DNA of 64,000 nucleotides from Nocardioides mangrovicus (GTDB taxonomy: Bacteria > Actinomycetota > Actinomycetes > Propionibacteriales > Nocardioidaceae), in the NCBI RefSeq assembly GCF_003674065.1, contig NZ_RDBE01000009.1, positions 42,813 to 106,812 on the forward strand. The letters are read 5' to 3'. Made by a program: the position numbers and the translations under genes. The notes under the pieces are model-generated. The model saw only the letters and a list, made by a program, of their open reading frames with translations. It was not told the DNA's origin and did not search any database. Positions 1 to 64,000 of this stretch are shown piece after piece (positions within the stretch are counted from its first letter, which is position 1; the number at the start of each line of letters is the position of its first letter).

Positions 1-327
1 GGCCGGCGGGCGCGACACGTAGCTGGTGTCGACGTGGAAGACGCTGCGCGGCGGTGTGGATCGGCCGACGTTGCTGATGACGTTGAGGTCGGGGTGCCCC
101 TCCAGGGGCGTCTCGCCCTCGGTGAACACCAGGTCGCCGAACCCGCGCAGCAGCGTCGTGAAGCCGTCGTCGTCGAGCGCCTGGCCTCGGGCCACGACGA
201 CGCCGTGCTCGGCCAACAGAGCTCGCAGCTCGCTCACCAGCACTGCCAGGGCGCTGCTGTCCGCCACCACGGCGGCGAGATCGACGTCGAGCCGAAGGCC
301 GAAGGGGTCCAGGGCGCTGGTCCTCAT
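1..327 (-). CDS. TauD/TfdA-like Fe(II)/2-oxoglutarate dioxygenase, 3' part outside window
   Basis: Only the first 109 codons are present; the gene runs off the left edge. It starts [11 protein letters not shown] and contains an 'LLAEHGVVVARGQ' stretch followed by HVDTSYVSRPP at about residues 99-109. This matches the first HxD metal-ligand motif of TauD/TfdA-family non-haem iron oxygenases, where H and D of HxD hold the iron. The ATG sits in an ATGA overlap with the stop of the O-methyltransferase upstream, so it is the distal known gene of the 3006-to-left-edge operon and is translationally coupled. By context it could oxidise the cyclitol made by the upstream enzymes. The substrate cannot be told from this fragment, and the second His ligand is outside the window. 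Confidence 0.72.
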   Translation of the reverse strand, partial: MRTSALDPFGLRLDVDLAAVVADSSALAVLVSELRALLAEHGVVVARGQALDDDGFTTLLRGFGDLVFTEGETPLEGHPDLNVISNVGRSTPPRSVFHVDTSYVSRPPA

Positions 328-1130
328 GCGGGCTCCGTGGGGAGGATCAGGGTCAGCCCGTCGCGCAGCGGCAGCAGCACCTGGTCGAGGCGGGGGTCCT
401 CGGCCACGGCGCGGTTGAAGGCTGCGATCGACGCGCCGTTGGCGCTGGGCTCGCCGTAGGCCCAGGGCTGACCCTGAAGCAGGGTGTTGTCGACGCAGAC
501 CAGCGCTCCCGGCGCCAGCAGGTCGAGGTCGAGCAGGGTGTGCAGGTAGCCGAGGTACCCGGCCTTGTCGGCGTCGATGAAGACGAGGTCGAAGCAGGCG
601 CTCTCGGCGCCGAGCGCACCGAGGGTCTCCAGCGCCGGGCCCAGGCGGACCTCGATGCGCTCACCGGCCGGTGTCGTCGCGAAGCACCGCTGGGCGATCT
701 CGGCGGCTCGGGTGTCGACCTCGCAGGCGACCACCCGTCCGTCGTCGGGCAGGGCCATCGCCATGGCCAGCGCCGAGTAGCCGGTGAACATGCCGATCTC
801 GAGCACGCGCCGGGCGCGGGTGGCGCGGACCAGCATCTGCAGCAGCTTGCCCTCGACGTGCCCCGAGAGCATCTCCTGCTCCAGCGGCGCCGTCCAGGCC
901 GTGGCGCGGGTCGCCGCGTCCAGGTCCTGCAGCGCGGGCGACTCCGGCCCGGCGTTCACCTCGAGGTAGGGGTCGAGGCCGGCCAGCAGCTGGTGGATCT
1001 GCGCGACCTCGGCGCGCACCTCGTCGTCGGCGATGCGCGGCAGCACCCGCGTGAGCTGCTCCACCGCGATGCCGACCGGCGTGACCGGCCGGGGGTCGTC
1101 GAGGTGATCCTCGAGGGGGCCGGCGCTCAC
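324..1130 (-). CDS. SAM-dependent O-methyltransferase, caffeoyl-CoA (family 3) type
   Basis: This 268-aa protein carries the class I SAM site [16 protein letters not shown], then [15 protein letters not shown] and [10 protein letters not shown], the signature order of cation-dependent caffeoyl-CoA O-methyltransferase-like enzymes. The same family supplies the O-methyltransferase that works with a sugar-phosphate cyclase to make 4-deoxygadusol in mycosporine pathways. The start is the GTG at 1130 inside a GTGA overlap with the cyclase stop; the 3' end overlaps the next gene by ATGA. About 60 residues precede the SAM motif, which suits the family. I infer methylation of the cyclase product. A generic catechol-type substrate remains possible. 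Confidence 0.82.
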
Positions 1131-2344
1131 GAGGGTCGAGCGCTGACCGGGTCCACGAAGACCTGTTCGCCGATCCCCCCGCGCGGGTAGCGCCGGCACG
1201 TCTCGCGGTGCGCCTCGAGGGCCGCCAGCAGCTCGTCGTGGCTCAGGTCGTCGACGAAGGTGCAGCTGCCGATGGGGTGCGGGACGGCGGCCCGCAGCCG
1301 GCCGTCGCGCGTCTGCAGGATCGCCTCGGTGCCGCGGGCGAGCAGCTCCGGTGTCAGGTGCTCGCTGTCGAGGGAGAGACCGAGCCGGCTCATGAGCCAC
1401 AAGATGCGGTCGTACTCGCTCTGCGCGATGTAGCCGCGACGGTGGGCCAGGGTCGTCGACAGTGCCATGTCGATGTTGATCGCGTGGCCGTGGAAGAACG
1501 GCGGCTCCGGCGTGAGCTCGAGCGTCGGGCTCCAGGTGTGCCCGAAGGCGATCACCCGGTCCAGCTCCAGCTCCTGGAGGTTGGGCACCTCCAGCTCCAG
1601 CATCGTGCGGATCGCCTCGTAGGTGATGCGGTCGGCGACCTCGCGCAGCTCCGGTGTGCCGTCGACGTGGCCGAACCGCGTGGTCAGCAGGTCCTCGCCG
1701 TACTTCTCCAGCAGCTCGAACACCTCGTGGTTGCCCACCACCGAGATCTTGACCAGCTCGGCCATGCCGTTGCGGACCTGCTCGACGGGCAGCGTGGCCA
1801 GGAACGAGAAGTCCAGCAGCACCTGCTGGGAGGCGTGGAAGGCGCCGAGCCGGTTCTTGGCCTTGCCGTGGTTGACCGCGACCTTGATCGCCACCGAGGC
1901 GTCGATCAGCCCGATCAGGGAGGTCGGGATGCGGATGTAGTTGGTCGAGCGGCGGAACATCGAGCAGGCGAACCCCGCGACGTCGGTGGTCAGACCGCCG
2001 CCGATCACGAGCACCGGCTCCTTGCGCACGAGCCCGAAGTCGGTGAAGGCGTCCACGATCCGCTCGGCGGTGCGCATCGTCTTGTCCTGCTCGGCGATGC
2101 GGATGGCGAACACGCGCAGCTCGATGCCGTGATGGGCGAAGTAGGCCCGCAGCCGCTCGCCGTAGAGGGCGTCGAGGTTCTCGTCGACGACGGCCAGGCA
2201 GCGGCCCCAGCTGCGGTACGCCTTCGCCAGCACGTCGCTGGCGGGGTCGAGCACGCCGTCGACAATGCGCAGGGTGTAGTCGACGGGCTGCTGCGCCCGG
2301 ACCCGGAACTCGCGGTCCTCGACCTCCAGGCCGGGAGCGCTCAC
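1127..2344 (-). CDS. Sugar-phosphate cyclase (DHQ synthase superfamily; DDGS/EEVS-like)
   Basis: The 405-aa protein belongs to the 3-dehydroquinate synthase superfamily, shown by the NAD-site block [11 protein letters not shown] (115-125), GMAELVKI (193-200), FGHTWSP (267-273) and FHGHA (284-288). E196, H269 and H285 are the likely metal ligands. It is longer than DHQ synthases (about 360 aa) and has GHTWSP where DHQ synthases have GHTFGHA. That points to the secondary-metabolite cyclases that act on sedoheptulose 7-phosphate (2-epi-5-epi-valiolone or desmethyl-4-deoxygadusol synthases). The methyltransferase directly downstream favours the desmethyl-4-deoxygadusol role. The ATG at 2344 overlaps the stop of the HAD-like gene by 4 bp. 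The exact product is inferred and needs assay. Confidence 0.85.
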
Positions 2345-3006
2345 CGGGCCTCCTCGTGGGCCGCACGTAGCTCGGCGAAGTCGAGGGAGGCCACCACCTC
2401 GACGTCGCCGAAGTCATGGTCCTCGGTGTTCTCGTTGGGGAAGGCAACGCAGGCCAGACCCGCCGCGGTGGCGGCCTCCACGCCGCCCACGTTGTCCTCG
2501 ACGGCCACCGAGCCGTCGGCGTCCTCGCCGAGCTCGTCGAGCACCGCTGCGTAGACGTCCGGGCTCGGCTTGGGGGAGTCGACCGTCGTGACGTCGGTGA
2601 TGATGTCGAAGTCGGCCTCGCCGAGGTCGTCGAGGCCGGCCAGGAGGGCGTCGATGTTCGCCCGCGACGTGGTGGTGACCAGGCCCACCGCCCAGCCGGT
2701 GTCACGGGCGGCGGCCACGCTCTCGCGGACGCCGGGCCGGGTGGTCACGCCGCCGTCGGCCAGGGAGCGCTGGAAGATCTCGGACTTGGTCTGGTGCACG
2801 GCAGCCGCGTCGACCTGCTCGCCGCGCTGGCGGGCGTAGGCCGCGATGCGGTCGGCGCCGCCGTTGCCGGTGAGGAGCCCGCGGTACTCCTCCTGGCTCC
2901 ACTCCCAGTCCAGGCCGTGCTTGACGAAGGCCTGGTTGAACGCCGAGCGCTGCAGCTCGGAGGTGTCGGCGATGGTGCTGATCGAGCCGAGGAGGAGGGC
3001 TGGCAT
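2341..3006 (-). CDS. HAD-superfamily protein with degenerate catalytic motif I
   Basis: This 221-aa protein has the layout of a beta-phosphoglucomutase/CbbY-like HAD: cap region, motif II Thr ([10 protein letters not shown]), motif III Lys (SPKPSPDVY) and acidic motif IV (VAVEDNVGG). Motif I, however, reads [11 protein letters not shown] where active enzymes have FDxDGTLxDT, so both the nucleophile and the acid/base aspartate are gone (G7 and I9). It is first in the operon and overlaps the cyclase gene by 4 bp, so a role linked to the sugar phosphate substrate or product is likely, perhaps binding or regulation rather than hydrolysis. The start ATG at 3006 was chosen because AGGAG lies 6 nt upstream; an upstream in-frame ATG at 3072 has no such site. 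Confidence 0.8.
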
Positions 3007-3051
3007 GGGGGGCTCCTGACGTCGCGGGCAAGTTCGAGAGAGTGCAGAGGT

Positions 3052-3069
3052 TTGAATCTCTGACTTCAA
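3052..3069. promoter_or_regulatory. Inverted repeat between divergent HAD-like operon and MerR regulator
   Basis: TTGAA and TTCAA arms with an 8-nt spacer lie in the divergent intergenic region (3007-3118). On the plus strand, CTGACT (3060-3065) and TATCAT (3086-3091) are separated by 20 nt, the stretched spacing typical of MerR-controlled promoters. This suggests autoregulation and control of the leftward operon by the neighbouring MerR protein, but the arms are short and the call is tentative. Confidence 0.35.
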
Positions 3070-3118
3070 CATGCTGTCTAAGAACTATCATGGCGTCTCC
3101 ATCCCGGAGGAGGTAGTG

Positions 3119-3940
3119 ATGGCGACGCCTGCATCGCCGGGCGGCCTCAGCATCGGCGACCTCGAGGCCCGGACCGGGGTCGGCGCCGCCACCGTGCGAT
3201 CGTGGGAGCAGCGGTTCGGCTTCCCCGTCCCGGCTCGCTCCGTGGGCGGTCAGCGGCGCTACACCGAGGGCCACGTCGAGCAGGTCCGGCGGCTCTTGGC
3301 CGAGCGCGAGCGCGGTCTAGGTCTCGCCGCGGCGATCGAGGTCGTCACGCGGCAGGCCGGCGGCGACCGCACGCTGTTCGCCGAGCTGCGGGCCGCGCAT
3401 CCCCAGCTCGACGTGATGACCGTGGGCCTGCGCGTCATGCGCGACCTGGCCTGGGCGATCGAGGACGAGTGCCTGGCCCGCGCGTCGCGACCTGTGCTCT
3501 GGGGCTGCTTCCAGAACGTCGCCAGCTACGAGCGTTCCGGGCGACGCTGGCGCGAGCTGGCGCGGCGCGCGCGCCGCGCCGTCGTGCTGGCCGACTTCGA
3601 GGAGACCTCCTCGCGTCCCTCGCCCGAGCGGGTGGCGCTGCCCGGCGACTCGCCCCTGCTCGAGGAATGGGGCGTGGTCTGCGAGGCCGAGGAGATCTCC
3701 GTGGTGCTGATCGGCTGGGAACGGCCACGCCGGGACGGGTCCGACCGCCGAACCTTCGAGGCCCTGGTCAGCGTGGACCCACCCGTCGTCCGCGACGCCG
3801 CGGCCCGCTATGCCCGCGCTGCCGAGGCCGGTGGTCTGCGCGGCGCCGAGCCGTCGGCGCCGACTCCCCTCGTGTCGGCCGCAGGTTCGCTGAGCTCCAT
3901 GTCGCTGCTGCGGCGCTTCGCGGTCTACACCGACCGCTGA
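3119..3940 (+). CDS. MerR-family regulator with C-terminal DICT-like sensory domain
   Basis: The 273-aa protein opens with a MerR winged-helix DNA-binding region (LSIGDLEARTGVGAATVRSWEQRF, then GGQRRYTEGHVEQVRRL, about residues 10-65). It is followed by about 190 residues resembling the DICT domain, with WGCFQNVASYE, VVLADFEE and a late 'SVVLIGWERP' strand. DICT domains are found in c-di-GMP and two-component proteins and have been predicted to respond to light-type signals. The start at 3119 is preceded by GGAGGAGG at 5 nt spacing; an in-frame ATG at 3071 lacks one. It is divergent from the cyclase/methyltransferase operon and is the obvious candidate regulator of it. Confidence 0.8.
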   Translation: MATPASPGGLSIGDLEARTGVGAATVRSWEQRFGFPVPARSVGGQRRYTEGHVEQVRRLLAERERGLGLAAAIEVVTRQAGGDRTLFAELRAAHPQLDVMTVGLRVMRDLAWAIEDECLARASRPVLWGCFQNVASYERSGRRWRELARRARRAVVLADFEETSSRPSPERVALPGDSPLLEEWGVVCEAEEISVVLIGWERPRRDGSDRRTFEALVSVDPPVVRDAAARYARAAEAGGLRGAEPSAPTPLVSAAGSLSSMSLLRRFAVYTDR

Positions 3941-3964
3941 GGCGGCACGGCGGCCCTGGGCTCC

Positions 3965-4444
3965 TCAGTGGTGGTGCTCGAGGTCGGCGTTGGAGCGACC
4001 GGAGAGCACCGAGGTGAGCTCGGTGGCCACCGGATCGTGCTCGCGGTCGGCGTGCTCGTCGTCGACCTTGACCAGCAGCCAGTTCGCCTCGTCGCCACCC
4101 ATCCGGGTCTGGGTGAGCGCGAAGCCGCCGGTGAGCCGGTGGCCGTGCAGCTCGACCTTGACGTGGCCCCGCTCCAGCCCCGTGGCGACGTCGACGTCGC
4201 CGAGGTCGGCGTAGCTGCCGGTGTCCCACACGATCACCGTGCCCGGTCCGTCGCCCAGGCCGCTGCCCTCGACATCGGCATGGGCCAGGTCGTGGTCGCC
4301 CACGCGGTGCGCGAGCCGCTTCACCGACGGGTCGAGGGAGGGGCCCTTCGGCACCGCCCACGACACCAGCACGCCGCCGACCTCCAGTCGCAGGTCGAAG
4401 TGCAGGTTCGTCGCGTGGTGGCGCTGCACGACGAAGATCGGCAC
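3965..4444 (-). CDS. Stand-alone LigD-type 3'-phosphoesterase domain protein
   Basis: This 159-aa protein corresponds to the phosphoesterase (PE) module of LigD, the non-homologous end-joining ligase. It has FVVQRHHATNLHFDLRLE at the N-terminus, WAVPKGPSLDP, and later GTVIVWDTG and NWLLVKVDD. The His and Asp of the HHATNLHFD block are the metal/catalytic residues of the family. It starts with GTG 4 nt after the methyltransferase stop, so it is the last gene of a leftward chain. The LigD polymerase module is encoded separately at 20688-21632, and no ligase module is seen in the window. It likely trims 3' ends during double-strand break repair. The C-terminus ends in an HHH tail. Confidence 0.87.
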   Translation of the reverse strand: MPIFVVQRHHATNLHFDLRLEVGGVLVSWAVPKGPSLDPSVKRLAHRVGDHDLAHADVEGSGLGDGPGTVIVWDTGSYADLGDVDVATGLERGHVKVELHGHRLTGGFALTQTRMGGDEANWLLVKVDDEHADREHDPVATELTSVLSGRSNADLEHHH

Positions 4445-4448
4445 GGCG

Positions 4449-5147
4449 CTAGACCCGCTGGATCAGGAAGGTCGCATCCTCGACCTCGACCGGCTCGCCG
4501 TCGCGCACCAGCGTCCGCGCTCGCTGCTCGGCCGCGACAACCTCGAAGCCCTCGGGCAGCGCCGGCACCAGGTCCTCGGCCCAGAACATCGCCCGGCGGT
4601 GGCTCGCGGTGTGGTGGGTGAACAGCTCCGAGGGGGCGTGGCCGACCACGAGCAGGCGCCCGCGGGGGGCCACCGCAGCGGCCAGTCGCCCGACCACGGC
4701 GGGCATCCCGGCGTCGGGCGGGTGCAGGTAATGGGTGGTCACCAGGTCCCAGGTGCGCCCGTCGGCGTCGAAGCCGCGGGCGTCGACCTGCCACCAGTCG
4801 CAGCGCTCGGCCACGCCGGCCTGCTCGGCGTGCCGCCTCGCGCGGGTCAGCCCGTTGGCGGAGAAGTCCGCGCCCGTGACCCGCCAGCCCTGCCGGGCCA
4901 GCCAGACGACGTCGCCGCCCTCGCCGCAGCCGACGTCGAGCGCCGTGCCGGGCGCCAGGCCCTCGGCGGCGGCGACCAGCTGCGGGTTGGGGTTCCCGCT
5001 CCACACCGACTCCTCGCCGGCGTAGCGGTCCTCCCACGCCGGCGGCTCGAACATCTCGGTGCCGTCAGTGCCGTCAGTGCCGTCGGTGCCGTCGGTGCCG
5101 TCAGTGCCGTCGGTGTCTTCGGTGCTCTCGTGATCGTGCTCGCTCAC
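4449..5147 (-). CDS. Class I SAM-dependent methyltransferase with DGT-repeat N-terminus
   Basis: The 232-aa protein has a clear SAM site (ALDVGCGEGGDVVWLARQGW, then VTGADFSANGL) and LLVVGHAP later, resembling TehB/thiopurine-type small-molecule methyltransferases. The first 30 residues are an acidic low-complexity leader with six DGT units encoded by a 9-bp tandem repeat. The core begins at EDRYAGEESVWSGNPN. It sits between the VWA gene (10 nt) and the LigD phosphoesterase (4 nt) and is probably co-transcribed with them. GTG at 5147 is the only reasonable start upstream of the repeat. The substrate is unknown. Confidence 0.78.
   Translation of the reverse strand: MSEHDHESTEDTDGTDGTDGTDGTDGTDGTEMFEPPAWEDRYAGEESVWSGNPNPQLVAAAEGLAPGTALDVGCGEGGDVVWLARQGWRVTGADFSANGLTRARRHAEQAGVAERCDWWQVDARGFDADGRTWDLVTTHYLHPPDAGMPAVVGRLAAAVAPRGRLLVVGHAPSELFTHHTASHRRAMFWAEDLVPALPEGFEVVAAEQRARTLVRDGEPVEVEDATFLIQRV
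5059..5112. repeat. Six copies of a 9-bp tandem repeat inside the methyltransferase gene
   Basis: Six consecutive units GTGCCGTCA or GTGCCGTCG (plus strand) encode (DGT)6 in the antisense gene at 4449-5147. Because the unit is a multiple of three, copy-number changes would alter leader length without breaking the frame. Confidence 0.95.
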
Positions 5148-5157
5148 ACCGCCATTC

Positions 5158-5973
5158 TCACGCGTCGAGCAACCGGGCCAGCGCGGCCGGCACCTGCGAG
5201 GGCCCGCTCACCGTGGCCACGCGGGCTCCCGTCGCGCGGGCCAGCGCGAGCGCGGCCGCCGGATCGCCGGCCGGGGCGAGCACCACCAGCTCCTCGTGAC
5301 GTCCGGCGGCCGCCGGCACCTCCTCGGGTCGCGTGGCCCGGCAGTCCGAGAGCAGCACGGTCACCCGGCGTCGTGCCGCGGTGCGACCGAGCTGGTCCGC
5401 GGCGGCGTCGAGGGCGGTGGCGAGCTCGGTGGTGCCGCTCCCGCGGAGCGCGAGCACGCGGTCCAGCACGTCGTCGTCGCGGCGGCCGTCGGCCATCGAG
5501 GCCAACGCCACCACGTCGTCGGCGAAGGAGAGCACCGCCCGCTCCCGCCCGGCCCGCAGCAGGAAGGCGCCGGTGGCCAGGGCGGCCGTGGCCAGCGCCT
5601 CGCCGTGCATCGAGCCGCTGCGGTCGAGCAGCAGGCACCACGCCGTCGGCGCCCGCCGCCAGGTGGTGGTCCACAGGTCGTCGGGGTCCACCGCCTGGCC
5701 GGCGGCGCGCGCCCGCACCAGCGCGTCGGTGCTGCGCTCGAGGTCGACGTCGCCCTCGTGCGGGCGATGACGCACGCTGCGCATGCGGCTGACGCCCCGG
5801 TCCTCGGCCGCCCCGCGGCGCGCGTGGGACCAGAACAGCCGAGCGGCCAGCCGTCGAGCGGCCTCGCGCAGCCGCTCGTCGGTGGCCGTCGCCATCAGCG
5901 CCACCAGCTCCAGGGCGGCGTCCGGGTCGGCGTCGTGGGCGGCCTCCACCGCGGCGACGTCGAGCTCGCCCAC
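5158..5973 (-). CDS. VWA-domain (MIDAS) protein partner of MoxR ATPase
   Basis: The 271-aa form given starts at GTG 5973. It contains a von Willebrand A domain with the MIDAS signature DRSGSMHG, a Thr in GSGTTELATALD and the Asp in LLSDCRATRP. The preceding helical region (DAALELVALMATATDERLREAARRLAARLFW) is typical of VWA proteins encoded beside MoxR chaperone ATPases. The coding frame stays open and protein-like upstream (about 26 more residues, beginning LSRDARRTTPRRTLATSPGF), but has no ATG, GTG or TTG there. A CTG at 6051, overlapping the MoxR stop as CTGA, is a plausible true start. It likely works with MoxR in metal insertion or complex remodelling. Confidence 0.82.
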   Translation of the reverse strand: MGELDVAAVEAAHDADPDAALELVALMATATDERLREAARRLAARLFWSHARRGAAEDRGVSRMRSVRHRPHEGDVDLERSTDALVRARAAGQAVDPDDLWTTTWRRAPTAWCLLLDRSGSMHGEALATAALATGAFLLRAGRERAVLSFADDVVALASMADGRRDDDVLDRVLALRGSGTTELATALDAAADQLGRTAARRRVTVLLSDCRATRPEEVPAAAGRHEELVVLAPAGDPAAALALARATGARVATVSGPSQVPAALARLLDA

Positions 5974-6047
5974 CTCGGGGGACGCGTCGGCGAAGCCGGG
6001 CGAGGTCGCCAGGGTCCGTCGCGGGGTGGTGCGCCGGGCGTCGCGGC

Positions 6048-7019
6048 TCAGCCGCTGGTCGGCGGCATCGCCCTCGACGACGTCGGGTGCGGGGCCCGGT
6101 GGTCGTCGGCCGCCGGGCTCGGGGCTTTTCCCGACGGCACCGCGTCCTCGGCGGCGGGTCTACCGAGGACCGACCACCACAGCTCCTCGACGACGTCCTC
6201 GGCCGTGCGGCCCGAACCCTCGCGCACCTCGATGCGGCCGGAGAGGGCCAGCAGGGCGGCGTCCAGGCCGAGCGCCGGGTCGCTCGCCGACGCGGCGCGC
6301 AGTGGTGCCAGCGACGCCGCCACCTGCACCAGGTCGATCGCCCCGCGCACCGACGATCCCGAGCGCAGGTCGGGGTGCTCGCGCGTGCGCCGCACCACCT
6401 CGACGACCTGCGTCAGCCAGGGGTCCGGCTCCGCGCCCGTGCGGGCGGCGACGATGGCCACCTCCTCGGCGCTGCTCTGGTAGCCCAGGGCCAGTCGGCA
6501 CATCCGGTCGCGGATCGCCTGGGAGATCCGCGCGGTGCCGACGGCGTCGAAGGGGTTCATCGCGGCCACGATCCGAAAGCCCGGCTCGGCGGCCACCTGA
6601 CCCAGCCGGGGCACGGTCAGCAGCCGCTCGCTCATCACGGTGACCAGCACGTTGAGCGTCTCGTCGGGCACCCGGTTGAGCTCCTCGACGTACAGCACCG
6701 AGCCGGCGCGCAGCGCGGCGACGAGCGGTCCGTCGAGGAACACCGCCGGGTCGTAGCCCTCGCTGAGCACGCGGGCGGGGTCGAAGTGGCCGACCAGCCG
6801 CGCCGGGGTCAGCTCGGCGTTGCCCTCGCACAGCACGAACCCCACGCCCAGGCCCTCGCTGACCGCGCGCAGCAGCGTCGACTTGCCGGTACCGGGCGGG
6901 CCCTCGAGCAGCACGTGCCGGTCGGCGGCGAGAGCCGCGAGCACCAGCTCGCTCTCGCGCCGCCGACCCAGGACCGTGGTGGCGAGCTGCTCCAGCAGCC
7001 CCCGCGTGGCGTCGATCAG
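6048..7019 (-). CDS. MoxR-family AAA+ ATPase
   Basis: From a CTG at 7019 the protein is 323 aa. It has Walker A GPPGTGKST (40-48), a Walker-B-like YVEELNRVP (the usual Asp is replaced by Glu), sensor-1 AMNPFDAVGT and an arginine-finger region AIRDRM, followed by the C-terminal lid. These define the MoxR chaperone-like AAA+ group, usually paired with VWA proteins, as here. The family N-terminus normally begins about 35-40 residues before Walker A, which fits CTG 7019 in a CTGA overlap with the dehydrogenase stop. The nearest GTG in frame would remove much of the N-terminal helix. The start is therefore the uncertain part. Confidence 0.83.
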   Translation of the reverse strand: MIDATRGLLEQLATTVLGRRRESELVLAALAADRHVLLEGPPGTGKSTLLRAVSEGLGVGFVLCEGNAELTPARLVGHFDPARVLSEGYDPAVFLDGPLVAALRAGSVLYVEELNRVPDETLNVLVTVMSERLLTVPRLGQVAAEPGFRIVAAMNPFDAVGTARISQAIRDRMCRLALGYQSSAEEVAIVAARTGAEPDPWLTQVVEVVRRTREHPDLRSGSSVRGAIDLVQVAASLAPLRAASASDPALGLDAALLALSGRIEVREGSGRTAEDVVEELWWSVLGRPAAEDAVPSGKAPSPAADDHRAPHPTSSRAMPPTSG

Positions 7020-8140
7020 CTGTAGACGATCACGCCGCGGACGTTCTCGCCGTCGCGCATCGCCTGGTAGCCCTCGTTGATCTCGTCGAGGGTGTAGGTC
7101 TTCGTGATCAGGGAGTCCAGGTCGTACTTGCCCTGGACGTAGAGCTCGAACATCCGCGGGATGTCGGCCCGGATGTTGCACGAGCCGAACAGCGAGCCCA
7201 CGACCTGCTTCTCGTTGAGCGTGAGGTCGATGCCCGGCACCTGCAGGCCGACCTCGGTGCTCAGGTGCAGGTTCGTGATGACCAGGCGGCCCCGCTGACC
7301 CAGCAGCGCGTAGGCCTTGCCGACCTCCTCGGCGGTGCCGACGCCCATCGTCATGATGACCTTGTCGAAGCCGCGGCCCCAGTGGACCTCCTCGCCCTTC
7401 TCCGCAGCCTCCTCCGAGGAGGCGTAGGAGTGGGTGGCGCCCAGCTTCGCCGCGGTCTCCCGCTTGAACTCGACCGGGTCGATCGCCACGACCGCGCGCG
7501 CCCCGGCCATCGCCGCGCCCTGGATCGCGTTCTGGCCGAGACCGCCGCAGCCGACGACGGCCACGTAGTCGCCGGGGCCGACGTCGGCGGTGTAGACCGC
7601 GGAGCCCCAGCCGGTGAGCACGCCGCAGCCGAGCAGGCAGCCCTTCTCCAGCGGCCAGTCCTTGTCGACCTTCACGCACGAGGCCTCGTTGACCACGGTG
7701 TGCTCGGCGAAGGTGCCGAGCAGGCACATCAGCCCGAGGTCCTCGCCGTCGCTGGTGTGGTGGCGCGAGGTGTTGTCGGCGATCTGCAGACCGCTGGGGA
7801 AGTTGGCCAGGCCCTCGCACAGGTTCGAGTGGCCCCGGCTGCACTGGTAGCAGCGCCCGCAGGCCGGCACGAAGCCGAAGACCACGTGGTCACCCGGCTC
7901 GACGCTGCTGACCTCGGGGCCGACCTCGAGCACGATGCCGGCTCCCTCGTGGCCGCCGACCATCGGCGCCGGCGGGCAGACACCGGGCAGGTCGCCCTGG
8001 ATGACGTGCTCGTCGGAGTGGCACATCCCGGAGGCAACCAGCTTGACCAGCACCTCGCCCCGGCCGGGCGGGTCGAGCTCGATCTCCTCGACGCTCCACG
8101 GCTGGTGCAGCTCGCGGAAGATGGCGGCGCGCGTCTTCAT
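7016..8140 (-). CDS. Zinc-dependent alcohol dehydrogenase, NDMA-dependent type
   Basis: This 374-aa MDR-family enzyme has the catalytic zinc site MCHSDEH and GGHEGAG, the structural zinc Cys cluster ACGRCYQCSRGHSNLC and the Rossmann motif VVGCGGLGQNA. The block GLANFPSGLQIADNTSRHHTSDGEDLGLMCLLGTFAEHTV and the overall length match the actinobacterial NDMA-dependent (nicotinoprotein-like) alcohol dehydrogenases. It is the first gene of a leftward chain that continues into the MoxR and VWA genes with a 4-bp overlap. Its own promoter is visible upstream, and GGAGA lies 5 nt before the ATG. The physiological alcohol is not evident. Confidence 0.86.
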   Translation of the reverse strand: MKTRAAIFRELHQPWSVEEIELDPPGRGEVLVKLVASGMCHSDEHVIQGDLPGVCPPAPMVGGHEGAGIVLEVGPEVSSVEPGDHVVFGFVPACGRCYQCSRGHSNLCEGLANFPSGLQIADNTSRHHTSDGEDLGLMCLLGTFAEHTVVNEASCVKVDKDWPLEKGCLLGCGVLTGWGSAVYTADVGPGDYVAVVGCGGLGQNAIQGAAMAGARAVVAIDPVEFKRETAAKLGATHSYASSEEAAEKGEEVHWGRGFDKVIMTMGVGTAEEVGKAYALLGQRGRLVITNLHLSTEVGLQVPGIDLTLNEKQVVGSLFGSCNIRADIPRMFELYVQGKYDLDSLITKTYTLDEINEGYQAMRDGENVRGVIVYS

Positions 8141-8182
8141 CTCGTCTCCGATCGTCGGGGGTCCTCGGTGACCCTGATCGGG

Positions 8183-8211
8183 ACGCTAGGGGTGACGCAG
8201 GCCACACGCAA
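8183..8211 (-). promoter_or_regulatory. Sigma-70-type promoter of the alcohol dehydrogenase gene
   Basis: On the minus strand TTGCGT (8206-8211) and TAGCGT (8183-8188) are separated by exactly 17 nt, giving a start site about 35 nt upstream of the ATG at 8140. The rest of the 241-nt gap holds a likely -10 for glmU (TAGCGT, 8335-8340, plus strand). Confidence 0.6.
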
Positions 8212-8381
8212 GAGGGTCAGACGTTCGACAGCGAGTTCTTGGGATCGTCACGCGTTTGTCGCACGACTCGGTCGTCGCCGTTGTGCGGTGCGGTCGATGA
8301 CGGCCGGCCCGGTCGCCTCGACAGCGACGCCGACTAGCGTAGGACCCGACAACCCGCCTGACCGCTCGTCCCAGGAGCCGC

Positions 8382-9869
8382 ATGAGCGACCTCACGGTCA
8401 TCGTCCTCGCCGCCGGCGGCGGCACCCGGATGAAGTCGAAGACGATGAAGGTGCTGCACCCCATCGCCGGCCGCAGCATGGTCGGCCACGTGCTCGCCGC
8501 CGTGGCCGCGGTGCAGCCGACCTCGGTGGTGGCCGTCGTCGGCCACGGCCGCGAGCAGGTCGGTCCGCACATCCAGCAGCTGCTGCCCTCCGTCGTGCTC
8601 GCCGTGCAGGAGGAGCAGCGCGGCACCGCCGACGCCGTGCGGGTGGCGGTGGAGGCGGCGGGCACGACGAGCGGCACCGTGCTGGTGACCTACGGCGACA
8701 CCCCGCTGCTGGAGGGCGCGACGCTGCGCGCGTTCGCCGACGACCACGTCGGCAGCGGCCGCGCGATGAGCATCCTGTCGGGTCACGTCGCCGACCCGAC
8801 CGGCTACGGCCGGGTGGTACGCAGCGCCGACGGCAGCGTCGAGGCGATCGTCGAGCAGCGAGACGCCAGCCCGGAGCAGGCCGCGATCAGCGAGATCAAC
8901 TCCGGCATCGTCGCCTACGACGCCGCCTTCCTGCTCTCCGCGCTGCCCCGGATCGGCAACGACAACGCCAAGGGCGAGTACTACCTGACCGACACCGTCG
9001 CCCTCGCACGCGGCGACGGCCTCGACGTCGACGCCTTCCCGGTCGAGGACGTCGACCAGACCGAGGGCGCCAACGACCGCTTCGAGCTCTCCCAGCTCGC
9101 CCGCATCAAGAACCAGCGGATCCTGCGCCACTGGATGGCCGAGGGCGTCACCGTCATCGACCCGGCCACCACCTGGATCGACGTCGACGTCACGCTCGCC
9201 CCCGACGTCACCGTCCTGCCCGGCGTGCAGCTCCTCGGCGCTTCGGCCGTCGCCGAGGACGCCGTCGTCGGTCCCGACTGCACGCTCAAGGACGTCGAGA
9301 TCGGGGCCGGGGCGAAGGTGGTGCGCACCCACGCCGAGCTGGCGGTGATCGGCGCCGAGGCGCAGGTCGGCCCGTTCTCCTACCTGCGGCCCGGCGCGAG
9401 GCTGGCGCCACGCAGCAAGGTGGGGGCCTTCGTGGAGCTCAAGAACGCCGAGCTCGGCGAGGGGGCGAAGGTGCCGCACCTGTCCTACGTGGGCGACGCC
9501 GAGATCGGCGAGGGCACCAACATCGGCGCCGGCACCATCGTGGCCAACTACGACGGCGTCGCCAAGCACCGCACCGTGGTGGGCCGCCACGCCAAGACCG
9601 GGGCGAACAACACCTTCGTCGCCCCGGTCACCATCGGCGACGGCGCCTCGACCGGAGCCGGGGCCGTGGTGCGCGAGGACGTGCCGCCGGGCTCGCTCGC
9701 GCTGAGCGCCGGCAAGCAGTGGCACCTCGACGACTGGGTGCTCAACAAGCGGGCCGGGACCGCTTCGGCGACCGCGGCGCAGGAGGCGCTGGACCGGACC
9801 GATCCGGGCACAGGGTCGGGCACAGGGTCGGGGACGGGGTCGGACGTGGGGGAGGATGGGTCGCGATGA
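8382..9869 (+). CDS. glmU: Bifunctional UDP-GlcNAc pyrophosphorylase / GlcN-1-P acetyltransferase
   Basis: The 495-aa cytoplasmic enzyme makes UDP-N-acetylglucosamine for peptidoglycan. The N-terminal uridylyltransferase has LAAGGGTRMKS near residue 9, QEEQRGTADAV and YGDTPLL. The C-terminal left-handed beta-helix has hexapeptide repeats and the acetyltransferase blocks SYVGDAEIGEGTNIGAGTI and YDG.AKHRT. It ends in a Gly/Thr/Ser repeat (GTGSGTGSGTGS) and a flexible tail not needed for activity. AGGAG precedes the ATG. The 3' end overlaps prs by ATGA, the usual actinobacterial glmU-prs arrangement. Confidence 0.97.
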   Translation: MSDLTVIVLAAGGGTRMKSKTMKVLHPIAGRSMVGHVLAAVAAVQPTSVVAVVGHGREQVGPHIQQLLPSVVLAVQEEQRGTADAVRVAVEAAGTTSGTVLVTYGDTPLLEGATLRAFADDHVGSGRAMSILSGHVADPTGYGRVVRSADGSVEAIVEQRDASPEQAAISEINSGIVAYDAAFLLSALPRIGNDNAKGEYYLTDTVALARGDGLDVDAFPVEDVDQTEGANDRFELSQLARIKNQRILRHWMAEGVTVIDPATTWIDVDVTLAPDVTVLPGVQLLGASAVAEDAVVGPDCTLKDVEIGAGAKVVRTHAELAVIGAEAQVGPFSYLRPGARLAPRSKVGAFVELKNAELGEGAKVPHLSYVGDAEIGEGTNIGAGTIVANYDGVAKHRTVVGRHAKTGANNTFVAPVTIGDGASTGAGAVVREDVPPGSLALSAGKQWHLDDWVLNKRAGTASATAAQEALDRTDPGTGSGTGSGTGSDVGEDGSR

Positions 9870-10846
9870 CCGGCATGAAGCGCACCACCGAGAAGAACCT
9901 GATGGTCTTCAGCGGTCGTGCCAACCCCGAGCTGGCCCACGAGGTGGCCGCGGGCCTGGGCACCGGACTGGTGCCGACCTCGGCCTACGAGTTCGCCAAC
10001 TCCGAGATCTACGTGCGCTACGAGGAGTCGGTGCGCGGCTCGGACGCCTTCGTGATCCAGAGCCACACGGCGCCGATCAACGAGTGGATCATGGAGCACC
10101 TGATCATGGTCGACGCCCTCAAGCGGGCCTCGGCCAAGCGGATCACGGTGGTCATGCCGTTCTACGGCTACGCCCGCCAGGACAAGAAGCACCGCGGCCG
10201 TGAGCCGATCTCGGCCCGGCTGATGGCCGACCTGTTCAAGACCGCCGGCGCCGACCGGCTGATCGCCGTCGACCTGCACGCCGACCAGATCCAGGGCTTC
10301 TTCGACGGCCCCGTCGACCACCTCATGGCGCTGCCGATCCTGGCCGACCACGTGCGCGACAAGTACGGCGACCAGCCGCTCGCGGTCGTCTCACCCGACG
10401 CGGGCCGGATCAAGGTCGCCGAGCGCTGGTCGGCCCGGCTCGGCGGAGCACCGCTGGCCTTCATCCACAAGACCCGGCGCGAGGACCGGCCGAACGAGAC
10501 GGTCGCCAACCGGGTCATCGGCGACGTGACCGGTCGGATCTGCGTGCTGGTCGACGACATGATCGACACCGGCGGCACGATCGTGAAGGCCGCCGACGCG
10601 CTCATGGCCGACGGCGCGGCCGGCGTCGTCATCGCCGCCACCCACCCGATCCTCTCCGACCCGGCCGTCGACCGGCTGAAGAACAGCCCGGCCACCGAGG
10701 TCGTCGTCACCAACACGCTGCCGCTCAGCGACGACCAGCGCTTCGACAAGCTCACGGTGCTCTCGATCGCCCCGTTGATCTCGCGGGCGATCAAGGAGGT
10801 CTTCGAGGACGGCTCGGTGACGTCGATGTTCGACGGCCACGCCTGA
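9866..10846 (+). CDS. prs: Ribose-phosphate pyrophosphokinase
   Basis: The 326-aa enzyme makes PRPP from ribose 5-phosphate and ATP for nucleotide, His and Trp synthesis. Visible family marks are FANSEIYVRYEESVRG, MPFYGYARQDKKHRGREPIS (ATP site/flexible loop), VDLHADQIQGFF and the PRPP-binding loop VLVDDMIDTGGTI. The ATG at 9866 overlaps the glmU stop by 4 bp; a second in-frame ATG lies three codons later. It supplies PRPP close to glmU, as in other actinobacteria. Confidence 0.97.
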   Translation: MTGMKRTTEKNLMVFSGRANPELAHEVAAGLGTGLVPTSAYEFANSEIYVRYEESVRGSDAFVIQSHTAPINEWIMEHLIMVDALKRASAKRITVVMPFYGYARQDKKHRGREPISARLMADLFKTAGADRLIAVDLHADQIQGFFDGPVDHLMALPILADHVRDKYGDQPLAVVSPDAGRIKVAERWSARLGGAPLAFIHKTRREDRPNETVANRVIGDVTGRICVLVDDMIDTGGTIVKAADALMADGAAGVVIAATHPILSDPAVDRLKNSPATEVVVTNTLPLSDDQRFDKLTVLSIAPLISRAIKEVFEDGSVTSMFDGHA

Positions 10847-10856
10847 GGGTGCGCGA

Positions 10857-10874
10857 CCGGGTTGATTGACCCGG
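10857..10874 (+). terminator. Hairpin after prs
   Basis: CCGGGT and ACCCGG arms around a 6-nt loop lie 10 nt after the prs stop. There is no T-run, as is common for actinobacterial terminators. Confidence 0.45.
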
Positions 10875-10932
10875 CTGGGGGGCGGGGTTAGCGTCGCCAG
10901 GGTCTCGGGCGGTCGACGGAAGCAGGCACCTC

Positions 10933-11883
10933 ATGAACCTCTCAACCCGTCGGCGCACGCGGTGGAGCCTCGTCGCCCTGCTGAGCGCGGTCGCGCTGGT
11001 CTGCGGGTTCGCGACACCGTCGCTGGCCACCGCGACGCGCCACCGGCCGGCTCACCACGGTGCGCAGGCGCCGGTCGTGCCGGGCTCCCGCTACCTGGCG
11101 CTCGGCGACTCGGTGGCGTTCGGCTACCGGGAGGCCACGACGTTCCCGCCGCCGAGCTACGGCGACCCGACCAGCTTCGTCGGCTATCCCGAGGAGATCG
11201 GCTCGGCTCTCGGTCTGCACGTCACGAACGCCTCGTGCCCGGGCGAGACCTCCGGCAGCTTCGTCAGCACGGCGAACCCCAGCTACGCCTGCGAGACGGA
11301 CTCGGGGTACCGCACCAACTACCCGCTGCACGTCGGCTACCGCAGCAGCCGTCAGAGCCAGCTGGACTTCGCGGTCCGCTACCTGCGGCGCCACCCCGGC
11401 ACCCGGCTGGTCACCCTCGGCATCGGCGCCAACGACGGGTTCCTCTGCCAGGCCGACAACGGCGGCACCTGCACCGGCGCCGCGCTCACCGCGACGCTGA
11501 AGGGGATCACGCGGAACGTGCGGACGATCCTGTCGGCCCTGCGGTACCGCGCCCACTACCGCGGCCAGATCGTCATCGTCGACTACTACTCGCTCGACTA
11601 CGGCTCGGCCGCCGACAACGCGAGCAGCCAGGGCCTGAACCAGGCGATGGCCAGCGCGGCCCGGCCCTACCGGGTCCGGACCGCTGACGAGTACGCCGCC
11701 TTCGCCAACGCGGCGCTGCACTCCGGCGGCGACAGCTGCGCCGCCGGGCTGCTGACCCAGCTGTTCCCCTCCCAGACCGCGACCGCCAGCGGGCCCCAGG
11801 CCGGCTGCGGGGTCCACCCCAGCGTCGCCGGCCAGGACGTGCTGGCCCACGCCGTCGAGTCCGTCGTGGCGCGTCACCGCTGA
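10933..11883 (+). CDS. Secreted SGNH/GDSL hydrolase (esterase/lipase-like)
   Basis: The 316-aa protein has a signal peptide (RRRTRW then a hydrophobic core LVALLSAVALVCGFA, likely cut after SLATA). SGNH blocks follow: YLALGDSVAFG with the catalytic Ser, a Gly in the middle region, GIGANDG with the block III Asn, and GVHPS with the catalytic His. Six or more cysteines in the mature part suggest disulfides outside the cell. It probably cleaves acyl or acetyl esters. No partner gene is evident; it is followed by another exported protein. Confidence 0.85.
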   Translation: MNLSTRRRTRWSLVALLSAVALVCGFATPSLATATRHRPAHHGAQAPVVPGSRYLALGDSVAFGYREATTFPPPSYGDPTSFVGYPEEIGSALGLHVTNASCPGETSGSFVSTANPSYACETDSGYRTNYPLHVGYRSSRQSQLDFAVRYLRRHPGTRLVTLGIGANDGFLCQADNGGTCTGAALTATLKGITRNVRTILSALRYRAHYRGQIVIVDYYSLDYGSAADNASSQGLNQAMASAARPYRVRTADEYAAFANAALHSGGDSCAAGLLTQLFPSQTATASGPQAGCGVHPSVAGQDVLAHAVESVVARHR

Positions 11884-11941
11884 GGCGAGCCCCCGCGCGC
11901 CGTCGGTGCCGCGAGACATCCCCACCTGTCACAATGGCCCC

Positions 11942-12583
11942 ATGCGTCACATGCTGCTCGGGACCTCCGTCGCTCTCGTGCTCGCCGGCACCCTGACCGC
12001 CTGCGGCGGCTCGGGCGACTCCTCCGGCGACTCCTCGGCCTCGGCCACGGTGACCGAGACGGTCACGCCCAGCGCCACGGCCTCGGCCACACCCACCCCG
12101 ACGGCCTCGGCCACGCCCACCGCGACGCCGACCCCGAGCGCGACAACCTCGAGTGCGCCGGCGGTCGCGGGCTGCCTGACCAGGAACCTCACCGTCACCG
12201 TCACCGACGGCGAGGGCGCGGCGGGCAGCACCTACTCCCAGCTGGTGCTGACCAACAAGGGCAGCACGCCGTGCGTCACCGGCGGCTTCGGCGGCGTCTC
12301 CTACGTGCAGGGCGAGAGCAACCGGCAGGTCGGCGCGCCCGCGCAGCGCAGCGGCGGCAAGGTCGTCCAGTTGACCCTCCAGCCCGGCGGCAAGGCCGTG
12401 GCCCAGCTGCGGGAGACCGACGCGGCCAACTACCCGGCCAACCGGTGCAAGCTCACCGACACCGACGGCCTCAAGGTCTTCCCGCCCAACGAGACGCACC
12501 CGGCCTACGTGCAGCACCCCTCGCAGGCGTGCGCCAACACCGCGATCAAGACCCTGACGATCTCGCCCTACAAGGCCGGCTGA
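11942..12583 (+). CDS. Lipoprotein with DUF4232-like domain
   Basis: The 213-aa product has a lipoprotein signal with lipobox LTAC (Cys at about 20), then a Ser/Thr/Pro/Ala-rich linker (about residues 22-72). A globular domain follows, starting CLTRNLTVTVTDGEGAAGSTYSQLVLTNKG, which resembles DUF4232 proteins of actinobacteria. CACAAT at 11930-11935 lies 6 nt before the ATG, suggesting a leaderless mRNA and supporting this start over an in-frame ATG at 11906. The 3' end overlaps the convergent aminopeptidase gene by 16 bp. Function is unknown. Confidence 0.8.
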   Translation: MRHMLLGTSVALVLAGTLTACGGSGDSSGDSSASATVTETVTPSATASATPTPTASATPTATPTPSATTSSAPAVAGCLTRNLTVTVTDGEGAAGSTYSQLVLTNKGSTPCVTGGFGGVSYVQGESNRQVGAPAQRSGGKVVQLTLQPGGKAVAQLRETDAANYPANRCKLTDTDGLKVFPPNETHPAYVQHPSQACANTAIKTLTISPYKAG

Positions 12584-14940
12584 GACCGAACCGTCAGCCA
12601 CTGCTCGAGGTCGTCGAGCTGGTCGTTCCAGGCCCGGGCGAGGACGCTCGGGACGTCGCCGGCCAGCACCTCGCGCAGCTGGGTGACGGTCGCGTCGGTG
12701 ACCGCCTGGAGCGGGAACGCGTGGCCGATCTCGCGGGCGAAGCCCTGGCCCCGGCGTCGGGCCCAGTCCGGCGCCTCGCGCAGGTAGCGCTCGACGTAGG
12801 GGGCCGACAGCTCGGCGTGCTCGGGCACCCACAGGCCCTCGGCGACGGCGAGGAACACCCGGTTGTCGACGTCGTCGGCGCTGAACACCTCCCAGGCCGC
12901 GGCCTTGGCCTCGACGCTGGGCAGGGCGGCCCGGGTGCGGGCCGCGCCGGTCACGGCCGACGTCGAGGGGCGGCGGGTCGCCTCGTCCTCGATGCGGCTC
13001 GCCTCGAGAGCGCCCAGCGCGGCCAGCCGGGTGAGCAGCAGCCAGCGCAGGGTGGGGTCGTCGGTGCCGTCCAGCAGCGCCTCGAGCTCCTCGGGGCGGG
13101 TGGAGCAACGGGCCAGGAGCCGGTCGGCGGCGGTCCGCAGCTCGGGCGAGGCGGTGGCGCGGGCCAGTCCGGCCAGCTGCCCGCGCGCCGCCGGCAGCTC
13201 CTCGATCGTCAGGGCCGACGCCAGCAGCCGCAGCAACCGGCGGGTGACGTGCTCCCACACCGACGGGTCGGGCTCGACGGGCAGCTGCTCAGCTGCCAGG
13301 TCGTAGGCCCCCTGGGCGGCGAGCTCGCCGGTGACCACCATCTCCAGCGCCGCGTCCCACAGCACGGCGCGCTGCTGCAGCGGGCGGGAGCCGAGGTCGC
13401 GCCAGAGCGTCGTCCAGGAGCCGGGATCGGTCCGCACCGAGGCGTAGGTCTGACCTCCGGCGTCGGGCAGCACCGCGGCCGCCGGCGGGAGCGGGGTCCG
13501 TGCCGCGACGACGTCCACCCAGCGCACCTCGTCGTCGAGCGCCACCTGCACGCGGTGCGGTCGGCTGCCCTCGCGCACCAGCACTGGCCCGCCGTCCTCG
13601 CGGAGTACGCGGAGCGTGTCGTAGCCGGTGGTGCGCAGCCACGCCTCGGCCCAGGAGCGGACGTCGTGCTCGCTGACGGCGTCGAGCGCGGTGAGGAAGT
13701 CGGCCAGCGTGGCGTTGGCGAACCGGTGGCTCGACAGGTAGCGGTTCACCCCGCGCAGGAAGGCCGCCTCGCCCATCCAGGTGGCGAGCTGGCGCACCAC
13801 CGCGTTGCCCTTGGCGTAGGTGATCTGGTCGGTGGCCTCGAAGCCGGCGTCGGCGTCGCGGACCGACCCGGCCGCCGGCGCGACCGGATGGGTCGAGCGC
13901 CTCCGGTCGGCCGCGCGGCCCCACCAGGCCTGGCCCACCGTGAACTCCGGCAGCGTCGCGCCCAGTCCGGCGTGGCGGTGGGCCACCTCGAAGCCCATGT
14001 AGTCGGCGAAGGACTCGTTGAGCCAGATGTCCTCCCACCACACCGGGGTGGCCAGGTCGCCGAACCACATGTGGGCCATCTCGTGCGCGACCACCATGGC
14101 GCGGTGGCGGCGCTCGGAGACCGACGGCGGCGCGGGGGAGAGGAACTCGTCGCGGAAGGTGACGCAGCCCGGGGTCTCCAGTGCGCCCCAGTTCAGGCCG
14201 GGCGCCATCACCTGGTCGTAGCAGTCGAAGGCGTACGGCTCGTCGAAGACGCCGGTGTAGTGGTCGAAGTAGGCCTCGGTCATCCGGCGCAGCTCCTCGG
14301 CGTCGCGCTCGAGCGCCGCGCCCAGCGAGGCCCGCGCGTGCCAGCCGAACGGCAGCCCGGCGTGCTCCCAGCGCACCGAGGCGAACGGCCCGGCGCAGAC
14401 CACGAACAGGTACGTCGAGATCGGCGGGGTGGGCGAGAAGACCCGTCGTCCGTCGTCGGTGGCGATCTCGCGGCCGTTGCCGAGCACCGTCCACCCCGAG
14501 GGCGCGGTCACGCTGAGGGCGAACGAGGCCTTCAGGTCGGGCTGGTCGAAGCAGGCGAAGACCCGGTGGGCGACGTCGCCGCCGAGGAACGCGCACAGGT
14601 ACGTCGCGCCGTCGGCGGGGTCGACGTAGCGGTGCATGGCGTCGCCGCTGGTGCCGCACGGCATGAGCGCCTCGACCACGAGGGTGTTGTCGGCGCCCAG
14701 GTCGGGCAACGCGATCCGTCCCTCGGTGACCTCCACCTCCCGGCCGTTGAGCACCGCGGAGACCTCGAGCGCCTCCGCGAGCTCGGCGAAGCTGGCCGCT
14801 CCCGGCCTCCGGCAGCCGAACCGCACGGTGGTGCGGCAGCGGAACGTCTCGCCGGCGTCCAGGTCGAGGTCGACGGTGTAGGACTCGACCTCGAGCAGTG
14901 CGGCGCGCTCGCGAGCCTCGTCCTGGGTGAGGGAGGGCAT
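12568..14940 (-). CDS. pepN: M1-family aminopeptidase N
   Basis: The 790-aa zinc aminopeptidase has HEMAH (286-290) and the third zinc ligand E309 at the canonical spacing (NESFADYMGFE). An actinobacterial-type C-terminal ERAP1-like helical domain follows. The exopeptidase motif is GALET (252-256) instead of the usual GXMEN: the Glu that binds the substrate amine is kept, but Met and Asn are replaced. The length is slightly below the roughly 850 aa of many actinobacterial PepN proteins. The start at MPSLTQDEARERAALLEVESY was chosen by the conserved N-terminal strand; an upstream extension reads through a promoter region and is rejected. Confidence 0.93.
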   Translation of the reverse strand: MPSLTQDEARERAALLEVESYTVDLDLDAGETFRCRTTVRFGCRRPGAASFAELAEALEVSAVLNGREVEVTEGRIALPDLGADNTLVVEALMPCGTSGDAMHRYVDPADGATYLCAFLGGDVAHRVFACFDQPDLKASFALSVTAPSGWTVLGNGREIATDDGRRVFSPTPPISTYLFVVCAGPFASVRWEHAGLPFGWHARASLGAALERDAEELRRMTEAYFDHYTGVFDEPYAFDCYDQVMAPGLNWGALETPGCVTFRDEFLSPAPPSVSERRHRAMVVAHEMAHMWFGDLATPVWWEDIWLNESFADYMGFEVAHRHAGLGATLPEFTVGQAWWGRAADRRRSTHPVAPAAGSVRDADAGFEATDQITYAKGNAVVRQLATWMGEAAFLRGVNRYLSSHRFANATLADFLTALDAVSEHDVRSWAEAWLRTTGYDTLRVLREDGGPVLVREGSRPHRVQVALDDEVRWVDVVAARTPLPPAAAVLPDAGGQTYASVRTDPGSWTTLWRDLGSRPLQQRAVLWDAALEMVVTGELAAQGAYDLAAEQLPVEPDPSVWEHVTRRLLRLLASALTIEELPAARGQLAGLARATASPELRTAADRLLARCSTRPEELEALLDGTDDPTLRWLLLTRLAALGALEASRIEDEATRRPSTSAVTGAARTRAALPSVEAKAAAWEVFSADDVDNRVFLAVAEGLWVPEHAELSAPYVERYLREAPDWARRRGQGFAREIGHAFPLQAVTDATVTQLREVLAGDVPSVLARAWNDQLDDLEQWLTVRSQPAL

Positions 14941-14981
14941 CACCTCATCTAACCCGGTTCGCCACCGGAGCCCGTACTGGT

Positions 14982-15136
14982 TAGGATTCCGGGGTTGCCC
15001 CGGCGAGGGAGCGGTCGCCTGCGAACGTTCCGTGATCGACGTGGCCGGCTCTTCGTCAGACGTGCCGCGCCGCGCTCTCCCGGCCCACGCAACCACCGAC
15101 GTCGACACACATCGCAATCGAGGAGCCAGACCCCGC
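14982..15136 (+). promoter_or_regulatory. Promoter and long leader of rplY
   Basis: TAGGAT (14982-14987) is a good -10. Right after it comes a hairpin CCGGGG-TTG-CCCCGG (14989-15003). If transcription starts near 14994 the leader is about 140 nt, unusual next to the many apparently leaderless genes in this window. AGGAG (15121-15125) is the likely ribosome site. Confidence 0.4.
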
Positions 15137-15838
15137 ATGTCCGAGGACAAGATCAAGGCCGAGCACCGCACCGAGTTCGGCAAGGGCGCCGCGCGCCGCA
15201 TCCGGCGCGCCGACAAGGTGCCCGCGGTCATCTACGGCCACGGCAACGAGCCGATCCACGTCACCCTGCCCGGCCACGAGACGATGATGGCCATCAAGCA
15301 CGGCGGTGCGAACGCCCTGCTGCACATCGACATCGACGGCACCGAGCAGCTCGCGCTGACCAAGCAGATCCAGTCCGACCCGATCAAGGGCTTCTTGGAG
15401 CACATCGACTTCGTGGCCGTCCGCAAGGGCGAGAAGGTCACCGTCGACGTGCCCGTGCACGTGGTGGGCGAGCCGGCCGCCGAGACCCTGGTCGTCACCG
15501 AGAACACCACCGTCTCGGTCGAGGCCGAGGCCACCAACATCCCCGAGTCCCTCGAGCTGTCCATCGAGGCCGCCGAGGTCGGCAGTCAGTTCCTGGCCAG
15601 CCAGCTGGTGCTGCCCAGCGGCGCCACCCTGCTCTCCGACGACGACCTGCTCATCGTCAACGTCACGCACGCCCCGACCGCCGAGGAGGTCGAGGCCGAG
15701 CTGGAGGAGGCCGAGGCCGACGCCGGCATCGAGCGCGACGAGTCCGAGGAGGACGCCGAGGGCGGCGACTCCGACGACTCCGGCGACGGCGAGACCGAGG
15801 GCGAGCCGGCCGGCGAGGGCTCCGACTCCGAGGAGTAG
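15137..15838 (+). CDS. rplY: 50S ribosomal protein L25 (general stress protein Ctc type)
   Basis: The 233-aa protein has the 5S-rRNA-binding L25 domain (EHRTEFGKGAARRIRRADKVPAVIYGHG) at residues 8-95, then the TL5/Ctc C-terminal beta domain to about residue 180. It ends in a strongly acidic tail of Glu, Asp and Ser to the end. It binds 5S rRNA in the large subunit. It is followed 3 nt later by pth, a standard actinobacterial pair. Confidence 0.95.
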   Translation: MSEDKIKAEHRTEFGKGAARRIRRADKVPAVIYGHGNEPIHVTLPGHETMMAIKHGGANALLHIDIDGTEQLALTKQIQSDPIKGFLEHIDFVAVRKGEKVTVDVPVHVVGEPAAETLVVTENTTVSVEAEATNIPESLELSIEAAEVGSQFLASQLVLPSGATLLSDDDLLIVNVTHAPTAEEVEAELEEAEADAGIERDESEEDAEGGDSDDSGDGETEGEPAGEGSDSEE

Positions 15839-15841
15839 CCG

Positions 15842-16432
15842 ATGGCGGCCGACGTCTGGCTGGTCGTCGGGCTCGGCAACCCGGGCCCGACGTACGCCGG
15901 CACCCGGCACAACGTCGGCTACCTCGTGATCGACGAGCTGGTGCGCCGGCTCGGGGCGTCGCTGCGCTCGCACAAGACCGGGCGCGCCGAGGTGGCCGAG
16001 TCCCGGCTGGGCCCACCCGGCACCGAGGGCCCGCGCCTGGTGCTGGCGCGCCCCCGCTCGTACATGAACGAGGTCGGCGGACCGGTCAAGGCGCTGGCCA
16101 CCTTCTACAAGGTGGCGCCCGACCACGTGGTGGCCGTCCACGACGAGCTCGATATCGACTTCGGCCGGATCCGGGTCAAGCTCGGTGGTGGCCACGGCGG
16201 CCACAACGGCCTGCGCTCGTTGGACTCCTCCCTCGGCACCCGCGACTACCACCGCGTCCGCGTCGGCATCGGTCGCCCGCCCGGGCGCCAGGACCCCGCG
16301 GACTTCGTGCTCGCCGGTTGGTCCTCGGCCGAGCGCAAGGAGCTGCCCTTCGAGGTCGACCGCGCCGCCGACGCGGTGGAGTCGCTGGTGCTCGAGGGCC
16401 TCGAGCGCACCCAGCAGCAGTTCAACTCCTAG
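15842..16432 (+). CDS. pth: Peptidyl-tRNA hydrolase
   Basis: The 196-aa enzyme recycles peptidyl-tRNA released from ribosomes. It shows [20 protein letters not shown] (Asn and catalytic His), [44 protein letters not shown] and a late RVRVGIGRP. Length is typical. It is cotranscribed with rplY 3 nt upstream. Confidence 0.96.
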
Positions 16433-16464
16433 CCGCGCCGCGGGCTTGACGCGGGTCACACCCA

Positions 16465-16481
16465 CCGAAACCCCGGTTCGG
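16465..16481 (+). terminator. Small inverted repeat after pth
   Basis: CCGAA and TTCGG arms around 7 nt lie about 30 nt after the pth stop, in the 133-nt gap before the next gene. This is a weak terminator candidate; nothing else in the gap is supported. Confidence 0.25.
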
Positions 16482-16565
16482 CTGCGCGCCTCGGCGTGCT
16501 TTGTCACACTTTTCGGGTGAAGCGGGCATTTCGGATCTTCCTCGTCGCGACCGAGGGATAGCCGC

Positions 16566-17999
16566 ATGTCCAGCCACCGGTCGGGCTCCGGCCCGGCCCA
16601 CCGTCCCGCGCGCACGTCCGGGCGCACTCGCAGCGGCGAGGGCACGCGCGGCTCGCACGCCGCCGGTCGTGCCCGCCACAGCCTGGTCGCCCGGGCCGTG
16701 ATCGCGGCCTGCTCGGCCTCCGCCGTCGTCGCCGCCACCGCCGTGATGGTGGCCGCCGCCGCGTCGAGCACGCGCTCCACCGACTCCGGCAGCGCCGCCC
16801 TGCGCCAGGTGCAGGACGTCGTCACCACCCCGCAGACCCCGCTGCCCACCCACGCCGACCTCGGTGCGAACGCCGGCGCCGTGCAGCCGGCCGTCGCCGT
16901 GACGACGAAGCGACTGGCGATCAAGCAGCGCTACGGCATCGACGTCTCCTGGCCGCAGTGCGGCACCACGCTGCCCACCATCCAGCTCGACTTCGCCGTC
17001 ATCGGCCTCACCGACGGCCACGCCTCCTCGGTCAGCCCGTGCTTCGGCGAGCAGGTCGCCTGGGCGAAGGCCAACCACCTGCGGGTGGCCGTCTACGTGG
17101 TGCCCAACAGCCCGGGCACCTCGAGCACCGCCTCGGTCGACATGCAGGACGGTCGCACCGCCGCCGAGACGTCGTGCGCGACCGCCGACGCCAGCTGCCC
17201 GGCGTACGCCGCCGGCGTGCGGCAGGCCCGCCACGCGCTGGCCGCCGCAGCCGCCGCCCAGCTGCCGCGGACCGGCTGGTGGCTCGACGTGGAGGAGTCC
17301 TCCGCCGGCACGCTGTGGAGCGACGACACCGTCGCCAACACCGCCGTCCTCCAGGGCTGGGTCGACACGCTGCGCGCCGCCCACCTGCCCGTCGGGGCGT
17401 ACTCCACCCACGGCTACTGGACACAGATCACCGGCGGCTGGCAGGCCGACCTGCCGCAGTGGGTGCCGGTCGGGCTCGACGGCATCACCGACGCCCAGCA
17501 GGCTTGCACCGAGCCCTTCACCAGCGGCCCGGTGGTGATGACGCAGTGGCTGACCGGCCCCTACGACGGCAACCTGCTGTGCCCCAGCACCGACGGCGAC
17601 CCCATGGCGCGCGCCTTCACCGGCCGCAGCTGGGCCCAGCACGTCACCGCGGGGGCGCCGGCGCTGCTGACCACGCCCGTGCCGCACCCCGAGATCGAGC
17701 AGGCCCAGGCCGAAGCGGACGCCGAGAGCCAGGACTGCGACCCGGCCGACGACGCCGATGATGACTCGTCCGGCAACAAGGACGCGAACCGCACCACGGA
17801 CGACCCGAAGTCCGGCTCCGACGACGACGCCTCGTGCGACGACGACGGCAAGCCGAAGACCAAGGACACCAAGCCGAAGACGAAGACGAAGCACCACGGT
17901 CAGGGCGCTGGGTCGGGTCATACCTCAGGTCACAGCTCGGGCAAGCCCAAGATCAAGCACCACGACAAGCCGAACAAGGGCAAGCACCATCACGGGTGA
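16566..17999 (+). CDS. Exported GH25-like (DUF1906/lysozyme-fold) protein with Lys/His-rich tail
   Basis: The 477-aa protein has a basic N-terminus, one hydrophobic segment (about 43-68, signal or anchor), and a TIM-barrel-like domain from about 115. That domain begins YGIDVSWPQCG and includes GWWLDVEESS (about 237-246), QGWVDTLRA and PVGAYST. The Asp at the start and the D-x-E pair match glycoside hydrolase 25-like muramidase folds. The last 85 residues are acidic, then KPKTKDTKPKTKTKHH and a His/Lys-rich end, a tail that could bind wall polymers or metals. Activity on peptidoglycan is inferred, not shown. It is convergent with the next gene, with a strong hairpin between them. Confidence 0.7.
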   Translation: MSSHRSGSGPAHRPARTSGRTRSGEGTRGSHAAGRARHSLVARAVIAACSASAVVAATAVMVAAAASSTRSTDSGSAALRQVQDVVTTPQTPLPTHADLGANAGAVQPAVAVTTKRLAIKQRYGIDVSWPQCGTTLPTIQLDFAVIGLTDGHASSVSPCFGEQVAWAKANHLRVAVYVVPNSPGTSSTASVDMQDGRTAAETSCATADASCPAYAAGVRQARHALAAAAAAQLPRTGWWLDVEESSAGTLWSDDTVANTAVLQGWVDTLRAAHLPVGAYSTHGYWTQITGGWQADLPQWVPVGLDGITDAQQACTEPFTSGPVVMTQWLTGPYDGNLLCPSTDGDPMARAFTGRSWAQHVTAGAPALLTTPVPHPEIEQAQAEADAESQDCDPADDADDDSSGNKDANRTTDDPKSGSDDDASCDDDGKPKTKDTKPKTKTKHHGQGAGSGHTSGHSSGKPKIKHHDKPNKGKHHHG

Positions 18000-18058
18000 A
18001 TCCGGGCGCTGACCTACCGAAACTCGTCCTCGCGGGGCACTTCTGGACCGAATTTCTC

Positions 18059-18088
18059 GGGGTTTTGCCGGGCACCCGGCAAAACCCC
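18059..18088. terminator. Bidirectional terminator hairpin
   Basis: A perfect 14-bp inverted repeat, GGGGTTTTGCCGGG and its complement separated by CA, lies between two convergent genes. The internal T4/A4 tracts would end each transcript in U-rich/C-rich sequence on either strand. Confidence 0.85.
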
Positions 18089-18128
18089 CGCCGCTGACGA
18101 CCGCCGCTGACGACCAGCCCCGCCGCCC

Positions 18129-19133
18129 CTAGGCCGGCCGCTCCCGAGGCGAGCGGGTCCGCCCCGGATCACTCACGGGCGCGTCGCCGAGCACCTCGTC
18201 GATCCGCTGGAGCACGTCGTCGTCGAGCTTCACGCCCGAGGCGACCGCGTTGTCGGTGACCTGCTCGGGCCGGGAGGCGCCGATGATGGCGCCGGCCACG
18301 TTGTCGTTGGCCAGCACCCACGCCACGGCCAGGGCCGCCATCGAGACGCCCACGTCCTCGGCGACGGGCCGCAGCTGCTGCACGTGGGTGAGCAGGTCTT
18401 CGTCGAGGAACCGCTTGATGTTGTTCGCGCCGCCCTTCTCGTCCGTGGCGCGGCTGCCCTCGGGCGGCGGCTGCCCGGGCTGGTACTTGCCGGTCAGCAC
18501 GCCCTGCGCGATCGGCGACCACACCACCTGCGAGACGCCGAGCTCGCGCGAGGCCGGCACCACCTCGTCCTCGATGACCCGCCACAGCATCGAGTACTGC
18601 GGCTGGTTGGAGACCAGCTGGATCCCGAGGTCCTCGGCCAGCTCATGACCGGCGCGGATCTGCTCGGCGGTCCACTCGCTGACGCCGATGTAGAGCGCCT
18701 GCCCGCGGCGGACGACGTCGGCGAAGGCCTGCATCGTCTCGCTCAGCGGCGTCTGGGCGTCGTAGCGGTGGGCCTGCAGCACCTCGACGTAGTCCAGGCC
18801 GAGCCGGCGCAGCGAGTTCTCGATGCCCTCGCGGATGTGCTTGCGGGAGAGTCCGACCTCGTTGACGCCACGCTCGCCGACGGGCCAGTAGACCTTGGTC
18901 AGCACCTCGATGCCCTCGCGGCGGACGCCCTTGAGGGCCTCGCCGAGGACGGTCTCGGCCTCGCCGTTGGCGTAGACGTCGGCGGTGTCGAAGGTGGTGA
19001 TGCCGGCGTCCAGGGCCGCGTGGACGCACGCGATCGCGGCGTCGTTCTCGACCTGCGACCCGTGCGTGAGCCAGTTGCCGTAGATGATCTCCGAGACCTT
19101 CAGCCCGCTGTCGCCCAAGAACCTGTGCTCCAT
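18129..19133 (-). CDS. Aldo/keto reductase
   Basis: The 334-aa NADPH-dependent oxidoreductase has the AKR tetrad: Asp and Tyr in FDTADVYANGEAE, Lys in LTKVYW and His in LQAHRYD. NADPH-site segments are GVSEWTAEQI, SNQPQYSML, WSPIAQGVLTGKY and IIGASRPEQVTDN. Its closest recognisable subgroup is the potassium-channel-beta/YghZ-like AKRs. The ATG at 19133 sits 6 nt after a minus-strand TAGGGT hexamer that overlaps the promoter of the divergent phosphatase gene, so the mRNA is probably leaderless. The substrate is unknown. Confidence 0.9.
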   Translation of the reverse strand: MEHRFLGDSGLKVSEIIYGNWLTHGSQVENDAAIACVHAALDAGITTFDTADVYANGEAETVLGEALKGVRREGIEVLTKVYWPVGERGVNEVGLSRKHIREGIENSLRRLGLDYVEVLQAHRYDAQTPLSETMQAFADVVRRGQALYIGVSEWTAEQIRAGHELAEDLGIQLVSNQPQYSMLWRVIEDEVVPASRELGVSQVVWSPIAQGVLTGKYQPGQPPPEGSRATDEKGGANNIKRFLDEDLLTHVQQLRPVAEDVGVSMAALAVAWVLANDNVAGAIIGASRPEQVTDNAVASGVKLDDDVLQRIDEVLGDAPVSDPGRTRSPRERPA

Positions 19134-19137
19134 ACCG

Positions 19138-19151
19138 CCACCCTAGGGTGG
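19138..19151. promoter_or_regulatory. Palindromic shared -10 region for two divergent leaderless genes
   Basis: CCACCCTAGGGTGG is a perfect 14-bp palindrome. It provides TAGGGT on the plus strand (19144-19149, 7 nt before ATG 19157) and on the minus strand (19140-19145, 6 nt before ATG 19133), so the two hexamers overlap by two bases. No good -35 element is seen on either side. Confidence 0.6.
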
Positions 19152-19156
19152 CTCCC

Positions 19157-19951
19157 ATGACCGACTTCGACCCCGGCGCTCCGCCCGCGGGTGCCGACGA
19201 CCACGCCTTCGCCGCCTGGGCGGCCACCACGGCCGGCGAGCTGCTGCTGCGCATCCGCGCGGAGGGGCTGACCGGCAAGGAGCTCAAGGATGCCGGCGAC
19301 CTCGGCTCGCACGACCTGCTGATGCGGCTGCTGGCCGAGCACCGTCCCGACGACGCCGTGCTGTCGGAGGAGGGCAAGGACGACAAGGCCCGCCTGGCCG
19401 CCGACCGGGTCTGGATCGTCGACCCGGTCGACGGCACCCGCGAGTTCTCCGAACCGCCGCGCGACGACTGGGCGGTGCACGTGGCGCTGTGGACATCGGG
19501 AGAGGGGGAGAAGGGCGAGCTGACGGCCGGCGCCGTCGCCCAACCCGCGCTGGGGCGGACATTCGGCACCGGCGAGCCCCCGGTGGTGCCGCCGCGCTCC
19601 AGCGAGCGGCCCCGCATCGTCGTCTCCCGCACCCGCCCGCCTGCGTTCGTGGCGGCCCTCGCCGAGCACCTCGGAGCCGAGCTGGTGCCGATGGGCTCCG
19701 CCGGCGCCAAGGTCATCTCGGTGACCCGCGACGTCAGCGACGCCTACGTGCACGCCGGCGGCCAGTACGAGTGGGACTCCGCCGCGCCCGTCGCCGTCGC
19801 TCGGGCCGCCGGGCTGCACTGCAGCCGGATCGACGGCTCGCCGCTGCGCTACAACCAGGACGACGTGCTCCTGCCCGACCTGGTGGTCTGCCGCCCCGAG
19901 CTCGCCGACCCGATCCTGGCCTTCATCGCGGAGCACGGCACCGGCGCGTGA
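19157..19951 (+). CDS. cysQ: 3'(2'),5'-bisphosphate nucleotidase / inositol-phosphatase family (CysQ type)
   Basis: The 264-aa Mg-dependent phosphatase has the family motifs LSEEG, WIVDPVDGTREF and the C-terminal GGQYEWDSAAPVAVARAAG, matching actinobacterial CysQ, which recycles 3'-phosphoadenosine 5'-phosphate from sulfate assimilation. The start at ATG 19157 follows TAGGGT by 7 nt; an in-frame GTG at 19148 would lie inside the -10 palindrome. The gene is followed by a long inverted repeat and a HAD phosphatase. Related inositol monophosphatase activity cannot be excluded. Confidence 0.85.
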   Translation: MTDFDPGAPPAGADDHAFAAWAATTAGELLLRIRAEGLTGKELKDAGDLGSHDLLMRLLAEHRPDDAVLSEEGKDDKARLAADRVWIVDPVDGTREFSEPPRDDWAVHVALWTSGEGEKGELTAGAVAQPALGRTFGTGEPPVVPPRSSERPRIVVSRTRPPAFVAALAEHLGAELVPMGSAGAKVISVTRDVSDAYVHAGGQYEWDSAAPVAVARAAGLHCSRIDGSPLRYNQDDVLLPDLVVCRPELADPILAFIAEHGTGA

Positions 19952-19995
19952 CGTCATACGAAAGGGTCGTGACCGCAACCACCTCGTATGACGTC
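19950..19995. repeat. Perfect 12-bp inverted repeat with 22-nt spacer
   Basis: GACGTCATACGA (19950-19961) is repeated inverted as TCGTATGACGTC (19984-19995). It starts in the cysQ stop codon and ends 15 nt before the HAD gene at 20011. It can be an operator (two half sites about three helical turns apart) or a terminator/attenuator stem. Low GC within the arms is unusual here. Confidence 0.8.
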
Positions 19996-20010
19996 CGGCG
20001 GGGGTAGGAC

Positions 20011-20613
20011 GTGGAGATCGCGGCCGTCCTCTGGGACGCCGACGGCGTGCTCCAGCAGGGCCCCACATCGACCGACCCGTTCGTCGAGGTGCTGGGGGAG
20101 CGGGCCGAGGAGTTCGGGGCGCTGGTCTGGGGCCGGCTCGACGACGCCCTGGCCGGGCGGCTGCACATGGCCGACCACGTCACGGCGGCCCTGGAGCAGC
20201 TCGGCCTCGCCGACCGGCGCGAGCAGGTGCTCGCGCTGTGGGACCTCCTGACCCCGCTACCGGCCCCGCGCGCGGTCGTGGCGGCGGTGCGTGAGACCGG
20301 GTTCGGCTGCTACCTCGCCACCAACCAGGACGACCTGCGCGCGGCCGCCATGCGGCGGCTGCTGGGCTACGACGAGCTGCTCGACGCCAGCTTCTACTCC
20401 TGCGACCTCGGCGTCGCCAAGCCCTCCCCGGACTACTTCCTCGCGGTCGCCGACGCCCTCGTGCTGGCCCCCGAGCAGCTGCTCTTCGTCGACGACAACC
20501 TCGAGAACGTCGAGGGCGCCCGCGACACCGGGCTCTACACGATCCACTGGACCCATACCGACGGCGTCGAGGTGTTGATGCGCCGCCTCGGGGTGCACGG
20601 GATCCGCATCTAG
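20011..20613 (+). CDS. HAD-superfamily phosphatase
   Basis: The 200-aa subfamily IA HAD hydrolase has all motifs: LWDADGVL (nucleophile and acid Asp), LATNQ, a Lys in VAKPSPDYF and FVDDNLENVEGA. A helical cap lies between motifs I and II. It starts with GTG 15 nt after a long inverted repeat and is followed by a hairpin. It contrasts with the HAD-like protein at 2341-3006, which lacks motif I. The substrate is unknown; sugar phosphates are typical. Confidence 0.88.
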   Translation: MEIAAVLWDADGVLQQGPTSTDPFVEVLGERAEEFGALVWGRLDDALAGRLHMADHVTAALEQLGLADRREQVLALWDLLTPLPAPRAVVAAVRETGFGCYLATNQDDLRAAAMRRLLGYDELLDASFYSCDLGVAKPSPDYFLAVADALVLAPEQLLFVDDNLENVEGARDTGLYTIHWTHTDGVEVLMRRLGVHGIRI

Positions 20614-20617
20614 CCGG

Positions 20618-20663
20618 GTCGTGTGCTGGAGAGGTCGCTCCAGCGACCACCTGAGCACACGAC
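20618..20663. repeat. Nested perfect hairpin between HAD gene and ligD polymerase
   Basis: The outer arms are GTCGTGTGCT (20618-20627) and AGCACACGAC (20654-20663). The inner arms are GGTCGC (20633-20638) and GCGACC (20643-20648) around TCCA, with 5-nt sides between them. The element fills most of the 74-nt gap. It could terminate the upstream transcript or be a dispersed palindromic element. Confidence 0.8.
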
Positions 20664-20687
20664 TCAGAGCTGGCCTAGTCTCCTGCC

Positions 20688-21632
20688 GTGGCCTCACCCT
20701 TCGTTGAGATCGAGGTCGACGACAAGGTCGTCAAGCTGACCAACCCCGACCGTGAGTACTTCCCGGCCCGTGGGGAGACCAAGCGCGACCTGGTCGAGTA
20801 CTACCTCAGCGTGCGCGACGGCATCGTCAACGCGCTGCGGGAGCGGCCCTGCATGCTGCACCGGTTCCCGACCGGCGTGAGCGGGGAGAAGGTGCACCAG
20901 AAGCGGCTGCCCTCGGGTGCGCCGCCGTGGATGGACACCGTGCAGGTGTACTTCCCACGCTGGAAGCGCACCGCCGACGAGCTGTGCGTCACCGAGGTCG
21001 CGCAGGTGGTCTGGGCCGTGCAGATGTCGACGGTGGAGTTCCACCCGTGGAACAGCCGCCGTGCCGACGTCGAGAAGCCCGACGAGTGGCGCATCGACCT
21101 CGACCCCGGCGACGACTGCGGCTGGGACCGGGTGCAGCGGGTCACCCACGTGGCACGCGAGGTGCTCGACGAGCTCGGCGCCGTCGGCTGGCCCAAGACC
21201 AGTGGCGGCACCGGAATGCACGTCTACGTCCGGATCGCGCCCGAGCACGGCTTCGCCGACGTCCGCCGCGCGGCGCTGGCCTTCGCCCGCGAGGTGGAGC
21301 GACGCGCGCCCGACGACGTCACCACCACCTGGTGGCGCAAGGACCGCGACCCGGCCAAGCTGTTCGTCGACTTCAACCAGAATGCCCGCGACCACACCAT
21401 TGCCGCCGCGTACTCGGTGCGTGGCAACCCGATCGGCACCGTCTCCACCCCGATCGGCTGGGACGAGGTCGACGACGTGCACCCCGACGACTTCACGATC
21501 GCCACCGTCCCCGCGCGTTACGCCGAGCTGGGCGACCTGCACGCCGGCATCGACGAGGCCGTGTACGACATCACCGAGCTGCTGGAGTGGGCCGAGCGCG
21601 ATGAGGCGGCGGGGAAGGACCCCGCGCCCTAG
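20688..21632 (+). CDS. LigD-type DNA polymerase/primase domain protein (AEP family)
   Basis: The 314-aa protein corresponds to the LigD polymerase module of non-homologous end joining. It has VKLTNPDREYFP, the RPCMLHRFPTGV strand, EWRIDLDPGDDCGWD with the metal-binding Asp pair, SGGTGMHVYVRI, and KLFVDFNQNARDHTIAAAYSVRG. The protein ends shortly after the polymerase fold; no ligase or phosphoesterase module is attached. A separate phosphoesterase gene is at 3965-4444. TAGTCT at 20676-20681 is 6 nt before GTG 20688, suggesting leaderless expression. It overlaps the convergent lipoprotein by 4 bp. Confidence 0.9.
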   Translation: MASPFVEIEVDDKVVKLTNPDREYFPARGETKRDLVEYYLSVRDGIVNALRERPCMLHRFPTGVSGEKVHQKRLPSGAPPWMDTVQVYFPRWKRTADELCVTEVAQVVWAVQMSTVEFHPWNSRRADVEKPDEWRIDLDPGDDCGWDRVQRVTHVAREVLDELGAVGWPKTSGGTGMHVYVRIAPEHGFADVRRAALAFAREVERRAPDDVTTTWWRKDRDPAKLFVDFNQNARDHTIAAAYSVRGNPIGTVSTPIGWDEVDDVHPDDFTIATVPARYAELGDLHAGIDEAVYDITELLEWAERDEAAGKDPAP

Positions 21633-22138
21633 GAGGCGTAGCCGCCCGAGGGGTCCTTGCAGTCCTTGTCGGTGCCGACGTAGGTGTTCAGCGGAGCGGT
21701 CAGCCCGTCGGAGAGCGAGTAGACGACTGCCGGGTCCTGCAGCCAGGCGTTGAACGCGCTCCAGCGGCCGGGATCGCTCTGCAGCCAGGCGTAGTAGGAA
21801 CGGCCGCTGGTGCCGGACACGGGCTTCTCGAGGTTCGGGGTGTCGCCGTCGACGAGGAACGAGGCGCCGCAGGCCTTCTCGTACAGCCGCGGGTCGCCTG
21901 TCCAGCGCCGACCGTTCTTCGTCACGGCCTTGAACGCGCCGTACTTCCCGGAATCGCGCAGCCGCCAGCGGGTGGTCGCGTCCAGCATCCACTCGGTGGG
22001 GTAGCGCGGGGTGACTGAGGCGCTCGGGGTCGAGGACGGCGAGGCCGATGCGCTCTTCTCGGCGCTCGCCCCCGAGCTCCCGCAACCGGCCACGAGCACG
22101 AGGGCCGCCGCGGAGAGGACGAGAGACAGACGCATCAT
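21629..22138 (-). CDS. Small lipoprotein sharing a C-terminal module with its neighbour
   Basis: The 169-aa protein has signal peptide and lipobox LVAGC (Cys 19), then a Ser/Ala/Pro linker to about residue 44. The domain that follows has two cysteines (90 and 160). Residues 122-145 (DPGRWSAFNAWLQDPAVV...SDG) match residues 595-619 of the 630-aa protein encoded 7 nt upstream, with 14 of 24 identical. It is the last gene of a three-gene leftward operon. A TAGGA site overlaps the upstream stop region. No known family is recognised; it may be a membrane-bound partner or immunity-type protein. Confidence 0.72.
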   Translation of the reverse strand: MMRLSLVLSAAALVLVAGCGSSGASAEKSASASPSSTPSASVTPRYPTEWMLDATTRWRLRDSGKYGAFKAVTKNGRRWTGDPRLYEKACGASFLVDGDTPNLEKPVSGTSGRSYYAWLQSDPGRWSAFNAWLQDPAVVYSLSDGLTAPLNTYVGTDKDCKDPSGGYAS

Positions 22139-22145
22139 CGTGATC

Positions 22146-24038
22146 CTACTTTCCCTGCAGTCCGCCGGTCTCCTCGTAGTCGAACCCGTCGGAGACCGCG
22201 TTCTGCACCGCCGGGTCGTGCAGCCACTCGTTGTAGCTGCTCCACGCGGCGGGGTCCTTCTTGATGTCGTCGGACATCTCGCCGTCGTGGATGTACTGGG
22301 TGAAGTCGCCGTTCGGAGGCGAGGGGTGGGTGTACAGCGTGGGGTTGCCGTCCCAGGTGACGTCGCCGTCGTCGTAGGTCTTGAACGGCAGCTTCTGGTC
22401 CTTGGCGAAGTCGGGGTTCGTGGCCAGCCTGATGATCGCGTCCTTGGCGAAGCCCTGCTTCACGTCGAAGTCGCCGTCCGGCATGCTCGGCATGGGGGTG
22501 GCCTTGACGGTGGCGTCGATCGCCATGCCGATGAGGTCCTTGAGCCCATCGACGCCGACGTCGGTGGCGAAGCCCTTCGGGTCCATCGCCAGGCTGATCC
22601 CCTTGTCGACCAGGCCCTTCCACATGTTGCGCTGGTCCTCGGCGTCCTTGTCGCGGTCCGAGGCGACCTGCGAGAACAGGTTGAGGAACGTCGACTGCAT
22701 CGCGCCCATCGTGTAGCGGTCCCAGAACGCCGCCTGCGCGCTGTCGGACGGCGAGTTCACCTCCGCCTGGTTGACGCTGATGCGCAACTGGTCGATCTTC
22801 GCCTTCATCGCGTATCCCACGGCCTTGATGCCCTCGTTCGTGCTCATCGAGGTCTTGAGGAACTTCTGCCAGTCCGCGGTGGAGACGCTGACGCCGTCGT
22901 GACCCGGGTCGGTCACGGAGCCGACGTCGATGGAGGAGCCGAGGGTGCGCGCGTAGTCGTCCATGTACTCCGAGGACATCGCAGCGAAGGTGTCGGTCAT
23001 CTCGCCGTACCAGTCGTCGCCGTCGCCGGCGACCTTCTTCATCAGCCACTCGGCGTTCTTGATCGCCGGATTGTCTCCGGGCTTGTCGAGGTACTGCAAC
23101 GCCATCTGGTCGCGGGAGTCGATCGTCGCGCTGTGGACGAACGAGGCCCACGCCGACTTGGTGCCGTCGAACAGCATCTTCTCGTTGCGCATCATCGGAT
23201 AGAGCGTGTCGTGGTTGTTCGCGAAGTAGTGCGCGGAGGCCACAGGGTTGTTGGCCAGCCCCTTGAGGATCGACTGCTCGACCCGCTGGTCGGAGTCGTT
23301 GCCGATGAAGTCGTCGTCGGTGCCGGTGCCCTTGAAGCGGATGTCGGCCATCTGGGTGAGCGCCTTCTCCGACCACACGCCCTTTTGGATGTAGGGCGCC
23401 ATGATGTAGAGCGGGTCGGGATAAGCGTGCCCGTCCAGCGAGCCCTTGATGTGGGGGTAGTCGAAGTCGCAGCGGTAGCTCGCCGTCGCCAGCATGTTCG
23501 CGAGCACCTGCGTCGAGGGGTCGTCCGCGACCTTGTCGTCGGGGAGCGAGAGCTGCTGGTCCCGCAGCATGTTGAGCACGCCGGAGCCACCCAGGTTCTT
23601 GACCAGCGCCTCGGCGTAGTCGGGGTCCAGGCCGTGGTCCTGGATGTCCTTCAACGTCGCGTCGGACAGGCCGTTCTTCTTGACGTCGTCGGCGATCTTC
23701 TTGGCGGCGGCCTGCGCGGCGGCGGTGGTCGTGAAGTCGCCGAGGTCGTCGCTGACGTGGGCCACGCCGTTCCATTCCGGGTGCTGCGAGCAGGCGAACT
23801 GGGCGAGCGAGATGCGGCGGGTCAGCTCCGGGCCGAGGTCGGAGATGGTGCTGGCGAAGTGGCCGAGCTTGTCGAGGTGGGACGTGCTGACACCGCCGGT
23901 CGCGAAGCGATCGCGCAGCGGCACGATCGAGCTGGTGATGCCGGAGGCAGTCTTGGTCAGTGCCGTCGCCGCACCCTGGAGCTTGGTGGGGTCGATGGAC
24001 GAGTAGGTGCCGCCACCGTCGGGGGCCGGTCGGTTCAC
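22146..24038 (-). CDS. Large 630-aa protein of WXG-associated operon (DUF6571-like?)
   Basis: I do not recognise this protein with certainty. The first about 75 residues are a helical hairpin-like region (SSIDPTKLQGAATALTKTAS... LGPELTRRISLAQ) like the N-termini of type VII secretion-linked proteins. The middle is mainly alpha-helical with no transmembrane segment (KKIADDVKKNGLSDATLKDIQ, then a long soluble region with YMDDYARTLG). The C-terminal 110 residues are Asp/Pro/Trp/Tyr-rich and end in the module shared with the lipoprotein (595-619). It starts with GTG 16 nt after the WXG-like gene. It resembles actinobacterial DUF6571-type proteins found near WXG100 genes. Export is inferred. Confidence 0.65.
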   Translation of the reverse strand: MNRPAPDGGGTYSSIDPTKLQGAATALTKTASGITSSIVPLRDRFATGGVSTSHLDKLGHFASTISDLGPELTRRISLAQFACSQHPEWNGVAHVSDDLGDFTTTAAAQAAAKKIADDVKKNGLSDATLKDIQDHGLDPDYAEALVKNLGGSGVLNMLRDQQLSLPDDKVADDPSTQVLANMLATASYRCDFDYPHIKGSLDGHAYPDPLYIMAPYIQKGVWSEKALTQMADIRFKGTGTDDDFIGNDSDQRVEQSILKGLANNPVASAHYFANNHDTLYPMMRNEKMLFDGTKSAWASFVHSATIDSRDQMALQYLDKPGDNPAIKNAEWLMKKVAGDGDDWYGEMTDTFAAMSSEYMDDYARTLGSSIDVGSVTDPGHDGVSVSTADWQKFLKTSMSTNEGIKAVGYAMKAKIDQLRISVNQAEVNSPSDSAQAAFWDRYTMGAMQSTFLNLFSQVASDRDKDAEDQRNMWKGLVDKGISLAMDPKGFATDVGVDGLKDLIGMAIDATVKATPMPSMPDGDFDVKQGFAKDAIIRLATNPDFAKDQKLPFKTYDDGDVTWDGNPTLYTHPSPPNGDFTQYIHDGEMSDDIKKDPAAWSSYNEWLHDPAVQNAVSDGFDYEETGGLQGK

Positions 24039-24054
24039 GGTGCTCTGCTTCCCT

Positions 24055-24387
24055 TCAGTTGTGGCCGTAGAGGTCGATGCGAATCACCTTCGCCTCGACC
24101 GCCGTGACCTCCTTGGGCGACACGGCGTCCATCGCGTCCTGGACGTCGCCGGCCAGCGACTGCAGGCAGGACCGCAGGGTGGGAGCGATGCCGGCGAGCT
24201 CCTCGTGGACGGCCTTGGCGCGGGTACCCGTCCAGGCCGAGCCCGCGCTGATGGCCGACGTCGGTGCCTCGATGTCGGGAGTCGAGGCGACGGCGCTCTC
24301 GACGCTGGACTTGAGCGAGCGCAGGTAGCCGATCATCGGGTTCTCGACGTTGGCCGGCGCCTCGGTCTCGGTGCTGTTCGTTCCCAC
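24055..24387 (-). CDS. WXG100-like small helical protein
   Basis: The 110-aa protein has two predicted helices (about 18-35 and 55-90) separated by SAWTG, placing W52-T53-G54 in the turn as in ESAT-6/WXG100 proteins. There is no signal peptide or transmembrane segment. It is first in a three-gene leftward operon with the 630-aa protein (16 nt downstream) and a lipoprotein. GTG at 24387 is preceded by GGGGGGGAG. No EccC/ESX machinery gene is in the window. The WXG assignment rests on length, helix pattern and the single motif. Confidence 0.6.
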   Translation of the reverse strand: MGTNSTETEAPANVENPMIGYLRSLKSSVESAVASTPDIEAPTSAISAGSAWTGTRAKAVHEELAGIAPTLRSCLQSLAGDVQDAMDAVSPKEVTAVEAKVIRIDLYGHN

Positions 24388-24504
24388 GAGTGCTCCCCCC
24401 CGCTTCCGCCTCGGTCGATGGCGCTCGGGCTGCGGACCGACCGCGCGCTGGCTCGGCAGTCATCTTCCCCCGTCGCGCGAGGATCAAACGAGGAGCTGCC
24501 ACCG

Positions 24505-24534
24505 TTGTCTGTCGATGTGACTCGCGAGTAACGT
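24505..24534 (+). promoter_or_regulatory. Promoter of the aldehyde dehydrogenase gene
   Basis: TTGTCT (24505-24510), an 18-nt spacer and TAACGT (24529-24534) precede the ATG at 24542 by 7 nt, predicting a leaderless mRNA. Confidence 0.6.
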
Positions 24535-24541
24535 CAAGAGC

Positions 24542-26137
24542 ATGAGCCTGGAGACCGAGCTCCCGCACGACCCCGAGCACGACCCGCGCGCGTCGTACGC
24601 GCTGGAACCCGACACGGTCCGGGCGCTCACCGACCGGATCGTGGCCACCACCGGGCGCAGCGAGGCGTCGTACACCCCGATCACGGGGCAGCCGCTGGCC
24701 ACGATCCCGCAGTCCGACGCCGGCGACGTCGACGAGGCGTTCCGCCGGGCCCGCGCCGCCCAGCAGGTGTGGGCGCGTACGTCGCTCGACCACCGCAGCG
24801 AGCTGCTGCTGCGGCTGCACGACCTGGTGCTCGACCGTCAGGCCGAGATCATGGACCTGGTCTGCTGGGAGTCCGGCAAGGCGCGCAAGGACGCCTTCGC
24901 CGAGGTGCTGCACGTGGCGCTCACCGCCCGCTACTACGCCCGCACCGCGCACCGCCACCTCGACACCGAGCGCCGCGGGGCGTTCCTGCCCGGGCTGCAG
25001 CGCGTCGAGGTCAACCGCATCGCGAAGGGCGTCGTCGGGATCATCTCGCCCTGGAACTATCCCTTCACCCTCGCCGTCTGCGACGGGCTGCCCGCGCTGC
25101 TGGCCGGCAACGCCGTGGTCATCAAGCCCGACGCGCAGACCATGCTCACCGCCCTGCTGGGCGCGCAGCTGCTGGAGGAGGCCGGCTTCCCGCGCGACCT
25201 GTGGACGGTGGTCGCCGGCCCGGGTCCGGAGATCGGCACGCCGCTGATCCAGCACGCCGACTACGTCTGCTTCACCGGCTCCACCGCCACCGGCAAGCTC
25301 ATCGCGCAGCAGGCCGCCGAGCGGCTGATCGGCGCCTCGCTCGAGCTGGGCGGCAAGAACCCGATCCTCGTGCTGCGCGACGCCGACGTCGCCAAGGCGG
25401 CCGAGGGCGCCGTACGGGCGTGCTTCTCCAACTCTGGCCAGCTGTGCGTCTCGACCGAGCGGATGTTCGTCGCCGACCAGGTCTACGACCGCTTCGTGAC
25501 GGCGTTCGTCGACCGGGTCCGGGCGATGAACCTCGGCGCGGGTCTGGGCTGGGAGGTCGACATGGGCACGCTGATCAGCCAGAACCAGGTCGACGTCACC
25601 ACCGCCCACGTGCGCGACGCCGTGGAGCACGGTGCCACGGTGCTGGTCGGCGGTCGGGCCCGGCCCGACGTCGCGCCGTACTTCTTCGAGCCCACCGTGC
25701 TGGAGGGCGTCACCCCGGCGATGACCTGCTTCGGCCACGAGACCTTCGGGCCCGTCGTGAGCCTCTACCGCTTCCACGACGAGGCCGAGGCGATCGAGCG
25801 CGCCAACGACGGCGACTACGGGCTCAACGCCAGCGTCTACACGCGCGACACCGCCCGCGGCCGCGAGGTAGCCCGCCGCATCAAGTGCGGCACGGTCAAC
25901 GTCAACGAGGCCTTCGCGGCCACCTTCGCCAGCATCGACGCCGAGATGGGCGGCATGCGCCAGTCCGGGCAGGGCCGCCGGCAGGGCTCGGAGGGCATAC
26001 ACCGCTACACCGAGACCCAGTCGGTGGCGGTGCAGCGCGTCGGGAGGCTCAGCCCGATGCTGGGTCTCGACGAGGAGGGCTTCGCGAAGGCGACCACCGC
26101 CGGGCTGCGGCTGTTCAAGAAGCTCGGAAGGGCCTGA
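24542..26137 (+). CDS. NAD(P)-dependent aldehyde dehydrogenase (succinate-semialdehyde dehydrogenase-like)
   Basis: The 531-aa ALDH has the Rossmann/substrate block IISPWNYPFTLAVCDGLPALLAGNAVVIKPD, TGSTATGKLIAQQAAERL, the general base Glu in LELGGKNP, the catalytic Cys in NSGQLCVSTER and ETFGPVVSLYRF. The GLQRVEVNRIAKGVVG segment and length suit the GabD2-like actinobacterial succinic-semialdehyde dehydrogenases, but the true aldehyde is open. It overlaps the next gene by one base (TGATG), so oxidation by the GMC enzyme and the ALDH may be sequential: alcohol to aldehyde to acid. Confidence 0.9.
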   Translation: MSLETELPHDPEHDPRASYALEPDTVRALTDRIVATTGRSEASYTPITGQPLATIPQSDAGDVDEAFRRARAAQQVWARTSLDHRSELLLRLHDLVLDRQAEIMDLVCWESGKARKDAFAEVLHVALTARYYARTAHRHLDTERRGAFLPGLQRVEVNRIAKGVVGIISPWNYPFTLAVCDGLPALLAGNAVVIKPDAQTMLTALLGAQLLEEAGFPRDLWTVVAGPGPEIGTPLIQHADYVCFTGSTATGKLIAQQAAERLIGASLELGGKNPILVLRDADVAKAAEGAVRACFSNSGQLCVSTERMFVADQVYDRFVTAFVDRVRAMNLGAGLGWEVDMGTLISQNQVDVTTAHVRDAVEHGATVLVGGRARPDVAPYFFEPTVLEGVTPAMTCFGHETFGPVVSLYRFHDEAEAIERANDGDYGLNASVYTRDTARGREVARRIKCGTVNVNEAFAATFASIDAEMGGMRQSGQGRRQGSEGIHRYTETQSVAVQRVGRLSPMLGLDEEGFAKATTAGLRLFKKLGRA

Positions 26138-27846
26138 TGGCCTACGACTACGACGTCCTGGTCGTCGGCTCGGGCTTCGGCGGCGCGGTCAGCGCACTGC
26201 GACTGACCGAGAAGGGCTACCGCGTCGCGGTGCTCGAGGCGGGCCGGCGGTTCGCCGACGACGAGCTCGCCGAGAACTCCTGGGACCTGAAGAAGTACCT
26301 GTTCCGCCCGGAGGTCGGCTGCTACGGCATCCAGCGCATCGACCTGCTCAAGGACTGCGTCATCCTCTCCGGGGCCGGAGTGGGCGGCGGGTCGCTGGTC
26401 TACGCCAACACCCTCTACGAGCCGCTGGCCGCCTTCTACGACGACCCGCAGTGGCGCGACATCACCGACTGGCGCAGCGAGCTCGCGCCCTACTACGACC
26501 AGGCGAAGCGGATGCTCGGCGTCGTGGAGTACCCCGGGTTCACCCCGGCCGACAAGGTGATGCAGGAGACGGCCACCGCGATGGGGGTCGGCGAGACCTG
26601 GCACCCCACGCCGGTCGGCGTCTTCTTCGGCGGACCCGACGAGCGTCCCGACGTCGCCGTGCCCGACCCGTACTTCGGTGGCGCCGGTCCCGCCCGCAAC
26701 CCCTGCCGCAACTGCGGGGAGTGCATGAGCGGCTGTCGCCACAACGCCAAGAACACCCTGGCCAAGAACTACCTGCACCTGGCCGAGTCGCGTGGTGCGG
26801 TCATCCACGCCATGACCACCGTGACCCGCGTCCGCCCCCGTGAGGGCGGCGGCTACGAGGTCACCGCCCGCTTCACCGGCGCCAAGGGCCCGCGCAAGCG
26901 CACCCGCACCTTCACCGCCGAGCAGGTGGTCATGGCCGCCTCCGCCCTCGGCACACAGCGACTGCTGCACCGCATGCGCGACGAGGGCCACCTGCCGCAC
27001 CTCTCCGACCGGCTCGGCGAGCTCTCACGCACCAACTCCGAGTCGATCCTGGGCTCGATCGCCCGCGGTCGCGACGTCGACTACTCCGAGGGCGTGGCCA
27101 TCACCTCCTCGTTCCACCCCGACGAGCACACCCACATCGAGCCGTGCCGCTACGGCCACGGCTCGAACGCGATCTCGCTGATGCAGACCGTGCTCACCGA
27201 CGGCGACGGCACCGGACCCCGCTGGCGCCGCTGGCTCCAGCAGCTGTGGGCCACCCGCCACGACGCCAAGCAGCTCTACGACCTCAAGCACTGGTCGGAG
27301 CGCACCGTCATCGCCCTGGTGATGCAGACGATCGACAACTCCATCACCACCTACACGAAGATCAACCCGCTCACCGGACGGCGGTTCATGACGTCGCGCC
27401 AGGGCCACGGCATCCCCAACCCGTCGTGGATCCCGGCCGGCAACCAGGCCGTGCGGCAGATGGCCGAGATCATGGACGGCACCCCGGGCGGCACGGTGGG
27501 CGAGCAGTTCAACCGGCCGCTGACCGCCCACTTCATCGGCGGCTGCGCGATCGGCACCGACCCCGAGCACGGCGTCGTCGACCCCTACCAGCGCGTCTTC
27601 GGCCACCCCGGCCTCCACGTCCTGGACGGCTCGGCGATCAGCGCGAACCTCGGGGTGAACCCCTCGCTGACCATCACCGCGCAGGCCGAGCGGGCGATGG
27701 CGTTCTGGCCCAACAAGGGCGACGGCGACGCCCGTCCGCGCTTGGGTGCGACCTACGAGCGGATCGAGCCGGTCGCGCCGGCCCACCCCGTGGTCCCCGA
27801 CGACGCGCCCGGCGCGCTGCGGCTGCCCATCGTCGGGGTGAGCTGA
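26137..27846 (+). CDS. GMC-family FAD oxidoreductase (ChoD/cholesterol-oxidase-like)
   Basis: The 569-aa flavoprotein has the FAD-binding YDVLVVGSGFGGAVSALRL at the N-terminus, SGAGVGGGSLVYANTLYEP, a Cys cluster NPCRNCGECMSGCRHNAKNTL (about 188-208) and the C-terminal GMC signature GGCAIGTDPEHGVVDPYQRVFG with HVLDGSAISANLGVNPSLTI. It resembles mycobacterial ChoD. That gene also lies near the gua genes, as this one lies near guaA. ATG 26137 shares one base with the ALDH stop. Sterol oxidation is only a hypothesis; many ChoD-like proteins have unproven substrates. Confidence 0.88.
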   Translation: MAYDYDVLVVGSGFGGAVSALRLTEKGYRVAVLEAGRRFADDELAENSWDLKKYLFRPEVGCYGIQRIDLLKDCVILSGAGVGGGSLVYANTLYEPLAAFYDDPQWRDITDWRSELAPYYDQAKRMLGVVEYPGFTPADKVMQETATAMGVGETWHPTPVGVFFGGPDERPDVAVPDPYFGGAGPARNPCRNCGECMSGCRHNAKNTLAKNYLHLAESRGAVIHAMTTVTRVRPREGGGYEVTARFTGAKGPRKRTRTFTAEQVVMAASALGTQRLLHRMRDEGHLPHLSDRLGELSRTNSESILGSIARGRDVDYSEGVAITSSFHPDEHTHIEPCRYGHGSNAISLMQTVLTDGDGTGPRWRRWLQQLWATRHDAKQLYDLKHWSERTVIALVMQTIDNSITTYTKINPLTGRRFMTSRQGHGIPNPSWIPAGNQAVRQMAEIMDGTPGGTVGEQFNRPLTAHFIGGCAIGTDPEHGVVDPYQRVFGHPGLHVLDGSAISANLGVNPSLTITAQAERAMAFWPNKGDGDARPRLGATYERIEPVAPAHPVVPDDAPGALRLPIVGVS

Positions 27847-27865
27847 GAACGCCTAGGGTGGCCGG

Positions 27866-29128
27866 GTGCGTCACCTCTCGGGACTGCTCGTCGTGCTGCT
27901 GCTCGCCTGCGGCACCGCGGCCTGCGGCGTCGGGACGGGCGACGACGGCGTCGAGCGCATCACCTACTGGAGCGCCTCGCAGCAGAGCACGCTGGACTGG
28001 ATCGACTCCCACTTCAACGCCACGCACCGAGACGTCCAGGTGCACGGGGAGTACATCGCGAGCGCCGACGACCTGACGGCCAAGGAGATCTCGGCGCTCA
28101 AGACCAACACCTATCCCAACGTCGTCATCGGTCAGGACCCCTCGAACCTGCCGCTGCTGGCCGAGAGCCGCAAGGTCGTCGACCTGCGCCGCGCGCTGAA
28201 GGACGTGACCGACCGGCTCTACCCGGGCATCCGGCAGTCGGTGTTCTCCGGCGGCCGGCAGCTGGGGTTCCCGATCTCGGGTGTCGGCAACTTCGTGCTG
28301 TTCTACAACAAGGCCGACTTCGCCGCCGCCGGCATCACGCGGGCGCCGCAGACCTGGCCGGAGCTGATCGCGGACGCCAAGAAGCTCACCGTCGGCAAGC
28401 GCTACGGCATCTACATCCCGCTCGGCGCCTCGGAGTGGAGCAGCTACGTGTGGGAGACGCTGCTGTGGAGCAACGGCGGCGAGCTGCTGAGCAAGGACGG
28501 CCGCCACGCGGCCTTCGACAGCCCGGCCGGGGTGCAGGCGCTGACCTGGTGGACCGACCTGGTGCGGCAGGAGAAGGCGGCCCCGAGCACGAGCTACGCC
28601 CAGGCCGGCAGCTACGACGGCGCACCGGCGTTCGCCGGCCACGACGTCTCGATGATCATCGAGGGCCAGTTCGCGCTGTCGGTCTTCAAGGACGCCAAGA
28701 TCGACTTCGGGGTCGCACCGCTGCCCGCCGGCACCACGGGGAAGGCGATCGGCGCGGTGGGCGTCGGCGTCGCGTCGGTGTTCGACAAGGGCGCACGGGC
28801 CAACCGGGCCGCCGAGACGTTCCTGGACTGGCTCGGGCAGCCCCGCCAGGGCGCCTACCTGGCCTCCTCCAACGGCGGGCTGCCCAGCTCGCCGGACCAG
28901 ATCGACCAGCCGCTGGTGCGCAAGCAGATCGCGCAGGACCCCACCTACACCACGTTCTCCGACCAGCTGAAGTCCAGTCGGTCGCGGCCCACCGTGCTCG
29001 CCTACGCCGCGGTCTCGCAGGCGCTCTACACCCAGATCGACGCCGCGCTGCGCGGCCGGCTCTCTCCGCAGGCCGCGCTGCACAAGGCCGCGCAGCAGGC
29101 CGACGCGGCATTGAAGGAGACCCAGTGA
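27866..29128 (+). CDS. ABC transporter solute-binding lipoprotein (sugar type)
   Basis: The 420-aa protein has a lipoprotein signal ending TAACG, then the family 1 extracellular binding-protein pattern: ITYWSASQQSTLDWIDSHFNA, GVGNFVLFYNKADFAAAGI, TWPELIADAKKL and SMIIEGQFALSVFK. It delivers a sugar or oligosaccharide to the two permeases encoded downstream. TAGGGT (27854-27859) is 6 nt before GTG 27866, indicating a leaderless operon mRNA. The 3' end overlaps the first permease as GTGA. Confidence 0.92.
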   Translation: MRHLSGLLVVLLLACGTAACGVGTGDDGVERITYWSASQQSTLDWIDSHFNATHRDVQVHGEYIASADDLTAKEISALKTNTYPNVVIGQDPSNLPLLAESRKVVDLRRALKDVTDRLYPGIRQSVFSGGRQLGFPISGVGNFVLFYNKADFAAAGITRAPQTWPELIADAKKLTVGKRYGIYIPLGASEWSSYVWETLLWSNGGELLSKDGRHAAFDSPAGVQALTWWTDLVRQEKAAPSTSYAQAGSYDGAPAFAGHDVSMIIEGQFALSVFKDAKIDFGVAPLPAGTTGKAIGAVGVGVASVFDKGARANRAAETFLDWLGQPRQGAYLASSNGGLPSSPDQIDQPLVRKQIAQDPTYTTFSDQLKSSRSRPTVLAYAAVSQALYTQIDAALRGRLSPQAALHKAAQQADAALKETQ

Positions 29129-30018
29129 GTGGCAGCGGCGGAAAGCCCGGACGCGGTCCCGAGCGCGCCGGCGGCTACGTGTTCGTCGCGCCGGTGCTGG
29201 TGCTGACGCTGGTGTTCTCCGTCGTGCCGCTGCTCTACGTGCTGCGCCGCAGCCTCTACGTCGGCAACGTCTTCGACCTCGACCTGCGCTTCGCCGGCCT
29301 GGACAACTACCGCGAGGTCCTCACCGGCGATGGCGGCCCGGCACTGCTCAACACCGCCGTCTACACCGTCGGCTTCGTGCTGGTGAGCATGCTGCTGGGG
29401 ATGGGGGTGGCGCTGCTGCTCGACGTGCGGCTGCCCGGGCTGGCGCAGGTGCGGGCGTTCTTCATCATCCCGGTGGTGGTGCCCGCGGTGGCCACGGCGC
29501 TGATCTGGTTCACCCTGTTCCAGCCCAACAGCGGGCTGTTCAACCGCGTGCTGGGCGGCGTGGGGCTGCCCCAGGTCAGCCTCGACGACCAGCACACCGC
29601 GATGCTCGCCGTGATCGCCTTCGGCGCCTGGCAGTTCTTCGGCGAGGTCGTCATCCTCTACCTGGCCGCGCTCAAGGGGCTGCCGGGCGACGTGCTCGAG
29701 GCGGCCGAGGTCGACGGGGCCGGGGCGTGGCAGCGGCTGCGCTACATCCGGCTGCCGCTGCTGCGCCAGCAGACGGCGCTGATCGCCGTCGTGGCCACGC
29801 TGACCGGGCTGCAGGCGTTCACGCAGATCAAGGTGCTCACCAACGGCGGGCCGCAGGGAGCCACGCGCACCGCGCTGTACTACGTCTACGAGCAGGGCTT
29901 CAACCTCGGCGCCGGCGGCTCCTCGGGCCGAGCCGACGCCATGGCCATGATCTTGTTCGTCGTCTCGCTCGTGGTCACGCTCGTCCAGCTGGCGATCATC
30001 GGGAGGGCCGCTCGATGA
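29125..30018 (+). CDS. Sugar ABC transporter permease (MalF-like)
   Basis: The 297-aa inner-membrane protein has six predicted transmembrane helices, starting FVAPVLVLTLVFSVVPLLYV. The EAA loop EAAEVDGAGAWQRLRYIRLPLL couples to an ATPase. It overlaps both neighbours by 4 bp (GTGA and ATGA), so it is tightly coupled with the binding protein and the second permease. Confidence 0.94.
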   Translation: MSGSGGKPGRGPERAGGYVFVAPVLVLTLVFSVVPLLYVLRRSLYVGNVFDLDLRFAGLDNYREVLTGDGGPALLNTAVYTVGFVLVSMLLGMGVALLLDVRLPGLAQVRAFFIIPVVVPAVATALIWFTLFQPNSGLFNRVLGGVGLPQVSLDDQHTAMLAVIAFGAWQFFGEVVILYLAALKGLPGDVLEAAEVDGAGAWQRLRYIRLPLLRQQTALIAVVATLTGLQAFTQIKVLTNGGPQGATRTALYYVYEQGFNLGAGGSSGRADAMAMILFVVSLVVTLVQLAIIGRAAR

Positions 30019-30839
30019 GGATGTCCGTGCCGGCCAAGGTCGCCGTCTACGCGCTGGTCGTGGTCTCGGTGCTCGTGGTGATGTTCCCGCTGATCTGGAT
30101 GGTGCTCTCGGCCTTCAAGACCAACGGCGAGATCGTCGACCCCGACGCGCCACTGGTGCCGAGCTCGTGGCAGTGGTCGAACCTCGCCACGGCCTGGCAC
30201 GCCGCGCCGTTCGGCCGGTTCTTCCTCAACACAGCGCTGTTCAGCGTCGTCACCACGGTGGGCCAGGTGGCCACCGGCATGCTGGCCGGTTATGCGTTCG
30301 CGATGTTCGACTTCCCGGGCAAACGTGTGCTGTTCTACCTGGTGCTGAGCGGGCTGATGATCCCGTTCACCGTGGTGCTGCTGCCGGTCGTCGACCTGCT
30401 CGCGCACCTGCACTGGGTCGACACCTACCAGGGGCTCATCGTGCCCAACCTGGCCTCGGCGCTGGGGGCGTTCTTGTTCCGGCAGTTCTTCTTGACCGCG
30501 CCCGCCGAGCTCGGCGAGGCCGCCCGCATCGACGGGGCGGGCGTGTGGCGGGTCTTCTGGAGCGTCTACCGGCCGCTGGCGACGCCGATGGTCGCCTCGT
30601 TCACGATCATCGCCTTCCTGCAGAACTGGAACAACTTCCTGTTTCCGCTCATCGTCACCAACAGCCAGCGGCTGATGATGGTCTCCCAGGGTCTCACCGT
30701 CTTCCAGGCCCAGGTCAACAAGGTGTCCTACAACGTGCTGATGGCCGGCTCGCTGATCTCGGTGGTGCCGATCCTGGTGGTGGCGATGATCGCGCAGCGC
30801 CGCATCGTCGACGGCCTGGCCCTCGGCGCCGTGAAGTGA
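30015..30839 (+). CDS. Sugar ABC transporter permease (MalG-like)
   Basis: The 274-aa protein has six predicted transmembrane helices and the EAA loop GEAARIDGAGVWRVFWSVYRPL. WNNFLFPLIVTNS is typical of MalG-like permeases. It is the last gene of the operon; no ATP-binding subunit is encoded nearby, so a shared MsiK-type ATPase elsewhere is likely. A large hairpin follows about 125 nt later. Confidence 0.94.
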   Translation: MRMSVPAKVAVYALVVVSVLVVMFPLIWMVLSAFKTNGEIVDPDAPLVPSSWQWSNLATAWHAAPFGRFFLNTALFSVVTTVGQVATGMLAGYAFAMFDFPGKRVLFYLVLSGLMIPFTVVLLPVVDLLAHLHWVDTYQGLIVPNLASALGAFLFRQFFLTAPAELGEAARIDGAGVWRVFWSVYRPLATPMVASFTIIAFLQNWNNFLFPLIVTNSQRLMMVSQGLTVFQAQVNKVSYNVLMAGSLISVVPILVVAMIAQRRIVDGLALGAVK

Positions 30840-30965
30840 CCTGATTCGCCTCGGCGACGGCGTCGGGCGAAAAGATCGCGACGGCGCGTAACCGAGGTCG
30901 CCGTGCGTCGTTGAGTGCGGTGGGACCACACGGTCTCGACACTGTCCGCGGAGCGTGGGCGTTGT

Positions 30966-31006
30966 CCAGGTCCCCGGCCACCCTCCCTCCCCGGCCGGGG
31001 ACCTGG
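30966..31006 (+). terminator. Long hairpin after the ABC operon
   Basis: CCAGGTCCCCGGCC and GGCCGGGGACCTGG form a perfect 14-bp stem with a 13-nt pyrimidine loop. It is GC-rich without a T-run, as in many actinobacterial terminators. Confidence 0.65.
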
Positions 31007-31070
31007 CACAGCCCCCACGCCCCCGCGGTCAGGGTGTCGTCCGGCCGGGGGGCCCGGACGACCAGTGCTC

Positions 31071-31180
31071 GGGGGCAGACCGGGGGACATGCCCGGGGGA
31101 CCGACGGGGGAACGTGGGGGGACGTCGGGGCGAAGACCGGGGGAACCGGGGGGCCAGACGGGGGCCAGGGGGAGAGGGGG
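31071..31180 (+). repeat. G-run array (G-quadruplex-capable) upstream of guaA
   Basis: Eleven separate runs of four to six G lie on the plus strand at intervals of 8-13 nt (starts 31071, 31082, 31095, 31106, 31116, 31127, 31139, 31148, 31160, 31168, 31176). A further G6 run lies at 31047. The spacing is close to one helical turn and allows many alternative quadruplexes. Confidence 0.85.
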
Positions 31181-31218
31181 AGTGGCGCCGGCGACGGGTA
31201 ACCCGACCCGGCGCCACT
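31181..31218 (+). repeat. Nested hairpin next to the G-run array
   Basis: AGTGGCGCCGG (31181-31191) pairs with CCGGCGCCACT (31208-31218). Inside, CGGGT and ACCCG can pair too. It ends 76 nt before the guaA -10 hexamer. Confidence 0.75.
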
Positions 31219-31305
31219 GCCTCGCCCGGCCACCGGCCGCACCGGTTGGCCGTGATCCACCCCGACCGGTCCACGACCTCGGCCGCGCGACACTAGGCTC
31301 GTGGC

Positions 31306-32868
31306 GTGAGCACCGACCACGACCTCGTCCTCGTCGTCGACTTCGGCGCCCAGTACGCCCAGCTGATCGCCCGGCGGGTCCGCGAGGCGAAGGTCTACTC
31401 CGAGATCGTGCCGCACACCATGCCGGTCGAGGAGATGCTGGCCCGCAACCCGCAGGCGATCGTGCTCTCCGGCGGCCCCTCGTCGGTCTACGAGCCGGGC
31501 GCGCCGGCGCTCGACCCGGCGCTGGTCGACGGCTCGGTGCCGGTCTTCGGCATCTGCTACGGCTTCATGGCCATGGCGCAGGCGCTCGGCGGCACGGTGG
31601 CGCACACCGGCCAGCGCGAGTACGGCCGCACCACCGTGGAGGTGCTCGAGCCGGGCACGATCCTGGCCGCGCTGCCCGATCAGCTGAGGTCGTGGATGTC
31701 CCACGGTGACGAGGTCACCGCGGCGCCGGACGGCTTCACCGTCAACGCCCGCTCGCCGCGGGCCACGGTCGCCGCGTTCGAGAACGTCGAGCGGCGGCTG
31801 GCCGGCGTCCAGTGGCACCCGGAGGTCATGCACTCCGACCACGGCCAGGAGATCCTCGAGCACTTCCTGCACGAGGTGGCCGGGTGCCGCCCGACCTGGA
31901 CGATGGTCAACATCGTCGAGGAGCAGGTCGAGCGGATCCAGCAGCAGATCGGCCCCGAGGGCCGCGCGATCTGCGGCCTGTCGGGCGGCGTCGACTCCGC
32001 CGTCGCGGCCGCGCTGGTGCAGCGCGCCATCGGCGACCGACTCACCTGCGTCTACGTCGACCACGGCCTGATGCGCCACGGCGAGACCGAGCAGATCGAG
32101 CGGGACTTCGTGGCCGCCACCGGCGCCGACCTGGTGGTGGTCGACGCCGAGAAGCAGTTCCTCGAGGCGCTGGCCGGCGTCAGCGAGCCGGAGGCCAAGC
32201 GCAAGATCATCGGCCGCGAGTTCATCCGGGTCTTCGAGGGCGCCGAGGCCGACATCGTCGAGCGCGAGCCCGGCAAGGTCGGCTTCTTGGTGCAGGGCAC
32301 GCTCTACCCCGACGTCGTGGAGTCCGGCGGGGGAGCCGGCGCATCGAACATCAAGTCCCACCACAACGTCGGCGGCCTGCCCGAGGACCTGCAGTTCGAG
32401 CTCGTCGAGCCGTTGCGCACCCTGTTCAAGGACGAGGTGCGCCTGGTGGGCGAGCAGCTCGGCCTGCCGCCGGAGATCGTCTGGCGCCACCCCTTCCCGG
32501 GCCCGGGCCTCGGTATCCGGATCATCGGCGAGGTCACCCGCGAGCGGCTCGACATCCTCCGCGCCGCCGACGCCATCGCCCGCGCCGAGCTGACCGCCGC
32601 CGGGCTGGACCGCGACATCTGGCAGTTCCCGGTGGTGCTGCTGGCCGACGTCCGCTCCGTGGGCGTGCAGGGCGACGGTCGTACCTACGGCCACCCGGTG
32701 GTGCTGCGCCCGGTGACCTCGGAGGACGCGATGACCGCCGACTGGGCCCGGCTGCCCTACGACGTCCTGGAGCGGATCTCCACCCGGATCACCAACGAGG
32801 TGCCCGAGGTGAACCGCGTCGCGGTCGACATCACCTCCAAGCCGCCGGGGACGATCGAGTGGGAGTAG
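31306..32868 (+). CDS. guaA: GMP synthase (glutamine-hydrolysing)
   Basis: The 520-aa enzyme converts XMP to GMP. It has an N-terminal class I glutamine amidotransferase ([17 protein letters not shown], catalytic Cys84 in FGICYGF, His in GVQWHPEV), then the ATP-pyrophosphatase P-loop [14 protein letters not shown] and the dimerisation domain ending [14 protein letters not shown]. Length matches the family. TAGGCT lies 6 nt before GTG 31306, so its mRNA is probably leaderless and would not include the upstream G-run array. Confidence 0.97.
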
Positions 32869-32884
32869 CCGGGCCGCAGCGCGC

Positions 32885-33910
32885 TCACGCCCTGCTGGTC
32901 GCCGCGGTGGCGAGCGCGGCGTCCAGGCGCGGGTAGACCCGCCTGACGTTGGTCTCGAAGACGTCCTGGCGGGCCCGGGCCGACAGCGCGGACGCCTCCA
33001 CGTACCGACGCGTGTCGTCGAAGTGGTGTCCGGTGCGCGGGTCGACGCCTCGGACCGCGCCCACCATCTCGCTGGCGAAGAGCAGGTTCTCGGCTGCGAC
33101 CACCTCGACCAGGAGGTCGATGCCCGGCTGGTGGTACACGCAGGTGTCGAAGTGGACGTTGTGCATGAGGTGATCCTCGAGCTCGGGCTTGCCGAGCATG
33201 TCGGCCAGTCCGCGGTAGCGACCCCAGTGGTACGGCACGGCCCCGCCACCGTGCGGGATGACCAGCCGCAGAGTGGGGAAGTCGGCGAAGAGGTCGCCCT
33301 GGAGCAGCTGCATGAACGCCGTCGTGTCGGCGTTGAGGTAGTGGGCGCCGGTGGCGTGGAAGACCGGCGTGCAGCTGGCCGAGACGTGCACCATGGCGGG
33401 CAGGTCGAGCTCGCAGAGCACCTCGTAGAGCGGGTACCAGTACCGGTCGGTCAACGGGGGCGACGTCCAGCGACCGCCGCTGGGATCGGGATTGAGGTTC
33501 GCCCCGACGAAGCCCATGGTGGCGACGCGCCGCAGCTCGCGCACCGCCGCGTCGACCGGCGCGCCCGCGGCCTGCGGCAGCTGGGCCGCGCCGGCGAAGT
33601 TCTCGGGGAAGGCGGAGACCACGCGCGCGACGAGATCGTTGCAGACCTCGGCCCAGGCCGTGCTGGTGGTGATGTCGCCCTCGTGGTGGGCCATGGCGGA
33701 GGCGCGGGGAGAGAACACGGTGAGGTCGGTCCCCCGCTCCGACTGCAGCCGCAGCTGGGTGTCGCGGACCGAGGCACGGATGTCCTCCTCGGGTATCGAG
33801 GGATAGGCCGGTGCTCTCACACCGGCAGCCCAGGCGGCGAGCTGCTCCTCCCGCCACTGGGTGTGCGGCGCGGGTGCGGTCGTGTAGTGACCGTGGGCGT
33901 CGATGATCAC
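32885..33910 (-). CDS. Amidohydrolase-family 4-oxalomesaconate hydratase-like enzyme (LigJ type)
   Basis: The 341-aa protein begins with IIDAHGHYTTAP, giving zinc ligands H6 and H8. It has WREEQLAAW, the mid-chain VHVSAS and a later PHGGGAVPYHWGRYRG, a pattern matching LigJ-type hydratases of the protocatechuate 4,5-cleavage and gallate pathways (4-oxalomesaconate to 4-carboxy-4-hydroxy-2-oxoadipate). A GTG start at 33910 overlaps the MFS stop as GTGA. It is last in a leftward operon with an extradiol dioxygenase and a CHA aldolase-like protein, which supports the role. A related decarboxylase (ACMSD-like) activity is the main alternative. Confidence 0.78.
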   Translation of the reverse strand: MIIDAHGHYTTAPAPHTQWREEQLAAWAAGVRAPAYPSIPEEDIRASVRDTQLRLQSERGTDLTVFSPRASAMAHHEGDITTSTAWAEVCNDLVARVVSAFPENFAGAAQLPQAAGAPVDAAVRELRRVATMGFVGANLNPDPSGGRWTSPPLTDRYWYPLYEVLCELDLPAMVHVSASCTPVFHATGAHYLNADTTAFMQLLQGDLFADFPTLRLVIPHGGGAVPYHWGRYRGLADMLGKPELEDHLMHNVHFDTCVYHQPGIDLLVEVVAAENLLFASEMVGAVRGVDPRTGHHFDDTRRYVEASALSARARQDVFETNVRRVYPRLDAALATAATSRA

Positions 33911-35568
33911 CGACGCCCTCCGCGGGCACCGGCGTCGCCGGTCTCGGGTGCCGCCTCGACGAAGGCGTGGCTGTGCTGACGGCCGCCGAGCAGCGCAGCG
34001 GCGATGAGCGCCGCGAGCAGGGCCGCGATGCCGCACACGAGGTAGGCGATGCCGTACCCGTGGGAGAGCGCCTGGAAGGCGACGTCCTTGAGCGGGTTCG
34101 GCGGGTCGGGGATGGCGTTGGCGCCGAGCGGACCGGATCCCACCGCCTCCTTGAGGCCCTCGGGCACCTTGGTCGAGGAGTTGAAGCCCGCCAGCGCCTG
34201 CTTCAGGCTGGGGGTGGCGCTGACCTTGGCGGCGATGGCGTTCGAGGCGTTGGTCAGGGCGATGGCGGCCACGATGGCCGGACCGAGGGTCAGCCCGAAG
34301 TCGCGCAGCATGCTGGTGGCGCCGCTGGCCATTCCGGCCTTGGCGGTCGGGACGCTGTTGACGGCCACGACGGTGATGGCGGTGACCGCGGTCTTGAAGC
34401 CGGCGCCCACGACCAGCAGGGGCACGGCGATCGCGGTCAGGCCCGGGTGCGTGGCGGGGATGGCCGCGAGGGCGACGTCGCCGATGCCGATGAGGGCCAT
34501 GCCCGCGGCGAGCACCCAGCCCGGGTTGAAGCGCTGCAGCATCCGGGTGCTGACCGGGAAGAGGACCAGGCCCATGATGTTGAGCAGGACGAAGCCCACC
34601 GAGGTCTTCAACGGCGTGTAGTTCTGGATGGCCGAGAGCCTGATGCTGGTGCCGTAGGCCGTACCGAGGTAGGCGAACATCCCCAGCACGGTGACCACGG
34701 CCGAGACCGTGAACATCCGGTTGTTGAACAGCTCGAGCTGGATCAACGGCTTCTCGACCCGCCGCTCGACGATCACGAACAGGGCCAAGAAGACCACCGA
34801 GGCCACGAAGCTCCCGATGATGAGGGGGTCGGCCCACCCGTCCTCGGCGCCCTGGACGACGGCGTAGATGAGCGTGAAGAGCGCCACCGCGATGAGGACC
34901 TGGCCGGGCCAGTCCAAGGAACGTCCCTCGGGGGAGGACGAGGTGCGGGCCAAGGCGAGCGTCACGACGAGGCTGACCAGCGCCAGGACGGCCATGGCCA
35001 AGAAGGCCCAGCGCCAGCTGGCGAACTCCCCGCCGGCGTGGTGGACCCGGGCCAGCACGCCGCCCATCAGCGGCGAGACGAAGCCTCCGGTGGTCAGGGC
35101 GGCCGCCCACAACGACAGCGCCCGGGCACGCTCGTGCACGGTGTGCGTCCCGTGGGCGATCATCGCGATCGAGGTGGGGAAGATGGCCGCGGCCCCGATA
35201 CCGGCCACGGCCTGCCCGGTGAGCAGCAGGAAGGCGCCGTGGCCCTCCGGGGTGAGGAAGGACAAGACACCGCCGAGCGCCATGAGTGCCGCACCGGCGG
35301 CGAGCAGCCGCTTGCGTCCGAAGAGGTCGCCCACCACGCCGAAGGAGAGCTCGAGCAGCGTCACCGGAACCATGAAGGCGTCGGAGACCCAGGTCAGCGT
35401 GGTCGAGGTGACGTGCAGGTCCTGGTTGACGTACCCCTGGGTGGTGGCGGGGATGCTCACCCCCACCTGGGCCACGAAGCACGCGGCGACGGCGGCCACG
35501 AGCGTGCCGGTGGCCAGTGCAGGGAGGACCGACGGACTCTCGTCGGGGCGTGCGACGGTCTCGCTCAT
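33907..35568 (-). CDS. MFS transporter, DHA2-like (14 TM)
   Basis: The 553-aa membrane protein has about 14 hydrophobic segments. It shows the MFS loop GVVGDLFGRKRLLAAGAALMALGG and the DHA2-type motif C region (LWAAALTTGGFVSPLMGGVLA). Its C-terminal extracytoplasmic loop (about 445-500) is long. It sits between the dioxygenase and hydratase genes in an aromatic catabolic operon and overlaps the latter by 4 bp. It may export toxic intermediates or import the substrate. GAAGGACGAGAG precedes the ATG. Confidence 0.85.
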   Translation of the reverse strand: MSETVARPDESPSVLPALATGTLVAAVAACFVAQVGVSIPATTQGYVNQDLHVTSTTLTWVSDAFMVPVTLLELSFGVVGDLFGRKRLLAAGAALMALGGVLSFLTPEGHGAFLLLTGQAVAGIGAAAIFPTSIAMIAHGTHTVHERARALSLWAAALTTGGFVSPLMGGVLARVHHAGGEFASWRWAFLAMAVLALVSLVVTLALARTSSSPEGRSLDWPGQVLIAVALFTLIYAVVQGAEDGWADPLIIGSFVASVVFLALFVIVERRVEKPLIQLELFNNRMFTVSAVVTVLGMFAYLGTAYGTSIRLSAIQNYTPLKTSVGFVLLNIMGLVLFPVSTRMLQRFNPGWVLAAGMALIGIGDVALAAIPATHPGLTAIAVPLLVVGAGFKTAVTAITVVAVNSVPTAKAGMASGATSMLRDFGLTLGPAIVAAIALTNASNAIAAKVSATPSLKQALAGFNSSTKVPEGLKEAVGSGPLGANAIPDPPNPLKDVAFQALSHGYGIAYLVCGIAALLAALIAAALLGGRQHSHAFVEAAPETGDAGARGGRR

Positions 35569-35594
35569 GGGCTCTCGTCCTTCTCGTGCGCTGT

Positions 35595-36569
35595 TCAGTC
35601 GACCGGCGGGGTGCCGTGGGTGTGGAAGGTGTCGATGGTCTTCAGGCCCCAGGCCTGTCCCTTGGCCCGCTCGGCGGCGGTCCAGCTGACCGGCCGCCAG
35701 TCGGGGGCCAGCACCAGGCGCGCTCCGGCGTTGCACAGCTCGATGCGGTTGCCGGCGGGCTCGTAGACGTAGAGGAAGAAGGTCTGCTGGATGGCGTGCT
35801 TGTGGGGGCCGGTCTCGATGTGCACGCCGGCCTCCAAGAAGACGTCGGCCGCGCGCAGGATGTCCTCGCGCTGGTCGACGGCGAAGGCCACGTGGTGCAG
35901 TCGTCCCGAGGAGCCGGTCCGGTCGGCGGTGTGCACCAGGTCGTAGGTCTTCTCGCCGAGGTGATACCAGACCGCGGACGGCACACCGTCGTCCTGCACG
36001 ATCTGCTCGGTGAGCTGGCCGCCCAGCTGGTCGCGCAGGAACGCGCCGGCGGCGGGGACGTCGGCCGCCAGGTAGTTGACGTGGTCGATGCGGCGGATGT
36101 TGGCGCCGCGCCCGGGGAACGGCTCCGCCTGGTTCTTCAGCGCCGGACGGGGTCGCTCGTCCCACTGCGTCTCGGCGTACCACTCGGTGTCCCAGTACAG
36201 GCCGAAGTCGTGGCCGTCGGGGTCGTGGAAGAGGTAGGTGCGCCCGATGCCCACCTCGCCGTCCACCCACGTCCCGCCGAACCCCGTGCGCTCGAGGTGC
36301 TCGACCCGTCGTTCCAGCGCCTGCGGTCCGGCGGCTCGCAGCCACGTGCGACCGATGCCCGGTCGGGAGGCGCCGGTGACCTTGACGGTGAAGCGCTCGT
36401 AGTCGTCCCACGCGTGCAGGTAGACCGAGTCGCCGTCGCGGGCGACCTCGGAGAACGCCATCAGCCGCACGAAGAAGTCGACCGTCTCCTCCGGTACGTG
36501 CGAGAAGAGCTCGACCGCGGAGAGGTGGGCGACGTCGCGCGGGCGGTCACCGCTGACCGAGGAGCTCAT
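35595..36569 (-). CDS. Type I extradiol ring-cleavage dioxygenase (VOC fold)
   Basis: The 324-aa protein has two vicinal-oxygen-chelate domains. The Fe(II) triad of catechol 2,3-dioxygenases is visible in the second: H163 (RRIDHVNYL), H226 (GRLHHVAFA) and E277 (GNRIELCN). Spacings of 63 and 51 are close to XylE (61 and 51). The conserved GPHKHAIQQTFFLYVYEP stretch precedes the Glu. It cleaves a catecholic ring next to the hydroxyls. The cluster around it encodes enzymes for 4-oxalomesaconate metabolism, so a gallate- or protocatechuate-like substrate is inferred. ATG 36569 overlaps the aldolase stop by 4 bp. Confidence 0.9.
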   Translation of the reverse strand: MSSSVSGDRPRDVAHLSAVELFSHVPEETVDFFVRLMAFSEVARDGDSVYLHAWDDYERFTVKVTGASRPGIGRTWLRAAGPQALERRVEHLERTGFGGTWVDGEVGIGRTYLFHDPDGHDFGLYWDTEWYAETQWDERPRPALKNQAEPFPGRGANIRRIDHVNYLAADVPAAGAFLRDQLGGQLTEQIVQDDGVPSAVWYHLGEKTYDLVHTADRTGSSGRLHHVAFAVDQREDILRAADVFLEAGVHIETGPHKHAIQQTFFLYVYEPAGNRIELCNAGARLVLAPDWRPVSWTAAERAKGQAWGLKTIDTFHTHGTPPVD

Positions 36570-37252
36570 CGTGGCGCCTCCTCGTAGGTCACACCCAGGT
36601 CGGCGAGGACCTCACGCAGCTCGTAGCGGTCCAACCCCAGCTGCCCCTCCCGCAGCCGGGCACGGGTGGCCTCCTCCTTCTCCTCCCTGGCGGCCGAGGC
36701 GTCGATGACCTGGCGCAGCGACCGGCGTCCCACCACGCACACGCCGTCGTCGTCGGCGACCAGCGCGTCGCCGGGATGCACGACCACCCCACCCACGGCC
36801 ACGGGTACGTTCACGGCGCCGGCCGTGGCCTTGACGCTGCCTTGGGCGCTGACGGCGCGTGACCAGACCGGGAAGGGCATGGCGCGCAGCTCCGCGACGT
36901 CGCGCACGCCCGTCGTGAGCACCGCCCCGCGCACGCCCCGCGAGCGCAGCGAGGTCGCCAGGAGCTCACCGAAGAGCCCGTCGGTGCAGGGGGAGGTGGT
37001 CGTGACCAGCAGGACGTCACCCTCTGCGCACTGCTCGACGGCGGCGTGGATCATCAGGTTGTCCCCGGGCCAGCACACCGCCGTCACCACCGAGCCGACG
37101 ATGCGAGCACCCGGCACGCGGGCGACCAGGTCGGGTCCCAGGTAACCAGTGCGGCCGGCGGCCTCGTGGACCGTCGCCGTGCCGAAGCCGGCGAGCGCGT
37201 CGAGATCGCTCAGCGAGGGCCGGGGGACGCCGGTGACGACGACGTTCCTCAC
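36566..37252 (-). CDS. 4-carboxy-4-hydroxy-2-oxoadipate aldolase-like protein (RraA/LigK fold)
   Basis: The 228-aa protein has the RraA-like fold with TATVHEAAGRTGYLG, the block VCWPGDNLMIHAAVEQCAEGDVLLV, VRGAVLTTGVRDVAEL and VHPGDALVADDDGVCVV. The PGDNLMIH segment is the hallmark of LigK/GalC/ProA aldolases that split CHA to pyruvate and oxaloacetate, rather than of the RNase E regulator RraA. The GTG at 37252 overlaps a 13-codon open frame that bridges from the upstream MFS stop. It works directly downstream of the hydratase at 32885-33910. Confidence 0.86.
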   Translation of the reverse strand: MRNVVVTGVPRPSLSDLDALAGFGTATVHEAAGRTGYLGPDLVARVPGARIVGSVVTAVCWPGDNLMIHAAVEQCAEGDVLLVTTTSPCTDGLFGELLATSLRSRGVRGAVLTTGVRDVAELRAMPFPVWSRAVSAQGSVKATAGAVNVPVAVGGVVVHPGDALVADDDGVCVVGRRSLRQVIDASAAREEKEEATRARLREGQLGLDRYELREVLADLGVTYEEAPR

Positions 37253-37290
37253 CGGTGATCCTCGGCAATGGTGGCGGTCGTGGTGCTCAT
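37249..37290 (-). CDS. 13-codon open frame bridging two operon genes
   Basis: ATG at 37290 overlaps the MFS stop as ATGA, encodes MSTTTATIAEDHR, and its stop overlaps the aldolase GTG as GTGA. It may only keep ribosomes moving between the two genes (translational coupling). A stable peptide is not claimed. GAGGA within it serves as the aldolase ribosome site. Confidence 0.35.
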   Translation of the reverse strand: MSTTTATIAEDHR

Positions 37291-38633
37291 GCGGCGGTCC
37301 TCTCGGTCGTCGGCGCGACGTCGACGGCGAAGTCGACGTCCTTGGTCTCCGGTCCCATGGCGGCGCCGAGGGCGATGAGCGCTCCGCCGAGCACGAGGAG
37401 GACCACCGGGGTCCAGGGCGCCGGCATCAGGTGGCCCAGCCAGTCCTGGTAGTAGGCGTAGCCGGCGGTCACCAGCAGCGGGGTGCTGTAGCCCAGGCCG
37501 AAGCCGCTGCCTCGCACCGCCGCCGGGAAGCGCTCGCACAGGTAGGAGGGCGTGACGGCGAACATGCTGGCCCCCGACACCCGGATGACCAGCGTCAGCA
37601 CGAACACCGGCACGAGCCCCGAACGATGCCCTCCGGCGAGGTAGGCGAAGCACGCCGCACACACGACGCCGACGCCGAACCCGCAGGCCAAGAAGAAGGG
37701 CCGTCGTCCGATGCGGTCGACCAGCAGCCCGAAGAGCGGGAAGCACCCGGCGTGCACGAACTGGGCGAGCACGAGCACCCCGGTGATCTCGGTCGCGCTG
37801 AGCGTGGTCTGCGAGGCCAGCGACGCCGGGAGCAGGCCGGAGGCCATGTTGGAGGCGAACCAGACCCCGGTCATCAGCACGAAGACCTGCCCGAACGCGC
37901 GGCGCGAGGGGCCCAGCACCACCGTCCGCAGCGGGTTCTCACGTTTCGCGGCGACCGACCAGACCGGCGACTCCTTCACGGTGCGGGCGTAGAACACCAA
38001 GAACACCACCGAGAGCGCGGCGCCGACCAGGAACGGGATGCGCCAACCCCAGCGCACGTAGTCCGAATCCGGCCCACCGGCCGGCGCGAGGTGCAAGGTC
38101 ACGAAGGTCAGCAACGAGATCGCGCAGTAGGCCAGCGGGAACCCGATGCTGACCAGGCCGCCGTACAGGCCGCGTCGGTGGTTGCCGGCCGACTCCATCG
38201 CCAGCGGGATGGCGCCGGTGTACTCCCCGCCCAAGAAGATGCCGTCGACCAGGCGCAGTGCGATGAGGACCCAGACCGCGCCGAGTCCCCAGCTGTCGTA
38301 ACCGGGCAGCACGGCGATGAGCAGGGTCGTCACCCCGCAGCCCGCGACCGACCACAAGGTGACCCGGCGTCGCCCGACCCGGTCGGCGAAGCGACCGAAG
38401 ACCACCGAGCCCAGTGGTCGACCGACCAGGGTGGCGACGAAGACCAGGGCCGCGATGAGTGAGGAGGTCGAGGCCGGCACGTCGGCGGGGACGAAGAAGG
38501 TGAGCGCGGGGGCCAGCGCGATGGTCGGCAGGTACACGTCGTACATGTCGACGAAGAAGCCGAACGCTCCGCCGATGGTGGCGGCGCGCAGCTGGGTTCG
38601 CGGCGGGGGGTCCTGCGAGGGGGTGGGATGCAC
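37287..38633 (-). CDS. MFS transporter, metabolite:H+ symporter type
   Basis: The 448-aa protein has 12 predicted transmembrane helices. The motif GRFADRVGRRRVTLWS lies in the loop after TM2, EYTGAIPLAMES is in the middle, and DRIGRRPFFLACG lies in the second half, as in aromatic-acid or metabolite:H+ symporters. It is the first gene of the leftward arm. GGAGG lies 4 nt before the GTG at 38633, and a palindromic operator lies just upstream. It likely imports the aromatic acid degraded by the following genes. Confidence 0.87.
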   Translation of the reverse strand: MHPTPSQDPPPRTQLRAATIGGAFGFFVDMYDVYLPTIALAPALTFFVPADVPASTSSLIAALVFVATLVGRPLGSVVFGRFADRVGRRRVTLWSVAGCGVTTLLIAVLPGYDSWGLGAVWVLIALRLVDGIFLGGEYTGAIPLAMESAGNHRRGLYGGLVSIGFPLAYCAISLLTFVTLHLAPAGGPDSDYVRWGWRIPFLVGAALSVVFLVFYARTVKESPVWSVAAKRENPLRTVVLGPSRRAFGQVFVLMTGVWFASNMASGLLPASLASQTTLSATEITGVLVLAQFVHAGCFPLFGLLVDRIGRRPFFLACGFGVGVVCAACFAYLAGGHRSGLVPVFVLTLVIRVSGASMFAVTPSYLCERFPAAVRGSGFGLGYSTPLLVTAGYAYYQDWLGHLMPAPWTPVVLLVLGGALIALGAAMGPETKDVDFAVDVAPTTERTAA

Positions 38634-38645
38634 GAAGCCTCCGAT

Positions 38646-38661
38646 AGATTGTTGACAATCT
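38646..38661. promoter_or_regulatory. GntR-type operator 1 (leftward arm)
   Basis: AGATTGTTGACAATCT is a perfect 16-bp palindrome. It overlaps the minus-strand -10 position of a promoter whose -35 is TTGACA (38680-38685, 17-nt spacer) and ends 12 nt before the MFS start. It shares its 14-bp core with operator 2. Confidence 0.75.
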
Positions 38662-38742
38662 CTTGGTTGTGAAGACTCTTGTCAAGCAAAAATCTGCGTT
38701 CTTGACCGCAAGCCTGTTACAGCGTCACAGTTACCCTCGATT

Positions 38743-38756
38743 GATTGTTGACAATC
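38743..38756. promoter_or_regulatory. GntR-type operator 2 (rightward arm)
   Basis: GATTGTTGACAATC, identical to the core of operator 1, lies 10 nt before the DUF6282 start and just upstream of the GAGGAGAG ribosome site. TTGACC at 38702-38707 is a possible -35 for the rightward transcript. The two operators are 96 bp apart, centre to centre. Confidence 0.75.
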
Positions 38757-38766
38757 GAGGAGAGCG

Positions 38767-39684
38767 ATGACCGAACATCAGGTGCCGAGCGATCGTGCGC
38801 GCGACCTGGTCCGCGGGGGATACGACACCCACGTCCACGTCGCACCGGACGTCATGGAGCGTCGTATCGACGACATCGACCTGTCCTCGCGCTTCCTCGA
38901 GGTCGGGCTCGCGGGCTTCGTGCTGAAGTCGCACTACGTCCCGACGGCCGAGCGGGCCTCGGTGGTGCGCAAGGCCGTACCCGGGATCGACGCGTTGGGT
39001 GCCATCACGTTGAACGCCTCGGTAGGCGGCCTGAACCCCGTGGCCGTCGAGATCGCCGCACGCCAGGGAGCCCGCGTGGTCTGGCTGCCCACCGTCGACA
39101 GCCTCAACCAGCGCCGGTCGCGAGCCGAGATGCCCGCCGGGGCCACACCGCCGATGTGGGCCGCGGTGCAAGACGACCTGCGCGACCAGGGCATGGAGCC
39201 CGACGCCGTCCACGTGGTCGACGACGCGGGCTCGCCGACGAAGGGCTGCCGCGATCTCCTGCAGCTGATCGCCCAGCACCAGATGACGCTGGCCACCGGC
39301 CATCTCTCCGGCCCGGAGATCGTCGCGGTGGTGGACGCGGCGGTCGACGCCGGGGTCAGGCAGGTCGTCGTGACCCACCCGGAGTTCACCTCCCAGCGCC
39401 TGCCCGTGGACGTCCAGCGTCGGCTCGCCGCCCGGGGTGCCCTACTGGAGCGCTGCTTCACCACGCCCCACACCGGCAAGGTCAGCTGGGAGACGATGAT
39501 CGACAACATCCGCGCCACCGGCCCCGAGCACTCGGTCGTGTCCAGCGACCTGGGACAACCGTTCAACCCTCCGGTCGAGGACGGTCTCGCGCTGATGGCC
39601 GACCACCTGCTCGACGCCGGGTTCGACGAGGACGAGGTGGTCGTCATGACGCGTACGAACACCCTCGCGGTCGCAGGAGCATGA
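38767..39684 (+). CDS. DUF6282-type amidohydrolase-like protein
   Basis: The 305-aa protein has GYDTHVHVAPDVMERR near residue 20 (HxH metal site), KSHYVPTAERA, VTHPEFTSQRLPVD (His) and SSDLGQPFNPPVEDG (Asp), consistent with a TIM-barrel metal hydrolase. These match the DUF6282 group found in aromatic catabolic clusters. It starts the rightward arm next to operator 2 and overlaps the next gene as ATGA. It might hydrolyse a lactone or pyrone intermediate, but the reaction is not known. Confidence 0.75.
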   Translation: MTEHQVPSDRARDLVRGGYDTHVHVAPDVMERRIDDIDLSSRFLEVGLAGFVLKSHYVPTAERASVVRKAVPGIDALGAITLNASVGGLNPVAVEIAARQGARVVWLPTVDSLNQRRSRAEMPAGATPPMWAAVQDDLRDQGMEPDAVHVVDDAGSPTKGCRDLLQLIAQHQMTLATGHLSGPEIVAVVDAAVDAGVRQVVVTHPEFTSQRLPVDVQRRLAARGALLERCFTTPHTGKVSWETMIDNIRATGPEHSVVSSDLGQPFNPPVEDGLALMADHLLDAGFDEDEVVVMTRTNTLAVAGA

Positions 39685-40469
39685 CCACGGTCGCCGTTCT
39701 CGGTCTCGGTGAGGCCGGGTCGGCGCTGGTCGCCGACCTGGTCAGCGCCGGTGCCCGGGTCCGGGCCTACGACCCCGTGGTGGAGTCGCCGCGCGGGGCG
39801 CTCGCCTGCGCGGGGGAGGCCGAGGCGGCCGCCGGCGCCGACCTCGTGCTCAGCGTCAACAGTGCCGAGGCGGCCACAGCCGCCCTCGATCGCGGCCTGG
39901 CGGGTTGTTCGCCGACCTCGGTGTGGGCCGACCTCAACACGGCGTCGCCCGCGCTGGAGGTCGAGCTGGAGAACCTCGCGTCGCTCGCCGGCGTCGGTTT
40001 CGCCGACGTCTCGCTCATGGCCCCGGTACCGGGTCGGGGTCTGCGAACGCCCATGCTGGCATCGGGAATGGGCGCTTCCCGTCTCGCGGACCTGCTGGTC
40101 CCGCTGGGGTCCGGCGTCGAGGTACTGGACGCACCGGCCGGTGAGGCCGCACGCCGCAAGCTGCTACGCAGCGTGTTCTTCAAGGGCATGGCCGCAGCCG
40201 TCGTCGAGGCCCTCTCGGCGGCGGCGGTGCTGGGTCTCGAGGACTGGATGCGCGAGCTCGTCGCCGACGAGCTGACGGGCGCCGACGCCGACTTCGCGGA
40301 CCGTTTGGAGACCGGCAGCCTGCGTCACGCCGTTCGACGCACCGAGGAGATGTCGGCCGCCGCAGCGATGCTCGACGAGCTGGGCGTGCCGACGCGGGTG
40401 ACCCTGGCCAGCCGCGACTGGCTCGCGGACCTGCGGACCGTCGACACCGGTAGGATCGTCGCACCCTGA
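39681..40469 (+). CDS. NAD-binding 6PGDH-like dehydrogenase with DUF1932 C-terminus
   Basis: The 262-aa protein has a Rossmann start VAVLGLGEAGSALVADLV, SVNSAEAA, WADLNTASP and SLMAPVPGRGLRTPMLASG. A C-terminal helical domain contains KLLRSVFFKGMAAAVVEAL, where the Lys is the usual catalytic residue of beta-hydroxyacid dehydrogenases. The C-terminus resembles DUF1932. ATGA overlap links it to the DUF6282 gene. It likely oxidises a hydroxyacid or semialdehyde formed during ring breakdown. Confidence 0.78.
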   Translation: MTTVAVLGLGEAGSALVADLVSAGARVRAYDPVVESPRGALACAGEAEAAAGADLVLSVNSAEAATAALDRGLAGCSPTSVWADLNTASPALEVELENLASLAGVGFADVSLMAPVPGRGLRTPMLASGMGASRLADLLVPLGSGVEVLDAPAGEAARRKLLRSVFFKGMAAAVVEALSAAAVLGLEDWMRELVADELTGADADFADRLETGSLRHAVRRTEEMSAAAAMLDELGVPTRVTLASRDWLADLRTVDTGRIVAP

Positions 40470-40492
40470 CGCGGCCGGACCGGGAGTGAGCG

Positions 40493-41149
40493 ATGACCGC
40501 AGCCGGCGATGCCGAGATGGTCCACGGGCACCTGGCCGACCTGGTGCGAGAGGCGATCCTGGTCGGCGAGCTCGAGCCGGGTGACCGACTGGTCGAGGCC
40601 GACCTCGCGGGCCGCTACGGAGCGAGCCGCGGCGCGGTGCGGGCGGCCTTGATGGAGCTCGCTCACGAGGGTCTGGTCGAGCGGCTCCCGAACCGCGGTG
40701 CCCGGGTGCGCGAGGTGGGTCTGGCCGAGGCGATCGCCATCACCGAGGTCAGGCTCGCGGTCGAGGCGCTGTGCGCAGCGAAGGCCGCCGAGCGCGTGAG
40801 CGACGAGCAGATCGCCGAGCTGCGATCACTGGGGCGGCAGATGCAGACCGCGGTGGCCACGGGCGACGTCGAGGTCTACTCCGGCCTCAACCAGCTCCTG
40901 CACAGGCGCATCCGAGAGATCAGCGACCAGCCCGTGGCCGCGCAGGTCCTCTCCCGCCTGCGGGCCCAGAACGTCCGCCATCAGTTCGCTCTGGCTCGAC
41001 GGCCGGGACGGGTGCAGGTCTCCCTGCCCGAGCACCTGGCCATCATCGACGAGATCTGCGCGCGCAGTCCGGGCGGGGCCGAGCGAGCCGTGCGCCGCCA
41101 CATCACCAGCGTCCTGGAGGAGCTGCAACGCACCGCGGAGGAGGTGTGA
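40493..41149 (+). CDS. GntR-family transcriptional regulator, FCD subfamily
   Basis: The 218-aa protein has an N-terminal winged helix (HLADLVREAILVGELEPGDRLVEADLAGRYGASRGAVRAALMELAHEGLVERLPNRGA split across residues 12-66). A helical FCD ligand domain carries the metal-type His/Asp/Arg residues (EVRLAVEALCAAKAA, LHRRIREIS, EHLAIIDEI, RRHI). It closes the rightward arm 23 nt after the dehydrogenase and most likely binds the two GATTGTTGACAATC sites, releasing them when an aromatic acid intermediate is present. Confidence 0.9.
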   Translation: MTAAGDAEMVHGHLADLVREAILVGELEPGDRLVEADLAGRYGASRGAVRAALMELAHEGLVERLPNRGARVREVGLAEAIAITEVRLAVEALCAAKAAERVSDEQIAELRSLGRQMQTAVATGDVEVYSGLNQLLHRRIREISDQPVAAQVLSRLRAQNVRHQFALARRPGRVQVSLPEHLAIIDEICARSPGGAERAVRRHITSVLEELQRTAEEV

Positions 41150-41184
41150 GGCGCAGACCGATCACTTCCAGGTGGCGCTTCTCA

Positions 41185-41988
41185 TCAGACCCGGTGGCTG
41201 CGGCGCGAGGCGAGCTCGAACGCCGGCCCCACCAGCCGGTCGTAGACTCCCGGCAGCAGCCGGAACGCGGCTAGCAGCACGTGGTTGCTCCACGAGGTCT
41301 GGTGCTCCAGACGCCGCGATCCGGCCGCACGCAGGACGACCGCGGCGGCCCGGTCGGCGGAGATCGTCGGCGGGGGAGGGGCGTTGACGCCGCCGGCCGC
41401 GTCGAGGGCGTTGTCGTAGATGGGGGTGTCGACGCTGCCCGGGGACACGTGGGTGATGCGCACCTGGCGCAGGTCGCGGTTCTCGATGCGCAGCTGACGG
41501 GCCAGTGCCCGCACGCCCCACTTGCTCACCACGTACGGCGTCATCTCCGGTACCGCGAGGTGGCCCAGCAGCGAGCCGACGAGCACCAGGTCGCCGCGCG
41601 CCTGACGTCGCAGCACCGGCACCACGTGCCGGGCCACGGCGGCGCTGCCCAGCAGGTTCGTGTCCAGCGTGGTCTCGAAGTCCTCGGCGCACACCTCCTC
41701 GGTGCGGCCGTAGGCGACCACTCCGGCGCAGTGCAGCACCGCGTCGATACGGCCGTGCCGGTCGAGCGTGCTGCGGACCAGCCCCGCCACGGAGGCGTCG
41801 TCGCGGACGTCGGTGGGCACGACGAGCACCGATGCGGCCCCGGCCTCGCGGCACTCCTCGGCGCACTCGACCAGGTCCTCGCGGGTGCGGGCCCCGAGCA
41901 CCAGGTGGTCACCGCCGCGCGCCGCGAGGCGGGCGGTCGAGCGCCCGATGCCGCTGGAGGCACCGGTCACCACGACCACGCGGTTCAC
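41185..41988 (-). CDS. Short-chain dehydrogenase/reductase (divergent paralogue A)
   Basis: The 267-aa SDR has the cofactor loop VVTGASSGIGRSTA, CAGVVAYGRTEE, the Ser in LVGSLLGHLAVPEM and the catalytic YVVSK. It is divergent from a second SDR 23 bp away that shares order and wording (VGSLL, VDTPIY, PPP, YDRL). A GTG at 41988 starts the gene. The extended C-terminus after VDTPIYDNA suggests a lipid- or steroid-type substrate, but none is known. Confidence 0.88.
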   Translation of the reverse strand: MNRVVVVTGASSGIGRSTARLAARGGDHLVLGARTREDLVECAEECREAGAASVLVVPTDVRDDASVAGLVRSTLDRHGRIDAVLHCAGVVAYGRTEEVCAEDFETTLDTNLLGSAAVARHVVPVLRRQARGDLVLVGSLLGHLAVPEMTPYVVSKWGVRALARQLRIENRDLRQVRITHVSPGSVDTPIYDNALDAAGGVNAPPPPTISADRAAAVVLRAAGSRRLEHQTSWSNHVLLAAFRLLPGVYDRLVGPAFELASRRSHRV

Positions 41989-42011
41989 GCCCGCTCCGTA
42001 GATTGGTGGGC

Positions 42012-42941
42012 GTGGCCCGGTCGGTGATGGTCGTGGGCGGCACCTCGGGCATCGGGCTGGCCGTCGCCCGCCGCTGCGTCGAGCGCGGCGACCGCGTCAC
42101 GCTGGTCGCCCGCGACGAGGCCCGCCTGGCGCGGGTGGCCACCGACCTGGGCGGTCGCGACGCCGGCGTCGCCTATCGTGCGGCCGACGTGGTCGACCGG
42201 GAGGCCGTGACCGGCGCCGTCGAGCACGCGCTCGAGCGGCACGGGCGGCTCGACACCGTCGTCACCACGGCCCAGGCGATGGTCTACGGCCGGGTGGAGG
42301 AGGTGCCCGCCGCCGCGCTGAGCCGGATGCACGAGGTGGCGGTCGTCGGCACCTCCCACCTGGCCGGGGTGGCGCTGCCGGCGTTCCGGGCCCACGGGTC
42401 GGGCAGCCTGGTGGTGGTCGGCTCGCTGCTCTCGCAGATCGCGGTGCCCGCGATGGGTGCCTATTGCGCGGCCAAGGCCGCCCAGCACGCCCTGGTGCGC
42501 ACCTTGCAGCAGGAGGTCCGCGACGACCCCCGGGTGCGGGTCGCGCTGGTGCTGCCCGGGGCCGTCGACACCCCGATCTACCAGCAGGCCGCGAGCTACG
42601 CCGCCAGCGCGGGCTCCGCTCCGCCGCCGGTGGTCGGCGCCGATCGCGTCGCGGCGGTGTGCCTGGCCGCCGCCGAGGGCCGGACGCGTCCGGTGGTGCA
42701 CGTCGGCGTCGCCAACCGCGCCGCGGTGCTGGGCTACCGCTGGGCGCCCTGGCTCTACGACCGCCTGGCCGGTCCCCTGGTCGACCGCGTCGTGCTGCGG
42801 GGGCCGACCCTGACCGAGCCGCAGCCGGGCAACCTGTATGAGCCCCATCCGGCGCAGGAGGGGATCTCCGGCGGCTGGACGACGTGGGGCCGGCTGCGCG
42901 ACCGGCGCGGCCGCGCGCGCTGGCGGCGACGCGAGCCCTGA
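42012..42941 (+). CDS. Short-chain dehydrogenase/reductase (divergent paralogue B)
   Basis: The 309-aa SDR has VMVVGGTSGIGLAVARR, TTAQAMVYGRVEEVP, the Ser in VVGSLLSQIAVPAM and catalytic YCAAK, then VDTPIYQQA and a C-terminal extension rich in Arg. TAGATT (41999-42004) is 7 nt before GTG 42012, so a leaderless mRNA is likely. NAG of classical SDRs is replaced by TTAQA, a small deviation. It is paralogous to the divergent gene at 41185-41988. Confidence 0.86.
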   Translation: MARSVMVVGGTSGIGLAVARRCVERGDRVTLVARDEARLARVATDLGGRDAGVAYRAADVVDREAVTGAVEHALERHGRLDTVVTTAQAMVYGRVEEVPAAALSRMHEVAVVGTSHLAGVALPAFRAHGSGSLVVVGSLLSQIAVPAMGAYCAAKAAQHALVRTLQQEVRDDPRVRVALVLPGAVDTPIYQQAASYAASAGSAPPPVVGADRVAAVCLAAAEGRTRPVVHVGVANRAAVLGYRWAPWLYDRLAGPLVDRVVLRGPTLTEPQPGNLYEPHPAQEGISGGWTTWGRLRDRRGRARWRRREP

Positions 42942-43228
42942 CAGACACCGTGGGGTGGGTCGGGGGATGGGCAGGCTGAGCGCCCGCATGGCGGCTCCTT
43001 CGTCAAAGGCGCAGCGTGACGGGAGGTGGGGTGCCTCCGTCGCGTCTGGGGCCGTGGTGGAAGCGGGGCTCCTCGCCACGGTAGGACCTCGGACCCGTCG
43101 GGCGGCCCACCCCGGGGGGCCGCACCCGCGGCGGAGGCCCGCAGGGTCTCGACAAGGACCCGGCGGGGTGGAGCCCGACCTCGATGCCGCGTGAGAGACA
43201 GGTGTCTCGACGACGAAGGAGGCGTGAG
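42942..43228 (+). other. 287-nt gap with hairpins
   Basis: I see no convincing gene. It holds a near-perfect stem (GACGGGAGG/CCTCCGTC around 43018-43042), a stem GCGGCCC/GGGCCGC (43102-43123) and a small inverted repeat GAGACA-GG-TGTCTC (43195-43208) just before the ribosome site of the next gene. These are consistent with termination after the SDR gene and an operator or promoter for the LLM gene. Confidence 0.55.
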
Positions 43229-44188
43229 GTGGAGCTGGGCTTCTTCCTCTCGTGCGAGGAGTTCGAACCCGAGGACCTGCTGGTCCAGGCACGGGCGGCG
43301 ACCGACGCCGGCTTCACCAGCCTGTGGATCAGCGACCACTACCTGCCGTGGAACGACGCGCAAGGCTCATCGGCGTTCGTCTGGTCGGTGATCGGCGCCC
43401 TCTCCCAGGTGACGGACCTGCCGATCACCACCGCGGTCACCTGCCCCATCGTGCGCCAGCACCCCGGGCTGGTCGCCCAGGCGGCTGCGACCTGCGCGGT
43501 CCTCACCCGCGGCCGCTTCGTCCTGGGCATCGGCACCGGTGAGGCGCTCAACGAGCACGTCTTCGGCGACCGCTGGCCCGGCTTCGACACCCGGCTGGAG
43601 ATGCTGGAGGAGTCGGTGGAGGTCATGCGGATGTTGTGGGAGGGCGGCTTCGTCTCCTGGCGCGGCGAGCACTACGAGCTCGACCACGCCCGCATCTACA
43701 CGCTGCACGAGCAGCCCGTGCCGGTCTACGTCTCCGGTTTCGGCCCCAAGGCGACCGACCTCGCGGCCCGCATCGGCGACGGGTACGTCAACGTCGCTCC
43801 CGAGGGCGACCTGGTGCGTCGGTTCAAGGACGCCTCCGGGGGCAAGCCCGCGCAGGGCGGGGCGAAGGTCGCCTACGCCCCGACCCGCGACGAGGGCATC
43901 GACCTGGCCCACCGGATCTGGCCCAACGACCAGCTGCCCGGCGAGCTGGCCCAGGTGCTGCCCTCCCCGCGCCACTTCGAGCAGGCCTCGGAGCTCGTCA
44001 CCCGCGAGATGGTGGCCGACGCGGCGGTGGCGGGTCCGGACCCCGAGGTCCACCTCCAGCAGGTCGAGGCCTACCGGGAGGCCGGCTACGACCAGATGTA
44101 CGTCTCGAACATGGGTCCCCACTACCTCGACATGATCGAGTTCTACGGTCGCGAGATCATCCCGACGCTCGGTGGCAGCACCAGCTGA
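43229..44188 (+). CDS. LLM-class (luciferase-like) F420-dependent oxidoreductase
   Basis: The 319-aa TIM-barrel protein has ELGFFLSCEEFEPEDLLVQARAA, WISDHYLPW, RGRFVLGIGTGEALNEHVFGDRWP, VMRMLWEGGFVSWRGEHYEL and PVYVSGFGPKATDLAARIGDG. These fit the G6PDH-like F420-dependent dehydrogenase subgroup (TIGR03557-like). GTG 43229 is used because AAGGAGG lies 6 nt upstream; the in-frame ATG at 43184 has none. F420 use, not FMN, is inferred from family resemblance. Confidence 0.85.
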   Translation: MELGFFLSCEEFEPEDLLVQARAATDAGFTSLWISDHYLPWNDAQGSSAFVWSVIGALSQVTDLPITTAVTCPIVRQHPGLVAQAAATCAVLTRGRFVLGIGTGEALNEHVFGDRWPGFDTRLEMLEESVEVMRMLWEGGFVSWRGEHYELDHARIYTLHEQPVPVYVSGFGPKATDLAARIGDGYVNVAPEGDLVRRFKDASGGKPAQGGAKVAYAPTRDEGIDLAHRIWPNDQLPGELAQVLPSPRHFEQASELVTREMVADAAVAGPDPEVHLQQVEAYREAGYDQMYVSNMGPHYLDMIEFYGREIIPTLGGSTS

Positions 44189-44264
44189 GACCGCCGCCCG
44201 CGTCGTCTCAGGCTCACCTCATGGGCTTCTCGGGACCCCCTCACCGCTGCCACAGCGCAGCCAC

Positions 44265-44294
44265 AAGGAGGCGGGTCACTCTCGCTGAGTGACC
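44265..44294 (+). promoter_or_regulatory. Shine-Dalgarno followed by hairpin before the PDZ protease ATG
   Basis: AAGGAGG (44265-44271) is 23 nt from the ATG at 44295. GGTCACTC (44274-44281) and GAGTGACC (44287-44294) form a perfect 8-bp stem with a 5-nt loop filling the gap, ending at the start codon. Folding would bring the ribosome site next to the ATG, or melting might control access. Confidence 0.55.
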
Positions 44295-45527
44295 ATGACC
44301 GAGCCCGCACCGCTGCCGCCCACCCCGCCCGCTCCGCCCACGTCGAGCCGCACCCGACGCCGACGGCTGGCGATGTTCATGGCCGGCGGGACGCTGGTGG
44401 TCACCGGTGCTGCGGCGGGCGGGGTGGCGGTCGGCGCGCAGCTGCACGGCGGCACCACCCAGCAGGAGACGTCGACGTCGACCACGCGCCAGTGGCAGGG
44501 CGGCTACGGCGGGTGGAGCGACGGGTCGCCCGGCGGGTCGAGCGGTGGCTCGTCCAGCGGCGGCATGCAGGGGATGCAGGGCCAGGGTCTCCAGGGCCAG
44601 CAGCAGACCCAGGATCAGACGAGCGACCAGACCACCAGCGACGCCACGACGTCCCAGACCAGCGGGCTGGTCTTCATCACCTCGACGCTGGCCGACGGCG
44701 AGGCCCGGGGCACCGGCATCGTGCTGACCTCCGACGGCGAGATCGTCACCAACCACCACGTGGTGGCCGGGGCCACCAAGATCGAGGTCACCATCGCCTC
44801 GACGAACAAGACCTACACCGCCACCTACGTCGGCGGCGACAGCACCAAGGACGTCGCCGTGCTGCAGCTGGAGGACGCCTCCGGGCTCACCACGGCCAAG
44901 ACCAGCACCGCGGCGGTCAGCGTCGGCGACACGGTCACCGCCGTCGGCGACGCCAACGGCGACCGCGGCACGATGACCGCCGCGCCGGGCACGGTCACCG
45001 CCACGGACGAGTCGATCACCGTCTCCGACGAGGACGGCACCAAGCACCGGCTCACCGGGCTGGTCGAGATGGACGCCGACCTGATCTCCGGCGACTCCGG
45101 GGGAGCGGTGCGCGACTCCGACGGCACCGTCGTGGCGATGAACGTGGCCGCCTCCAGCGGTTCGGCGAACGTGACCGGCTACGCGATCCCGTGGGCCACC
45201 GTCACCTCCGTGGCCGACCAGATCACCGCGGGCCAGGCCAGCAGCGAGGTCACCCTGGGCACCTCGGGCTACCTGGGCGTCGGCATCTCCACCCAGAGCG
45301 GTGGACCGCTGGTCGTCGAGGTCACCAAGGGCGGTCCGGCGGCCGACGCCGGCATCGAGGCCGGCGACACCATCACCTCCGTGGGCGGCACCAACGTCAG
45401 CACGCGGGCCCAGCTGAGCAAGGCGATCACCTCGCACGCCGGCGGCGACGAGGTGAGCATCACCTGGACCGATAGCGACGGCGACTCCCACACCGCGACC
45501 GTGACGCTGGACAGCATCGTCGCCTGA
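44295..45527 (+). CDS. Membrane-anchored trypsin-like serine protease with PDZ domain (HtrA-like)
   Basis: The 410-aa protein has a Pro-rich cytoplasmic start, one transmembrane segment (about 25-48) and a Gly/Ser/Gln-rich linker. The protease domain has His in VTNHHVVAGA, Asp in GDSTKDVAVLQLE and Ser in LISGDSGGAV, followed by a C-terminal PDZ domain (YLGVGISTQSGGPLVVEVTKGGPAADAGIEAGDTITSVGG in pieces). It probably degrades or processes misfolded exported proteins under stress. A GTG two codons upstream is possible; the hairpin next to the ribosome site suggests translational control. Confidence 0.9.
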   Translation: MTEPAPLPPTPPAPPTSSRTRRRRLAMFMAGGTLVVTGAAAGGVAVGAQLHGGTTQQETSTSTTRQWQGGYGGWSDGSPGGSSGGSSSGGMQGMQGQGLQGQQQTQDQTSDQTTSDATTSQTSGLVFITSTLADGEARGTGIVLTSDGEIVTNHHVVAGATKIEVTIASTNKTYTATYVGGDSTKDVAVLQLEDASGLTTAKTSTAAVSVGDTVTAVGDANGDRGTMTAAPGTVTATDESITVSDEDGTKHRLTGLVEMDADLISGDSGGAVRDSDGTVVAMNVAASSGSANVTGYAIPWATVTSVADQITAGQASSEVTLGTSGYLGVGISTQSGGPLVVEVTKGGPAADAGIEAGDTITSVGGTNVSTRAQLSKAITSHAGGDEVSITWTDSDGDSHTATVTLDSIVA

Positions 45528-45547
45528 GCCGGCAGGTGCCGGGGGCC

Positions 45548-46552
45548 TCAGCGGACGTCGACCACCACGCGCGCGGTGCCGCTGACGCCTTCGCCGGGCG
45601 GCACCGCGGCGCGGGAGACGCAGACGCAGAGCCGGTCGTCGGCGGCCTTCTGGTCGTCGTCGAGGAAGACGTCGCGGTGGTCGACGCGGCCGCTGACCTC
45701 GAGCAGCCGCACCACGCACAGCCCGCACTCGCCCTTGCGGCAGTCCGAGAGCACGGGCACGCCGGCCTCCTCGAGGGCGTCGAGCAGGGTGGTGTCGGCC
45801 GGGACGCGCACCTCGCGCGACAGGCGCGGGACCTCGACGACGAGCTCCTGGGCCTCCCACGAGCCGCTGTTGCCGAAGGTCTCGAACCGCAGGTCGACCG
45901 CCGGGAGCCCGGCCGCGCGCCAGGCGCGCCGGACCGCGTCCATCAGCCCGATCGGACCGCACTGGTAGAGCTCCGTGCGCCCGGGCCGCGCCGCGACGTC
46001 GGCCACGAGCGCCTGGACGTCGAGCCCGGTGCCGTCGTCGTCGACGTGCAGCTCGAGCCGGTCGCCGTGCGTCGCGGCGAGCTCGGCGAGGTAGGGCATC
46101 GTCGCCCGGCTGCGACCGACCACGACCAGCCGGTAGTCCGCGCCGCGCGAGCGCAGCGTCTCGGCCATGGCCAGCAGGGCGGTCAGGCCGATGCCGCCGG
46201 CCAGCAGCACGTATCTGGGCGCGCCGACGCCGAGCGGGAAGCTCTGCAGCGGCGCGGTGACGGCCAACCGCTCGCCCGGCTCGAGTGCGTGCATGCGGCG
46301 TGAGCCGCCGCGGCTGGCCGGCGAGAGCGCCACGGTGAGGGTGAGGCGCCGGCCGCCGTCGTCGCTGCGCACCACCGAGTAGGACCGGGTCAGCGTGCGG
46401 GTGCCGTTGCTCAGCCGCAGGTCGACGTGGGTGCCGGGGCGGGCGTGCACCGGCTCGTCGGGCTCGAGCACCACACGGCGGACGCCATCGGCCACCGCCT
46501 CGACGTCGGCGACCGTCGCGGTGCCCCACCGCACGGTGGACTCGACGGCCAT
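45548..46552 (-). CDS. Oxygenase reductase with FMN, NAD and C-terminal 2Fe-2S domains (VanB type)
   Basis: The 334-aa protein is ordered like phthalate-dioxygenase reductases. It has flavin domain RSYSVVRSD, NAD domain LLAGGIGLTALLAMAET and YQCGPIGLMDAVR, then a plant-type ferredoxin DCRKGECGLC with a fourth Cys in CVCVS. It feeds electrons from NADH to the Rieske oxygenase encoded 14 nt upstream (start 47718). The start ATG at 46552 is accepted; the protein is soluble. Confidence 0.92.
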   Translation of the reverse strand: MAVESTVRWGTATVADVEAVADGVRRVVLEPDEPVHARPGTHVDLRLSNGTRTLTRSYSVVRSDDGGRRLTLTVALSPASRGGSRRMHALEPGERLAVTAPLQSFPLGVGAPRYVLLAGGIGLTALLAMAETLRSRGADYRLVVVGRSRATMPYLAELAATHGDRLELHVDDDGTGLDVQALVADVAARPGRTELYQCGPIGLMDAVRRAWRAAGLPAVDLRFETFGNSGSWEAQELVVEVPRLSREVRVPADTTLLDALEEAGVPVLSDCRKGECGLCVVRLLEVSGRVDHRDVFLDDDQKAADDRLCVCVSRAAVPPGEGVSGTARVVVDVR

Positions 46553-46566
46553 CAGCTGCTCACTGC

Positions 46567-47718
46567 TCAGCCGACCGGGCGCAGCCGCGGCGCGGCGGTG
46601 CCCGATCCCGGGCCGGATCCAGGGCCGGCTCCCGCGTCGGGGTCACGGCCCTCGGCGGCCAGCATCTCGTCGAGGATGCGCCGCACCCACATGCCGCCGC
46701 CGTCGACGTTGAGGCTGTAGAAGGCGTGGTCGGGGTTGGCGTCGATGGCGCGCTGCTGGGCGATGAGCATCGCCTCGTCCTCGGCGAACACCCCGTGGAC
46801 GCCCTCGCGCAGCTGGGTGGTGATCAGCTGGCTCTCGAGCCGGTAGTTGCGCATGAAGGCCCAGAAGTAGTGACAGGTGCGGTCGGTCGCGGGGGTGATC
46901 GTGTTCATCACGTAGCCGTTGACGCCCTGGCTGCGGTCGCCCTCGGGCGCACCGGTGCCCGCCTTGGCGACTCCGACGTCGATGCAGATCGTGCCGGGGG
47001 CCTCGTAGTGGATGATCTGCCAGCGGTCGACCTTGCCGGAGAAGCCGGGGAAGGCATCGCGCATGTTCTTGAGCCAGAACGGCGGCGGGTCGATGTCGCG
47101 CATCCACCGGGCGACGGTGGCGCGACGCTCGCCGTCGCGGGTCACCTCGAACTCCGACTCGCTCAGCTCGGCCTGGCCGATGCTGCCGGCGTGGACGAAC
47201 TCCTCGTGGGTGAGGTCCATCAGGTTGTCCAGCACCAGCTGGTAGTTGCAGCCGGCCTCGATGGTGAGGCCGTCGCCGGCCCAGGCGGGGTCGTCCATCT
47301 GGTGCATGTCGGGGACCAAGCCGGGGTCGGCGAGGTCGGGGTCGCCCGGCCAGACCCACACGTAGCGGTAGCGCTCGAGGACCGGGTAGGCCGGCACCGC
47401 GGCGCTGGGGTTCACGGTGCGCTGGGCGGGCATCGCGGTACAGCGGCCCGAGGAGTTGTAGCGCAGCCCGTGGTAGGGGCACTGCAGCTCGTCGCCGCGC
47501 ACGGTGCCCATCGACAGCGGGGCGAGCCGGTGCCAGCAGGCGTCGGCCAGCGCGCTGACGGTGCCGTCGGAGGTGCGCCACAGCGCCATCGGGACGCCGG
47601 CGACGGTGCGGGCCATCGGCGCCTTGGCGGTGACCTCGTGGTCCCACGCCGCGACGTACCAGGCGTTACGGGGGAAGTCGAAGACCTTGGCCGTGACCGA
47701 CCGGGGAGGGGTGTCCAT
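46567..47718 (-). CDS. Rieske non-haem iron oxygenase, vanillate demethylase (VanA) type
   Basis: The 383-aa protein has the Rieske cluster ligands CWHRLAPL and CPYHGLRY (CxH-x16-CxxH) at about residues 61-84. The mononuclear iron site lies in DNLMDLTHEEFVH. Family wording (FPRNAWYVAAWDHEV, NTITPATDRTCHYFW) matches VanA-like O-demethylases of aromatic acids. It is divergent from a PadR regulator with two shared operators and is followed by its reductase. The substrate (vanillate, syringate or other) is not certain. A low-complexity GSGPGSGT tail is present. Confidence 0.9.
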   Translation of the reverse strand: MDTPPRSVTAKVFDFPRNAWYVAAWDHEVTAKAPMARTVAGVPMALWRTSDGTVSALADACWHRLAPLSMGTVRGDELQCPYHGLRYNSSGRCTAMPAQRTVNPSAAVPAYPVLERYRYVWVWPGDPDLADPGLVPDMHQMDDPAWAGDGLTIEAGCNYQLVLDNLMDLTHEEFVHAGSIGQAELSESEFEVTRDGERRATVARWMRDIDPPPFWLKNMRDAFPGFSGKVDRWQIIHYEAPGTICIDVGVAKAGTGAPEGDRSQGVNGYVMNTITPATDRTCHYFWAFMRNYRLESQLITTQLREGVHGVFAEDEAMLIAQQRAIDANPDHAFYSLNVDGGGMWVRRILDEMLAAEGRDPDAGAGPGSGPGSGTAAPRLRPVG

Positions 47719-47731
47719 GCCGTCTCCAAAG

Positions 47732-47784
47732 TACCTATGGGCAGAGGGATGTCGTCGCCGTCACAGTACCTACCGACAGAGGTA
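47732..47784. promoter_or_regulatory. Two PadR-type operators between vanAB-like operon and regulator
   Basis: Operator A, TACCT-N8-AGGGA (47732-47749), and operator B, TACCT-N8-AGGTA (47767-47784), are 35 bp apart centre to centre and share CAG before the right arm. Operator B overlaps the regulator promoter (GTCACA 47760-47765, 17-nt spacer, TATCGT 47783-47788). Operator A overlaps the region just upstream of the oxygenase ribosome site. Confidence 0.7.
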
Positions 47785-47795
47785 TCGTCCAGGGG

Positions 47796-48404
47796 GTGAG
47801 CCTCCCGCACGCGCTGCTCGCGCTGCTCAGCGGACGCGAGATGACCGGCTATGAGGTCTCCCAGCAGTTCGGCCGCTCGACGGCGCACGTCTGGCAGGCC
47901 CCGGACTCCCAGATCTACCCCGCCCTGCGCCGCCTGGCCGAGCAGGGTCATCTGGAGGTGGAGGAGGTCGACGACGGCGGCCGCGGCACCAAGAAGCGCT
48001 ACCGCGTGACCGACGCCGGCCTGGACGAGCTGCGGTACTGGCTCGCCTCGCCGACCCAGTACCGCCGCCAGCGCGACCCGGCCTACCTCAAGGCCGCCTA
48101 CCTGGAGTGGGCCGAGCCGGCCGTGGTGCGCGAGCTGCTCACCGAGCACATCGCGTTCCACGCCGAGCACCTCGAGCTGCTCGAGCGCACCCGCGCCACG
48201 CTGCTCGACGGCTCGCACCCGACGCTGGCCCGACGCCTCGAGCGGCACCCGGTCGCCGAGCACGAGCAGATCGTGGCCTGGAAGGTTTTCGCCTACGACG
48301 GCCTGATCGACCAGGCCCGCACCGAGATCGCCTGGGCCCGGCGCGGGCTGGACCTGGCCGACCGGCTGGCCGGCCAGGTCACCGATCGGGTCGGGCGGGC
48401 CTAG
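47796..48404 (+). CDS. PadR-family transcriptional regulator
   Basis: The 202-aa protein has the PadR winged helix: ALLALLSGREMTGYEVSQQFGRS, WQAPDSQIYPALRRLAEQGHLEVEE, KKRYRVTDAGLDEL. A C-terminal dimerisation helix region follows (Vir_act_alpha_C-like). It starts with GTG 7 nt after TATCGT, so it is probably leaderless. It most likely represses the VanAB-type operon and itself through the two TACCT operators until an aromatic ligand binds. Its TAG stop shares CTAG with the convergent gene. Confidence 0.92.
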   Translation: MSLPHALLALLSGREMTGYEVSQQFGRSTAHVWQAPDSQIYPALRRLAEQGHLEVEEVDDGGRGTKKRYRVTDAGLDELRYWLASPTQYRRQRDPAYLKAAYLEWAEPAVVRELLTEHIAFHAEHLELLERTRATLLDGSHPTLARRLERHPVAEHEQIVAWKVFAYDGLIDQARTEIAWARRGLDLADRLAGQVTDRVGRA

Positions 48405-49321
48405 GCCCGACCCACCACGAACCGGCCGACGGCTGCGCCGTTCTTGAACAGTCGCACCACCTTGGCGTGACGACGGTTGTGGTTGACGAAGCGGTAGGAC
48501 GCCTTCTCGCCGGGCCCCTGGCTGACGGTGAAGCGTCGGTGGCCGTTGACCGTCACGACCCACTGCACGTCGCGGCCCGCCGTGGTGCCGTTCGGCTGGG
48601 CGTTGGAGACGAAGCGGAACCCGACGGCGTGCCGGGTCTGGTGCACCACGCGGCTGCCGGTGACGTCCACGACGACCGGCGCGTCGACCTGGGCGCTCTG
48701 GTTGGTGAACCGGTACTGCGTCGCGCCGAGCCCGACGCGCGTCAGCACGCCCTGCTGCACCAGATCGGACGCACCGATGCCGGCGTACACGATGGTCGCG
48801 TTGGAACCGAGCCTGCCGGACCAACCGTGGAGCGATCCGTGGTCGGTCGCCCCGGACGCGCCGTCGTGGAGGGGGGCGGCGTTCTCGCAGTAGGTGGCGT
48901 TCTGCGCCAGGTCGCTGCCGGTGAAGTCGGTCGTGTCCTTGTTGAGCCAGACGTCGGTGCCACCGTAGGCCTGCTCGCCGATCAGCTCGCAGTCCACGGT
49001 GCCGTCGCCGTCACCGTCGACGTCGTACTTGATGCCGGGGCGGTTGTCGGTGCCGCTCCAGTCGTAGTCGACCGTGACCACCTGCGAGAGCGGCACGTTC
49101 GCCCGCCAGCGCAGCACGACGTAGGAGCCGTTCGCGTCGGGGACGTCGACGGCGATGCCGTCGCCGGTGAACGAGTGGCTGGCCTGGCCGCCGTCGCCGT
49201 TGGCGACACCCGGTAGCTCGACCAGGTCCGACGGGCGGATCTGCTGGCTGGCTGCGGCGTGCGCCGCGCCGGGGACGGCGAGCACGGAGATGGCGGCGGC
49301 AGCAACGATGATGCGCTTCAA
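48401..49321 (-). CDS. Secreted protein of unknown function
   Basis: The 306-aa product starts with TTG at 49321, preceded by AAGGAG at 6 nt. It has a signal peptide (KRIIVAAAAISVLAVPGAAHA) and a mature part rich in Asp, Gly, Asn, Thr and Val, suggesting beta structure. YDVDGDGDGTVDCELIG is a possible calcium-binding Asp-rich loop, two Cys are present, and SRVVHQTRHAVGFRFVSN is near the end. I recognise no family. It ends in the CTAG shared with padR. It may be a surface or matrix protein. Confidence 0.7.
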   Translation of the reverse strand: MKRIIVAAAAISVLAVPGAAHAAASQQIRPSDLVELPGVANGDGGQASHSFTGDGIAVDVPDANGSYVVLRWRANVPLSQVVTVDYDWSGTDNRPGIKYDVDGDGDGTVDCELIGEQAYGGTDVWLNKDTTDFTGSDLAQNATYCENAAPLHDGASGATDHGSLHGWSGRLGSNATIVYAGIGASDLVQQGVLTRVGLGATQYRFTNQSAQVDAPVVVDVTGSRVVHQTRHAVGFRFVSNAQPNGTTAGRDVQWVVTVNGHRRFTVSQGPGEKASYRFVNHNRRHAKVVRLFKNGAAVGRFVVGRA

Positions 49322-49725
49322 CTTCGCTCCTTCGAGAAAGACATGGCGCGGCTGGGGGTGCGCGCCGGGTCCGGTGACGTGCATGGTCGACAGCGCCGAC
49401 GCGCCGCGTCCTGGCGTTGCGAAAAGTCGAGGTGAGTCGACGGTGGACGAAACGCGCAGACATACCGTCGACCTCACAAATCGACCGGATTCTTTCCCAG
49501 GACCCGGCGCCGCGGACGGATCGCTCGGCCCGGTGCGACTGCGCCGTGCAGGCCCCGCAGCCACCTACGCGGGCGCTGCTCCGCAGGGTCGATCCGTCCC
49601 AAATCGTGACCCGATCGCCGCCGCGTCGTGATCCACCTCACGACGAACCGGTGGTCTCATGGCCCGATCGGCGCGGGTGCGTCGCCGTCGTCCCGGTCCG
49701 CCGGGGACCTACTCGGAGGAGATCC
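49322..49725 (+). other. 404-nt divergent intergenic region
   Basis: No credible gene is seen. GTCGACGGT (49436-49444) is repeated inverted as ACCGTCGAC (49464-49472), a 9-bp inverted repeat with a 19-nt spacer that could be an operator. GGAGGAGA just before 49726 is the ribosome site of the following gene. No clear -10/-35 pair is visible for either gene. Confidence 0.5.
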
Positions 49726-51462
49726 ATGACGAAGAACCAGGTGCGCGCCGCTGCAGCGGTCCTCGCCCTCGGCTCGCTCGCCACGACGCTGGCCGCGTGC
49801 GGTGGCAGCAGCAGCGGCGGCGGGAGCGACAACGCCAAGGCCACCAGCGGCGGCACGCTCTACTACTACGTCGACAAGCCGGTCGAGCACACCGACCCGC
49901 AGCGCACGTACGTCGGCAAGGACATCACCAACTGGACCCGGTTGGTCTACCGGCAGCTGGTCGCGTTCCCGATCTCGACCGACGCCGACGTGGCCAACAA
50001 GCCGGTCGCCGACCTGGCCACCGATACCGGCACCTCGAGCAACAACGCCGAGACCTGGAAGTTCACGCTCAAGGACGGCGTGAAGTGGCAGGACGGCAAG
50101 GCCGTCACCTGCGACGACTTGAAGTACGGCGCCTCGCGCGCGTTCGCCACCGACGTCATCACCGGTGGCCCGAACTACATCCTCACCTACCTCGACGTCC
50201 CCGAGGGCAAGGACGGGCTGCCGGAGTACACCGGCCCGTACAAGTCCTCGGCCGCGGGCAAGGCCGCCTTCGACAAGGCGATCACCTGCGACGGCAACAC
50301 CATCACCTACAACTTCAAGAAGCCGTGGCCCGACTTCCCGCTGGCCGTGGCCTCGCTGCACATGATGGACCCCTACCGGCAGGACAAGGACCAGGGCAAC
50401 AAGTCCAATTACCAGATCGTCTCCAACGGTCCCTACAAGCTGCAGGGCGCCTGGGACAAGGAAAAGGGCGCGACGCTGGTCCGCAACCCCAACTACGCCA
50501 AGTCCACCGACAGCACCAAGATCCGCAAGGCGCTGCCGAGCAAGATCGTCTTCGAGTTCGGCATCCAGGCCGAGACGATCTACGACCGGCTGATCGCCGA
50601 CTCCGGCAACGACAAGTACGCCGTCACCTCCAAGAGCGTGCCGCCGGCGTACTACTCGCGGATCACCGGCGCGGTCGCGAAGCGCACGGTGAACGTCAAG
50701 GCGCCTTACATGGAGTACGCGCTGCCGAACTTCAAGAAGCTGACCAACGTCAAGGTCCGCCAGGCCCTGGCCATGGCCACCGACCAACAGGGCTACATCG
50801 ATGCCGGAGGCGGCAGCAAGGCCTACGGCGCGGCCAAGTCGATCGTGAACCCGGCGGTCAACGGCTACAAGGAGAACCCGGCCTTCGCCGACATCCCGGA
50901 GAAGGGCGACGCCGCCGCGGCGAAGAAGCTGCTGCAGGAGGCCGGGGTGAGCATCCCGTACCCGATCACCTACACCTACCCGAGCTCCGACACCCAGGAC
51001 AAGCAGGCCGCCGCGCTCAAGGAGGGCTGGGACGCCGCCGGCTTCAAGACCACGCTGGACGGTCTGGGCGACACCTACTACGACGTGGTGCAGAAGCCCA
51101 GCAACAGCGCCGACGTGATCTGGGGCAGCTGGGGTGCCGACTGGCCGTCGGCCATCACCGTCACGCCGCCGCTGTTCGACAGCCGGCCGAACCTGTCCTC
51201 GGCCTCCAACGGCCAGGACTACGGCAACTACAAGTCCGACGCGTTCAACGCCCTGGTCGACAAGGCGCAGGAGTCCGCCGACCTCAACGCCCAGACCACG
51301 GCGCTGCAGCAGGCCGACGCCCAGCTGGGCAGCGACGTCGCCTACATCCCGCTGGCGGTCGACAAGTTCTACATGACGCGCGGGTCGAAGGTGACCGGGT
51401 ACGTCGTCGACCCGGCGTCCTCGATGTACCCCGACCTGGGGGCCATCGGCGTCCAGCAGTAG
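49726..51462 (+). CDS. ABC transporter solute-binding lipoprotein, peptide/nickel type
   Basis: The 578-aa protein has a lipoprotein signal with lipobox LAAC, then the SBP family 5 pattern: GGTLYYYVDKPVEHTDPQRTYVG, ETWKFTLKDGVKWQDGKAVTCDDLKYGASRAF, YNFKKPWPDFPLAVA, VSNGPYKLQGAW and VKVRQALAMATDQQGYI. It binds a peptide or similar solute outside the membrane. No permease or ATPase gene adjoins it and a strong terminator follows directly, so it is an orphan binding protein. GGAGGAGA precedes the ATG. Confidence 0.92.
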   Translation: MTKNQVRAAAAVLALGSLATTLAACGGSSSGGGSDNAKATSGGTLYYYVDKPVEHTDPQRTYVGKDITNWTRLVYRQLVAFPISTDADVANKPVADLATDTGTSSNNAETWKFTLKDGVKWQDGKAVTCDDLKYGASRAFATDVITGGPNYILTYLDVPEGKDGLPEYTGPYKSSAAGKAAFDKAITCDGNTITYNFKKPWPDFPLAVASLHMMDPYRQDKDQGNKSNYQIVSNGPYKLQGAWDKEKGATLVRNPNYAKSTDSTKIRKALPSKIVFEFGIQAETIYDRLIADSGNDKYAVTSKSVPPAYYSRITGAVAKRTVNVKAPYMEYALPNFKKLTNVKVRQALAMATDQQGYIDAGGGSKAYGAAKSIVNPAVNGYKENPAFADIPEKGDAAAAKKLLQEAGVSIPYPITYTYPSSDTQDKQAAALKEGWDAAGFKTTLDGLGDTYYDVVQKPSNSADVIWGSWGADWPSAITVTPPLFDSRPNLSSASNGQDYGNYKSDAFNALVDKAQESADLNAQTTALQQADAQLGSDVAYIPLAVDKFYMTRGSKVTGYVVDPASSMYPDLGAIGVQQ

Positions 51463-51475
51463 CAGCTGTCCCACC

Positions 51476-51521
51476 GGCCCGGCCCGGACCACCTCGCGGT
51501 GGTCCGGGCCGGGCCCGTTTT
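51476..51521 (+). terminator. Strong intrinsic terminator after the peptide-binding protein
   Basis: A perfect 18-bp stem (GGCCCGGCCCGGACCACC, 51476-51493, with its complement at 51498-51515) and a TCGC loop is followed by CGTTTT. Confidence 0.92.
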
Positions 51522-51592
51522 CGCTCAAGATCGCCGTCGTCCGGCCGATCTCCCGGGCTACAGGACACGGATGTCCGAAGAGGGGTACAGGG

Positions 51593-53749
51593 ATGTCACC
51601 ACGGGGTTGGAGCCTGCTCGTCGCCGTCGTGGCGGCGTGCGCGGGATCCGTGCTGCTCTCCTCCTACGACCAGTCCGCGATCCAGGCGGTCGTCGAGACC
51701 GCCGCCGTGGCCGCGGCTGCGTACTCCCAGAGCCGTCGCCATCGCGTCAGCGACCGCGGCTGGCTGGTGGGCCTGGCCGCCGTCGTCCTGCTCTGGCTCG
51801 GCGACGTGGTCGTGGCCGTCGACGGTGCGCTGGGGCTGGGCCCGTTGGGTCACCCGCTCCTCGACCAGGTTGCCGCCTGCTACCTGGTCGGCTCGGTCGC
51901 CGTGGCGGTCTCGGCGACGATGATCGCGCACGAGCGCAGTCGGTGGCTCGCGAACGACGGCTGGGCGGAGGCGTTGGTCCTCGGCATCGGCGCACTGGCG
52001 CCGGTCGTGCAGCTGATGGTGCTGCCGGGGGTCGCGGAGGCGAGGTCGCCGCTGACCCGGGTCATGGTGGTGGTCCACGCGATCGCCCTGGTCGCGGCGC
52101 TGGCCGCGGTGGCGCGGCTCGCGCTCAACGACGGCTTCCGGACGCCGTCGCTGGCGCTGCTGGAGATCGCGACCGTGGTGGGGCTGGCGGCGGGGCTGTG
52201 GTCGGTGGGTCACGACCTCGGCCTGATCCGCACCGATGCCGTGGTCAGATCGCTGCACATGGTCGCCATGGTGCTGTTCGCCGCCGCCACCTGGCACCAC
52301 TCGCTGCGCCGCGTGTGCGCGGTCGGCGGTCCGACGTCGGCGGATGAACCGCCCGCAGCGCGCAACAAGATCCTGATGCTGACCGCCGGCCTGGTGCTGC
52401 CGGCGGCCTCGGTGCTCGCGGCGATCTGGAACCGCGACGTCAGCCAGCTGTGGCCGGTGGGCCTGGCCGGGGTGGCGGTGGCCGTCCTGGTCGGCGTCCG
52501 CATGACGATGCTGTTCACCCGGCTCTCTGCGCAGGCCGACGAGCTGGCCGAGGTGTCCCGCGTCGACGACGTGACGGGGCTGCCCAACCGCCGCGGCTGG
52601 GAGCGCGGGCTGGAGCTCTCGTGCCTGCGGGCGGCCGGCGACGAGCGGGCGCTGTCGGTGGCGATGGTGGAGATCGACGACCTCGCGGGCCTGCGCTCCG
52701 AGCAGGGCACCTCGGCCGCCGACCGGTTCCTGCGCCGGCTCACCGACGAGTGGTCCGTGGCGTTGCGCGAGGAGGAGCAGCTGGCCCGCTACAGCGACGC
52801 CCAGTTCGCGCTGCTGCTGCCCGGGATGGGTCTGGCCGACGCCATGGAGCGGGTCGAGCAGCTGCAGCTGCTCGTACCCGCTCAGCGTGCGACGTCTGCG
52901 GGCGTCGCCGAGTGGGCGCCCGGCCACGACGCCGGCGCGCTGATGATGCGCGCCGACGCCGCGCTCTACCAGGCCAAGTGCGACGGCGGCGGTCGCCCGG
53001 TCGCGGCACCGGTCGGCCAGCCCGGTCTGCCCGGACCGCTGCGCGACCTCCAGACCGCCGTCCAACCGATCGTGCACCTCTCGAGCGGCATCATCACCGC
53101 CTACGAATGCCTGAGCCGCTTCCCGCACACCACCCAGGTCGAGGCCGTCTTCACCGACGCGCACGCCCAGGGGTTCGGCGACCTCCTCGAGCTCGCCGCG
53201 GCGACCCGCGTGCTGGGCCGCCTGGACCGGCCCGACGACGTCGAGCTGTTCGTCAACGTCTCCGAGCGCGCGCTGCGCTCCCAGCGGTTCTGGTCCGACC
53301 TGCCGATGAACCTCGCCGGTGTCGTGGTCGAGCTGGTCGAGCACCGCGACGGCCTCAGCGACGGCGAGCTGATCGAGCTGCTGGCCCGGTTGCGCGTCCG
53401 CGGCGCACGGGTCGCGCTGGACGACGTCGGCTCCTCCTCGACCGACTTCGCGCGCATCCTGGCGCTGCGTCCCGACGTGGCCAAGATCGATCGCTGCCTC
53501 GTCGCCGGCTGCGACACCAACCCGGCCCAGGCCGAGGTGCTGCGGTTGCTGGTCTCCTACGCACTCTCCAAGGGCGTCGAGGTGGTCATCGAGGGGATCG
53601 AGACCTCCGGTGAGCTGGAGATCGCCCGCGCGGTCGGTGCGACCTACGGGCAGGGCTACCTGCTGGGTCGTCCCGAGTCGTCCTGGGCCCTGCCGACCAC
53701 CGAGACGGCGACCCGCCCCCGCGACGAGGCGGTAGGTCCTCGTGGCTGA
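51593..53749 (+). CDS. Membrane c-di-GMP protein: degenerate GGDEF plus EAL phosphodiesterase
   Basis: The 718-aa protein has about eight N-terminal transmembrane helices (to about 305). A GGDEF-fold domain follows (DDVTGLPNRRGWERGL) whose signature is SDAQF, so no cyclase activity is expected. An EAL domain comes next with YECLSRF, FVNVSE, VVVELVEH, VALDDVGSSSTD, VAKIDR, VVIEGIE and ATYGQGYLLGRP. The acidic, Asn, Lys, Glu and Gln residues needed for c-di-GMP hydrolysis are all present. The gene opens a five-member c-di-GMP island and overlaps the next gene by 8 bp. Confidence 0.9.
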   Translation: MSPRGWSLLVAVVAACAGSVLLSSYDQSAIQAVVETAAVAAAAYSQSRRHRVSDRGWLVGLAAVVLLWLGDVVVAVDGALGLGPLGHPLLDQVAACYLVGSVAVAVSATMIAHERSRWLANDGWAEALVLGIGALAPVVQLMVLPGVAEARSPLTRVMVVVHAIALVAALAAVARLALNDGFRTPSLALLEIATVVGLAAGLWSVGHDLGLIRTDAVVRSLHMVAMVLFAAATWHHSLRRVCAVGGPTSADEPPAARNKILMLTAGLVLPAASVLAAIWNRDVSQLWPVGLAGVAVAVLVGVRMTMLFTRLSAQADELAEVSRVDDVTGLPNRRGWERGLELSCLRAAGDERALSVAMVEIDDLAGLRSEQGTSAADRFLRRLTDEWSVALREEEQLARYSDAQFALLLPGMGLADAMERVEQLQLLVPAQRATSAGVAEWAPGHDAGALMMRADAALYQAKCDGGGRPVAAPVGQPGLPGPLRDLQTAVQPIVHLSSGIITAYECLSRFPHTTQVEAVFTDAHAQGFGDLLELAAATRVLGRLDRPDDVELFVNVSERALRSQRFWSDLPMNLAGVVVELVEHRDGLSDGELIELLARLRVRGARVALDDVGSSSTDFARILALRPDVAKIDRCLVAGCDTNPAQAEVLRLLVSYALSKGVEVVIEGIETSGELEIARAVGATYGQGYLLGRPESSWALPTTETATRPRDEAVGPRG

Positions 53750-55199
53750 GCGAGTGAGCCGTCGGGCACTTCTGCTCGTCGCACTGCTGACGCTGTTCGT
53801 GCTCCTGCCGCCCGCCCTGCGAGGTCCGGTCCAGGCGGTCGTGGAGCTGACCTGCCTCGCGCTGTGCGTGCTGCACCTACGCGCTCGACCCGAGCTGCAC
53901 CGCAGCTGCGTCGTGGTCCTGCTCGCCGGCGTCACGATCACCGTGCTCGGTGACGCCGCCTTCTTCCTGGCGCCGCTCGTGGGGAGGAAGGTGCCCTACG
54001 ACGTCGGCGACCTGGTGCTCGTCGTGGGTTACGCCGTCATCGCCGCCGGGACGCTCGGCATCGCGAGGCTGGTCTCGCGCACCGCGCGCCGTAGCAGCTG
54101 GCTCGACGCGGGGATCTTCGGCCTCGGCACCGTGGCGCCGGTGCTGGTCTTCCTGGTCCTGCCCGACGCCCAGCGGCTGCTGGGGTGGTCGACACTGCTC
54201 ACCGCGGCCTACGCGGCCTCGCTGGTGCTGCTGGGCACCGCGCTGGCGCGGTTGCTGCTCACCCGGACTGACGATCCCACGGCGGTGGTGCTGCTGGGCC
54301 TCGCGGGGTCGATGACGATCGCCACGGACTTCGTCGTGGCCGTCCTGGGCACGGGCTCCCGCCTGCAGCCGGGCGCGCAAGTGCCGTGGCTGCTGTGCTA
54401 CCTGGTCCTCACCGCTGCTGTGCGACATCCCTCCTTCGTCGCGATGTTCGCCCGTCCCTCGTCCCGGACCAACCTGCGTCGCAGCGTCCGGCTGCTCTCG
54501 GCCGGCCTGGTGGTGCCCCCGGGGTCGCTGGTGCTCGCCCTCGTCCTGGGCTACCGCCACGTGTGGGCGATCGCCGGCGTCGCTTTGGTGGTCTCGTTGC
54601 TGGCGGCCCAGCGGCTGCAGGCGCTGGTGGTCCACGTGGAGCGGCAGAACGTCGAGCTGGGCGACCTGGCGCGCTCCGATGAGCTCACCGGCCTGCCCAA
54701 CCGCCGCAGCTGGAACCACGAGCTGCCCCGGGCCTGTGCCGAGGCCGACGCGACGGGGTCCGGCATCGCCTTCGCCATGCTCGACCTCGACCGGTTCAAG
54801 GACTACAACGACAGCTTCGGTCACCAGGCCGGCGACGACCTGCTCCGCGCGACCGCGCGACGCTGGCAGGCGGCGCTGCGCCCGGGCGAGTTCCTCGCGC
54901 GCTACGGCGGGGAGGAGTTCGTGCTCCTGCTGCGCGGTGTCGACGTGGCGACGGCGGCCGAGCGTGTCGAGACCCTGCGGCGGCTCGTGGCCGAACCCGC
55001 CACCGCCTCGGCCGGCTTCGCGATGTGGCGACCAGGTGCCGACCCGGCCTGGGCGCTCGCTCGTGCCGACCGAGCGCTGTACCGGGCCAAGGGCGCCGGT
55101 CGCGACCGGACCGTCGCGGCCGACCGGCTCGCGCCGGTGCGCGCGACCTGTGAGGACCTGGTCAGCGACCGCCCGTCACGCGAAGCGTCGTACCCGTGA
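53742..55199 (+). CDS. Membrane diguanylate cyclase (intact GGEEF)
   Basis: The 485-aa protein has about eight transmembrane helices like its neighbours. A GGDEF domain follows with SDELTGLPNRRSWNHELPRA, LDLDRFKDYNDSFGHQAGDDLL and LARYGGEEFVLLL, all active-site residues present. The inhibitory I-site position reads RPGE rather than RxxD, so product feedback may be weak. GTG 53742 overlaps the upstream phosphodiesterase gene by 8 bp, pairing a synthase with a hydrolase. The 3' end overlaps an antisense SDR gene by 38 bp. Confidence 0.92.
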   Translation: MAERVSRRALLLVALLTLFVLLPPALRGPVQAVVELTCLALCVLHLRARPELHRSCVVVLLAGVTITVLGDAAFFLAPLVGRKVPYDVGDLVLVVGYAVIAAGTLGIARLVSRTARRSSWLDAGIFGLGTVAPVLVFLVLPDAQRLLGWSTLLTAAYAASLVLLGTALARLLLTRTDDPTAVVLLGLAGSMTIATDFVVAVLGTGSRLQPGAQVPWLLCYLVLTAAVRHPSFVAMFARPSSRTNLRRSVRLLSAGLVVPPGSLVLALVLGYRHVWAIAGVALVVSLLAAQRLQALVVHVERQNVELGDLARSDELTGLPNRRSWNHELPRACAEADATGSGIAFAMLDLDRFKDYNDSFGHQAGDDLLRATARRWQAALRPGEFLARYGGEEFVLLLRGVDVATAAERVETLRRLVAEPATASAGFAMWRPGADPAWALARADRALYRAKGAGRDRTVAADRLAPVRATCEDLVSDRPSREASYP

Positions 55200-55899
55200 T
55201 GTACGAGGCCTCCTCGCTCATCAGCCAGACCACGGCCGCGGCGATCTCGTCGGCCTCGCCCGCCCGCTCCATCGGCACGGTAGGCGCGATCCGCGCCGGC
55301 CGCCCGGGCTCGCCGGCGTCGGCGTGGAACCCGGTCTCGACCAGCCCCGGCGCGACGCCGACCACCCTGACGCCGTCGGTCGCGACCTCCTTGGCCAGCC
55401 CCATGGTCAGGGCGTCGACCCCGGCCTTGGCGGCGGCGTAGTGGACGAACTCGCCGGGCGAGCCGAGGGTGGCCGCGCCGGAGCTGAGGTTGACCAGCAC
55501 GCCGCCCGGGCCGCCGTAGGACCGGCTCAGGGCACGCACCGCTGCCCGGGCCACGAGCACGGCGGCGGTCAGGTTCAGCTCGATCGTGCGGCGGACCACC
55601 TCGGGCGGGGTCTGCGCCAAGGGGGCCAGGTGCCCCGCGGCGCCGGCGTTGCTGACGACCCCGGTGAGCGGACCGGCCTCGCCGAAGAGGGTGGCGACCC
55701 CGTCGAGCGCGGTCAGGTCGGCCTGCACCAGCGTCGCACGGGCACCGAGGGCCTCGACCTCGGCCAGCGTGGCCTCGGCGGCCGCCTCGTCGCGCGCGTA
55801 GCCGAGCACGAGGTCGTGGCCGGCGCCCGCCAGCCGTCGGGCGATGGCCGCACCGATGCCGCGCGTGCCGCCGGTGACCAGGACGCGTCCGGCACTCAT
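55162..55899 (-). CDS. FabG-like short-chain dehydrogenase, antisense insert in the c-di-GMP island
   Basis: The 245-aa SDR has LVTGGTRGIGAAIARRL, SNAGAAGHLAPL, the Ser in NLSSGAATLGSPG, catalytic YAAAK and GLVETGFHADAG. Its C-terminus ITGTTLRVTGGR is classic. It resembles 3-oxoacyl-ACP reductases but could reduce another carbonyl. It is convergent with the diguanylate cyclase gene, overlapping it by 38 bp, and interrupts an otherwise same-strand c-di-GMP array. Confidence 0.88.
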   Translation of the reverse strand: MSAGRVLVTGGTRGIGAAIARRLAGAGHDLVLGYARDEAAAEATLAEVEALGARATLVQADLTALDGVATLFGEAGPLTGVVSNAGAAGHLAPLAQTPPEVVRRTIELNLTAAVLVARAAVRALSRSYGGPGGVLVNLSSGAATLGSPGEFVHYAAAKAGVDALTMGLAKEVATDGVRVVGVAPGLVETGFHADAGEPGRPARIAPTVPMERAGEADEIAAAVVWLMSEEASYITGTTLRVTGGR

Positions 55900-56006
55900 G
55901 GCCGAAGCGTAGGACCCACATCACGTACACCCCCACGGGTGGTCGCCGCACATTCGCCGCACATCGGACAGTGGCGTGCTTACCGTGGAGATGGGGGGTG
56001 GCAGCA

Positions 56007-58205
56007 GTGAGCGGACGATCCGCGACGGGGCGTCTCGTGCTGCCCGCCCGCGGTTGCGTCGAGACATCCGCGACCAGGGGAAGGCGTCGTACCGCGGTGC
56101 TCGCGCTGCTCGTGGTCGGCGCCGTCGTCGCCGCCGCTTCGCCCGTACCGTTCCGGCTGGTCGCCGTGTCCCTGGTGGAGCTGGCGGCCGTCGGCTGCGC
56201 GTGGGCGTGGCTGCTGCCCCAGCAGGGTCTGCCCGGTCGCGGCTACGGCATGAACACCCTCGCGCTGACGCTCGAGGCCGCGTGCGACCTCACCATGGGG
56301 GTGGGCAGACTGCGAGGCGCACCGATCCCCGAGCTGGTCCCCACCGCGATGCTCAGCGCGGCCTACGTCGTCGCTGCCGTCGGCTGCTGGCAGATGCTGC
56401 GCTTCTGCGCGCGCACCAAGACCCGCGACGGCAGCTCCGAGCTGGTCGTGCTGTGCTCCGGGCTCCTGGCGCCGGTCCTGCTCTTCGTCTTGGTGCCGCA
56501 GCTCGAGGCGGCCCCGTCCGCGCCGATGCGGGTCGTGCTGGTCTGCTACGCAGTGGCCAACGTCGTCGCCGTCCTCACGGTCGCCCGGCTGTGGATCAAC
56601 GGCGTGACCCGTTCGCCGGCGCTGGTCTTCTTGATGTTGTGCAGCAGCGTCTCACTCGCAGGCGGTGTCTGGGCGCTGGCCTCGGGGGCGGTGGCGCCGT
56701 GGGCCCCCACCCCGGTGTGCCGGGTCTTGTGGCTGGCGATGATGCTGACCTGGACGGCGGCCATGGCCCAGCCCTCGCTGCGTGCGCTCAACCTCACCGC
56801 GCCGAGCCGCCCGGGCGCCGACCTGCGCAACCGGGTGCTGGTACTCGGTATCGGCCTGGTCCTACCCACCGCCTCGCTGGGCATCGCCCTGCTGCGCGGC
56901 GACGGGGCCCCGACGCTGTGGGTGATCGCCGGCTTCGGACTCATGGCCACTGCGCTGGCGGGTCGACGCGCGATGAGCCTGTTGGCGCGCGTCGAGGCCC
57001 AGTCGGCAGAGCTCGCCGTCATCGCCGGTACCGACGAGCTCACCGGCCTGCCCAACAGCACCGGGTGGCGCGAGCTGCTGGCGCGGACCGTCGCCGACGC
57101 CCGGCGCACCGGCCAGGGGTTCTGCGTGGTGGCCGTCGAGCTCGACGAGTTCGCCTCCTTCAACAGCCGTCAAGGCGTGGCCAGCGGCGACCGGTTCCTG
57201 CGGCACCTGGCGGCGGACTGCTGCGAGGCCCTCCACGACGGGGAGCACCTGGCGCGCACCGGCGGCGTGCAGTTCGCGCTGGTGCTGCCCCAGCACGACC
57301 CGATCGCCGCGGCGGCCCGGGTCGAGGAGCTGCGCGCTCTGGTCCCTCTGCCCCAGACGATCTCGGTCGGCCTCGCCGCCTGGACGCCGGGCACCGGCAT
57401 CGAGCGGCTGGTCGCGGCCGCCCAGGGCGCCCTCTACCGCGCGCGGTGCGCGGGCGGCGACCGGCTGGTGGTGGCCGGACCCACCGACGGTGTCGTGCCG
57501 GGTCCGCTGCGCGACCTGCAGGTCGCCGTGCAGCCGATCGTCCGCGTGCGTGACGGCGTCGTCGTGGCCTACGAGTGCCTGAGCCGATTCCCGCACACCA
57601 CCGCCGTCGAGACCGTCTTCGCCGACGCCCACGCCGGTGGCTTCGGCGACCTGCTCGAGGTCGCCGCGATCAACCGCGTGCTCGCCGAGCCCGGTCGTCC
57701 CGACGGGGTGGAGGTCTTCGTCAACGCCTCCGAGCGGGCGATGCGCTCCGAGGCGTTCTGGGCGGGGCTGCCGCACGACCTGCGCGGGGTCGTCGTGGAG
57801 CTGGTGGAGACGCGCGACGGGCTCTCCGACGACGGCCTGGTCGCGATGCTGGGACGCTTCCGCGAGCGGGGGGCGCGCATCGCACTGGACGACGTCGGCT
57901 CCTCGGCCACCGACTTCGCCCGGATCGCGGCGCTGCGCCCCGACATCGCCAAGATCGACCGCAGCCTGGTCAGCGGTTGCGACACCGACCCGGCCCAGGG
58001 CGAGGTGCTCGCGATGCTCGTGGGCTTCGCGCGCCGTCACGGCGTGCAGGTCGTCATCGAGGGCGTCGAGACGCCCGGCGAGCTCGAGGTCGCCCGCACG
58101 GTGGGGGCCGCGCTGGCCCAGGGCTACCTGCTCGGACGCCCCGAGCCGGCCTGGCCCGGGGCCGGGAGCACCGTCTCCATCGCCGAGGACGGGGCCAGTC
58201 GGTGA
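56007..58205 (+). CDS. Membrane c-di-GMP protein: degenerate GGDEF plus EAL phosphodiesterase
   Basis: The 732-aa protein has about eight transmembrane helices, a GGDEF-fold domain (TDELTGLPNSTGWREL) with TGGVQF in place of GGDEF, and an EAL domain with YECLSRF, FVNASE, VVVELVET, IALDDVGSSATD, IAKIDRS, VVIEGVE and LAQGYLLGRP. It is paralogous to the protein at 51593-53749. The start is uncertain: GTG 56007 gives an MSGRS start like its neighbours, and in-frame GTGs at 55998 and 55971 are alternatives. The 3' end overlaps the next gene as GTGA. Confidence 0.88.
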   Translation: MSGRSATGRLVLPARGCVETSATRGRRRTAVLALLVVGAVVAAASPVPFRLVAVSLVELAAVGCAWAWLLPQQGLPGRGYGMNTLALTLEAACDLTMGVGRLRGAPIPELVPTAMLSAAYVVAAVGCWQMLRFCARTKTRDGSSELVVLCSGLLAPVLLFVLVPQLEAAPSAPMRVVLVCYAVANVVAVLTVARLWINGVTRSPALVFLMLCSSVSLAGGVWALASGAVAPWAPTPVCRVLWLAMMLTWTAAMAQPSLRALNLTAPSRPGADLRNRVLVLGIGLVLPTASLGIALLRGDGAPTLWVIAGFGLMATALAGRRAMSLLARVEAQSAELAVIAGTDELTGLPNSTGWRELLARTVADARRTGQGFCVVAVELDEFASFNSRQGVASGDRFLRHLAADCCEALHDGEHLARTGGVQFALVLPQHDPIAAAARVEELRALVPLPQTISVGLAAWTPGTGIERLVAAAQGALYRARCAGGDRLVVAGPTDGVVPGPLRDLQVAVQPIVRVRDGVVVAYECLSRFPHTTAVETVFADAHAGGFGDLLEVAAINRVLAEPGRPDGVEVFVNASERAMRSEAFWAGLPHDLRGVVVELVETRDGLSDDGLVAMLGRFRERGARIALDDVGSSATDFARIAALRPDIAKIDRSLVSGCDTDPAQGEVLAMLVGFARRHGVQVVIEGVETPGELEVARTVGAALAQGYLLGRPEPAWPGAGSTVSIAEDGASR

Positions 58206-60331
58206 GCGCGCGCATCAGCACCTTCGCGACCGAGGTGCGATGGCTCCTCTGGGCCTTGCTGGTCGTCGCGGCAAGCATCGTGGTGCTGCCCACCGACGGT
58301 CAGCTCGTCGGCGAGGGCGTGGTCGAGGTGGGCGGCCTGGTCACCGCGCTGCTCGCGCTCCGCACCCAGCGCGACCTGCTGCGCCTGGGCCTGGGGACGA
58401 TCCTCGTGGGCATGGGTCTGCTGATGGTGCCCGACGTGGCCCAGGCGGTGTACCGAGTCGGGTTCGGTGCCACCATGCCGGGCGCGATCTGGGCGTCGAC
58501 GCCGCTGGGCATGCTGCTGGTGATCGTCGGTGCCGTGCGCGTGGTCCGACGAGGCCACCGGCTGAGCCGCGACGGATGGGTCGAGGCGACCATCTTCGGC
58601 GTCGGCGCGATGACCCCGGTGGTCGTGCTGTTGATCCTGCCCGTCCTCGACAACACCTCCAGCCCGTTCGCCGTGGTCAGCACCCTTCTGCTGGCCTGCT
58701 GCCAGGGGCTGATCATCGCCACGTTCGCCCGGTTGCTGCTCGACGCCGACAGCCGGGGGCCGTCCCTGCTGCTGGTGGGGCTGGCCGTGACGTTCTCGAC
58801 GACGGCCAACTCCGTCAACGGCATCGCGTACACCGCCGGGGTGGGTTTCGGGGTGAGCGCCGGCGACCACGCCGTCCGGGTGCTGTGGGCCCTGACGTAC
58901 CTGAGCTCGGGGGCCGCGCTGGCGCACCCGTCGCTGCGCGGTCTCCTCGTCGGATGGGGCCGAGAGCTGAGCCCGGTGAGCGCTCGGTACAAGGTGGCGG
59001 TGCTGGTCATCGGTCTCCTGCTGCCGGCAACCACGCTCGCGCTCTGCCTGGCGCTGGGCGCCCGGCAGTACCTGTGGGCCGTGGGGTGCTTCGGCTTCGC
59101 GGTCGCGACCCTCGCCGCGATCCGCATCTTCTCGCTGCTGATCCGGGCCGACGCCCAGGCCACCGCGCTGGCCAGTCTGACCCGCGCCGATCCGGTGACC
59201 GGGCTGGTCAACCGCCGTGGCTGGGACCACGTGCTCGTGGAGGCCTGCCTGCGCGCGGAGCGCCACGAGGTGCCGCTGAGCGTGATCATCATCGAGGTCG
59301 ACGGCTTCGCCGACCACGCGGCCGTCCACGGACCGCACGGGGCCGACCGGTTGCTGCGCAAGCTCGCCGACACGTGGTCGGCCGAGCTGCGGGCCGGCGA
59401 GCGGCTGGCGCGCTTCGGCGGAGCCCAGTTCGCCGTCGTGCTCCTCGGCTCCGAGCAGTCCGCCGCCGAGGTGCGCGCCGACACGCTGCGGGCCCTCGCG
59501 CCCGCCCCGATGACCGCCTCGGCGGGCGCGGCCCGCTGGTGGCCGGGCACCGAACCCGAGACCGTCGTGCTCGACGCCGACACCGCGCTGTACCTGGCCA
59601 AGCGCGACGGCGCCGACCGCACGGTCCTCGCCGAGCCGGGGCTCAGCGGTGCGATGCCCGGAGCGCTGCGCGACCTGCAGCTGGCCCGGCAGCCCATCGT
59701 CCGCCTGGCCGACGACGCCGTCGTCGCGCACGAGTGCCTGAGCCGGTTCCCGCACACGACCAACATCGAGGCGGTCTTCGCCGACGCCCACGCCAAGGGG
59801 TTCGGCGACCTGCTCGAGGCGACGGTCGTGAGTCTGTCGCGGCCGACGCCGGGCAGCGAGCTGTTCGTCAACGTCTCCGAGCGCGCCGTGAGGTCGACCC
59901 GATTCTGGAACCTGGTTCCCGACGACCTCGCCGGTGTCGTGATCGAGCTGGTGGAGCAGCGCGACGGCCTCAGCGAGGCCGAGCTGCGCGAGATCCTGGG
60001 CCGGTTCCGCTCCCGCGGGGCACGGATCGCGCTGGACGACGTCGGCTCCTCGGCCACGGACTTCGCGCGGATCGCCAGCCTGCGACCCGACGTCGCCAAG
60101 ATCGACCGCAGCCTGGTCACCGACTGCGACCAGAGCGCGGCTCGGATCGACGTGCTGCGGATGCTGGTGCGCTTCGCCCGCGCCCAGGGTGCCGAGGTGG
60201 TCGTGGAGGGCATCGAGACTCCCGGCGAGCTCGAGGTCGTGCGCGGCATCGGCGCGACGTACGCGCAGGGCTACCTGCTGGGCCGGCCGCAGCTGGTCGG
60301 GGCCGAGCCCGTGGCCGGACTGGCGTCATGA
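58202..60331 (+). CDS. Membrane c-di-GMP protein: degenerate GGDEF plus EAL phosphodiesterase
   Basis: The 709-aa protein has the same layout: about eight transmembrane helices, a GGDEF-fold domain (RADPVTGLVNRRGWDH) with GGAQF as signature, then EAL residues in HECLSRF, FVNVSE, VVIELVEQ, IALDDVGSSATD, VAKIDRS, VVVEGIE and YAQGYLLGRP. The GGDEF here is least decayed of the three (only the acidic pair is lost). It is coupled to both neighbours by GTGA and ATGA overlaps. Confidence 0.9.
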   Translation: MSARISTFATEVRWLLWALLVVAASIVVLPTDGQLVGEGVVEVGGLVTALLALRTQRDLLRLGLGTILVGMGLLMVPDVAQAVYRVGFGATMPGAIWASTPLGMLLVIVGAVRVVRRGHRLSRDGWVEATIFGVGAMTPVVVLLILPVLDNTSSPFAVVSTLLLACCQGLIIATFARLLLDADSRGPSLLLVGLAVTFSTTANSVNGIAYTAGVGFGVSAGDHAVRVLWALTYLSSGAALAHPSLRGLLVGWGRELSPVSARYKVAVLVIGLLLPATTLALCLALGARQYLWAVGCFGFAVATLAAIRIFSLLIRADAQATALASLTRADPVTGLVNRRGWDHVLVEACLRAERHEVPLSVIIIEVDGFADHAAVHGPHGADRLLRKLADTWSAELRAGERLARFGGAQFAVVLLGSEQSAAEVRADTLRALAPAPMTASAGAARWWPGTEPETVVLDADTALYLAKRDGADRTVLAEPGLSGAMPGALRDLQLARQPIVRLADDAVVAHECLSRFPHTTNIEAVFADAHAKGFGDLLEATVVSLSRPTPGSELFVNVSERAVRSTRFWNLVPDDLAGVVIELVEQRDGLSEAELREILGRFRSRGARIALDDVGSSATDFARIASLRPDVAKIDRSLVTDCDQSAARIDVLRMLVRFARAQGAEVVVEGIETPGELEVVRGIGATYAQGYLLGRPQLVGAEPVAGLAS

Positions 60332-61809
60332 GCGCGCGCACGCGTGCCCTGCTGCTCGCGCTGGTGCTGCCCGTGCCGGCGATGTGGCTGCTCGCTGGCT
60401 CCGGACGCGACCTCCTGCAGGCCGGAGTCGAGCTGAGCGCCATGACCATGGTGGGGTGCCATCTCGTGCGTCGGCCGGACCTGCGCCACGCCGGGCTGCT
60501 GCTCGTGGCCGGCGGCGTGTGGCTCACCCTCCTCGGCGACGTCTACGCCTTCGTCGCGGCCGACTTCTTCGGTGCCCCTCGCGACACCGAGGTCCGCAAC
60601 GGGCTCATCGTGACGGGCTACGTGCTGCTCGCCTGGGGCGCTTTCCTCCTCGCGCGACGCGCCACGCGTGCCGCCGGCCGCGGGGGTTGGGTGGAGGCCG
60701 CGATCTTCGGGCTGGGCGGCGCCGCGCCCGTGATGGTGTTCCTGGTCCTGCCGGGCCTGCAGGGCGCGATCCACGGCTCGGCCACCGCCACCGTCGCGGT
60801 CTACGGGGCGGCGCTGGTGCTGCTGGTCACCGTGCTCGCGCGCTTCTCGATCAGCGAGAGCCTCGATGCGACCTCACTGGTCTGCTTCGGCGTGTGCGGC
60901 CTGATCACCCTCGCCGCCGACTTCACCGCCGCGCTGCACGGCGCCCACGGCCGCGACGTCGTCGCCGCGCGTGCGCTGTGGATGCTGGCCTACGTCAGCT
61001 TCGCCGCCGCCGTCGTGCATCCCTCGCTGCGGATCATGCTCGACGGCGAGGCGCCGACCGGTGAGTACCTGAACCCGCGGCGACGTCTCCTCCTGCTCAC
61101 CACCGGGCTGCTGGTGCCGTCGGTCTCGCTCACGATCGGCCTGGCCACCGGTGACACCGACCAGCTGTGGCTCATCGCGGGGGTCGCGGTGGCCGTCTCG
61201 GCGCTGGTGGCCCGCCGCATGTACGCCCTGGTGGCCTACATCGGCGAGCAGGCCGACCGGCTGGCCGCGCTGGCCCGCTCCGATGAGCTGACCGGGCTTC
61301 CGAACCGCCGCAGCTGGAACCACGAGCTGCCCCGAGCCTGCGACGCGGCGTTCCTGGCCGGCCGGCCGCTGGCCGTGGCCGTGCTCGACCTCGACGGCTT
61401 CAAGGACTACAACGACCGGTACGGCCACCAGCGTGGCGACGCCCTGCTGCGGGAGTCGGCCGCCGCCTGGTCCGCCGCGCTCGCGCCGGGGGAGTACCTG
61501 GCCCGCTACGGTGGCGAGGAGTTCACGCTGTTCCTCGCCGGGCTCGACGCCGAGCGCGCGGCCGACCGGGTCGAGCAGCTGCGCCGGCTGGTGCCGGCGC
61601 CCACCACCGCCTCGGCCGGCGTAGCCGCCTGGTCACCCGGCGACGACCCGCTGGCGGTCGTCGCGGCCGCCGACGCCGCGCTCTACCGCGCCAAGGCCTA
61701 CGGACGCGACCGCACCGTGAGCGCCGCTCTCGTCGACACCGTCGACACCGTCGACAGCTGCGGCACCGTCGAGAGCACCGGCGTACCGAGGCTGGCCGAG
61801 CCCGCCTGA
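60328..61809 (+). CDS. Membrane diguanylate cyclase (intact GGEEF)
   Basis: The 493-aa protein has about eight transmembrane helices and an intact GGDEF domain: SDELTGLPNRRSWNHELPRA, LDLDGFKDYNDRYGHQRGDALL and LARYGGEEFTLFL. The I-site position reads APGE, so feedback inhibition is unlikely. Its catalytic block is nearly identical to the cyclase at 53742-55199, suggesting duplication of a PDE-cyclase unit. ATGA overlap joins it to the upstream EAL gene. A short VDT repeat follows the domain. Confidence 0.92.
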   Translation: MSARTRALLLALVLPVPAMWLLAGSGRDLLQAGVELSAMTMVGCHLVRRPDLRHAGLLLVAGGVWLTLLGDVYAFVAADFFGAPRDTEVRNGLIVTGYVLLAWGAFLLARRATRAAGRGGWVEAAIFGLGGAAPVMVFLVLPGLQGAIHGSATATVAVYGAALVLLVTVLARFSISESLDATSLVCFGVCGLITLAADFTAALHGAHGRDVVAARALWMLAYVSFAAAVVHPSLRIMLDGEAPTGEYLNPRRRLLLLTTGLLVPSVSLTIGLATGDTDQLWLIAGVAVAVSALVARRMYALVAYIGEQADRLAALARSDELTGLPNRRSWNHELPRACDAAFLAGRPLAVAVLDLDGFKDYNDRYGHQRGDALLRESAAAWSAALAPGEYLARYGGEEFTLFLAGLDAERAADRVEQLRRLVPAPTTASAGVAAWSPGDDPLAVVAAADAALYRAKAYGRDRTVSAALVDTVDTVDSCGTVESTGVPRLAEPA

Positions 61810-61821
61810 GGGCGCCTCGCG

Positions 61822-63204
61822 CTACTCGCGGCGTCCGCTGATGGCGGCGGCCACGGCCTTGGGCACCTCGGCGTTGAAGACCGACGGGATGATGAACGAG
61901 GGGTTCAGCTCGTCGGGCTTCACGACGTCGGCGATGGCCTGCGCAGCACGCAGCAGCATGTCCAAGGTGATGTCGGAGGCCCGCGCGTCGAGCAGGCCGC
62001 GGAAGACGCCGGGGAAGGCCAGCACGTTGTTGATCTGGTTGGGGTAGTCCGAGCGGCCGCTGGCCACGATCGCGGCGTGCTCGGCCGCCTCGATCGGGTC
62101 GATCTCGGGGTCCGGGTTGGCCAGCGCGAACACGATCGAGCCCTCGTTCATCGCCGGCAGCCACGCCGGGTCGAGCACGTTGGGGGCCGAGACGCCGATG
62201 AAGACGTCGGCGCCGTCGAGGCCCTCGGCCAAGCCGCCGCGCAGCAGGTTCTGGTTCGTCTTCGCCGCCAGCCGGGCCTTGGCCGGGGGCAGCGCGTCGT
62301 CGTCGCGGCTGAGCAGGCCCTCGCGGTCCCAGACCACGACCTCGCCGGCGCCGGCGGCCAGCAGCAGCGCCACGATCGCGCTGCCCGCGGCACCCGCGCC
62401 GGCCACCACGATCCGGACGTCCGGCAGCGCCTTGCCGACGCAGCGCAGGGCGTTGGTCAGCGCGGCGAGCACGACGATGGCGGTGCCGTGCTGGTCGTCG
62501 TGGAAGACCGGGATGTCGAGTGACTTGCGCAGCCGCTCCTCGACCTCGAAGCAGCGCGGCGCCGCGATGTCCTCCAGGTTGATGCCGCCGAACCCGGGGG
62601 CGATGAGCTCCACCGTGCGGACGATCTCGTCGGTGTCCTGGGTGTCCAGGCAGATCGGCCAGGCGTTGATGTCGGCGAACCGCTTGAACAGCGCGGCCTT
62701 GCCCTCCATGACCGGCAGCGCCGCCCCCGGGCCGATGTTGCCCAGGCCCAGCACCGCGGAGCCGTCGGTGACCACCGCGACCGAGTTGCCCTTCACCGTG
62801 AGCCGCGGCACGTCGTCGGGGTTGCGGGCCAGGGCGGCCGAGACGCGTCCGACACCGGGGGTGTAGGCCATCGACAGGTCGTCGCGCGTGCGCAGCGGCA
62901 CCTTCGAGGTGACCTCGATCTTGCCGCCGATGTGCAGCAGGAAGGTGCGGTCGGAGACCTTGTAGACCTCGACGCCGGACAGCGCCTCGACGGCCTCGAC
63001 CAGCGCGTGGCTGTGGTCGGCGTCGCGGGCCGAGCAGGTGACGTCGACGACCAGCCGGTCGTGGCGCGACTCGGCCATGTCCATGGCGGTGACGATGCCG
63101 CCGGCGTCACCGATGGCCGTCGCCACCGTGCCCACGACGCGGGGGTCGGGGTCGGTGTGCAGCCGCATGGTGATCGAGTACGACGACGTCGTGACGCTGC
63201 TCAT
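61822..63204 (-). CDS. NAD(P)-dependent malic enzyme with N-terminal ACT domain
   Basis: The 460-aa protein has an ACT-like regulatory region (about 1-80: [27 protein letters not shown]). The malic enzyme catalytic core follows ([84 protein letters not shown]). It converts malate to pyruvate and CO2 with NAD(P)H. The minus-strand TAGATT hexamer (63212-63217) is 7 nt before ATG 63204, supporting this start and a leaderless mRNA. The ACT domain suggests amino-acid control. Confidence 0.93.
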
Positions 63205-63301
63205 GAGCACGAATCTAGCCACGCCGACCGGTGACCGGCGCGTCGGCAGCGCCGTCGCGTCGGTACGATCGTCCGCGGTCCGCAGGGGAGAGGGTTGCGT
63301 C

Positions 63302-64000
63302 GTGGGATTGCTGACCGCGGTCAAGGGTGGGCTGCGCCGTGCCCTGATGGCTCGCTCGAGCGGCATCGACCTGTCCCGGCTGGACAAGGTGCCGCAACGG
63401 CTCTCGTGGCCGTTGACGCGCGACGTCATGGCCCCCTCGGCCCGGCTGTCGGCCGAGCGCGACAAGGCGCCGGTGCACAAGCTGACCACCTTCCTCGGCA
63501 TGGACGTGTGGCTGGTCACCGGCGACGCCGAGGCCCGCGAGGTGCTGGGCGCGACCACCGGCTACTCCACCGACATCCGGCCCTACTTCGGCCGTGCCGG
63601 CGACGAGGGCGGCGACTTCGGCGGCCTCGGTTTCACCGACCCGCCCGACCACACCCGGCTGCGCAAGTTCCTCACCCCCGAGTTCACGATGCGCCGCCTG
63701 GCCCGGCTGGCGCCGCTGGTCGAGGACACCGTCGAGCGCCAGCTCGACGAGGTCGAGGCCGGCGTGGGCGCCGACGGCATCGTCGACCTGGTGCCGACCT
63801 TCGCCTTCCCGGTGCCGTTCCTGGTCATCTGCGACCTGCTCGGCGTGCCCAACGAGCGGCGCGAGCGCTTCAGCCAGCTCGCCACCGCCCGCTTCGACGT
63901 CACCAAGGGCGGGCAGGGCGTCGTCGGCGCCATCGGCGGGTCGCGGGAGTTCCTGCTCGGCGAGGCGGCCCGGCAGCGCCAGGACCCGGGTCCCGGCCTG
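63302..64000 (+). CDS. Cytochrome P450, N-terminal part, truncated by window edge
   Basis: The first 233 codons are present from GTG 63302; the I-helix and haem-Cys region are beyond the window. The N-terminal P450 features are seen: the substrate-recognition/B-C region STDIRPYFGRAGDEGG and the C-helix DPPDHTRLRKFLTPEFTMRRL (haem-propionate His/Arg), then the E/F helices IVDLVPTFAFPVPFLVICDLLGVP. GGGGAGAGGG lies upstream. The substrate cannot be inferred. Confidence 0.9.
   Translation, partial: MGLLTAVKGGLRRALMARSSGIDLSRLDKVPQRLSWPLTRDVMAPSARLSAERDKAPVHKLTTFLGMDVWLVTGDAEAREVLGATTGYSTDIRPYFGRAGDEGGDFGGLGFTDPPDHTRLRKFLTPEFTMRRLARLAPLVEDTVERQLDEVEAGVGADGIVDLVPTFAFPVPFLVICDLLGVPNERRERFSQLATARFDVTKGGQGVVGAIGGSREFLLGEAARQRQDPGPGL

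Follow-up and report, generated by a model that had tools for sequence, protein, structure and literature searches.

A predicted mycosporine-like amino acid operon of Nocardioides mangrovicus and its HAD-like protein lacking both motif-I aspartates

Described clusters and the present locus

Cyanobacterial shinorine clusters (mysABCD) share their core enzymes with the operon described here, MysA and MysC being 55-68% identical to those of five HAD-less loci, but unlike it they usually carry neither a HAD nor a TauD gene. According to one study, cyanobacterial palythine-makers use MysH, an oxygenase of the PhyH type, and MysI of Nostoc sp. UHCC 0926 has been proposed to perform palythine-forming chemistry; MysI is of the same TauD/TfdA family as the oxygenase here and lies in a mysF-mysI-mysE group with an NRPS, unlike the present gene (PMC10510106). 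The closest described systems are the actinobacterial clusters reported with GATOR-GC in 2025 (e.g., Pseudonocardia alni and Rhodococcus fascians), whose published description already includes HAD and TauD next to mysA, mysB, the ATP-grasp gene, and the Ddl-like ligase, all common to the present operon, which has the MerR-DICT regulator in addition (PMC11888242). In its main text, the function of the HAD protein is stated as unresolved, HAD and TauD are said to be absent from Cyanobacteriota, and a search for the terms aspart-, catalytic, phosphatase, and MerR found no mention (PMC11888242). Within the open-licence literature, no other paper describing the HAD protein of actinobacterial mycosporine-like amino acid (MAA) clusters was found.

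The window, that is, the whole stretch of 64,000 nucleotides analysed (contig C18 42813-106812), abuts at its left edge a 28-N scaffold gap (C18 42785-42812) that splits tauD, which is seen in this genome solely as two parts on either side of the gap (Table 1). The operon runs HAD-mysA-mysB-tauD-mysC-mysD, divergent from the MerR-DICT gene, with stop/start overlaps at four of its five joins; those among the in-window genes are of 4 bases, and mysB starts with a GTG at 1130 that overlaps the mysA stop. Coordinates and Pfam matches agree with the preliminary description, which placed the cyclase, a family-3 O-methyltransferase, and a TauD-like dioxygenase in one leftward operon with overlapping genes, and the divergent MerR-DICT gene that it reported is real. 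Its statement that no ATP-grasp gene was visible does not hold beyond the window: the search that it recommended past the left edge, for ATP-grasp or NRPS-like genes, finds, immediately to the left on the same strand, an ATP-grasp gene of the mysC type and a Ddl-like ligase gene of the mysD type, the contrary impression being an edge artefact that arose because the window starts at the gap inside tauD. The HAD-like gene had been overlooked.

Table 1. Coordinates of the predicted features, by window position unless marked C18
Feature	Position	Strand	Remarks
TauD/TfdA-type Fe(II)/2-oxoglutarate oxygenase, N-terminal part with H-x-D	1..327	-	Pfam TauD (PF02668)
mysB-type family-3 O-methyltransferase	324..1130	-	268 aa; Pfam Methyltransf_3 (PF01596), 174 bits
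mysA-type sugar-phosphate cyclase, DDGS type	1127..2344	-	405 aa; Pfam DHQ_synthase, DHQS_C
HAD-like gene	2341..3006	-	first gene of the operon, 221 aa
Divergent control region between HAD gene and merR-DICT	3007..3118	unstranded	
Operator-like imperfect palindrome TTCAACATGCTGTCTA	3065..3080	+	
MerR-family regulator with C-terminal DICT sensory domain	3119..3940	+	273 aa; Pfam MerR_1 and DICT over cut-off
Rest of tauD, left of the window past the 28-N gap	C18 42400-42784	-	Pfam TauD
mysC-type ATP-grasp gene, outside the window	C18 41081-42403	-	
mysD-type Ddl-like ligase, outside the window	C18 40022-41068	-	PF07478

By its gene content, the locus is a complete bacterial MAA cluster whose type is known from many actinobacteria, and it belongs with the actinobacterial subtype that has both HAD and TauD. 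This combination of genes is found again in Pseudonocardia, Kineosporia, Nocardioides, Klenkia, Mycolicibacterium, Rhodococcus, Patulibacter, and others, a recurrence far beyond chance, in a survey of 93 MAA loci that leans to actinobacteria near the query, since the scan for relatives kept the best 80 of 440. Contrary to the published statement on Cyanobacteriota in the main text of the GATOR-GC paper, three cyanobacterial MAA loci hold HAD and TauD and a fourth holds HAD, all four being metagenome-assembled (PMC11888242).

By homology, MysA would cyclize sedoheptulose 7-phosphate and MysB would methylate toward 4-deoxygadusol, to which MysC would attach a first amino acid, classically glycine, and MysD a second, giving a shinorine-type imino-MAA. 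The TauD oxygenase may then trim the amino-acid substituent to yield a palythine, doing the job of MysH with a different oxygenase family. Taken as a whole (a complete actinobacterial MAA operon in which TauD leads to palythine, the HAD protein binds sugar phosphate without catalysis, and MerR-DICT exerts control), this reading is given a probability of about 0.7.

The TauD-type oxygenase

Both parts of tauD match the Pfam TauD family (PF02668) alone, and the PhyH family of MysH was reported for neither. The HVD of the iron site lies within the window (1-327) and the His and Arg in the part past the gap, so that the 2-His-1-carboxylate site and the distal Arg of TauD/TfdA enzymes are present; H90 and D92 occur in 72/72 intact homologues, and H229 and R240 in 71/72, with one gap. 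Family match and conserved iron ligands bear out the earlier suggestion that a TauD-type rather than a PhyH-type oxygenase serves the pathway. The idea of a TauD enzyme in MAA clusters has itself been published, in the text of PMC11888242 and, for MysI, in that of PMC10510106.

The oxygenase might instead act elsewhere on the molecule, for example by ring hydroxylation, and so give a new MAA rather than palythine. The Pfam family is broad, PlaO1 and phenoxypropionate-type dioxygenases are the solved proteins closest in sequence to the intact homologue L030, and the account of cyanobacterial MysI offers that assignment as a proposal (PMC10510106), yet an operon of Rhodococcus fascians D188 that includes HAD and TauD yielded shinorine, palythine, and palythine-serine according to an unpublished abstract quoted in PMC11888242; action at such another site is rather unlikely.

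The HAD-like protein and its possible partners

The product of the first gene matches Pfam HAD_2/Hydrolase over cut-off, has its best PDB sequence matches in CbbY (4uat/4uar), and yields an AF2 model (pLDDT 95.8) whose closest fold is CbbY 4uar (TM 0.86). Fold and cap resemble those of CbbY, a xylulose-1,5-bisphosphate phosphatase (4uar, 4uat, 4uau; TM 0.84-0.86, 36-37% identity), and the motif II Thr, motif III Lys, and motif IV acidic pair are in place; the motif III Lys and motif IV Glu-Asp, along with G49, G50, R53, H71, and K74, are shared with CbbY-like relatives. Both motif-I aspartates of CbbY are missing, G-S-I-S standing in place of D-x-D-x. Throughout the 83 HAD proteins of MAA loci (81 distinct, the identical pairs L021/L101 and L024/L048 being the same records), the Asp-nucleophile position is Gly in every copy and the acid/base position (+2) is Ile in 81 and Leu in 2, while G7, S8, T111, T113, K146, E170, D171, and G175 are invariant (83/83). 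Relative to CbbY-like proteins, the clade also bears the switches H19Q, S172N, and Y193N, a new N117, and P190. Median dN/dS is 0.096 in 18 close pairs (range 0.038-0.477), lower than for MysB, MysC, MysD, and TauD and higher than for MysA. In a quick tree, a single branch (SH-aLRT 97) separates the 81 distinct sequences from 23 D-x-D relatives; in a second tree, built like the residue comparison without the far outlier L142, an orphan HAD (L188) groups with the GSIS proteins (99) on a very long branch that the program flagged as unsafe.

New here, as read from the predicted proteins, is that the HAD regularly found in MAA clusters of this type has lost both motif-I catalytic aspartates. As both are replaced in each of the 83 copies, the protein is not expected to act through the HAD phosphatase mechanism, and a phosphatase step of that kind is ruled out; its role is probably something other than phosphate removal. 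Because motifs II and III, which contact phosphate, motif IV, which serves the metal, and the cap residues are kept under strong selection, it is most likely a non-catalytic sugar-phosphate binder, and probably an accessory of the pathway, which it may tune or feed by holding a sugar phosphate, for which sedoheptulose 7-phosphate is the evident candidate. A more specific and tentative proposal, which we hold at somewhat less than even odds, is a pseudoenzyme derived from a CbbY-like pentulose-bisphosphate phosphatase whose retained pocket would let it couple MAA synthesis to sedoheptulose 7-phosphate levels as a sensor, a carrier, or an allosteric subunit; a few cyanobacteria would share it.

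The distribution of the altered motif follows MAA genes closely in the home phylum. Among 396 genomes, the seven with MysC coincide exactly with the seven whose HAD match reaches at least 198 bits, the next best scoring 103; of at least 35 HAD matches, 30 were read (7 from MAA loci, 23 others), and the 23 outside MAA loci all keep Asp-x-Asp. For cyanobacteria, 65 of 292 genomes gave a HAD match, with motif I read in 20 loci outside MAA clusters, a sample in which weaker GSI-type copies may be missed; 19 of the 20 keep Asp-x-Asp, and the match in G583, a genome with MysC, falls outside this count. The exception is a GSIG-type HAD adjoining a glgC-like gene, away from MAA genes, in a genome with an MAA-like cluster about 332 kb off, a co-occurrence expected by chance about once in 8 given that 19 of 146 sampled cyanobacteria have MysC. 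Confinement of the motif loss to MAA operons is contradicted by this protein, which as a query against the 292 genomes retrieved no other close copy (next best 94.5 bits). At E 1e-15, 15 of the 19 sampled genomes with MysC lack a HAD match, and two others have a D-x-D HAD; five cyanobacterial MAA loci are without HAD, two of them cut at most 0.2 kb upstream of mysA (L055, named Melainabacteria and of 72% GC, was left out of the cyanobacterial count). MAA synthesis in general does not depend on the HAD.

A second possibility is that the HAD protein serves the TauD oxygenase, as its partner or scaffold, and not the cyclase. TauD is found in 78 of the 83 HAD loci (L052 being scored on a 207-base fragment), all five loci with TauD but no HAD are truncated by the end of a contig where HAD would lie, and in the cyanobacterial loci L073, L086, and L087 the two genes stay together on the strand opposite to mysABCD. 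Distance comparisons (76 rows in the first; 72 in the second, without L020 and L023, whose cyclase is divergent, and without rows with a TauD frame of at most 200 aa) gave partial correlations with HAD of 0.08 for MysA, 0.25 for MysB, 0.23 for MysC, 0.15 for MysD, and 0.26 for TauD; TauD is thus the highest of the five, though only at 0.26, and a HAD-MysA pairing is weakened because MysA is not singled out. Against a tie to the oxygenase, HAD persists without TauD in L019, L089, L095, L098, and L109, in whose genomes no close TauD was found (at most 43% identity, over part of the protein, and a top score of 93 bits), and in L052 it sits beside a mere TauD fragment, so that this partnership appears fairly improbable. 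A third possibility, that the G-S-I-S loop with the EDN and Thr/Lys motifs forms a new enzyme acting on a phosphorylated sugar or an MAA without an aspartyl nucleophile, draws on the uniform replacement and the clade-specific switches, which fit a site put to new use better than one in decay. Gly now occupies one Asp position and Ile or Leu the other, and MAA clusters without HAD exist; moreover, no HAD chemistry that dispenses with the first Asp is known to us, and we consider such an enzyme distinctly unlikely.

Product class, regulation, and implications

The cyclase finds its best PDB match in 5tpr (567 bits), which we take to be the Anabaena DDGS, well above the EEVS ValA (4p53, 272 bits) and DHQ synthases (at most 122 bits), and it is 60-68% identical to the cyclases of five HAD-less cyanobacterial MAA loci (L065, L077, L082, L099, and L105). 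By these comparisons it belongs to the type found in cyanobacterial MAA clusters rather than to EEVS or DHQS, and the product should therefore be an MAA of the shinorine/palythine class; since mysC- and mysD-type genes adjoin the window, the core should proceed to an imino-MAA. MysC is 55-61% identical to MysC of nine cyanobacterial MAA loci and matches NCBIfam NF005315 ('hypothetical protein') over cut-off, with no match in the Pfam scan, and a MysD homologue occurs in 92 of the 93 loci, L099 being the sole exception. The UV protectant built on 4-deoxygadusol that was first proposed is thereby well supported, and the cyclase does not side with the EEVS or primary DHQ synthases that would have spoken against it; the gadusol of the original title falls away. 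A gadusol pathway, which would pair EEVS with a methyltransferase-oxidoreductase and use no amino acid ligases, is very improbable and was rejected, for although the locus does encode a sugar-phosphate cyclase and a family-3 methyltransferase, the cyclase is of the wrong type, the methyltransferase of 268 aa matches methyltransferase-type Pfam families alone with no oxidoreductase part, and the same operon goes on into the ligase genes.

In the divergent control region, the start sites are preceded by AGGAG and GGAGGAGGT, and a consensus scan of the region found no sigma-70-like promoter. The palindrome TTCAACATGCTGTCTA is the window's sole site with at most three mismatches to the site TTCGACATGTTGTCGA of L022, the only counterpart with the same divergent MerR-DICT arrangement, a rarity that is suggestive only because the pattern was chosen after both control regions had been seen. 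The regulator may control the operon through this candidate operator, answering a light- or stress-linked signal. It shares the MerR HTH with the CarH/LitR photoreceptors and has DICT where they have a B12-binding domain: the Pfam scan matched no such domain, and the NCBIfam CarH match is limited to residues 7-106 at 50 bits against a cut-off of 400. MerR-DICT was rejected as a general MAA regulator, as tblastn finds it in 2 of 93 MAA loci and, of six further MerR-DICT loci (L153-L158), SRPBCC or NmrA/epimerase-type genes lie next to the regulator in the four with scanned neighbourhoods.

With these assignments, the question of the HAD protein becomes one of ligand binding and of what the protein does to the cyclase or the oxygenase. 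Heterologous MAA production usually employs the core genes alone, and for engineering the HAD accessory would be useful if it raises flux or sets the product. Lastly, the MerR-DICT protein and its candidate operator offer a handle on how the bacterium might switch its sunscreen on.

The operon beyond the scaffold gap

The window (C18:42813-106812, C18 being one of the 23 contigs of this 4.1-Mb genome) starts within tauD, at a run of 28 N (C18 42785-42812) past which the remainder of the gene lies. As an intact relative, L024, has 84 bases between the two matched tauD parts, the 28-N run is probably too short or otherwise wrongly sized, and tauD interrupted in the assembly only. The look beyond the left edge that the preliminary description had recommended recovered both a mysC-type ATP-grasp gene and a D-Ala-D-Ala-ligase-like gene, and its statement that no ATP-grasp is visible is accordingly withdrawn.

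Genes of the MAA operon and its divergent regulator (gene, position in the window or on C18, strand, arrangement)
HAD-like gene	3006-2341	minus	first gene of the leftward operon
Sugar-phosphate cyclase	2344-1127	minus	start overlaps stop of HAD-like gene
Family-3 O-methyltransferase	1130-324	minus	start overlaps cyclase stop
TauD-type oxygenase (start of gene)	327-1	minus	start overlaps methyltransferase stop; rest past gap
mysC-type ATP-grasp gene	C18 42403-41081	same as operon	overlaps tauD; left of window
D-Ala-D-Ala-ligase-like gene	C18 41068-40022	same as operon	12 bases past mysC; left of window
MerR-DICT gene	from 3119	plus	opposite to operon

Among PDB sequences, the cyclase best matches 5tpr (567 bits), which we take to be the Anabaena DDGS, followed by the EEVS ValA (4p53, 272 bits) and DHQ synthases (at most 122 bits), and the homologues of mysB, mysC, and mysD are those of cyanobacterial MAA loci. 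The UV-protectant pathway originally proposed is thereby supported, whereas the gadusol assignment fails on the same cyclase scores and on the mysC/mysD-type genes that follow. After 4-deoxygadusol, MAA biosynthesis proceeds to mycosporine-glycine and then to a di-substituted MAA. Following the accepted route from S7P through desmethyl-4-deoxygadusol to 4-deoxygadusol (PMC4426668, in extract), the predicted core product is a shinorine-like imino-MAA rather than gadusol. The operon belongs to a known kind, its cluster type having been described previously.

Both tauD parts match PF02668 and together contain the H-x-D motif, distal His, and Arg, which are conserved among 72 intact TauD homologues apart from a single C-terminal gap; among solved structures, the intact L030 homologue is closest to PlaO1 and phenoxypropionate-type dioxygenases. 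Drawing on an unpublished abstract about R. fascians D188, PMC11888242 (in extract) proposes a palythine-forming role for TauD, as PMC10510106 (in extract) does for MysI; the same gene set occurs in L058 and L060, loci of other R. fascians strains. The conserved iron-site residues support the earlier idea of TauD tailoring, which is already in print. Left of the window, near the operon, consecutive AraC-type regulator, nitrilase-like, and aldoxime-dehydratase-like genes, so named by sequence reading, occupy L003:11630-14826 (C18 36630-39826).

The MerR-DICT regulator and control region

The genome holds three DICT matches. Across the phylum, the regulator is matched in 10 of 396 genomes, this one included (eight HTH plus DICT, two HTH only), and among the others only G374 (locus L022) has it divergent from an MAA operon, as in the window. 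Similar palindromes lie in both control regions (L022, TTCGACATGTTGTCGA; window 3065, TTCAACATGCTGTCTA), under a pattern chosen post hoc after these regions had been viewed; window 3065 is the sole window site with at most three mismatches, and six further sites have four. At another MerR-DICT locus, L158, TTCAACATCCTGTTGA stands immediately upstream of the gene, and no comparable palindrome was found upstream of the MerR-DICT gene in L153-L157. DICT is predicted to function in light response (PMC8612252, in extract), and light control of the operon via this putative regulator is plausible. A MerR-DICT regulator of an MAA operon is undescribed in the portions of open-licence literature searched. 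Outside MAA loci, MerR-DICT genes (L154, L155, L156, L158) adjoin SRPBCC or NmrA/epimerase-like genes; directly right of merR-DICT in the window lies a stand-alone LigD 3'-phosphoesterase domain gene (PF13298, 3965-4444).

HAD and TauD genes across MAA loci

MysC served as query and matched 7 genomes in the 396-genome phylum sample and 6 among 58 nearer relatives (own genome in both counts); including the best 80 of 440 named loci, 93 loci were surveyed, at least two being duplicates. HAD was present in 83 of these, TauD in 83, both in 78, and neither in 5. All five HAD-less actinobacterial loci (L025, L045, L056, L059, L076) reach a contig end on the HAD side; thus, no actinobacterial MAA locus with intact flanks but without HAD occurred among the 93. 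Five cyanobacterial loci also lack HAD (L065, L077, L082, L099, L105), L077 and L082 being cut less than 0.2 kb upstream of mysA and L105 at 0.8 kb. The extract of PMC11888242 states that the HAD and TauD genes are absent from Cyanobacteriota, yet in the cyanobacterial MAA loci L073, L086, and L087 the two genes sit as a pair on the other strand from mysABCD, and L098 carries HAD without TauD; all four are metagenome-assembled, and the GC of HAD agrees with that of its locus (0.43-0.48 vs 0.41-0.50).

The contig of locus L055 is likely mis-binned: filed as Melainabacteria, it shows a GC content of 72% and MAA genes of the actinobacterial type. In Rhodococcus locus L052, HAD is intact and TauD is a 207-base fragment (12394-12600), perhaps a decaying gene. 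Three MAA-like clusters, two actinobacterial and one cyanobacterial, contain a divergent cyclase (L020:11792-13039, L023:12490-13779, L229:13314-14486) reading A-G-P-S-P-R-T-C, versus A-x-x-x-x-K in the window's cyclase and ValA; L020 reaches 260 bits against 5tpr and 190 against ValA, and L229 reaches 302 and 214, respectively. HAD lies within the cluster in L020 and L023, and the genome of cyanobacterial L229 has a GSIG-type HAD elsewhere.

Loss of the catalytic aspartates in the HAD protein

Motif I of CbbY and its kin, the site of two catalytic Asp, is D-x-D. The window's HAD protein reads G-S-I-S. All 83 MAA-locus HADs have Gly in place of the first Asp; at the second, 81 have Ile and two have Leu. 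No variation occurs among the 83 in the Thr of motif II, the Lys of motif III, or the Glu-Asp of motif IV, and cap-region residues G49, G50, R53, H71, and K74 are retained. A single branch of a quick tree (SH-aLRT 97) parts 81 distinct MAA-locus HADs from 23 D-x-D relatives. As a control, HAD matches of at least 198 bits occur in exactly the seven MysC genomes of the 396 (next, 103 bits), and both Asp are present in all 23 weaker-matching phylum relatives whose motif was read.

Cyanobacterial genomes gave a HAD match in 65 of 292, with Asp-x-Asp in 19 of 20 read and GSIG in one (G518), whose orphan HAD (L188:9355-10053; ~34-36% identical to MAA-locus HADs) adjoins a glgC-like gene, MysC and mysA-, mysB-, and mysD-like genes lying elsewhere in the genome. 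MysC occurs in 19 of 146 sampled cyanobacteria, and in 15 of these a search at E 1e-15 gave no match to HAD. Of the other four, G524 and G532 have D-x-D HADs, G583 a match with its motif unread, and G518 the sole GSI-type. This distribution argues against the HAD protein being generally required.

Median dN/dS of HAD is 0.096 (range 0.038-0.477; 18 independent close pairs), denoting strong selection; the other medians are 0.053 (MysA), 0.177 (MysB), 0.127 (MysC), 0.163 (MysD), and 0.184 (TauD). The AlphaFold2 model (57-row alignment) has a pLDDT of 95.8 and CbbY as its top Foldseek match (TM 0.86). Together, the Asp loss, low dN/dS, and confident model argue that the HAD protein is maintained by selection, is predicted to fold, and by mechanism would be no HAD phosphatase but a putative pseudophosphatase. 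The retained motifs suggest that it may bind a sugar phosphate; the cyclase as its partner is a guess, as distance correlations do not favour it above other partners. The chief new point, ahead of the regulator, is that both catalytic Asp are gone from every MAA-locus HAD examined, which is undescribed in the portions of open-licence literature searched.
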